Shown here: positions 1 through 40,035 of the stretch, piece after piece
Layout: every line of letters begins with the position of its first letter
Position numbering within the stretch: position 1 is the first letter of the stretch
DNA from: Magnetococcales bacterium
GTDB lineage: Bacteria; Pseudomonadota; Magnetococcia; Magnetococcales; Magnetaquicoccaceae
Direction of reading: 5' to 3'
Length of the DNA stretch: 40,035 nucleotides
Assembly (NCBI GenBank): GCA_015231295.1
Contig: JADGBU010000005.1
Location: forward strand, 1-40,035
Made by a program: the position numbers and the translations under genes
The notes under the pieces: model-generated
What the model was told of the DNA's origin: nothing
Seen by the model: only the letters and a program-made list of their open reading frames with translations
Databases searched by the model: none

Positions 1-295
1 ACAGATGGGCCATGGCGCGGGTGACGGGATGATCCGCCTGACCGTTGCGCGCCATTTCGAGGCGTCGCGACCAGTCGTCGATCAATTGCAGCTTGAGATC
101 GTCATCTCCGTTGCCTTGCAAGGTGACATCCCGCATCACCCACACGAAGGCGCACAACACAAACCAGTAGGCCTTGAACCGCCGGGGAAGAAAGCGGGTA
201 TCCAGGGGCATGGGGCCGCCGTGCATCAACACCTTTTCGCGACAATAGGCGAAATCGCTGGACAACGGGGCGGGAATGGAAGGAAGACGTTTCAT
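1..295 (-). CDS. Squalene/phytoene synthase-like protein, N-terminal fragment (continues off the left edge)
   Basis: Reverse translation from ATG at 295: [23 protein letters not shown]...[23 protein letters not shown]...[30 protein letters not shown]; resembles the AYCR/LLP.R/ALYAF/L.DW..RL pattern of the family. Truncated. Confidence 0.6.
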
Positions 296-323
296 GGGCG
301 ATTACTGTAACCAGGAATGTCGC

Positions 324-1313
324 TCAAGGGAAGTCTTCACGCCAAGATTCCAACGACTCCCGCAACACGGCGAACACGCCGCTGGCCCCGAAGTGAAACA
401 TCAACCACTCCACCGGCAGCTCCGGCCAGCGCGCCATGAGAATTTCCTCCACATCATCGCCGGTTTCGCAGACCAGCAATCCTCCCGGCGTCAAATGATC
501 GGGGGCCTGACGCAGAATCGGACCGAGCAGATCCAGGCCATCCTCTCCGGCCACCAGGGCCATGGCCGGTTCGCGATGATACTCGGCGGGCAACCGTTCG
601 AAATCGGCCTTGGGCACATAGGGCGGATTGCTGACGATCAGATCGTAGCGTTCCCCCGCCAGGGCCGAAAAGAGATCCGAGCGGATCAGACGCAACCGTT
701 GCTCCAATCCGAACCGTTCCCGGTTGAGTCGGGCCACCTCCAAGGCTCCCGGCGACAGATCCACCGCATCGACCTGAGCCCGGGGAAAGGCCAACGCCAG
801 CGCGATCGCCAGACAACCGCTGCCGGTGCCCAGATCGAGAATGCGTCGCACCCGTCCCGTTGCCAGCCACGGCGTGAAGCCGCGCGGATCGTCGAGCATG
901 TTTTCGATCCGGGAGCGGGGAATCAGCACCCGCTCATCCACCACAAACCGATGCCCGGCGAAAAAGGCCTCGCCGGTGACATAGGCGGCGGGTTTGCGCT
1001 GTCCGATGCGGGCCTCCAGCAGGGCGCGCACCCGTTCGGCGGCATCCGGCGGCGGGGGCGGACGACGCCCCGGCGGAGTTTCCGGCGGAATGGAGAAGGC
1101 GTGCAACACCAGATATTCGGCTTCTGGGTATGGTTCTTGCATTCCACTGGCAAAGCACAAGTCGGCGTCTGTCAGTTGACGCGCCACGATCCGGATCCAA
1201 TCCGCCACCTGACGCGGGGCGGTTTCCGGACCGGAACGCGCCACCGCAGGACGTCTTCCGGAGCGCAGAGGATGTGTGGTTTTTTTGTCGGCGTCAGAGG
1301 AGCGAATCTTCAT
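324..1313 (-). CDS. prmB: Protein-(glutamine-N5) methyltransferase, PrmB/HemK family
   Basis: C-terminal part of the 324..2690 minus ORF from internal ATG at 1313; [19 protein letters not shown] motif and IVSNPPYVP catalytic motif. Confidence 0.88.
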
Positions 1314-1514
1314 GGCAAGGATAAAAAAATTGGCGGTTGTCGGTTGCCACGGCTTGGCACCCGAAAAAATTTGACGTACTCTTTCGTTGGATTTTTGACA
1401 CATCCTTTGCCAATGGTCGGTCCCAACGGGTGCCTGTGGCCGACCGGAACCCAAGGATCGCTCTGGTTTTTGACTCCGACCCATGGTAACCAAAAAGGCC
1501 AAGTTGACGACATC

Positions 1515-2684
1515 ATGTACGGAATCATAGGAAAATCCCAGTGTATGCAGAAACTGTTCAAGATGATCGAACGGGTCGCCTCGACCAATTCCACCATCTT
1601 GATACAGGGAGAAAGTGGCACCGGCAAGGAGTTGATCGCCAAAGCCGTACACCACCTTTCCCCCAGAAAGGATCAGCCCCTGATTCCGGTCAACTGCGGA
1701 GCCATTCCGGAGGATCTGCTGGAGTCTGAACTCTTCGGACATGTGCGCGGCGCCTTCACCGGCGCGGCCAACACCCGGGTGGGCCGTTTCGAACTGGCCA
1801 ACGGGGGCACCCTGTTTCTCGACGAAATCGGCGACATGAGCCCCAAGCTCCAGGTCAAAATGCTGCGGGTGCTGCAAGAGAAGATCGTCGAACCGGTGGG
1901 CGCGGTGAAACCGGTCAAGGTGGATGTGCGGGTGATCGCCGCCACCCACAAGGATCTCGAAAAAGAGGTCGCCGAAAAACGGTTCCGGGAAGATCTCTTC
2001 TACCGCCTCAACGTGGTGCCGATCCATGTCCCCCCCCTGCGGGAACGGGAAGGGGATATCCTGTTGCTGATCAACTATTTCCTGGAACGGGCCTACAAAA
2101 TCCAGGAACGCCCCCGCGTCAACGTGGAACGAGAAATCCAGGAGATTTTCCAAAGCTACTCCTGGCCGGGCAATGTCCGGGAGTTGGAAAATCTCATCGA
2201 ACGGTTGACCATTCTCTCCGAGGGGACCGTCCTGTTCGAGGATCTGCCCCCGAAAATTCGCAATCATGTGCCCGTGCCGGCGGTCCGCCCCCCGGAAATG
2301 CGGGAACAGCCGCCATCCTCCGCAGAAGCCGACCGGAGCCCGCCCCCCGCCTCCCCGCACGATGCCGATCCGGAAATCGATGGCGATCGGGATGGAGAAG
2401 GCGACGTGGACAGCGAGAGCGGTCCGGGACTGGAGGCGGTCAACCGCATGATCGCCGCATCGACCCAGGATCTCAACCAGAAAATTCTCCAGGGACTCGA
2501 CTTCAATGGTGCCGTGGCCTCGTTCGAGAATCAACTGATTCTCTCCGCCCTCGACAGCACCGGCTGGAACAAAAACAAGGCGGCACGCCTGCTGAATCTC
2601 AATCGCACCACGCTGGTGGAAAAAATCAAGAAAAAAGGACTGGAACGGCTGGAACGGGTCGAAACGGATGGAGGCCTGACGTGA
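1515..2684 (+). CDS. Sigma54-dependent transcriptional activator without a receiver domain (AAA+ plus C-terminal HTH)
   Basis: ATG at 1515 (upstream ORF extension is antisense to prmB). GESGTGKE Walker [19 protein letters not shown] Walker [41 protein letters not shown]. Confidence 0.92.
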
Positions 2685-5600
2685 CCACACGGAGCCATTG
2701 GAAATCTGAAATCCCGACGATCGCCGGGTGGTGGCTGGGCGTTTTCTGCGCGCTGGCCCTGTTCTGCGCCCCCCAGGAGGCCCACGCCTTCTTCACCGCC
2801 CTGAAATATCAAACCGAGGATCAGGGGAAACGGGAGATTCTCTCCTTCATGATTCCCCCCGGTGCTCCGCGCCCCTCGATCCGCATGGTGGACGCGACCA
2901 CCATGCGAATCATCGTGCCCGGCGTCCTGGCCCTGCCGTCGAATGAGTTGAAGATCAAGGATTCCAAGTGGATCAAGGATCTGAAAATGACCGATGTGCC
3001 CCGGGGCGAGGAGATGGGACTGCAATTGACCTTGAGTCTCAAGGATGGCAACGTCAATTTCCGCGATTCGGTGGGCGAACAGGATCCGGTGGAAGGCTCC
3101 CTCTATCGGCTGGAGTTCGATCCCCCGGTGCTCCCTTCGGGCAGCGGGCAGGGTCAACTGCTGGAAGGCCGGGTGCTCGCCGGTCGGGATGGCACCCTGG
3201 TGCTGATCTCCCATACCGGCAACGGCCAAACCCAACCCTTCCTCGATCTGGGCTCCCATGTGGCCCGCCTCGAATGGCAGGGCGCGGTCCTGGGCCCGAC
3301 CTGGCGCACCATCGCCCCCGCCGGATTGGCGGAAAAGATCAATGTCTACGAATTCAAAGGCAAGGTGGAAGTGGAGATCAATCTTCACGACTCGACCAGC
3401 CAGGTCAATTTTCTCCACGATCCGGTGGCCGGACTCTACATCGCCTCCATCCGCGCCAAGGATGGCATTGGCCGTCAGGAAGAGGCGGAACAACTGCTGA
3501 AACAACGCCGCAAAACCGTCACCGAAAAACGGGCCATCCCTTTGCGCCGCATCGGCAATCCCGGCTACGAACACCAACCCGACAACAAAACCCGCATCAA
3601 CGAACAGGAGATCGACGAACTCTACTTCCTCGACCAGGCCAAGGCCGCCGAACGGGATCACCAGTACGCCAGAGCCCGAGGCTATATCGATCGCCTGCTG
3701 GAACTCTTCCCCGACACCAAAAACCGCGAGTTCCTCGACTTCTACAAATATGATCTGGCCCGCCAGATGGATTGGAAATCGGGCTGGCTGCTGACCGAAT
3801 TGAGCACCCTGATCGCCCGCTATCCCAACGTGGCCGAATATCCCGAACTGCGCCTGAATCAACTGGCCCTGCTCAACCGCTCGGGACAGTTCCAGGAGGC
3901 CTCCGCCATTCTCAACGATCCCAACCTGCCCAAGGAGAACTATCTGACCTGGCTGGAGCGGGGTCGCACCGCCATGGGACTGATCCAATCCCGCATCGCC
4001 CCGGAAGAGAATCTCAAGGCGGGCGAGGCCTACCTGAAAAAAGTGCTGGAACAGAGCCGGGATACCGGACCGGCTGCCGCCGAAGCCCATTTTCTGCTCT
4101 CCCGGATCGCCAAGGCTTCCGGGGATCACGAAGGCGCGATCCGCATTCTCGACGCCATGTCTCCGGAACAGGTGGCCCACATCGCCAATCAGCCGGAACG
4201 ACTGATGGAGATCGCCGATATCTATTACAAATTCCGCCGCTATCCGGATGCGGTGCGCTACTACGCCCAGGTGCTGAGTCACTATCCGACCCATCCCACC
4301 ATCACCCCCTGGGCGCTGTTGCGCGCCGCCGAGTCCCACCGGCAACTGGGACACGTCACCGACGCCACCCGCCTGTTCGAACGGCTGAAAAAGGATCACG
4401 CCGACTCCGACGCCACGGTCTGGGGACGCATCTTCCAGTTGCAACTGGAAAAGGATCGGGACATTCACGATCGTCTCGAAGAGTTGGAAAAAATTCTGGA
4501 AGCCCTCAATCTGCCCAAAGAGCAGGCCGATGCCTTCATGGGTCGGGTGCGTCAACTGCTGGTGGAGACCAACCGCCATTGGGATGTCAAGAAGACCCTC
4601 GATCAACTGGCGGCCCTCAAGAAGGATTACCCCAAAATCGCCCCCGAAGTGTGGGAACGGGTGCCGGTGCTCCAGAGCAAGATGGAGCAGAATTTCAAGG
4701 ATCGACTCACCCGGCTCGACACGTTGATCCAGGAGATCGCCCTGCCCGAAGCCCTGGCCGAGGCCTACATGACCAAAGCCGAAATGCTCGGCGAGGCGGG
4801 ACGCCACAAAGAGGTGCTCGAAACCCTGAATCAACTCATGACCATCAGCTCCCGTGGCGACATGGTGGCGCGGGCCCGGGAGATCAAACGGCTCTATCTG
4901 CTGGAGGGGATGAGCCGCGCCCTGGACAATGGCCGTCCCGAGTATGCCGCCATTCTCGCGGAGATTCATGGCGAGGATTGGCGCGAGGATCCCGCATTCA
5001 TTCCGGCGAAGATTCATCTCGCCGAAGCCCTGATGCGAATGGGTCTGCACGACGAAGCCCTGAAACTGCTCGACGGCATCCAGAGCAACTCCGCCAACGC
5101 CCTGACCCAACTGGCCAACGGCCTCTCCCGGGAGAGCATCCTCGACCTGCACGAGCCGAAGGGCGGCGTCAAGAGTCCGGGCAAAGGCCAGGAGAACCCC
5201 TCGACGCGAGACGCGGCCCGAGTCCGTCTGGACGAGGCCGCCCGACTGGCCCGCAAAAAGGATTGGGAAGGGGTGATGGTGCTGCTCGAAGGGGTGCCGG
5301 ATGGCATGCTCAATCCCGGCGATCGGGTCGAGCGGTGGCGGATTCTCGCCAAGGCCGAAGCCGGTCTGGAACGGTTTCCCCAGGCGGTGCAACACATGGA
5401 GGATCTGTTGTTCGGTCGTCCCATGGGGGATGGCATGGATTATTACTGGTATGCCAGCATCCTTCACCAGTGGAAGGGAGATGACAAGGCCCTGCCCGCC
5501 TTCAAGCGGGTGGCCGCCGAGGCCCAGAACAAGGAGATCCAGGCGTTGGCCCGCATTCGGGTCGGCGACATTCTGCAACGCAAGGGGGATTTCAAGGGAG

Positions 5601-5710
5601 CCAAGGAGCAGTTTTCGGGCGTGCAGAAGCTGGCCCCCGACTCCCCCTGGTCCAAGATCTCCTCGGAAAATGCCTCGCAACTGGGCATGGCCCTGGATGT
5701 CAACCCATGA
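2681..5710 (+). CDS. Secreted/periplasmic TPR-repeat protein with N-terminal beta-rich AMIN-like region
   Basis: 1009 aa; GTG start overlapping the previous stop by 4 nt; signal-like [20 protein letters not shown]; many TPR-like helical repeats. Confidence 0.8.
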
Positions 5711-7140
5711 CCCAACTCCGTCGCGAAATCCTGTTGATCGGGGGGCGCAATGGGCCGGAACTGACCCATTTCATCGCCCAGTTGAGCGCCGCCGGTCTGG
5801 ATGCCACCCGCATCCCCCATGTGGCCGAGGCCAAGGAGCAGTTGGCCCGTTCCCGTTTCAGCCTGGTGGTGGTGGCCATGGAGAGCGGCATCGACTCCCT
5901 GGAACCGATCCGGGAGTTGACCTTTCTGTTTCGGGGCTTGCCGGTGCTGGCCGCCGCCATCAAGGGGAGTGTCACCGAGGCGCGGGAGGTGATCACCGCC
6001 GGTGCGGCGGATTATCTGCTGCTGCCGGTGGACGACGACAAAGTGACCTCGCTGGTCCAGCACTTCGCGGATCAATATTTCGACCCGGAACTGGGACGGG
6101 GCCGACGCCTCATCACCGCCGACGCCGGCATGCGTCATCTGCTGCAACAGGTGCGCCGGGTGGCGCGCACCATGGCCACGGTGCTGATTCAGGGCGAGAG
6201 CGGAACGGGCAAGGAGTTGATCGCCCGCTTCGTGCATCAAGTCTCGGATCGGCATCAGGGACCGTTCATCGCCATCAACTGCGCGGCCCTGCCGGAAAAT
6301 CTGTTGGAATCCGAACTGTTCGGACATGCCAAAGGGGCCTTCACCGGTGCCCTGGCCGATCGCAAGGGCAAATTCCAGCAGGCCAACGGCGGCGCGATCT
6401 TTCTCGACGAAATTTCCGAGATGTCTCTCAATCTGCAAGCCAAGCTGTTGCGGGTATTGCAGGAGCGGGAAGTGGATCCGGTCGGTGGACGCAGTGCCAT
6501 CCCCCTCGACGTGCGGGTGATCGCCTCCACCAATCGGGATCTCAAGGCCTGGGCGCAATCGGGCAGGTTTCGGGAGGATCTCTATTACCGGTTGAACGTC
6601 TTTCCGGTACGGCTGCCGCCGCTGCGTCAGCGACCCAACGACATTCCCCTGTTGGCCGAACACTTCCGCAAGCGGTTCGTGGAAGAGTTGGGACGCAATG
6701 CGATTCCCTTTTCCAGCGAGGCCATGGCCACGCTGAATCGTTACGGCTGGCCGGGCAATGTCCGGGAGCTGGAAAATGTGATCCATCGCGCGTTGCTGGT
6801 GGCGGACGGCGAACAGATCTCCACCCTGGATTTGATGATCGACGCCCCCCCGCCCCCTCCGGGTGCGATGCGGGAGGACGTGTACGCGCACGACGCCGAC
6901 GATGACGACGAAGAGATGGAAGAGGGCATGAGCGGTGGTCCCATCGATCTGCCGCGTCCGGAACTGGAAAACAGCGATCAGATTCGTTTGCCCGTGGGCA
7001 CGACGGTGCGCCAGATGGAAGAGTTTCTGATTCACCGCACGCTGGATGAGGTCAAGGGAAACCGGACACGGGCCGCCGAGCTGTTGGGCATTTCCATTCG
7101 CACTCTGCGCAACAAGTTGAATGAGTATGCGGCCCGCTGA
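5707..7140 (+). CDS. Sigma54-dependent response regulator (FlbD/FlrC-like) with degenerate receiver
   Basis: [44 protein letters not shown]-terminal HTH NRTRAAELLGISIRTLRNKLNEY; ATGA overlap with upstream gene. Confidence 0.9.
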   Translation: MTQLRREILLIGGRNGPELTHFIAQLSAAGLDATRIPHVAEAKEQLARSRFSLVVVAMESGIDSLEPIRELTFLFRGLPVLAAAIKGSVTEAREVITAGAADYLLLPVDDDKVTSLVQHFADQYFDPELGRGRRLITADAGMRHLLQQVRRVARTMATVLIQGESGTGKELIARFVHQVSDRHQGPFIAINCAALPENLLESELFGHAKGAFTGALADRKGKFQQANGGAIFLDEISEMSLNLQAKLLRVLQEREVDPVGGRSAIPLDVRVIASTNRDLKAWAQSGRFREDLYYRLNVFPVRLPPLRQRPNDIPLLAEHFRKRFVEELGRNAIPFSSEAMATLNRYGWPGNVRELENVIHRALLVADGEQISTLDLMIDAPPPPPGAMREDVYAHDADDDDEEMEEGMSGGPIDLPRPELENSDQIRLPVGTTVRQMEEFLIHRTLDEVKGNRTRAAELLGISIRTLRNKLNEYAAR

Positions 7141-7612
7141 TTTTTTCCCTTTTCCCGGACTCTGGAGGATCGGTCGCTGGCATGCGATGATGCTGGCGGT
7201 ACTGGTGCTGCTGGGGGGGTGCGCGGATCCCATCGAGGATCCGGTATTGGTGGCGTTGACCAATCAGGACACCGTGTGGGAATCCCTGGAACGGGTCGTG
7301 CGTCCCGTCGCCTATTGGACGCGCAAGGTCACGGAGTTGGAAAAAAGCGCGGAAGAGGCGCGCAAGGCTTTTCAGGGGCATCACGAGGCCTATCGCAACG
7401 GTTTGTTGACGCGACGCGAAGCGGTGCTCAAGGCGGTGCAGGAGGCCAGAGGCCGTCAGGAGAAGAGTGACGAGGCCCGTCAGGAGGCGATTCAGCACCA
7501 TCGGAGCGTGTTGGCCCACGCCCGGGATGAGGCCAGAAACTCGGGACGCAATCTGCGGATTCGGTTGGCTTTGCTGCGCAAGGCGCAAGAGCAGCTCGAC
7601 CGGTCCCGATGA
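7121..7612 (+). CDS. Small lipoprotein with charged coiled-coil-like body
   Basis: Signal plus lipobox MMLAVLVLLGGC; overlaps the previous CDS by 20 nt; E/K/R/A-rich helical body. Confidence 0.65.
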   Translation: MSMRPADFFPFPGLWRIGRWHAMMLAVLVLLGGCADPIEDPVLVALTNQDTVWESLERVVRPVAYWTRKVTELEKSAEEARKAFQGHHEAYRNGLLTRREAVLKAVQEARGRQEKSDEARQEAIQHHRSVLAHARDEARNSGRNLRIRLALLRKAQEQLDRSR

Positions 7613-7619
7613 CCTTGGA

Positions 7620-8978
7620 CTACAGATCCAATCCTTTTTTCTTGATCAAACGGACATTGTTGGCCCGATAGGTTTCGTTGCGTCCCGGATAGACCTCGAA
7701 CTCGATATGATCCCCCGGACCCGGGACATGCTCAGGATCGGTCAACTCCGAAACGTGAATGTAAACGCTGTTGCGCTTGCACTTGGCGAATCCATAGCCT
7801 TTTTCCGGAAAATAGACCGTCACCACCGCATGTTCGATGGCCCCGATCACCAGATTTTCCCCCATATCCCCCTGAAGGCTCTGAAGATCGTTCTGCCGGG
7901 TGATCTGCAAGGCGATCAACCCTTCGGACTCCGAGCCCGAACCGGCGGAAAACTCCACCAGATCATCGACCCGCATTCCGGAGTACTGCACCTCCTGGGT
8001 CAGGATGAAAAACCGGATCGGCTTGGCATCGTGATCGCGAATGGCGATGAAGCCACTGCCATCTTCCGCCAGCGACTCGACCCGCCCCTGGAAGCGACTG
8101 CCCAACACCAGCACCGAACAGGCCTGGGGACGCCCCTCCTTGCCCGGCTTGATGACGAACTGAACGTGATCGTTCTCGAACACCGGCACCTGATGAATCA
8201 CGTAGGTCATATGGAAATAAATTTCCTGATACTCGTGATTATCCGAATAATATTGAATAAATCCGAATCCCCGTTCCTTCTTGAAAGCGGAGACCTTGCC
8301 AAAATAGGGCCGTGACTGAATCGGCTCCTCCTCGACCTGAGCGCGATTGATCTCGACGGGGGAAGCGGTGATGTACTCCCCCGGATTGGCCTGCCAGTGG
8401 ATCGCCAACCGCTTGATGGGTGCGGCCACCCCGGTCATGCGGAACGGCGGCATCTCCTGGAGATAATCGACGAAAGGCCGGTTGACCAACTCTCCGGCCC
8501 GGGAACGGAAGGGAAAATCGTGGGCCACGATGGGATCGGGATGATGCAGCAAAATGGCATGTCCCCTGGCCTGCTCGCAAAGCTGCTGGGCCATGTCGCT
8601 GGCGATGCCCAGATAGTCGATCCGTTTGCCATCGTTCCAGTGGAGGGCAAAGACCTCTCCCGTGGCGATGCCGACACCACAGGAGAGACCATATGCGGGA
8701 TATCGACGCCGCTCCAGGAGATGCTCCTGGAGGTCGATGGCCGCCTGAACCGCGTCTCCGGGATGACGAAAGACACACATCACCCCGGAAGCCAGACATT
8801 TGACGAACTTGCCATTGTGCCGATTCGCCTGGAGCAGGACCGCCTGATAGAATCCGGCGTGAAGCTCGGCCCATTCGAGGACCGGGCGACCATCCTTGTA
8901 CTGTTCCGCGTTATGAATTCTGGCACACAGAAAGCTCTTGACGACCGATTCGAGGCCAATATCCCGCGTGTGACTCAT
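7620..8978 (-). CDS. Degenerate class III nucleotide cyclase-like domain fused to cold-shock-like domain repeats
   Basis: N-terminal cyclase fold pattern ([33 protein letters not shown]); C-terminal [84 protein letters not shown] resemble cold-shock OB folds. Confidence 0.75.
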
Positions 8979-9562
8979 GTGCGACTCGCCTTGAGGATGA
9001 TCACGGGTTCGGTCGGCACATCGCCATGCCCCCGGCTGTTGCCGGTCTTGACGGCGGCGATCTTGTCCACGGTCTCCATGCCCGAGGTGACGCGACCAAA
9101 TACCGCATATCCGAAGTCACGCTTGCCGTGATTCAAAAAGGCATTGTCCGCCAGATTGATGAAAAATTGCGAAGTGGCACTGTCCACCACCTGGGTGCGC
9201 GCCATGGCGATGGTGCCCCGGGTATTGGTCAGTCCATTGTCCGCCTCGTTCTTGATGGGGGCATTGTTGGCCTTTTCCCGCATATCCGGGGTCATGCCGC
9301 CCCCCTGAATCATGAAACCCGGGATCACCCGATGAAAGACGAGTCCGTCATAGAACCCGGCATCCACATAGCTCAGAAAGTTCTTGACAGTGATGGGGGC
9401 TTTGCTCTCGTCGAGTTCGAGAACGATATCGCCGTGATTCGTGGTCAGGGTCACCATGGGGTGGGCTCCGGGTTTGGGTTTGGTGGGAAGATCGGCGGCA
9501 CGGGCCGTGCCGGCCAACACGATTGCAAAAAGCAGAAGAGTGTAAAAAAATCGACGGGTCAT
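8975..9562 (-). CDS. Cyclophilin-type peptidyl-prolyl cis-trans isomerase, exported
   Basis: [48 protein letters not shown]; signal peptide [22 protein letters not shown]; internal ATG at 9562 preferred. Confidence 0.93.
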
Positions 9563-9753
9563 GGTCAATGGATCCTCCCGAATCACGGCACCTGTGGTGA
9601 ACGAAATTTTCTACGGTTAATAAAAACCGCAAATGGCTCCAGACGCAAGGATTCAAACAAACGGGACTCCTTCAATCCGGAAATCACCCCCTGCCCTCCC
9701 CGGACATTCCAAAATCGACCCGCCATTCTTGCCCCGGAGGTGAGCAAGGAACT

Positions 9754-9782
9754 TTGCAAATCACCACAACGGCGTTTATACT
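9754..9782 (+). promoter_or_regulatory. Candidate sigma70-like promoter for the 9879 gene
   Basis: TTGCAA (9754-9759), 17-nt spacer, TATACT (9777-9782). Confidence 0.4.
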
Positions 9783-9878
9783 GAATTCAACAAAGTCGAA
9801 AAAAAACCGAACACAATTACGACCGTTTACGTTAGAACCTGGCTTTCCTCGAAAGTCCACGCGGTCAGGAGCGCGAGG

Positions 9879-11414
9879 ATGAGTTCTGCATGGCCCGATC
9901 CGGTGGATCTGACGGATTCACAGCAACAGGCGATCACCGCGATCCAGCGGAATACCACCTATTTGTGGAAATCATTCGTCTCGCTCCCCAAGGAAAAAAA
10001 GAGCTTCATCTGTCCCATTCGTCAAGTCACCTATCAAAAAATTCGCAAAAACCTGAACACCCTCTGTGAAGCGGGCTTCTTCGAGTTCAACCTGATTCAC
10101 GAAAATTCAGGCATCGAAGGCTCGGTCATCAAAGTGGAGGTCTCCGAAATCAATGACGCCTTCCGGGCGATCATCGCGCATCAGTCGGACCCGGCCCACA
10201 AGCCCGCCCCGGAAAGCACCCCCGTCACCCCGTCGAGGCCGCGTCCGCCCTCCTCCACCAAACCGCTGACCGTGCAAAACTCCCCCCGACCGGTGGCTCT
10301 GCCCAAACTCGCCCTGTCCCGTTTCTCCCCGTCCGACCCCGTGGACAAACCGATCGAAGAAGAGACCCCCGCACACAAATCCGGCCCACGACTCTGGATG
10401 ATCGTTTTGGGCATTCTGCTCTCTCTCGAAGCGGCCCGCTGGCTCACCTACGGCACCAGTTCCACCACCTGGATGAGCCAACTCTATCGGCAGACCTTCA
10501 CGGTTGCGAAAACTCCGGACGCACCAAAAACGCCTCCGATCCTGCTGGCCCAACGCCTCCCCCAGACGGAACAGGCCCCCACGCCCTCCAGCACGCCCCC
10601 GGCAGCGCCTTCCAAAAGCGATCCCGTCTCCACCCCCCTTCCGGTTCCGGTCGCCACGCCGCCGCCCACCACCAAGACGATCGAGGCGGCGACCTCGACC
10701 CCCATCGCGCCGACCGCGCCGAACAAAACGACCCCGGGTGAGGTTGCCGCCCCGGCTCCGGCCCCGGCTCCGGCTCCGGCACCAGCCCAGGCGGAGCAAC
10801 CGAGTGCCCCCCCTGCGGCCTCAACGACCGCCCCCACTCCGGATCCAGCCCCCGCCGCCGCGCCGCCTGACGCGGAGGCCGGAAAAGAGGCCACCACACC
10901 CTACCGCCCCGCGACCGCACCGACGCCACCCGCCTCGGAGAGTCCGGAAGCCACCACGCCGACGCCGAACCCGCTTCCGCCTGCGGTGCCGGCTCCGCTC
11001 GCCGTGCCGGGTCCATCACCCATCCCGACCCCGGCCCCCCTGCCGGTCCAGAACGCCTCACGCCGTCTTTACGCGCCGGTCGTCTTTCCCCATCGGAGCA
11101 TTCGTTTTCCCAACGATCCCGAAGAGAGCACCCCGCTCCAGGCCGCTCCGGCCCAATCCACCCGGATCGTGATGGTCGATCTGCCGAAACTCAATCTCCA
11201 CTCCCACCCCTCTTTCCAGGGCACCCGCATCAAGGAGTTGAATCAAGGCGTGAATCTCACCGTCCATTGGGGAGAAAACGGTTGGCTGCAGGTGACGGAT
11301 CCCACCAATACCACCGGTTGGGTGATGGCCTTCGCCACCCGTGACGCCTCCACGCAGCAGAGGATCACCGTGCGCGAAACCTTCGCACCCTCTCCGCCCC
11401 GAACACCACCTTGA
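9879..11414 (+). CDS. Single-pass membrane protein: N-terminal cytoplasmic domain, TM helix, long Pro/Ala-rich linker, C-terminal SH3-like domain
   Basis: TM LWMIVLGILLSLEAARWLTYG; PAPAPAPAPAPAQ linker; C-term RIVMVDLPKLNLHSHPSFQGTRIKELNQGVNLTVHWGENGWLQVTDPTNTTGWV. Confidence 0.7.
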   Translation: MSSAWPDPVDLTDSQQQAITAIQRNTTYLWKSFVSLPKEKKSFICPIRQVTYQKIRKNLNTLCEAGFFEFNLIHENSGIEGSVIKVEVSEINDAFRAIIAHQSDPAHKPAPESTPVTPSRPRPPSSTKPLTVQNSPRPVALPKLALSRFSPSDPVDKPIEEETPAHKSGPRLWMIVLGILLSLEAARWLTYGTSSTTWMSQLYRQTFTVAKTPDAPKTPPILLAQRLPQTEQAPTPSSTPPAAPSKSDPVSTPLPVPVATPPPTTKTIEAATSTPIAPTAPNKTTPGEVAAPAPAPAPAPAPAQAEQPSAPPAASTTAPTPDPAPAAAPPDAEAGKEATTPYRPATAPTPPASESPEATTPTPNPLPPAVPAPLAVPGPSPIPTPAPLPVQNASRRLYAPVVFPHRSIRFPNDPEESTPLQAAPAQSTRIVMVDLPKLNLHSHPSFQGTRIKELNQGVNLTVHWGENGWLQVTDPTNTTGWVMAFATRDASTQQRITVRETFAPSPPRTPP

Positions 11415-11482
11415 CGCCAACCCCGAATCCGTATGACTTTCCCATCTCCCCTTGCCGACATCTCCCGATTGGATCGACGCCG

Positions 11483-12622
11483 ATGAACGCTTCCTGCACC
11501 GAACTGACCGCGCAACTGGTCCGCATTCCTTCGATCACCCCGGTCGATGCGGGATGCCAAACCCTGGTCCGACAACGCCTGGAACAGGCCGGATTCACCG
11601 TGCATCCGTTACGCTTCGGCACCACGGACAATCTCTATGCCCGCTTCGGCAACTCCGGCAAGAATCTCTGTCTGGCCGGACATACCGATGTGGTCTCCCC
11701 CGGGGATGCGACGCAATGGCTCTGCGACCCCTTCTCCGGCACCATCCTCGATGGCATGCTCGTGGGGCGAGGCGTGGCCGACATGAAAGGCGGGGTGGCC
11801 GCCATGATCGTCGCCGCCGAACGCTTTTTGAAGGCCAGGCCCGATTTTCCCCATTCGATCTCCTTTCTGATCACCGGAGATGAAGAGGGAGAGGCCACCG
11901 ACGGCACGGTGAAAGTGTTACAATGGCTGCGGGAACGCGGGGAGAGGCTCGACTTCTGCATGGTCGGAGAGCCGACCAGCGACACCGTGCTCGGGGACCA
12001 ATACAAAAATGGACGCCGTGGCTCGCTCAACGGGGAGATCCGATTTGTGGGGCGTCAGGGACATGTGGCCCATCCCCATCTGGCCAACAATCCGATCCAT
12101 CGCGCCATGCCGGTACTGGCCCGGCTGGCGGCTTTGCGTTTCGATGAAGGCAGCGCCGATTTCCCCCCCTCCTCGCTGCAATTGACCACCATCCACGCCG
12201 GAGACGCCACCACCAACAACGTGATTCCAGGCGTGCTGACGGTTCATTTCAACATTCGCTTCGGCACCGCCAATACCCCGGAAACCTTGGAAAACGCCAT
12301 CCGCGAAGTGTTGAAGAGCGATGGCCACGAACATGAAATGACCGTCGAGGTTTCCGGTTTGCCCTTTCTGACCCGATCCGGTTTGCTGGATCAATGCCTG
12401 ATCGAGGCGACACGGGATGTGTTGGGCATCGCGCCGCGCCCCTCCACCGGAGGCGGCACCTCCGATGCCCGTTTCATCTCCCGGGATTGCCCGCAAACCC
12501 TGGAATTGGGATTGGTCGGCAAGAGCATTCACAAGGTCAACGAATCGGCTCCGGTCGCCGATCTGGAAGCGTTGAGCCAAGTCTATCAACGTCTGATGGA
12601 ACGACTGTTCGACGCGCTCTGA
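11483..12622 (+). CDS. dapE: Succinyl-diaminopimelate desuccinylase
   Basis: LAGHTDVVSPGD, GRGVADMKGGVAAMI, ITGDEEGEATDGT, VGEPTS, STGGGTSDARF motifs; start ATG at 11483. Confidence 0.95.
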   Translation: MNASCTELTAQLVRIPSITPVDAGCQTLVRQRLEQAGFTVHPLRFGTTDNLYARFGNSGKNLCLAGHTDVVSPGDATQWLCDPFSGTILDGMLVGRGVADMKGGVAAMIVAAERFLKARPDFPHSISFLITGDEEGEATDGTVKVLQWLRERGERLDFCMVGEPTSDTVLGDQYKNGRRGSLNGEIRFVGRQGHVAHPHLANNPIHRAMPVLARLAALRFDEGSADFPPSSLQLTTIHAGDATTNNVIPGVLTVHFNIRFGTANTPETLENAIREVLKSDGHEHEMTVEVSGLPFLTRSGLLDQCLIEATRDVLGIAPRPSTGGGTSDARFISRDCPQTLELGLVGKSIHKVNESAPVADLEALSQVYQRLMERLFDAL

Positions 12623-12630
12623 AACCATCG

Positions 12631-12674
12631 AAAAAAAAGAAGGGGTCTGGGGGACTCCTCCCCCAGGGTTTTCA
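12631..12674 (-). terminator. Module A hairpin plus T-tract (minus-strand intrinsic terminator), copy 1
   Basis: Stem CTGGGGGA(CTCC)TCCCCCAG at 12647-12666 with A8 at 12631-12638 (T8 on minus strand), just 3' of cbbO. Confidence 0.7.
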
Positions 12675-12683
12675 TGGTCTGAT

Positions 12684-14792
12684 CTAGGTGGTGATCTTCC
12701 GATAAATCTCCGAAATCTTGAGCGGCAACAGATCGACCGAAGGCAGCACCACAAAACGCGACGGACCGTACAACCGAGGCAAATACGCCTGCGCCTCCTG
12801 ATCGATCGTGATGCAAAACGGATGGATATCCCGCTGTCGGGCTTCGATCAAGGCCTTTCTCGTGTCTTCCAGACTGTATTCCCCCCGGTAGCCGTCATAA
12901 TCTTCCGGCTTGCCATCGGACAAAATGATCAACAGGCGAATCCTGGCCTCCACCGTCTCCAGCAAATGGATCGCGTGTCGAATGAAAACCCCCATGCGGG
13001 TATATTCCATCGGTCGAATGTTGGCGATTCTCCGCTCCACATCGACCGAATAGGCGTCGGTAAACGGCTTGATCCGCATGAACTCGCACCGCTTCCGCGT
13101 CATGCCGGAAAAACCGTAAATCGCATAACGATCCTGCAACACCTCCAAGGCCGTACTCAACAAAACGACGCTGGCACGAATGGCATCGTTGACCCAACCC
13201 TTGGTGGAACCACTCATATCCACCAGAATCAAGGTGGCCACATCCCGCTGCTGACGTTCGATCCGCTGGAAGAGTCGATTGCTCATCTCGCCACCGGATC
13301 TGGCTTCGACCAGGGCTTCCACCAAAGCATCCCAATCGACCTCATCGCCCCGATCCTGTTTCTTCAAACGCTGCTCGCCACCGCGCAACATCTCGAAAGA
13401 ACGACGAATGTGACGCACCAGACCCGCATATCGGGTCAAGGTCTCCTGCACGAAGGGTTCATCCGACGGCGTGACCGGCAACTCCCGCAGCACGCACCAT
13501 CCCTTGCGATAGTCCTGACGATGACAATCCCATTCGTCGTAAAGAAACGCCCCCTCCTCGTGATAGACCCCCTGCCACACCTCCAACTCCGTGTTGGAAG
13601 AGTCCGCATCGAGGTCATAACCGCCGGGTCCGGCGGCTTCCAGATATTCCGGGGGAATCTGACCCAGATCCTGCACGATGTCTCGCACCAGATGTTCCAG
13701 AGATTCCGGCGGGGTCAACGGCTGTCCATCGAGGTTGAAATCGAAGGTGAGGCCATCCGGTTTCGGCTCGAAGGTCAACAGCGACGGATCGGAGAGTCCT
13801 GGCATGGTGATCCGGGCGGGATGTTTGTCCAGCATCTTCCCCACCATGCGACGAAACAGATGACGCTGCTTTTGCAACCGCTGCTGCATGGCGCAATCCA
13901 CCCGTTGCATCATGAGCACCCCCTGATGCCAGGGCGTCTCCGGCCATTCGGAGGCCGCATGGCCCCATTCCAGCCACCGCCATGAGGTTTCCGGCGTGGC
14001 GGAAGCCTCTTCCAGCGCGCGCGAAGCCTCCTGCCACGACGCGGGCCAAGGCGGCGTTCGGGTCAACGCGCCGATATCCCGCCCCAAACCCGGAAATCGC
14101 CGCCGCAACAGAGCCGCCAACCGATGGTTCTCCAGAGTATAATAGAGCGCTCCCGCCCGCTCCGGATCGGGAAACGCACTCAGTCGTTGCGACAACTCGG
14201 GGAAAAAAGTGCCATAGCGGGTCTGGGCCCACAATCCCGCCGCCACACAACGATACAGACGCTCGTTCTGCCGCAGGTCGGGAAAACGGGCCAGCCGACT
14301 GGGTAAAAACAGGGTCTCGGTATCGGTATAGATCTGCTCGCCGATCTCGATCTTGAGGGGGCGACCGCCCAATCCGGTCAACACCTTCTCCAGACAGTGG
14401 ACGATGGTGGCCAGAAACAGGGATCCCGGCTCCGGGGCGCGCTGTTGCGCGAAACTTTGCGGATCTTTCACCACCCGCAAGGCGGCATGCAACCCCTCCT
14501 GATCATAGCGGTCGAACGCGACCCCGAGCCACTGACGCATCCCGGTCATATCGAGCCACTGGGTGGCATCGGGGGCGTGCTGGGCAAACTGAAACGCCAA
14601 TTCCGGATTGGTCCGCGCCAACATCTCCACCCAGGCCAGAATCTGCTCCTGATCGGCGCGGCAACAGCGGGCCAGTTGATGCACCGGCCCGCTACAGGTG
14701 CGACGGGAGGAAAGAGCCGCTTCCAGCAACGCTTCCAGCCGTTCTTCGAGAAAATCGAGAGGCAGAGGGGGGTCTTCCAGCGGAATGGACAT
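12684..14792 (-). CDS. cbbO: VWA-domain protein, CbbO/NorD family
   Basis: C-terminal VWA with MIDAS DMSGSTKGW; overlaps a CbbQ-like gene upstream (TGATG). Confidence 0.82.
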   Translation of the reverse strand: MSIPLEDPPLPLDFLEERLEALLEAALSSRRTCSGPVHQLARCCRADQEQILAWVEMLARTNPELAFQFAQHAPDATQWLDMTGMRQWLGVAFDRYDQEGLHAALRVVKDPQSFAQQRAPEPGSLFLATIVHCLEKVLTGLGGRPLKIEIGEQIYTDTETLFLPSRLARFPDLRQNERLYRCVAAGLWAQTRYGTFFPELSQRLSAFPDPERAGALYYTLENHRLAALLRRRFPGLGRDIGALTRTPPWPASWQEASRALEEASATPETSWRWLEWGHAASEWPETPWHQGVLMMQRVDCAMQQRLQKQRHLFRRMVGKMLDKHPARITMPGLSDPSLLTFEPKPDGLTFDFNLDGQPLTPPESLEHLVRDIVQDLGQIPPEYLEAAGPGGYDLDADSSNTELEVWQGVYHEEGAFLYDEWDCHRQDYRKGWCVLRELPVTPSDEPFVQETLTRYAGLVRHIRRSFEMLRGGEQRLKKQDRGDEVDWDALVEALVEARSGGEMSNRLFQRIERQQRDVATLILVDMSGSTKGWVNDAIRASVVLLSTALEVLQDRYAIYGFSGMTRKRCEFMRIKPFTDAYSVDVERRIANIRPMEYTRMGVFIRHAIHLLETVEARIRLLIILSDGKPEDYDGYRGEYSLEDTRKALIEARQRDIHPFCITIDQEAQAYLPRLYGPSRFVVLPSVDLLPLKISEIYRKITT

Positions 14793-15610
14793 CAGAACAG
14801 CGTGGCACTCAGAGCCTGAACCGCCGTCAGCATCTCCGGATCATCGGTCAGAACCTGCGCGATGGCCGCCGTGCAGGCGGAAGGAGGCATGATCCCACTC
14901 TGGATCAACTTTCCAGCGTGAACCAACAGGCGGGTGCTGGCTCCCTCTTCGAGACCGGAGCCTTTCAGATTGCGGGTGAGACGGGCAAACGTCACCAGCG
15001 CGCGGGCCGTCTCCGGATCGACACCGCTTTCGTGACGCACGATATCGATTTCCACCGCTTCCGGGGGATAGTCGAACTCCAAAGCCACGAAGCGTTGCCG
15101 GGTGCTCTGCTTGAGATCCTTCATCACGCTCTGATAGCCGGGATTGTAGGAGATGATCAGCGAAAATTCCGGCGGGGCCAGCAGCAGTTGTCCGAGCTTT
15201 TCCATCGGCAGAATGCGCCGATCATCCGCCAGAGGATGAATCACCACCGTGGTATCCTTGCGGGCCTCGACGATCTCATCCAGATAACAGAGTCCGCCAC
15301 AGCGCACCGCGCGGGCCAGGGGGCCATCCTCCCACACCGTATTGCCGCCGACGATCAAAAACCGTCCCACCAGATCGGTGGCGGTCATATCCTCGTGACA
15401 GGCGACGGTGATCAGCGGACGACGCAGCCGCCACGCCATGTAATCGACAAAACGACTCTTGCCGCATCCCGTCGGACCCTTGAGCAGAATCGGCAACCGA
15501 TTCCGATAGGCGGCGGTAAACAGCGAAACCTCATCTCCCGTGGCGTGATAATAGGGCTCTTCCTCGATGAAATGGTGTTCGGGCTCGACGATCTTGACGG
15601 ACACACGCAC
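14792..15610 (-). CDS. cbbQ: MoxR-family AAA+ ATPase, CbbQ/NirQ/NorQ type
   Basis: [85 protein letters not shown]. Confidence 0.88.
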
Positions 15611-15630
15611 CTCGTGGAAATAAAAGGAGT

Positions 15631-15651
15631 CCAGGGGCCACAGGCCCCTGG
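15631..15651. repeat. Solo module-B hairpin
   Basis: CCAGGGGCC(ACA)GGCCCCTGG between cbbQ and the FadL-family gene. Confidence 0.6.
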
Positions 15652-15777
15652 CACTCGACAGACCCCGATCGGGTCACCAGATCTGATCACTTTCGCGCCC
15701 GAAGGTCAAACCCTGGCGTGACGAGTCCCCCGGATCCCCTCTTGATTGCCCCGACACGACCGGTCTTGCACGGCGTT

Positions 15778-17058
15778 TCAGAAACGATAGCTCCAGTTCA
15801 ACTCCATTTCATACTGTTTCATATGCAGCGAACCGGTCTGAAACGGGGTATTGGGATTGGTTCCCTCGACCCGTTCGTTCAGGGCATGGCTGGCGGCGAA
15901 ATCGATGCTGCTGCGTTCGGAGATTTTCCGGCTGGCACCGATCGTCACATGTTGGGTGATGGTGGCCGGGGCCAGGGTGTTGAACAACGCCTGTTTGCTC
16001 GGCACCACCTGATTGGCGATGCTGTAGCCGGAACGCAAGGCCCAATCCTCATTCGCCTGCCACTGAAGGCCGGCCTTGTAGATCGTCATGTCGCGCCAAC
16101 CAAACCCCAGGCCGTCATCCGTGCCCAGGGAGATGGTGCCAGGGGTCAGCACCATGTCGTTGCTGTTGCCGACCGACTTGATGTCGCTGAAAAACAGGCG
16201 TTGCATATCCAGCGCGGCGGTCCACTCGGGGGTCGGCTTGTAGGCGACGCCGATCTGAAAGGTCGGCGGAATGTCAAAATCCCCCTGTTCGGCCAGCAAT
16301 CCGGCATACTGGTCGAAGCGGGTCATGTAGAGCCGGCTCTGATAGGAGGAGCCGACCGACAGGGTATCGGTGGCTTGCCAATACCATCCCAGTTTCAGGC
16401 CACCGCCATACGAGTAATCATAGCCATTGTTGGTGACGGCGTTCGGATTGGCGGACAAACCGGCGAACGGTTGCAGTCCCTCGATTTTGATGCGCTGCGC
16501 CGCCAGCACCGGAGCCACGCCGATCGTATGCTCCTTGTTGAGTTGTTTGGCGTAATTGATGCCCACGAACAGTTGCGCCATATCGATGCTGGTCGGGGCG
16601 GTGGTCACGCCCGGCGGGGCGAAGTTGCCGAACACCGCCACATCATATTCGGTATTCATGCCGCCGTTGCCACCGATGCTCACCCCGATGGTGCTGGTGG
16701 CATCCAGGGGACGATTCCAGCCCAGATGGGGAATCAGGAAAAAATCATCCGTTTTTTCGAAGGTTCCCGGGGGAATGAACGGAACGCCCGCCGGCATGGC
16801 CGAAGGGGTATCGGCGGTGAAGCCCCGATCGGGCTTGAACCAGGCGAGTCCCACATCCAGCCGATGACCGACATGGGCCATCAAGGCCGGATTGACGGCG
16901 GTGCCCATGGTATCGGTGGGCAGGGCCACACCGGCACCGGCCATGCCTTTGCTGATGGTTCCGAATCCATAGGTATAATACCCATTGCTGGCCTGTGCGG
17001 AGGTCGCCAAAGCCAACGCGGCCACCAAAGTTCCTGCCCCCACCCACCATACTTTCAT
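15778..17058 (-). CDS. Outer-membrane OMPP1/FadL/TodX-family porin
   Basis: Signal peptide; NGYYTYGFGTISKGMAGAGVALPTDTMGTAVNPALM; C-terminal aromatic ELNWSYRF typical of OM beta-barrels. Confidence 0.88.
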   Translation of the reverse strand: MKVWWVGAGTLVAALALATSAQASNGYYTYGFGTISKGMAGAGVALPTDTMGTAVNPALMAHVGHRLDVGLAWFKPDRGFTADTPSAMPAGVPFIPPGTFEKTDDFFLIPHLGWNRPLDATSTIGVSIGGNGGMNTEYDVAVFGNFAPPGVTTAPTSIDMAQLFVGINYAKQLNKEHTIGVAPVLAAQRIKIEGLQPFAGLSANPNAVTNNGYDYSYGGGLKLGWYWQATDTLSVGSSYQSRLYMTRFDQYAGLLAEQGDFDIPPTFQIGVAYKPTPEWTAALDMQRLFFSDIKSVGNSNDMVLTPGTISLGTDDGLGFGWRDMTIYKAGLQWQANEDWALRSGYSIANQVVPSKQALFNTLAPATITQHVTIGASRKISERSSIDFAASHALNERVEGTNPNTPFQTGSLHMKQYEMELNWSYRF

Positions 17059-17268
17059 TAAAATTCTCCCATTTGTCGTTTCATTGGCTATGGATATCCC
17101 CTGGCTGCATCCAACTGGGGCAGGTTTGCGTTTTTCAGCTGATCTTTATATTTGACCATCGATATTTGCAAAGGTTGCATGTTTTTTTTTTGCGCCGCTT
17201 GATTTTTAAGCGTCGGGGCGCTCCGATTCGGGGATGTCGGCACAGGATCCTGCCGCACGCCATCGATT

Positions 17269-17306
17269 CCATCCTCCTGAAGCCAAGGTCGCCGTCAGGA
17301 GGATGG
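17269..17306. repeat. 12-bp perfect inverted repeat
   Basis: CCATCCTCCTGA (17269-17280) / TCAGGAGGATGG (17295-17306), 14-nt loop, downstream of the DUF3365 gene on the minus strand. Confidence 0.7.
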
Positions 17307-17331
17307 TCCGATTCCGTGCGGTGTGATTCTT

Positions 17332-17898
17332 CTATGGAAGCGTTTTCCGAATGGTGATCGCGCCCCGGATTTCGCCTTCGGAATATCCGGTCGCCTGATC
17401 CTGGGGATAGTGCTGACTCAGAGCCGCCTTGACCTCCGGCGTGATCTGATCCGGTTTCCCGTGGCATCCGAGGCAGAGTGCTTGCACCGGCAGCGCCTTG
17501 ACATAACGATACTCGGAACCGATCCGCTCCCCTTTTTCGAGTTTGGCGGGTGACTCACCGGCGGCGGCGCGCTTGTCGAACGCTTCGAGGGCGGCTTTTT
17601 CCCAGGCATCGGGAGTGGCGCGGGCGTCATTGCGCGCCTTCAGGCTGACCCGCTTGATTTTCCAGCCGCTCTCTTTGGAAATCTCCCCGGCGATTTTCGG
17701 AGCCATCTCCTTGCAGGCGGTGATCGCCCCCTGAAAATCGGATTTGACGATCTCGGCCTGCAAGGTGGCCTGGAGTTTGGGCGGTAACGACATCGCCACC
17801 TTGCGGGCCTCGTCGAGCAGGGGATCCTCGTTGGCCTGAGCCAGAGGCGCGATCCAGGAGGTCATCAGGGCGGCTGCGACAATCAAGAGGGATTTCAT
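17332..17898 (-). CDS. Periplasmic c-type heme protein, DUF3365/Tll0287-like
   Basis: Signal peptide; single CLGCH heme motif; ...PDQITPEVKAALSQHYPQDQATGYSEGEIRGAITI typical of the family. Confidence 0.82.
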   Translation of the reverse strand: MKSLLIVAAALMTSWIAPLAQANEDPLLDEARKVAMSLPPKLQATLQAEIVKSDFQGAITACKEMAPKIAGEISKESGWKIKRVSLKARNDARATPDAWEKAALEAFDKRAAAGESPAKLEKGERIGSEYRYVKALPVQALCLGCHGKPDQITPEVKAALSQHYPQDQATGYSEGEIRGAITIRKTLP

Positions 17899-18018
17899 AT
17901 CCGGTTCCTTATAGGAGTGCAGGAAGGTTGACACGTTCGACACGCGGTTTCGATCACAAAATGTTCTCCATATTTACGGCATTTCAGCAAACCGCGAAAG
18001 CATCTTCTTCAAGGCATG

Positions 18019-19371
<1,353 letters not shown>

Positions 19372-19786
19372 TCAAACCTTAGCCAAAAGTAATTGATTTG
19401 CGTCAAGCACCGCATCGATACAGCTTCGTTTCAGCTTACGAATGGTGTCCTCTTTCGCCTTCGTCTCCCGGTCATTTTCGCCATGACGATCGTCTCCAGC
19501 GCGTCGGATTGACCGGAATCACAGAAATAAACATATTTATTTACAGACAGATACCACATTCACACCTCTCTTGTCTCGTCCCACCACCACCACCGGAGTC
19601 GATCGAAACCGCCCGTTCCCCTGGAAACACGGCATGGACAAACCCGGACACTTCCGGTAGGATACAAAGTTGACATCATACAACCAATCATCCGGATCCA
19701 CTGCCGGGCGAAGCCGCATCGACCACGGCTCGATCGTACCGAAACATCGGCTTGCGCAGGCATCAACGCAAGGTTTTTCCGCACGC

Positions 19787-22075
19787 ATGAATACCGTCAG
19801 CTTCGTCACCTATCTGACCCGTGACATGGAATTGATGCCGGTAGGGGTTCTGACCCTGGCCGCTCTGACCCGTCAGCAGGGTTGGGATGTCACCATCGAG
19901 GATCTGCCCCGGTTTGACGACGAATCGGCTTTGGTACGCACGCTCTCCAAACGTCAGGTAGTCGGTTTCAGCACGCTTTGTTCCACCTTTCACCGCTCCT
20001 TGCGGCTGGCGAGTCAGATCAAGGCCCTCAATCCCCAGGTGCTGCTGGTGATGGGCGGGCCACAGGCTTCGGCGGTAGCGGTATCGTTGCTGCAACGTCA
20101 CGCCTGCGTGGATCTGATCTTTCGCGGCGAGGCGGAAGCGGGCTGGGCCGCCTTTCTGGAAGGCAAACCGTGGTCGGAGATTCCCGGTCTGGTCTATCGT
20201 CACCAGAATGCCGTGCAGGAGACGCCACCCGCTCCCCTGCTCATGGATCTCGATCAACTGCCCTTTCCCGCCTTCGATCTCTACCCCGCCACCGGCCTGA
20301 GCATTCCGCTGGAAACCGGACGCGGTTGTCCTTTCGCTTGCACCTATTGTTCCACCAATCGTTATTTTTCCCGCCGGTTCCGGGCCAAGAGTCCGGCGCG
20401 GATTCTGGCCGAAATGGATCAGTTGAATCGACTTTACGGCGTCCGCGCCTTCGATCTCATCGAGGACTCCTTCACCACCAATCGCCGCAAGATTCTGGAA
20501 TTTTGCGACGCCATCGCACTTCACTCCCCGGCCTACTCCTGGAACATCAGTGCCCGTCCCGATCAGGTCGATGACGAACTGCTGGGGCGGCTGCGTCAAT
20601 CGGGATGCCGGGGCATTTTTTTCGGCATCGAAACCGGCTCGCAACGGTTGCAGAAGGTGGTGAAGAAAAATTTGCGGGTGGCTCCCGCCATGGAAAATAT
20701 CGCCCAGGCGCGCCATTCCGGTTTGATGGTCACGGCGTCGTTCATCATCGGCTTTCCCGACGAAACCGAAACCGATCTCCGGGAGACCTTGCGGGTCTTC
20801 GGCATTCTGAACGGCTATCGGGAGATGGTGTTGCAGTTGCATCTGCTTTCACCCCTGGCCGGATCGGCTCTGGTCGCCGCCCAAACCGAACTGGTCTACG
20901 ACGGCATGCCCACCGATTTCAACGAACTCGACGAAAGCGGCACCCTGACCCTGCTCGATCGGGAACGGTTCCGACAGGAGCCGGAGCTGTTTCCCCACAT
21001 GCACTATTTTCCCAACGCCCATCTGCCCCGTTCCCGTTATCTGTTTCTGGCCTATGTGATCCGGCTGTGCGGCTGGTTTTTCCCCAATTTTCTGCATCAG
21101 GCGTTTCGTCTCTGCCCGGATGCCTGGATCGATCATCTGCTGACCGCTCCGGAACCGCCGGAATGGATCGGCGACGCCTCGTTTCCCAATCCCATGACGC
21201 TCTGGAACGAACGGGGACATGGCGTCTGTCTCGCCTTTGCGCGGCAGGTGCGTCTGCCGATTCTCGATGCGGTGTTGCGCTATGATCAAGCCTATTGCCG
21301 GGTGGCTCTGTTGAAGGAGGAGTCCTCCGGTCTGGTCTCTCTGCCGCGCACGATTTCGGGACGCCCGCCCGGACGCCTGCTTCCCGAACTCTCTCCGGAA
21401 GCCTTCGAAGAGATGGTCCCTTGCATGATGAGTCGCGACAGCTCGGGCCGGATCGATGTCGCGGTGGTGCTGACCCCCGAAGAGATGGAACAACGTCTGC
21501 AAGAACTGTGCGGCACCTGCGGCGAATGCTGTCTGGATGAGGATGGCTTGATGTGCGGCGTCGAGGAGTGGAGCACGATCGCCCAATTTCTGGAGAGTCA
21601 TCACCAGGCGATTCCCGGCATCACGCCGACGGCGTGGCAAGGGTTGGTGCTGGAAGAGGGATGCCGTTATCTGGCGCATCCCATCGACGGTCCGCGCACG
21701 CTGCACGACAGCCGCGAGGCGGCGCGACTGGCCGCCGGAGAGCAAGGATGGGTACGTCATGCCTGCGCCCATCTGGAGGTGACGGGCGAAGCGGAAACGG
21801 AAAGATTCCAGTGTGCCATTCAGTCGGTCAAGCCTGCCGAATGCGTGGCCTACCCTTATCGGCCCATGGGGGACGGGGGGCAACGGTGGCATCTGGAGCC
21901 GGTGGAAGGCAGAGTCGATCGACGTTGCGCGCTGATTCGGCTGTTGCGGGAAAAGGCGGTCTTTCGTCAGCAATATCTGGAGTGGGCCAGAAGCCGCATG
22001 GGACAACGATCGGGGGCCGTGGCTCTGGGGCGGTTGCATGCCGAAGAGGCCAACGATCTGGAACGTCGGGCGTAA
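19787..22075 (+). CDS. B12-binding-domain radical SAM protein with C-terminal YkgJ-like CxxCxxCC domain
   Basis: rSAM motif GRGCPFACTYC; N-term PVGVLTLAALTRQQGWDV, LLVMGGPQAS, FRGEAE; C-term CGTCGECC...CAIQSVKPAECVAYPYRP. Confidence 0.88.
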   Translation: MNTVSFVTYLTRDMELMPVGVLTLAALTRQQGWDVTIEDLPRFDDESALVRTLSKRQVVGFSTLCSTFHRSLRLASQIKALNPQVLLVMGGPQASAVAVSLLQRHACVDLIFRGEAEAGWAAFLEGKPWSEIPGLVYRHQNAVQETPPAPLLMDLDQLPFPAFDLYPATGLSIPLETGRGCPFACTYCSTNRYFSRRFRAKSPARILAEMDQLNRLYGVRAFDLIEDSFTTNRRKILEFCDAIALHSPAYSWNISARPDQVDDELLGRLRQSGCRGIFFGIETGSQRLQKVVKKNLRVAPAMENIAQARHSGLMVTASFIIGFPDETETDLRETLRVFGILNGYREMVLQLHLLSPLAGSALVAAQTELVYDGMPTDFNELDESGTLTLLDRERFRQEPELFPHMHYFPNAHLPRSRYLFLAYVIRLCGWFFPNFLHQAFRLCPDAWIDHLLTAPEPPEWIGDASFPNPMTLWNERGHGVCLAFARQVRLPILDAVLRYDQAYCRVALLKEESSGLVSLPRTISGRPPGRLLPELSPEAFEEMVPCMMSRDSSGRIDVAVVLTPEEMEQRLQELCGTCGECCLDEDGLMCGVEEWSTIAQFLESHHQAIPGITPTAWQGLVLEEGCRYLAHPIDGPRTLHDSREAARLAAGEQGWVRHACAHLEVTGEAETERFQCAIQSVKPAECVAYPYRPMGDGGQRWHLEPVEGRVDRRCALIRLLREKAVFRQQYLEWARSRMGQRSGAVALGRLHAEEANDLERRA

Positions 22076-22097
22076 CGTTTTCGGGGGGGATTGCCCA

Positions 22098-22119
22098 CCA
22101 GGGGGAGCTTTCCCCCTGG
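22098..22119. repeat. Module-B hairpin between convergent genes
   Basis: CCAGGGGGA(GCTT)TCCCCCTGG. Confidence 0.65.
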
Positions 22120-22143
22120 TGCCAGATGATTGCCTGATGGTTG

Positions 22144-23400
22144 TCAGGGCAGATCGGTACGCGGCGCGATGAAATAAAGCTTGGAGTTGTTTTGTTTCAT
22201 GACGCCAGCCTTGAAGTCCACATGATCGTCAAAGCCGAAAAAGAGATCCACCCGCCCCGCGCCACGAATGGCCCCGCCGGTATCCTGATTGACCACGAAA
22301 CGGGTTTCGGGTTTCCAGGCGATGACGGATTTGCCATCCGGAGCCAATTGGGGCAAGGTGGTGGTCAGAATGCCCGGAGCCCCCTTGGGAAACAGACGAT
22401 GATCGGTGGCGATGGAACGATCCTTGGTCAAAGGAACGTTGATGTTGCCCACCGCGTCCCCCGACAACTCACGGAAAAAGACATAGGATGGATTGGCGAA
22501 GAAGATCCGCCGCACCTCGCGGGGATTGTCCACCAGCCATTGCCGCAGACGCGGCATGGTCATCTCCTCGTGAGGAACTTTCTTCTCCTCGATGAGAATG
22601 CGACCGATTGCCGTGTACGCACGGCCATTGGTGCTGTCGAAACCGATCCGCATCATGCGGCCATCGTCGAGCTTGACCCGTCCCGAACCCTGAATGTGCA
22701 GGAAGAAAGCATCGATCGGACTATCCACCCACACCAGTTCCAGGCCCCGGTTGGCCAGTTTGGCCGAGAGTTTCTTGTTGTTGCTTTTTGCCAGGAAGCG
22801 TTCATCGATTTCACTGCGGGTGTAATAGCGCGCCCGCTTGCCTTTTTCCATGCGATAGGCACCCTTGCCGCCGGACTCCACCACCAGATCCGGCGGACGC
22901 CGATAGATGGGAAAGTAGAATCGTTTGGAACGGGTGAGCGAACCATGCAGCAAGGGTTCATAGTAGCCTGTCACCAGCACGCCGCCTTTGGCGTTGCCCA
23001 CGGATCGAAACAGTCGGAACCGTTGTTGCAACGTCTGCTGCAATTGGGCCGGATTGTCGCGGCGGGCCAGATCGGCCAGTTCGGTGCACGCTTTGGCCAT
23101 CTGGGCGGCTGTCACCTGATAGCCGTCGAAGGTGAAGCTCTTGTCCGCCGGAACACGACGATAATAGAGCGCGCTTTGAGTCAAGGCATCGGCCCAGGTG
23201 CGGATCATGCCATCCTGAAACAACTCCGCCGGTGCTTCCGACCAGGAGACGGGCACCAGACTGGTGCTGGACGTCGGTTCGGCGACCAGTTCCTGAGGAG
23301 GCGGCTCTTTGACCGCATCGACACTTTCCTGCAAGGGTTTGGCCTGACATCCCGCGAGGAAAATCAACAGGATGATTTGATACAAACGCAGATGACGCAT
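22144..23400 (-). CDS. mltA: Membrane-bound lytic murein transglycosylase A
   Basis: Lipobox LLIFLAGC; YYEPLLHGS, WVDSPIDAFFLHIQGSGRVKLDDG, VNQDTGGAIRGAGRVDLFFG. Confidence 0.95.
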   Translation of the reverse strand: MRHLRLYQIILLIFLAGCQAKPLQESVDAVKEPPPQELVAEPTSSTSLVPVSWSEAPAELFQDGMIRTWADALTQSALYYRRVPADKSFTFDGYQVTAAQMAKACTELADLARRDNPAQLQQTLQQRFRLFRSVGNAKGGVLVTGYYEPLLHGSLTRSKRFYFPIYRRPPDLVVESGGKGAYRMEKGKRARYYTRSEIDERFLAKSNNKKLSAKLANRGLELVWVDSPIDAFFLHIQGSGRVKLDDGRMMRIGFDSTNGRAYTAIGRILIEEKKVPHEEMTMPRLRQWLVDNPREVRRIFFANPSYVFFRELSGDAVGNINVPLTKDRSIATDHRLFPKGAPGILTTTLPQLAPDGKSVIAWKPETRFVVNQDTGGAIRGAGRVDLFFGFDDHVDFKAGVMKQNNSKLYFIAPRTDLP

Positions 23401-23613
23401 GAATGCTATACCTCCCTTTCGCGGCTGATTGGCTGACACATGGAAAGACAAAATGGGCACAACCGCAAGGGACGGATCGCAATGGGATGATGGAATCCCA
23501 TCTCGGCCTACCCGACAAGGGGCGGGCGGATGGGGTATGTCGGCTACGGTAACTTGTGAGAAAAAATCAGGAAATTACGGTTTGACGGCTGTCATGACGG
23601 TTCAGAAGCGGTC

Positions 23614-23923
23614 AAAAAAAAGAGAGGATGGGGGGGGAGTTCTCTCACGGAATTTTGAGGGATTGCAGGGGTCCGGGGAGCGGCACGCTCCCCGGCAGAG
23701 GTTTGGAGACGGAGTCTCCAAGGCTGCGTGCAGAATGTGAGCGTCGTTTCCAAAAATACGGAAACGACGCTCACGAAGGCCGCGCGCGGCGCATTTTTCG
23801 CAGAAACCGCGAAAAATGCTTCTTGAGAAGAGCGCGCTTTAAAGTCAAAAAATCAAAAAGTCAAAAAGAAACAAATCCCAAGGGCTTCGCCCTTGGATCC
23901 CACCAGGGGTCAATGACCCCTGG
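23614..23923. repeat. Array of adjacent hairpins between mltA and the deacetylase gene
   Basis: Perfect stems at 23673-23695, 23703-23721, 23737-23774 (15 bp), 23791-23819 (11 bp), 23878-23896, 23903-23923; A8 at 23614-23621. Confidence 0.8.
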
Positions 23924-23929
23924 ACCCCA

Positions 23930-25072
23930 TCAATCCGACACGTTCGAGATCGGCACGATCACCGGCACCACCGAATCGATCACCCGTGAAATCACCGGCA
24001 CCTCATCCCCATCAGCCCCACCAGAGGAATCGATATCCTGTTCCGAGGCATCCTGTTCCGGCACCATCTCCGAGACATCCTCCTCCTCATACGGTTCGGT
24101 TTCCGACACCACCACCGGTCGGACACTCTTGGCGGCAGATTTCTTGGCATTCACGGACTTGGAGGTCGAGACCGTCTTGATCTCCTTGACTTTCTCTTCG
24201 GAAGTCGAAGGTTCCGGACTCTTGGCAACCGGTCTGTTGGCCGAACGGGCCGCAAGCGTCGGTCCAGCGGGACAGGAGCTGCGGCCTTCGTGCCGACAAT
24301 TGGCGGCCAGCACGGTCGTGCGCCAATCTCCCAACGAAACGAAGCGATAATTTTCCCGCTCGGCGGCCTCCAGCACTTTGGGCACGGCCCGCAGGGTGAC
24401 GGGATGTTGACTGTGAAACAGCAACACCGCTCCGGGATGGAAATGTCGGATCACATTCTTGGCCATGGCATCGGCACCGATACCGGTCCAATCCCGCGAA
24501 TCGATGGTCCAGAGAACGGTTTCCATACCGTTATCTTTGGCGGTACGCACCAACCGTTCGTTGAAATCCCCATAGGGGGGACGAAACAGGCTCATATTCA
24601 CGCCCAGATTGGCGAGAATCTCCTTGCCCTGACGAAACTCATCGCTCTGACCGGCCTGAGAGAACCATTTCACCCGCTGATGACGCATCGAATGGAAGCC
24701 GATTTCATGTTGACCGGCAGACACTTTCTTCACGATTTCCGGGAAGGCCTTGACCTTGGAACCCAGATAGAAAAAAGTCGCGGGAACTTCATATTTCTTG
24801 AGCACTTCGAGCAGTTCCAGATCCTGCGTATCCGGTCCGTCGTCGAAGGTGATGGCCATGACGCGCTCTTCCGGTCGGGTCAGCGCATCCACCGACAACA
24901 CCACCTCTCCTCCCGGATAGAGATAATGAGGGGTGAACTGCGAGGTATCGTATCGGACCGCCGGTTTATCCGGATCTTCGGCCTTGCCATAGGCTTCCGC
25001 CATGGAATACACACCACCTGACAGGATCGCCAAAAAGGCGAACCCACGCACGAACGGGGTCAATATAGACAT
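23930..25072 (-). CDS. Polysaccharide deacetylase (NodB homology)
   Basis: MAITFDDGPDTQ, IGFHSMRH, LFRPPYGDFN; start ATG at 25072 preferred; acidic low-complexity C-terminal tail. Confidence 0.9.
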   Translation of the reverse strand: MSILTPFVRGFAFLAILSGGVYSMAEAYGKAEDPDKPAVRYDTSQFTPHYLYPGGEVVLSVDALTRPEERVMAITFDDGPDTQDLELLEVLKKYEVPATFFYLGSKVKAFPEIVKKVSAGQHEIGFHSMRHQRVKWFSQAGQSDEFRQGKEILANLGVNMSLFRPPYGDFNERLVRTAKDNGMETVLWTIDSRDWTGIGADAMAKNVIRHFHPGAVLLFHSQHPVTLRAVPKVLEAAERENYRFVSLGDWRTTVLAANCRHEGRSSCPAGPTLAARSANRPVAKSPEPSTSEEKVKEIKTVSTSKSVNAKKSAAKSVRPVVVSETEPYEEEDVSEMVPEQDASEQDIDSSGGADGDEVPVISRVIDSVVPVIVPISNVSD

Positions 25073-25386
25073 GGAGAGCGCGTAAATTCCAATGCAAGAG
25101 CCACAGTTGACCAACCGGTCACTCCGAACGACGACACTGCCCCATCGTGGTTCGTCACCCACCCAATCATGGATCGAAACGAAAATCAGAAGCGGTACAG
25201 CAATCAACATTCATGCCAACCCACCCCCGACATCCCCACGCTTGGAACCGTCACATCACCCGGAGGATCCGTTGAGCAACGACAGAGACAGAGACAGACA
25301 ATTCCCACAAAAAATGGCGGGCAACCAACCACGCTTCACGACCTGAAAGGACATGGTTCCCCCGCACGCCGTGACATGCTATTCTG

Positions 25387-25416
25387 TTGACAGCATTCAT
25401 GTCCATCCTCTTTAAT
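25387..25416 (+). promoter_or_regulatory. Strong sigma70-like promoter for the cyclase gene
   Basis: Perfect -35 TTGACA (25387-25392), 18-nt spacer, TTTAAT (25411-25416). Confidence 0.55.
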
Positions 25417-25464
25417 GGAATTATTGCCCTCACAACATCTTTCGAGCATACAGGAATACGCGCG

Positions 25465-28400
25465 GTGAACTGTTCCACTTGCCATCTGGACAACCGTCAA
25501 GGGGTTCGCTATTGCACCCGCTGCGGAACCCCATTGGTTGCCATCTGCCCCCAGTGCCATGCGGCACGCGCCGTGGACGACAACTATTGCGGCGAATGCG
25601 GCATCCGCCTGCCGACCGCATCGACCAACCGCGCGCTGCCCCAGGTGGCGTTGCCGACGAACGGATTCACCACGACTCCGGCGGCACCGGTGGCCATGGA
25701 ATCGGAACGCAAGAATGTCACGGTGCTGTTCGCCGACATTTCGGGCTTCACGGCCATGAGCGAAAAAATGGATCCGGAAGAGGTGACGAACATCATGAAC
25801 GGCTGCATGAAAATGCTCGCCGATATCGTTCACCGCTACGAAGGGTATGTGGACAAGTTCATCGGGGATTGCATCATGGCCCTGTTCGGTGCCCCCATGA
25901 CCCACGAAAACGATCCGGAACTGGCCCTGCGCGCCGCCCTCGACATGCAAAAGGAGATGGAAGAGTACAATGTGCGCCTCCAGGGCCGCATCGAAAGTCC
26001 GCTGACGCTCCATACCGGCATCAACTCCGGCATGGTGATCGCGGGGGGCGTGGGCTCGGACAAAAAAATGGAATACACGGTCATGGGCGATACCGTGAAT
26101 CTGGCGGCGCGCCTGGAATCCCTGGCCAAACATGGCCAGACCTTCGTCTCGGGCTACACCTACAACCTTACCCGTCATCTGTTCGAGTTTGTGCGTCACG
26201 ATCCGATCAAGGTCAAGGGCAAAAAAGATCCGGTGGCGGTCTACGAAGTGATCCGTCCCAAAAGCCGCCAGGAGCAGAACAACGATCCGAGCCATGCCGC
26301 CACCCCGCTGGTGGGCCGGGGCCGGGAGATGGAAACCCTGCGCAACTGCATGGATCGCCATGCCGCCGGACAGGGCCTGGCCGCTTTTCTGATCTCTCCG
26401 GCGGGCGTGGGCAAAAGCCGCATCCATCAGGAAATCAAGAAGCAGTTCCTCAAAGGGGAACGGATTCAGGTGCTGGAAGGCATCTGCCGCTCGTTCAACC
26501 GGGATACCAGTTACGCGGTCTTCATCGAACTGTTCCGTCAGCTCTTCAACATCGACTCCGAGGATCTCGAAGAGTCGATGGCCCACAAGCTCGTGACCAA
26601 CTTTCCGCTGCTGCTCGGCTCCAAAAGCGACTCCTCCACCGAGGAGATGCGCAAGGCCATGGTCTTCATCGGCGCGGCCATGGGACTGAAACTCGGCGCG
26701 GAGTACGATGTGCCCCTGGAACGCATGAGCGCGCAAGAGGTGAAACTGGGCATTTTCCGGGCCACCGCGTGGTTTTTACAGAATCTGGCGGCCCGCAAAC
26801 CCCTGATCCTCGCGCTGGAGGATCTCCATCTGGCGGATGCCACCTCCGTGGAGCTGATCGCCTCCCTGTTCGAAAGCCTCAAGCAGGCTCCGATCCTGCT
26901 GTTGCTCCTGATGCGTCCGGTCTCCGACCACCCCTCGAACAAGCTCCCGCTGATCGCCGACAAGGAACTCGACGATCTGGCGATCGAAATTCACTTCAAG
27001 CAGCTCACCCCCGCCGAGTGCGATGAATTGACCCGTCGTCTGCTCAACGCCGACGACGTGCCGGAATCGATCCTCCATCTGATCCGCAATCGCGGCGATG
27101 GCAATCCGATGTTCATCGAGGAGATCATCCGCAATCTGGTGGAAGAGGGAATCGTCGAACTGATCCCCGGCGAAGCCCCGAGAGTGATCAAAAATCTCGA
27201 CGAGGTGACGATTCCCTCTTCGATTCAGGGCATGTTCATCGCCCGCATCGACAAGCTGCCGGTGGATCTCAAGGAGGTGCTGCTCACCGCCGCCGTGATC
27301 GGACCGCTGTTCCGTCTGGCCCTGCTGGCGCGCCTCTTTCCCAACAGCGAACTGGAAGTCCGTCTGGCCCGTCTGGTGGAGATGGGATTGATCTTCGAAT
27401 CCAAATCCTTCCCGGAGATCGAATACAGCTTCCGCAACATCATGATCCAGGAGGCGATCTACTCCACGCTGCTGCACAAGAAGCGTCGCGAGCTGCACGC
27501 CTCGGTCGCCGAGGAGATCGAATCCCTCTACGCCACCCGTCTCGACGATCACTTCGAAATTCTCGCCCAGCACTATCTGCGGGCCGATCACGCGGAGCGG
27601 GCCTATCTCTATCTGGTGAAGAGCGGACTCAAGGCCAAGGAGAGCTACGCCAACAGTGCCGCGCTCGCCGCGCTGGAAAAGGCCGCCGAACTGGGCAAAA
27701 CCCTCTCCACGCCCCCTCTGCCCCTCATCGAGACGCTGGTGGTGCTCTCCGAGGTGCAGGAGTTGTGCGGCGAGTTCTCCCCGGCGATCGCCACCCGCCG
27801 GGAGGTGATCGCCGCCATCGAGGATCCCTTGAGCCGTATCGATCATCTGCGGCGCATCGGTCGTCTGCTGGAAAAACTGGAACAGTACGATCAGGCCATG
27901 ACGGTCTACGGCGAGGCCCACGCGGAGCTGAGCGCCTTTCCGGATTCGATTCCCCTCGGCCTGCTGCTGATGAATGAAAGCTGGATTCTCAACCGTCTCG
28001 GCCAGCGGGACGAGGCCGCCACCCGCGCCCGGCGCGCCCTGGAAATTTTCGAAAATCACAACGCCCGGGAACAGATCGCCATGGTCTGCAACAATCTCGG
28101 GGTGATTCTGGAGCATCAGGGGGATCTGAAACAGGCCCTGACCTTCAACGAAAAGAGTCTGCGCATCTTCTCCGAACTGGGCGACAAACGACAGACCGCC
28201 AATCTTTATCTGTCGATGGGCTTTCTGCACGAAAAGAACGGTGCCATGGGCGAGGCACTGCGCTTTTTCGAGCTTTCCCACGAAATCATGCAGAGAATCG
28301 AAAATCCGTTCGGGGTCGGCACCGCGCTGATGCGCAAAGGCATCTGCCTCAACCGTCTCAACCGCCTGAGCGATGCCGAAAAAGCCCTCAAGGAGGCTCT

Positions 28401-28725
28401 GCGGATCCACCGTCAGCTCAATCTGACCCGCAAGGTGGTCTCCAATCTCTGGACCCTGTGCGAACTCTATCTGGCGTTAGGTTCCGCCTCCAAGGCCCGC
28501 AAGCATATGGAAGAGGCCAAAGTGATCGCCTCCGCGCGGAATGATCTGCCGGATCTGGCCCAGTGCTCGCTGCTGGAGGCGCGCATTCTGCTTCAGGAAC
28601 GGGCCCTCCCGGATGAGGCCTTTCTGGAGGCGGCGCGACTCTATCGGCTGTGTGGCCGCCAGAAATCCGCCGAAGCCGCCGAACAGGAGTTGGAACGCCA
28701 TCGCCAGGGAGAGGCCAAAGCATGA
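25465..28725 (+). CDS. Double zinc ribbon + class III adenylate/guanylate cyclase + AAA ATPase + TPR signalling protein
   Basis: CSTC/CTRC/CPQC/CGEC ribbons; VLFADISGFT, VDKFIGDCIMALFG, YTVMGDTVNLAARLESLA; AAA SPAGVGKSRI; C-terminal TPRs. GTG start at 25465 preferred over 25387. Confidence 0.9.
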   Translation: MNCSTCHLDNRQGVRYCTRCGTPLVAICPQCHAARAVDDNYCGECGIRLPTASTNRALPQVALPTNGFTTTPAAPVAMESERKNVTVLFADISGFTAMSEKMDPEEVTNIMNGCMKMLADIVHRYEGYVDKFIGDCIMALFGAPMTHENDPELALRAALDMQKEMEEYNVRLQGRIESPLTLHTGINSGMVIAGGVGSDKKMEYTVMGDTVNLAARLESLAKHGQTFVSGYTYNLTRHLFEFVRHDPIKVKGKKDPVAVYEVIRPKSRQEQNNDPSHAATPLVGRGREMETLRNCMDRHAAGQGLAAFLISPAGVGKSRIHQEIKKQFLKGERIQVLEGICRSFNRDTSYAVFIELFRQLFNIDSEDLEESMAHKLVTNFPLLLGSKSDSSTEEMRKAMVFIGAAMGLKLGAEYDVPLERMSAQEVKLGIFRATAWFLQNLAARKPLILALEDLHLADATSVELIASLFESLKQAPILLLLLMRPVSDHPSNKLPLIADKELDDLAIEIHFKQLTPAECDELTRRLLNADDVPESILHLIRNRGDGNPMFIEEIIRNLVEEGIVELIPGEAPRVIKNLDEVTIPSSIQGMFIARIDKLPVDLKEVLLTAAVIGPLFRLALLARLFPNSELEVRLARLVEMGLIFESKSFPEIEYSFRNIMIQEAIYSTLLHKKRRELHASVAEEIESLYATRLDDHFEILAQHYLRADHAERAYLYLVKSGLKAKESYANSAALAALEKAAELGKTLSTPPLPLIETLVVLSEVQELCGEFSPAIATRREVIAAIEDPLSRIDHLRRIGRLLEKLEQYDQAMTVYGEAHAELSAFPDSIPLGLLLMNESWILNRLGQRDEAATRARRALEIFENHNAREQIAMVCNNLGVILEHQGDLKQALTFNEKSLRIFSELGDKRQTANLYLSMGFLHEKNGAMGEALRFFELSHEIMQRIENPFGVGTALMRKGICLNRLNRLSDAEKALKEALRIHRQLNLTRKVVSNLWTLCELYLALGSASKARKHMEEAKVIASARNDLPDLAQCSLLEARILLQERALPDEAFLEAARLYRLCGRQKSAEAAEQELERHRQGEAKA

Positions 28726-29954
28726 ACGCCGGTCTCACCGCCTTGACCGTGGATGACGATGCAAGCACCCGTCTGCTGCTCCGCACGATCCTGGAAAAAG
28801 CGGGCTATCGGGTGCTGGAAGAGGAGACCAGTCGCCACGCGCTGGCGCGGATCGAGGCGGAGCGTCCGGATCTGATCCTGCTCGACATCATGATGCCCGG
28901 CATCGACGGTTTGCAGATCTGTCGCACCATCCGCAGTCGTCCGGAGTTCGACCGCTGCAAAGTGGTGATGGTCTCGGCCAAACCCTACGAATTCGACCGG
29001 CAACGGGCGATTCAATTCGGGGCCGACGCCTATTTCCTCAAACCCATCGAGCCGGTCGCCTTTCTCGAAGGGCTGCGTCGGGTCTTCGCCGATGCCATGC
29101 TGTTGCGTTTCTGGGGGGTGCGGGGCACCTTGCCGGTGCCGGGTGCGGAAACCGTCCGCTATGGGGGCAATACCAACTGCGTCACTCTGCATCTCACCAA
29201 GGGGCCGATCTTCATTTTCGACGCCGGAAGCGGCATTCGCAATCTGTCGGATCATCTGCTGGCGGCACGCGCCTTTCCCGTCTCCGGGAAATTTCTCATT
29301 TCCCATCCCCACTGGGATCACATCAACGGTCTGCCGTTTTTCGTGCCGCTCTACATCAAAGGCAACGAATTCGAAATCTGCTGCGTGCCTCAAAACGACG
29401 TCACCACGCGCAAAATGATCTCCGATCAGATGGATGGCGTTTATTTTCCGATCAAGATCAAAGAGTTCAGCTCAAGAGTCTATTTCCGAGACCTGCACGA
29501 GGAGTGCTGGGAGGTGGGACATGGTGCCACGGTCTCCACCATGCTGCTCAATCATCCGGGAGCCTGCCTGGGCTATCGGGTGGACTACGGCGGACGCAAG
29601 GTCGCCTACATCCCCGATCATGAACTGCCCCCGTCGGACCATCCCCACTACAATCCGGATTATGAAGCCCGTCTGATCCGTTTCGTGGCGCAGAGCGACA
29701 TTCTGATCATGGATGCCACCTTCAACGCCGAACAATATGCCCGACAGATGGGACATGGCCACTCCAGCGCGGTGCAGGCGGCGAAACTGGCCCATCGGGC
29801 CGGCGTGAAGACCCTCTGTCTGCACCATCACGATCCGGAGCAGACCGACGATCAGATCGACGACAAACTGGAAGAGGCCCGCCAAGTATTGCGTGACCTC
29901 GGCTCCGACACGATCTGTCTGGCTCCGGCGGAGGGGGATTCCCTCACCATCTGA
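28722..29954 (+). CDS. Response-regulator receiver fused to metallo-beta-lactamase-fold hydrolase
   Basis: TVDDDAS...LILLDIMMPGIDG...VSAKP...LKP receiver; FWGVRGTLPVPGAETVRYGGNT, SHPHWDHINGLP, IPDHE, GHGHSS, LHHHDP. ATGA overlap with cyclase gene. Confidence 0.9.
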   Translation: MNAGLTALTVDDDASTRLLLRTILEKAGYRVLEEETSRHALARIEAERPDLILLDIMMPGIDGLQICRTIRSRPEFDRCKVVMVSAKPYEFDRQRAIQFGADAYFLKPIEPVAFLEGLRRVFADAMLLRFWGVRGTLPVPGAETVRYGGNTNCVTLHLTKGPIFIFDAGSGIRNLSDHLLAARAFPVSGKFLISHPHWDHINGLPFFVPLYIKGNEFEICCVPQNDVTTRKMISDQMDGVYFPIKIKEFSSRVYFRDLHEECWEVGHGATVSTMLLNHPGACLGYRVDYGGRKVAYIPDHELPPSDHPHYNPDYEARLIRFVAQSDILIMDATFNAEQYARQMGHGHSSAVQAAKLAHRAGVKTLCLHHHDPEQTDDQIDDKLEEARQVLRDLGSDTICLAPAEGDSLTI

Positions 29955-30019
29955 TTGAATGGCGAGGGTCCGGAGACGATCCTCGCCCCCCGGCCCCCCT
30001 TGCCTCCGGCAGAAACGTC

Positions 30020-30064
30020 CCAAGGGCTTCGTCCCTGGACCCACCAGGGGGATAATCCCCCTGG
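30020..30064. repeat. Module-B double hairpin
   Basis: CCAAGGGC(TTC)GTCCCTGG and CCAGGGGGAT(A)ATCCCCCTGG between convergent genes. Confidence 0.65.
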
Positions 30065-30077
30065 CCCCCTGAAAGGA

Positions 30078-30995
30078 TCACGGCTCTTCGGGCTGTTCCA
30101 GCAACTGTTTCACCTGTTCGCGCAACCAGATGTTGGGCGGACTCTTTTCGGTGCGGGGATGCCAGGCGATGGCCATGCGCAACGAAGGGGTGCTCACCGG
30201 CACCGGAGCCACCCGCAAGCCAAGAGGCTTGGCCAACTGACGCGCCACCCGATCCGGCAACACCGCCATGACATCGCTCTGGGCCACCATGAAGGGAATG
30301 ACCCCCAAAGAGTACATCCGCGCCTTGATGGAACGCGAACGACCCAGATTGGCCAACGCCTCGTCCACCACGGTACTGGTCATGCCACGGGGATAGAAAT
30401 GGACATGATCCGCCGCCAGGAAGGATTCCAGGGTCAATTTTCCATCCGGCACCAGGGGGTGATTCTGGCGATAGATGCAGGCGAACTGCATCTGAAACAC
30501 CCGATGCAGCAGAATGTTCGGCGGCACCCACTGAAACCGGCTGAAGACCAGATCCGCCGCTCCGCTCTCCAGCACGGTGCGTTCCTCCTCGCCGCCGATA
30601 TCCACCAGTTCCACGGCGACCCCCGGCGCTTTTTGACGCAACAGTTCCACCAGCGGTGCCAACAACAACACCGAGGCATAATCCACCATGCCGATGCGAA
30701 ACAGATGCTGCGCGTGAATCGGGTCGAAACGCTCCTGATTGAGGGCTTGTCGCACCTCTCTCAGGGCCCGCTCCACCGGTCCGGCCAACTCCAGGGCCCG
30801 AGCGGTGGGTTCCATGCGCAACCCGATCTTGACGAACAACGGATCATCGAAAATATCCCGCAACCGTCTGAGGGTATTGCTCATGGCGGCCTGGGTGATT
30901 CCCAAGCGTCGTCCCGCCCGGGTCACACCCCGCTCGGTCATCAGCACGTCGAAGGCGACCAGAAGGTTCAAGTCAAACCGTACCAGATCATGCAT
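30078..30995 (-). CDS. LysR-family transcriptional regulator
   Basis: FDLNLLVAFDVLMTERGVTRAGRRLGITQAAMSNTLRRLRDIFDDPLFVK HTH plus substrate-binding domain; ATG at 30995 or 31013. Confidence 0.93.
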   Translation of the reverse strand: MHDLVRFDLNLLVAFDVLMTERGVTRAGRRLGITQAAMSNTLRRLRDIFDDPLFVKIGLRMEPTARALELAGPVERALREVRQALNQERFDPIHAQHLFRIGMVDYASVLLLAPLVELLRQKAPGVAVELVDIGGEEERTVLESGAADLVFSRFQWVPPNILLHRVFQMQFACIYRQNHPLVPDGKLTLESFLAADHVHFYPRGMTSTVVDEALANLGRSRSIKARMYSLGVIPFMVAQSDVMAVLPDRVARQLAKPLGLRVAPVPVSTPSLRMAIAWHPRTEKSPPNIWLREQVKQLLEQPEEP

Positions 30996-31045
30996 GGGGG
31001 GCTCCCCTTTCACCGATTAAAATACCACTGATTCCGAATCGAAAT

Positions 31046-31073
31046 TTGCACCCGTGCCATTTTTCAATATAAT
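31046..31073 (+). promoter_or_regulatory. Candidate promoter for a plus-strand transcript
   Basis: TTGCAC (31046-31051), 16-nt spacer, perfect TATAAT (31068-31073). Confidence 0.35.
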
Positions 31074-31079
31074 CCACAC

Positions 31080-31228
31080 TGTTTATGAATACAAATTTCA
31101 ATCTGGATTTCCTTGATTTCTTGGCCAGGCAGCACCAGGCGGCTTTGTCTCCCGGTGCGGTCGCGGATCGATGGGTATGACGGCTCTCCCCCCTCTGAGA
31201 CCCAATACCCGTCGATCCGTTTTTTTTT
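31080..31228 (+). ncRNA. Candidate small RNA, divergent from the LysR gene
   Basis: Perfect -10 upstream, strong hairpin plus T9 at 31164-31228, no plausible plus-strand CDS between. Confidence 0.35.
31164..31228 (+). terminator. Rho-independent terminator on the plus strand
   Basis: Arms CGGATCGATGGGTAT / ATACCCGTCGATCCG (one G-T wobble) then T9 at 31220-31228. Confidence 0.65.
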
Positions 31229-31247
31229 GCTTTTCGTGTCCCATCGT

Positions 31248-31880
31248 TCAGAACGGCCACAGGCTCCATCCTCCCGACTCCTCCTCCTTGCGACAGCGCG
31301 CCAACTGTTCCCGATAGCGGATTGCGTTTTTTTCCACCCGCTTGGCGGTTTCCAGCAGCCATCCTTTTTTCAGATAGCTTTTGCGATTGAACCCCTGCTG
31401 CCCCTCGTGATAGGCCAAATATTGCTGACGGACATCGGTTTTGGCGATGCCACACTTTCGGTGGCTCAGATCCACATACCAGCCGATGAAATCCACGGCA
31501 TCGGCGAAGTTGTCCCGATCGGCCCATCGGGATCCGGTATTTTTTTTATAGCTCTCCCAGGTTTCGTCCAGGGCCTGGGCATAACCGAACGCGCTGGAAG
31601 GCCGAGGACCGGGAATGAACCAGAACAGACGCGATCGGGCCGGTTTGGCGTCGTGTTTGAATCGGGACTCCTGATGGATGATCGCCAGTTGCACATGAAC
31701 CGGCACTCCCCATTTTTTCCAGACCTTGCGGGTATCGTCGTACCAGCTTCCCTGATCTTCGAAGATGGCGCAGGCGTCATCGGTACGCTGGATGGTCGGG
31801 GCGGTGGCGCATCCGGCCAGCAGCGCGCAGCCCAGCAACACCCCCCGAAGCGGCCAGAACAGGCTTCGTCGCACCGGCAT
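31248..31880 (-). CDS. Lytic transglycosylase (SLT-like) lipoprotein
   Basis: Lipobox CALLAGC; VQLAIIHQESRF, SSAFGYAQALDETW; ATG at 31880 preceded by GGAGGT and overlapping the upstream stop as TGATG. Confidence 0.82.
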   Translation of the reverse strand: MPVRRSLFWPLRGVLLGCALLAGCATAPTIQRTDDACAIFEDQGSWYDDTRKVWKKWGVPVHVQLAIIHQESRFKHDAKPARSRLFWFIPGPRPSSAFGYAQALDETWESYKKNTGSRWADRDNFADAVDFIGWYVDLSHRKCGIAKTDVRQQYLAYHEGQQGFNRKSYLKKGWLLETAKRVEKNAIRYREQLARCRKEEESGGWSLWPF

Positions 31881-32815
31881 CAACCTCCAAACCACATTTT
31901 GCCTTCCATGTGTTCGAGTTTGATGCGGGCGATGTTGAGCGGCGAGAGTCGGTTGACCAGGGTCAGGGCCATGCCCCAGTAGAACTTGAGCCGGAACAAG
32001 GGCTCCAGCGCCTGCAACTCGGCCAGCGAGATCCGCACTCCTTCACAGGCTTCCACCGCGACCAGATTGGCTTGATGGAGGCCATCCCTGAAGAAGCTGT
32101 CGAGTCCGAGCAGCCGTTCCGGTCCCATGTTGACCAGCACCAGCGCGGGATCTCGTTGCAGCGTGACCTTGACGCTGCCCTTGAGCAGAATGAAAAAATG
32201 GTCGTAGCGACTCCCTTCCCGATAGAGGTATCCACCGGCGGGAATGGACTCCGGTCCGGGTTTCAGAGTGTGCAACAACCGTTGCTCTTCCGGGGTGAAG
32301 GCGGCGAGCAAAGGAATGCCCGGCAGATAGCCCACCGGACTGGAGACGATTCCCCCGTCGAACTGATCCCGTTCGAGGCTGGCCAGCCGGAACAGGGTAT
32401 CGTGAAGAGTGGCCTTGCGACCGATCACGTCGGCGAGGAGATTGTGATAGATTTTGAGCAGCAGTTCCGGGGGATAGCCATGGCTCTGTTCGAAATCGAA
32501 GCGCAACACCAGCCCCGGTTCCGAAGCGATGACGCTGGCGGTGCGGGGTTGTCCCGTGAACCAGGCGATTTCGCCGCAAAAACTGCCGGAGTGGAGCACC
32601 CCCAAAGGCAGATTGGGTTGGGTGCGCTTGACCACCTGAAACGCCCCTTGCAACAACAGCCACATATCCCGATCGGTATCCCCTTCGCGGATCAGCACCT
32701 CGCCGGTTTCGACCCGTCTGACCCCCATGCGATCGGAACACAACACCGCCCGCTCCCCATCGGTGAACTCCTGGGGAAAATGCAAGGCTTCCAGAATGAG
32801 TTGACAATGATTCAT
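31880..32815 (-). CDS. Tandem cyclic-nucleotide-binding (CNB) domain protein
   Basis: Two CNB-like segments: GEVLIREGDTDRDMWLLLQGAFQVV...GSFCGEIAWFTGQPRTASV and GGYLYREGSRYDHFFILLKGSVKVTL...; no HTH. Confidence 0.82.
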   Translation of the reverse strand: MNHCQLILEALHFPQEFTDGERAVLCSDRMGVRRVETGEVLIREGDTDRDMWLLLQGAFQVVKRTQPNLPLGVLHSGSFCGEIAWFTGQPRTASVIASEPGLVLRFDFEQSHGYPPELLLKIYHNLLADVIGRKATLHDTLFRLASLERDQFDGGIVSSPVGYLPGIPLLAAFTPEEQRLLHTLKPGPESIPAGGYLYREGSRYDHFFILLKGSVKVTLQRDPALVLVNMGPERLLGLDSFFRDGLHQANLVAVEACEGVRISLAELQALEPLFRLKFYWGMALTLVNRLSPLNIARIKLEHMEGKMWFGG

Positions 32816-33309
32816 GCTGTTCTGCACTCCTCTGCCAAGGGATTTCGGGGCCACCCGGTCCGCATGGGAACACCTGCTCCCACCGGGGGCGGCACGATAC
32901 GGCGAAAAGGTCCGCTCCAACCGGCGAAAAAACGGTGCTGGCGATTCTCTCGTTATAACTCGGAACGCGCGTGCAATTCAATTCGTCATTCAGGGCACCG
33001 GGTCCGGAAGCACCGGCGGCACAATCGGGAGGGGCTCTCCGGATCGGGCGCACCGACCGTCAGGTGCACGCGACGTGACGCATCGAACGCTGATTTTGTC
33101 TTGGCAAGCCGATGAGATCCATGCATATTCATGCCCCAGACGCACACAATGCGAACAAACACCACTTCTTATCCCACAATTTTGCAAAAAATGCAACCAA
33201 TAACCACGACCACACACACTTCTCTACCGGAGCATTGCCCGGCCTTGACCCATTCATTACACTGTCGGTGCATCCTTCGACCACCGCTGCGCATTGGACA
33301 CCACTTCCC

Positions 33310-34323
33310 GTGAATATTTCGATTCTTGTTTTTCTGTGTACGCTGCTGGCCACGACGACCGTCCGGGGAGACGAACCGCTCCAGGTGACCACCAAACCCC
33401 TGGAGGCAGTCCTGATCCACCCCAAGGAGGAGGCTCCCGCAGAGACCCGCAGCCTCAACGACGGTCTGATCACCGCCCAGGTGACGGCCACCATCGTGGC
33501 ATTTTCGGTGCAGGTGGGGGATCGGGTCAAGAGCGGCGAGCTGGTGGTGCGGCTCGACCCCTGGGCCTACCGTCTGGCCGAACGGCGCGCCGGAGCGGAG
33601 CTGGAAGGACTGCGCGCCCGACTGGAGGCCACCCGCAAACGGTCGCAACGCTCGCAGCAACTGCAACAGCAAAAACAGGCCTCCGACGAGAAGGTCGAAC
33701 AGCTCGACAGCGAAGTCAAAGAGTTGACCGCCCAGATCCGTGCCGTGGAAGCCACCCTGGAAGAGGCCCGCATCCAGGCGGAAAAGTGTCAGGTACGCGC
33801 CCCCTTCGACGGGGTGATCGTGCAGCGTCCGGCGCGCATCGGGGTAAACGCCACGCCGGGCACCCCTCTGGCCCAACTGGTGGATACCCAGGCGGTGGAG
33901 CTGTCGGCCACCATTCCCGCCAACCGGGTCGAGAGCCTGACCCGCGCCACCGGCCACGAGTTCACCCACGATGGCCGCAGCGATCCGGTGCAGTTGCGGG
34001 TGATCGTACCGATAGTGGATCCAGCCACCCGCGCGCAAGAAGCCCGCATGATCTTCACCGGCGACAAACCGGTTCCGGGCACGGTGGGCCGGGTGATCTG
34101 GTCCGATCCCCAACCCCATCTGCCCCCCTGGCTGCTCACCCGTCGGGACAATACGCTCGGGGTCTTTCTGGTGCGTGAGGAGAAGGCGTTTTTCCACCCC
34201 CTGCCCGACGCCCTGGAAGGACATCCGGCCCGCCTCGATCCCTTGCCCGAAGGGGCGGTGGTGATCTCCGGACGAGAATCCCTGGCCCATCAGGCTCCGG
34301 TCAAGTCGAGCCCCGCACCCTGA
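33310..34323 (+). CDS. RND efflux periplasmic adaptor (membrane fusion protein)
   Basis: Signal-like MNISILVFLCTLLATTTVRG; VGDRVKSGELVVRLD, coiled coil, VRAPFDGVIVQRPARIGVNATPGTPLAQLVD. Start codon uncertain. Confidence 0.85.
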   Translation: MNISILVFLCTLLATTTVRGDEPLQVTTKPLEAVLIHPKEEAPAETRSLNDGLITAQVTATIVAFSVQVGDRVKSGELVVRLDPWAYRLAERRAGAELEGLRARLEATRKRSQRSQQLQQQKQASDEKVEQLDSEVKELTAQIRAVEATLEEARIQAEKCQVRAPFDGVIVQRPARIGVNATPGTPLAQLVDTQAVELSATIPANRVESLTRATGHEFTHDGRSDPVQLRVIVPIVDPATRAQEARMIFTGDKPVPGTVGRVIWSDPQPHLPPWLLTRRDNTLGVFLVREEKAFFHPLPDALEGHPARLDPLPEGAVVISGRESLAHQAPVKSSPAP

Positions 34324-34342
34324 CCCCCCGGAGAGCCCCCCG

Positions 34343-37300
34343 ATGATACGCGAATTTCTCGGCAATCACGTTCTGGCCAATCTGGCTTTTGGTCTGGTGC
34401 TGGTGCTTGGTTTTCTCACCTACGGCATGCTGCCCCGACAGCAAGATCCGGACATGAATTTCAACTGGATCAGCATTGTCACGATTCTGCCGGGGGCGGC
34501 GGCGGAAGATGTGGAGAAGTTGATCACCGATCCTCTGGAAGAGGCCCTGCAAAACATTCCCGACATCCGCTTCGTGATGTCGAGCAGCAGCGACGCCACC
34601 TCCAGCATGCTGGTGCGCTTCAACGAAATGGACGATCGCACCTTCGACAAGCGGATCGCCGATCTGCGCCGGGAGATCAGCAACAAACAGCGGGAACTCC
34701 CCGAAGAGTGCGAAGATCCGATCATCCTGGAAATCACCAGCGCGAACGGATGGCCGACCGTGATGGCGGTCGTCTCCGGCGAGGCCGACGACGAAACCCT
34801 CCGCCAACAGGCCCGACGGGTGCAAAAGGATCTCGAAGGGATCCAGGGGGTCGATTCGGTGATGGCCCTCGGCTTGCGGGATCCGGAGATTCAGGTGCGC
34901 TTCGATCCGGTGCAACTGGCGATCCTCGGCGTGGATCCCACCCGGTTGTCCAGCACCGTCAGCACCCGTTTCCGGGATCTGGCGGGGGGCGCGGTGGCCA
35001 TGGGAGAAGGCAATCGCATGCTGCGCTATCAGGGCACCACGCCGGATCCGAATCAGCTCGCCTCCTGGCCCATCCCGGGACGCGAAGGGGAGTTGCAGAT
35101 CAATCGGGTCGCCGAAGTGGCCAGAGAACGCAAAAAGGCCGATCGCGCCGTGCGCTACATGGGCAAACCGGCGGTCCTCCTCACCGTGACCAAACGACCC
35201 GGCGTCAACTCCCTGGAGTTGACCGAACGCATCAAGGCCTATCTGGAAAAACGTCAGGCTCTCAAGGATCACACCGGCGTCCAGACCCTTCTGGCGGATG
35301 ATCAGACCTCCATGGTGCAAAACGCCCTGTCGATCATGGAAAGCAATGCCCTCATGGGATTGACGATGGTCTTTGCCGCCACCTGGCTGTTTCTGGGCTT
35401 CCGCATTTCGCTTCTGGTGAGTCTGGGGATTCCCTTTGCCCTGTCCGGCACCTTCATTCTGCTTTACGCCATGGGCGAAACCCTGAATGTCATGGCTCTG
35501 CTCGGGGTGGTGATCGCTCTGGGCATGCTGGTCGATGACGCGGTGGTGGTGGTGGAGTCGATCTCCCTGCGCCTCGCCCAGGGCGCGAAAGCCATGGATG
35601 CCGCCATCGAAGGGCTCCGCGAGGTGGCCATTCCCGTGGCCTCCTCCTCCCTGACCACCATGGCGGCCTTTCTGCCGCTGATGCTGTTGCCGGGCATTCT
35701 CGGCAAGTTCATGCGGATCATTCCGATGGTGGTTTCGTTGGCGTTGGTCATCAGTCTGGTGGAGGCGTTCTGGATGCTGCCCGCCCATGTGGCCGCCTTG
35801 AAGTGGCACGGCGATCGCCCACCCAGCCGCGCCCAAAGAGTGCGCACCCGGTGGATGCATCGCATCCGCATCGGTTATGTGCGGCTGCTGGTGCCGGTGC
35901 TGCGTCGTCCGAAGCTCTCTTTGGGAATTTCGATGCTCGGCTTGATGGCGTCCATCGGCATCGTGGCCTCGGGACAGTTGAAGGTCGATTTCTTCGCCAT
36001 GGATCCGATGCCGATGTTTTACGTCAACATCAAGATGCCCTCCGGCTCCTCCCTGGAACGCACCATGACCACCACCCTGGAGGTGGAAAAACGGGTCCGG
36101 GAGGGGTTGCAGGCCCATGAGATCCGCGCCGTGGTGCCCTACGCCGGACAGATGATGACCGATACCGCCCCCTTTTTCGGCGACCGGTTCGGGCAGATTC
36201 TGATCAGTCTGGTGCCGGACAATCAGCAACGCCGTTCGGTTCAGGAGATCATCGCCGGCATGCGCGCGGCGGTACTGGCCACGCCGGGACCGGATCAGAT
36301 CACCTTTTTGCCGATGTCCGGGGGGCCACCCGTCACCAAGCCGATCAGCGTCAAGGTGCGGGGGGATGATCTGGAGCCGTTGCGCGCCGCGACCGCGAAG
36401 ATCAAGGAGATTCTCGCCACCATGCCCGAAGTCAGCGACATCGGCGACAACTTCACCATGGGCAGTCGGGAGCTGGTGTTGCGTCCCGATGCCGACGCCC
36501 TGCGGCGCGCCGGTCTGGAAGCGGGCATGGTGGCCCGTCTGACCCGCCTGTTGGCGGATGGAGAGATCGCCGCCACCTTCCAGCATCAGGGAGAGCAGGT
36601 CAAGGTGCGGGTGAAGGCCAATCCCACCCCCAGGCAGGGAGTGGAGGAGATTCTGAATCTGCCGGTGGCCCTGCCGGGAGGCGGCACCACCACCCTCGGC
36701 ACCCTGACCCATCACGAAACCCGTCAGGGGGTGGATACGATTCATCACTACAATTTTCGTCGCGCCATCACCGTCGAAGCCGAACTGGATCGGGAGCGCA
36801 TGGATGTGATCACGGCCAACGAACGGCTGAAACAGGAGTGGAAAAAGGTTCAAACCGAGTTTCCGGGCATCGATCTGGATTTCACCGGCATCCTGGATGA
36901 CATCAACGAGGCTCTGGATGCGATTCTGGTTCTGTTTTTGTTCGGGTTTGGACTGCTCTATTTAATTCTCGGCACCCAGTTCAAGAGCTATTTTCAGCCG
37001 CTGCTGATTCTGTCCACGGTGGTCATGGCTTTTGTGGGCGTGGTGTTCGGATTGCTGCTCACCGGGCATCCGCTGAGTCTTTATACGCTCTATGGGGTGG
37101 TGGCTCTGTCGGGGATTGCGGTCAACTCGGCGATCGTGCTGGTGGCCGCGGCCAACGATCGACGCCGCGACGGGATGAAACCCATCCATGCGATGATCTT
37201 TGCCGCCCGTCGTCGGGTGGTGCCGATTCTGATCACCTCGATCACCACCATTGCCGGACTCTCCTCCCTGGCCATGGGACTGGGCGGGAAATCGCTGTTG

Positions 37301-37429
37301 TGGGGGCCGGTGGCCACCTCCATCGTCTGGGGATTGGCCTTTTCCACCGCGTTGACGCTGTTTCTGATTCCGCTGCTTTATCTGATGTTCATGCGCGATA
37401 AAGGAGACGGGAGCGCGCCAACCCATTGA
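34343..37429 (+). CDS. RND efflux transporter permease (AcrB/MMPL-like)
   Basis: 1028 aa; LGVVIALGMLVDDAVVVVESI (TM4 motif), multiple TM helices, porter-domain pattern, directly 3' of an adaptor gene. Confidence 0.94.
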   Translation: MIREFLGNHVLANLAFGLVLVLGFLTYGMLPRQQDPDMNFNWISIVTILPGAAAEDVEKLITDPLEEALQNIPDIRFVMSSSSDATSSMLVRFNEMDDRTFDKRIADLRREISNKQRELPEECEDPIILEITSANGWPTVMAVVSGEADDETLRQQARRVQKDLEGIQGVDSVMALGLRDPEIQVRFDPVQLAILGVDPTRLSSTVSTRFRDLAGGAVAMGEGNRMLRYQGTTPDPNQLASWPIPGREGELQINRVAEVARERKKADRAVRYMGKPAVLLTVTKRPGVNSLELTERIKAYLEKRQALKDHTGVQTLLADDQTSMVQNALSIMESNALMGLTMVFAATWLFLGFRISLLVSLGIPFALSGTFILLYAMGETLNVMALLGVVIALGMLVDDAVVVVESISLRLAQGAKAMDAAIEGLREVAIPVASSSLTTMAAFLPLMLLPGILGKFMRIIPMVVSLALVISLVEAFWMLPAHVAALKWHGDRPPSRAQRVRTRWMHRIRIGYVRLLVPVLRRPKLSLGISMLGLMASIGIVASGQLKVDFFAMDPMPMFYVNIKMPSGSSLERTMTTTLEVEKRVREGLQAHEIRAVVPYAGQMMTDTAPFFGDRFGQILISLVPDNQQRRSVQEIIAGMRAAVLATPGPDQITFLPMSGGPPVTKPISVKVRGDDLEPLRAATAKIKEILATMPEVSDIGDNFTMGSRELVLRPDADALRRAGLEAGMVARLTRLLADGEIAATFQHQGEQVKVRVKANPTPRQGVEEILNLPVALPGGGTTTLGTLTHHETRQGVDTIHHYNFRRAITVEAELDRERMDVITANERLKQEWKKVQTEFPGIDLDFTGILDDINEALDAILVLFLFGFGLLYLILGTQFKSYFQPLLILSTVVMAFVGVVFGLLLTGHPLSLYTLYGVVALSGIAVNSAIVLVAAANDRRRDGMKPIHAMIFAARRRVVPILITSITTIAGLSSLAMGLGGKSLLWGPVATSIVWGLAFSTALTLFLIPLLYLMFMRDKGDGSAPTH

Positions 37430-37473
37430 AAAAAAAGAGAGGGTCTGGGGGATTCATCCCCCAGGGTTTTGAC
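37429..37473 (-). terminator. Module A hairpin plus T-tract, copy 2
   Basis: CTGGGGGA(TTCA)TCCCCCAG at 37445-37464 with A8 at 37429-37436. Confidence 0.7.
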
Positions 37474-37512
37474 TTTCAAGCAATATTGATAAAATTTGTT
37501 GTTTTGAACGTC

Positions 37513-37555
37513 CCAGGGCTTCGCCCTGGACCCACCAGGGGCCAATGGCCCCTGG
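37513..37555. repeat. Module-B double hairpin
   Basis: CCAGGGC(TTC)GCCCTGG and CCAGGGGCCA(A)TGGCCCCTGG. Confidence 0.7.
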
Positions 37556-37572
37556 ACCCCGATCGTGGTGGA

Positions 37573-38028
37573 TCACTCCCCCCCTCCGGAATTTTTTTTG
37601 ATCCACTCCACCGTCAATCGCCGTGCGGTTTCGATCTCGGCGGGACTCATTTTGCGCTCCAGGGCATCCCGACTCTCTTCGGCGGCCTTGTCCCCCCGCA
37701 ACGCGGCCAGATTGTACAACGCATAGGAGTGCACCCGATTCTGCCGCACCCCCCTGCCGAGTGCCGTCAGATTGGCCAAACGAACCTGCGCGTCCAACAC
37801 ACCCTGTTCGGCGGCCTTTTCATACCAATAAACGGCCTGCATGTTGTGGCCCTTGATGACATCCCCCTTCTCGTACATCAAGCCGAGATTGTACTGGGCA
37901 TCCGCGCTGCCCAACTCCGCCCCGATCCGGAACACCACAAAATCCAGCCATCCCCCGCACACCCCTTCCGAGGGCGCGGCCAACCCAAAACCGACGATCA
38001 GTACCGTCAACCACCCGCTTCGTTTCAT
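37573..38028 (-). CDS. Sel1-like repeat protein, exported
   Basis: Signal peptide; GSADAQYNLGLMYEKGDVIKGHNMQAVYWYEKAAEQGVLDAQVRLANL Sel1 pattern. Confidence 0.82.
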   Translation of the reverse strand: MKRSGWLTVLIVGFGLAAPSEGVCGGWLDFVVFRIGAELGSADAQYNLGLMYEKGDVIKGHNMQAVYWYEKAAEQGVLDAQVRLANLTALGRGVRQNRVHSYALYNLAALRGDKAAEESRDALERKMSPAEIETARRLTVEWIKKNSGGGE

Positions 38029-38095
38029 GACGACTCCCATGCCAGAAGGAAACGGAAACGCATCACCACACCCCGCAACGACCCGAGCAGCCCCC

Positions 38096-38647
38096 TCAGC
38101 CGGGCAGGTCGCGACCCGGCGTCCACCAAGTATAAACCGCCGACAATCCCCGAAACCGCTGCTCTTCATCCATGCCATATCCCACCAGGCGCACATCGGG
38201 CACCTCATAGCCCAGAAAATCGATCGGCAGGGGATCGGATTCGTGTACGGTTTTATGCAACAGCACCGCCACCCGGATCGAGGCCGCTTGACACTCTCCC
38301 ATCAACCAACGCTGCAACCGTTTCAGGCTGCCGCCGCTGTCCATAAGGATATCCACCAGAATCAGATGACGATGGCGTAAAAAGGCCTGCTCTTCCACGG
38401 TCATCACCAATCGGGAGTCGCTGGAACGGGCATGCACGAACACCACCGGCAGCGGCTTGGAAAGGGCTCGCAACAGATCGCTCCCGAACAGGAAGGCACC
38501 CTTGAGCACCACCACCATCACCGGTTCTTCTCCCGGGGGCAGCGCGGCGATCACCTCCCGATCGATACGCCGGGCCATTTCGGCCACGACCTCCTGAATC
38601 CGCTCGGCGTCCAGCACCAGCGTCATGTGATCCAATGGTTCCATCAT
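38096..38647 (-). CDS. Hypoxanthine phosphoribosyltransferase-like PRTase
   Basis: VMVVVLKGAFLFGSDLLRAL; LILVDILMDSGGSL in place of the PRPP loop; DFLGYEVPDVRLVGYGMD. Confidence 0.8.
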   Translation of the reverse strand: MMEPLDHMTLVLDAERIQEVVAEMARRIDREVIAALPPGEEPVMVVVLKGAFLFGSDLLRALSKPLPVVFVHARSSDSRLVMTVEEQAFLRHRHLILVDILMDSGGSLKRLQRWLMGECQAASIRVAVLLHKTVHESDPLPIDFLGYEVPDVRLVGYGMDEEQRFRGLSAVYTWWTPGRDLPG

Positions 38648-38700
38648 GCACAGACCTCCCGGATGCGTGAACCGCGCCCATGGCGAGATGCCAACGATTG

Positions 38701-38744
38701 AAAAAAAAGAGGGGGTCTGGGGGATTCATCCCCCAGGGTTTTGA
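38701..38744 (-). terminator. Module A hairpin plus T-tract, copy 3
   Basis: CTGGGGGA(TTCA)TCCCCCAG at 38717-38736 with A8 at 38701-38708. Confidence 0.7.
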
Positions 38745-38788
38745 CTCGGAAAAAGACACCGCCTGCGGCGGTTTTATGCGCTGAAGTC

Positions 38789-38833
38789 CCAAGGCTTCGC
38801 CCTTGGATCCCACCAGGGGCCAATGGCCCCTGG
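38789..38833. repeat. Module-B double hairpin
   Basis: CCAAGGCTTCGCCCTTGG and CCAGGGGCCA(A)TGGCCCCTGG just 3' of accC. Confidence 0.7.
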
Positions 38834-38846
38834 ACCCCGACGGTGT

Positions 38847-40035
38847 TCAACCGTCCCGTTTCAGGAAACGACTCAGGAAGTTCAGATCATACCGCCCGCG
38901 CACGAAGGCCCCGTCGCGCAGAATGCGTTGATGCAACGGCAGAGTGGTCTTGACGCCGCCGATCACATATTCATCGAGCGCGCGCCGCATGCGCGCCACG
39001 GCCTCGGCCCGGTCGGCCCCGTGGACGATCAGCTTGCTGATGAGCGAATCGTAATAGGGCGGAATGCGATAACCGGCATAGGCCGCCGAATCGACCCGCA
39101 CCCCGCCGCCGCCCGGCGGATGATATTCGGTGATCAGGCCGGGAGAGGGAATGAACCGCTCGGGATCTTCGGCGTTGATGCGGCATTCGATGGAGTGTCC
39201 GGTAAAGCGGACCTGCTCCTGGGTGATGGCCAGAGGCAGTCCGGCGGCGACCCGGATCTGCTCCTTCACCAGATCGAGTCCCGTGACCATTTCGGTGACG
39301 GGATGCTCCACCTGAACGCGGGTATTGACCTCGATGAAGTGATACTTGCCCTCGGACTGAAGAAACTCGAAGGTGCCCGCGCCGGTATAGCCCACGGCCA
39401 AGGCCGCCTTGGTGGCCAGCCGACCCAGATACTCCCGCTCTTCGGGCGTGACCATCGGCGAGGGGGACTCTTCCAGGATTTTTTGGTGACGCCGCTGCAA
39501 CGAGCAATCCCGCTCGCCGAGATGAATGGCGTGACCATGTTTGTCCGCCAGGATCTGAATTTCGACATGTCGCGGATTTTTCAAGAATTTTTCAATATAG
39601 ACCTCATCATTCTTGAAAAACTGCTGCGCTTCGTTGCGGGCCACGGTATAGCTGTTGATCAGGGCCGCATCGGTATGGACCACCTTCATGCCTCGTCCGC
39701 CGCCGCCGCCCGCCGCCTTGATGATCACCGGAAAACCGATTTCGCGGGCGACCTTCAAGGCCATCTCTTCGTTGGTCACGGCCGTGGAGGAGCCTTGAAC
39801 CACCGGCACGCCCGCTTCGATCATCGCCCGACGGGCCCGCACCTTGTCTCCGAGCAACCGGATCACCTCGGGTTCCGGACCGATGAAGGTCAGACCCGAA
39901 GCCTGGATGATTTCGGCGAAGGCGGCATTTTCGGAGAGAAAGCCATATCCCGGATGGATCGCCTGGGTATCGGTGATCTCGGCGGCGGCCATGATCGCCG
40001 CCACGTTGAGATAGGAGTCCATGGAGGCCGGGGGA
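38847..40035 (-). CDS. accC: Acetyl-CoA carboxylase biotin carboxylase subunit (5' end beyond the window)
   Basis: AIHPGYGFLSENA, KAAGGGGGRGMK, ERDCSLQRRHQKILEESPSP, FIEVNTRVQVEHPVTEMVTGLDLVKEQI. Confidence 0.96.
   Translation of the reverse strand, partial: PPASMDSYLNVAAIMAAAEITDTQAIHPGYGFLSENAAFAEIIQASGLTFIGPEPEVIRLLGDKVRARRAMIEAGVPVVQGSSTAVTNEEMALKVAREIGFPVIIKAAGGGGGRGMKVVHTDAALINSYTVARNEAQQFFKNDEVYIEKFLKNPRHVEIQILADKHGHAIHLGERDCSLQRRHQKILEESPSPMVTPEEREYLGRLATKAALAVGYTGAGTFEFLQSEGKYHFIEVNTRVQVEHPVTEMVTGLDLVKEQIRVAAGLPLAITQEQVRFTGHSIECRINAEDPERFIPSPGLITEYHPPGGGGVRVDSAAYAGYRIPPYYDSLISKLIVHGADRAEAVARMRRALDEYVIGGVKTTLPLHQRILRDGAFVRGRYDLNFLSRFLKRDG

Follow-up and report, generated by a model that had tools for sequence, protein, structure and literature searches.

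A class III cyclase gene overlaps a gene for a receiver-linked MBL-fold hydrolase in a Magnetococcales genus: a candidate operon for the synthesis and breakdown of a cyclic nucleotide

YhfI of Bacillus subtilis prefers cAMP and cGMP (PMC9117128), and Rv1339 of Mycobacterium tuberculosis, a PF12706 enzyme, reduces the cAMP level of mycobacteria (PMC9293780). Both share with the phage protein Apyc1 the MBL fold, the HxHxDH two-metal site, and the PF12706 domain. In Dictyostelium, phosphodiesterases are fused to regulatory parts: RegA joins a phosphorelay receiver to a phosphodiesterase, and GbpA and GbpB (class IIb MBL proteins with two CNB domains) join an MBL-type cyclic nucleotide phosphodiesterase to regulatory domains (PMC11988041). 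The MBL fold is also that of RNase Z/ELAC. The catalytic domain of RegA belongs to class I, and its fold is unlike that of the MBL enzymes. In the literature that we searched, the coverage of which was incomplete, we found no description of a receiver-MBL phosphodiesterase or of direct two-component control of cAMP breakdown in bacteria.

Here we describe a locus in which a receiver domain is joined to an MBL-fold domain and in which the gene overlaps that of a cyclase. The window (the whole stretch of DNA analysed, 40,035 nucleotides) belongs to a MAG of 3.79 Mb that is 84.65% complete. An initial annotation had described an intact class III cyclase that overlaps a receiver/MBL gene by ATGA, with a two-CNB-domain protein nearby on the opposite strand. 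Each of these descriptions was borne out, and all three genes carry the named domains:

25387 to 28725, plus strand: predicted class III (IIIb-type) adenylate cyclase (Pfam; catalytic motifs kept in 20 orthologs).
28722 to 28725, plus strand: ATGA stop/start overlap between the cyclase and RR-MBL genes, read directly in the sequence (the two genes also adjoin or overlap in 7 other genomes).
28722 to 29954, plus strand: RR-MBL, a receiver plus MBL-fold hydrolase of 410 aa (Pfam, invariant columns in 19 relatives, AlphaFold2 models).
31880 to 32815, extendable to 32920, minus strand: tandem CNB protein with two PF00027 stretches (Pfam).

A LysR regulator gene and an SLT_4 lytic transglycosylase gene, both on the minus strand, separate RR-MBL from the CNB gene. 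Elsewhere in the window, a 452-aa open reading frame (7623-8978, minus strand) has, as judged by eye, two cold-shock-like repeats after an N-terminal region that resembles a degenerate cyclase. A B12-binding radical SAM protein with a Cys-rich C-terminal extension is encoded at 19670-22075 (plus strand); its best NCBIfam match, ApyD, falls below the cut-off.

The cyclase gene ends at 28725 and has three candidate starts, TTG at 25387, an in-frame ATG at 25399, and the GTG at 25465 chosen in the initial annotation. Pfam matches lay out the protein as an N-terminal double zinc ribbon (DZR), a cyclase domain (Guanylate_cyc, 1.9e-33), an AAA_16 ATPase, and TPR repeats. The protein has both metal Asp motifs (FADISGF and FIGD) as well as NLAAR, and the corresponding residues (FADISGF, FIGD, and DTVNLA(A/S)R, which hold the two metal Asp and the transition-state Asn/Arg) were kept in 20/20 orthologs compared. 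The protein also has the Lys of VDKFIGD and the Thr of EYTVMGD, which, following the general rule for the class, we take to be the base-specifying positions of class IIIb adenylate cyclases. Judged by these residues, the protein is a class III, IIIb-type adenylate cyclase with a complete catalytic site, and its product would be cAMP. It resembles soluble adenylyl cyclase-like class IIIb cyclases in the order of cyclase, P-loop ATPase, and TPR and in the Lys/Thr specificity pair; it differs from them in having one cyclase domain and an N-terminal double zinc ribbon. The genome encodes 7 cyclases in total.

RR-MBL matches Response_reg (PF00072, 1.6e-26) and Lactamase_B_2 (PF12706, 1.1e-16), with a weak match to PDE8A_N. 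The receiver spans residues 8-115 with D55 as phospho-acceptor, and D11 and D13 (the acidic pair), D55, and K107 are invariant across 19 relatives. The MBL domain (residues 128-410) contains HPHWDH at 195-200, H278, D299, D331, H347, and H369/H370, together with the family signature FWGVRG/YGGNTxC/HHDPxxxD. As read from the sequence, the ligands of a two-metal site and the phospho-acceptor site are complete. AlphaFold2 gave a pLDDT of 86.8 for the whole protein and 92.6 for the MBL domain alone. A paralogous RR-MBL (L054, on contig C84 of the same genome, G000) is 52% identical over the MBL domain and lies near a WD40-repeat protein.

We propose that the cyclase and RR-MBL genes form a two-gene operon of an adenylate cyclase and a phosphorylation-gated atypical class II phosphodiesterase, which would make and remove a cyclic mononucleotide, most likely cAMP; we put the probability of this reading at about 0.58. 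The initial annotation had proposed synthesis, phospho-controlled hydrolysis, and sensing. The first two survive as the likeliest reading, given a genus-conserved operon, complete sites, and an MBL family tied to cyclase and CNB genes in other lineages; sensing by the CNB protein does not. Against the proposed operon stand the closeness of RNase Z by profile and fold, the lower rank of the yeast PDE1 and Apyc1 folds, the failure of the two orthologs to track each other outside the genus, a genome (G031) with the cyclase and no RR-MBL, the rarity of cyclases close to RR-MBLs in other lineages, and three Neomarinimicrobiota genomes with the MBL in which no cyclase was detected.

Which MBL enzymes does the domain resemble? 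In a profile search with an alignment of 33 relatives against solved structures, B. subtilis RNase Z (4e-16) came ahead of BA1088 (1e-9). Among AlphaFold2 fold matches, BA1088/YhfI and RNase Z were about equal and interleaved, with YhfI among the top matches, yeast PDE1 at rank 23, and Apyc1 at rank 43; PhnP-type and arylsulfatase MBLs were found as well. These matches would suit a different substrate, namely that the domain is a phosphodiesterase for RNA ends, 2',3'-cyclic nucleotides, cyclic dinucleotides, or a sugar cyclic phosphate and that the operon joins two signalling pathways. We consider this unlikely, but it is an alternative to be taken seriously. RNase Z is the closest profile, and its HEAT/HST-like positions align with DATF/GHSS of RR-MBL. 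However, the domain scores 75 bits against an NCBIfam RNase Z cut-off of 293, and the flexible arm segment of RNase Z is absent from it in profile alignments. We therefore rejected an RNase Z identity. The initial annotation had allowed that the domain might group with tRNases; it forms instead a family of its own that lacks the arm. A tree with Escherichia coli Rbn and PhnP as outgroups had branches too long to use and supported only the clustering of seven RR-MBLs of the genus (98/92), with that of G032 unplaced.

The typical class II phosphodiesterases (PDE1/CpdP, PF02112) were also rejected, as Pfam gave no match to that family in RR-MBL. RR-MBL has the features by which atypical class II phosphodiesterases are recognized, namely a PF12706 domain that carries HxHxDH and additional metal ligands. 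Fold and motifs place the domain between RNase Z and YhfI, a cAMP/cGMP phosphodiesterase. On the basis of this YhfI/RNase Z-like fold, the activities reported for YhfI and Rv1339, and a score below the RNase Z cut-off, phosphodiesterase chemistry is likely, and the substrate may be a cyclic mononucleotide. The differences from YhfI, Rv1339, and Apyc1 are considerable: identity is ~19%, and RR-MBL has an N-terminal receiver and its own signature. The catalytic Glu that follows HxHxDH in Apyc1 appears to be Pro in RR-MBL, going by the residue numbering in PMC9117128. GbpA and GbpB, compared by description, are controlled through CNB domains where RR-MBL has a receiver.

We found no close phage relatives that would point to an origin from phage Apyc1, and searches of plasmid and phage proteins with RR-MBL returned only MBLs of lower identity or receiver-only matches. 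Pycsar defence was rejected as well: the PADLOC hits were generic cyclase and CNB domains, and the neighbour genes scanned included no Pycsar TIR or TM effector.

We found RR-MBLs in Desulfobacterota, Rhodospirillales, Neomarinimicrobiota, Nitrospinota, and other lineages. Their neighbours there are mixed, class II ribonucleotide reductase and RidA genes being frequent, and few loci (7/76) have a cyclase or CNB gene less than 8 kb away. Also in favour of another substrate, the genes beside RR-MBLs in Rhodospirillales are not cyclases but class II ribonucleotide reductase (14/67) and RidA-like genes (11/73). Rhodospirillales loci in which an RR-MBL adjoins a RidA/YjgF-like gene, a class II ribonucleotide reductase, or both include L069, L083, L106, L114, L117, L125, L128, L129, L133, and L135.

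The wider MBL family is tied to cyclic-nucleotide signalling in other lineages, and this repeated linkage to cyclase and CNB genes argues against another substrate. All 42 genomes tested that have named RR-MBL loci carry a cyclase. In a sample of 398 Pseudomonadota genomes, class III cyclases were present in 97/97 genomes with the MBL family and in 149/301 without it (Fisher 1e-24, kinship uncorrected), and within families MBL-positive genomes had more cyclases (permutation p 5e-5); these p-values serve as guides because ancestry is shared, some cyclase counts are lower bounds (at least ~8), and the within-family table was copied out by hand. A cyclase lay within 6 kb in 14 of 60 sampled MBL regions. 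When 40 regions were compared with matched control sites (same contigs, shifted by ~50 kb), a cyclase lay within 6 kb in 12 versus 1 (p 0.0015), and a CNB gene lay nearby in 8 versus 2 (p 0.09). In Neomarinimicrobiota the link was weaker (cyclase in 61/64 genomes with the MBL versus 67/85; p 0.004), and in three genomes with the MBL no cyclase was detected.

The arrangements in these lineages vary. Nine sampled regions, from a few related families, have a CNB gene immediately before the MBL gene in the same orientation. Among the standalone relatives on rhizobial plasmids, the MBL gene overlaps a cyclase gene in Ensifer, comes 7 bases after a CNB gene in Mesorhizobium, and has cyclases at a distance of 2.7 to 3.4 kb in Sinorhizobium and Rhizobium. 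A CHASE2-cyclase adjoins or overlaps the MBL gene in Ensifer and in genome G349. The CNB-then-MBL pair of rhizobia-like genomes, often with a cyclase within ~5 kb (L267-L274, L277, and L193), looks like a separate cyclic-nucleotide operon. At another locus (L243:5046-7331, minus strand), a member of the same MBL family is fused to a C-terminal GAF domain.

How constant is the pair within its own genus? This RR-MBL was found in 8/11 genomes of the genus, and in 8/8 it comes immediately after the cyclase gene in the same orientation, which is more than chance would give. The junctions are mostly ATGA overlaps and differ slightly in G035 and G033. RR-MBL identity within the genus is 76-78% over the MBL domain (70% in G032). 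Of the other three genomes, G034 is interrupted by a contig end, G027 carries neither gene, and in G031, where a long contig bears the cyclase, we found no RR-MBL and no remnant of one.

Adjacency without a common function, in which RR-MBL was inserted once behind the cyclase in the genus ancestor and retained for expression only, would account for the absence of RR-MBL from G031 and for a pairing confined to one genus. Outside the genus, full-length cyclase orthologs are 47-58% identical and RR-MBLs 47-53% identical over the full protein, and within the order the two do not co-occur as a pair: they lie in different genomes or on different contigs (both in 2, cyclase only in 8, RR-MBL only in 6). 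Since the genes are found apart there, the pairing is a lineage-specific operon and not an obligate partnership. However, adjacency has persisted in 8 genomes, with proteins 67-78% identical, even as the genes downstream rearrange, and cyclase-MBL linkages have arisen independently in other lineages. We consider an accident of insertion improbable.

The tandem CNB gene behaves differently from the pair. Its near end is 1.9 kb from the RR-MBL stop, and it overlaps the SLT_4 transglycosylase gene by a few bases. The first CNB domain has the cNMP-binding cassette (GEIAWFTGQPRTAS), and the second is without it. The gene occurs in 6/11 genomes of the genus, where it travels with a LysR/RND block and has SLT_4 adjacent in 5/6. 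It lies near the pair in three of the eight pair-bearing genomes (G000, G030, and G032) and is absent or distant in the other five: it is at least 12 kb away in G028 and on another contig in G035 and G036, still beside SLT_4 and an RND/MFP pump, and G029 has the pair without it. Thus, when the co-occurrence of the three genes was checked, the cyclase and RR-MBL stayed together and the CNB gene did not. The genome has 23 CNB matches (~20 genes), so that the chance of one lying within 3.2 kb is ~4%; proximity to the pair is not clearly beyond chance. The CNB and SLT_4 genes (31248-32815, minus strand; also L038, L166, L167, and L168) form a conserved block near LysR and an RND/MFP pump. On synteny we rejected the gene as a third member of the unit; it is a neighbour from a different cluster. 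A full three-gene circuit with this protein as dedicated receptor, as first annotated, is highly improbable despite the intact first cassette and the short distance in three genomes, given these ties to other genes and the ~20 other CNB genes.

If the two-gene operon is read as proposed, the cyclase would produce cAMP under the control of its own zinc-ribbon, ATPase, and TPR parts, and RR-MBL would hydrolyse the nucleotide so made. RR-MBL would be switched by an unlinked histidine kinase that phosphorylates D55, and the receptor would probably be another of the genome's CNB proteins. A broader reading, to which we give somewhat less than an even chance, is that receiver-gated MBL phosphodiesterases are widespread in bacteria and degrade 3',5'-cyclic nucleotides under two-component control. 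They would then be a bacterial counterpart of RegA whose catalytic domain has another fold, with a gene that, in this genus, overlaps that of the opposing cyclase.

In bacteria rich in class III cyclases, the route by which cyclic nucleotides are removed is often unknown. The MBL family, linked to receiver, GAF, or CNB domains and tracking cyclases, provides a concrete candidate enzyme for that removal. If this is true, a single operon would hold the "on" and "off" steps of one signal.
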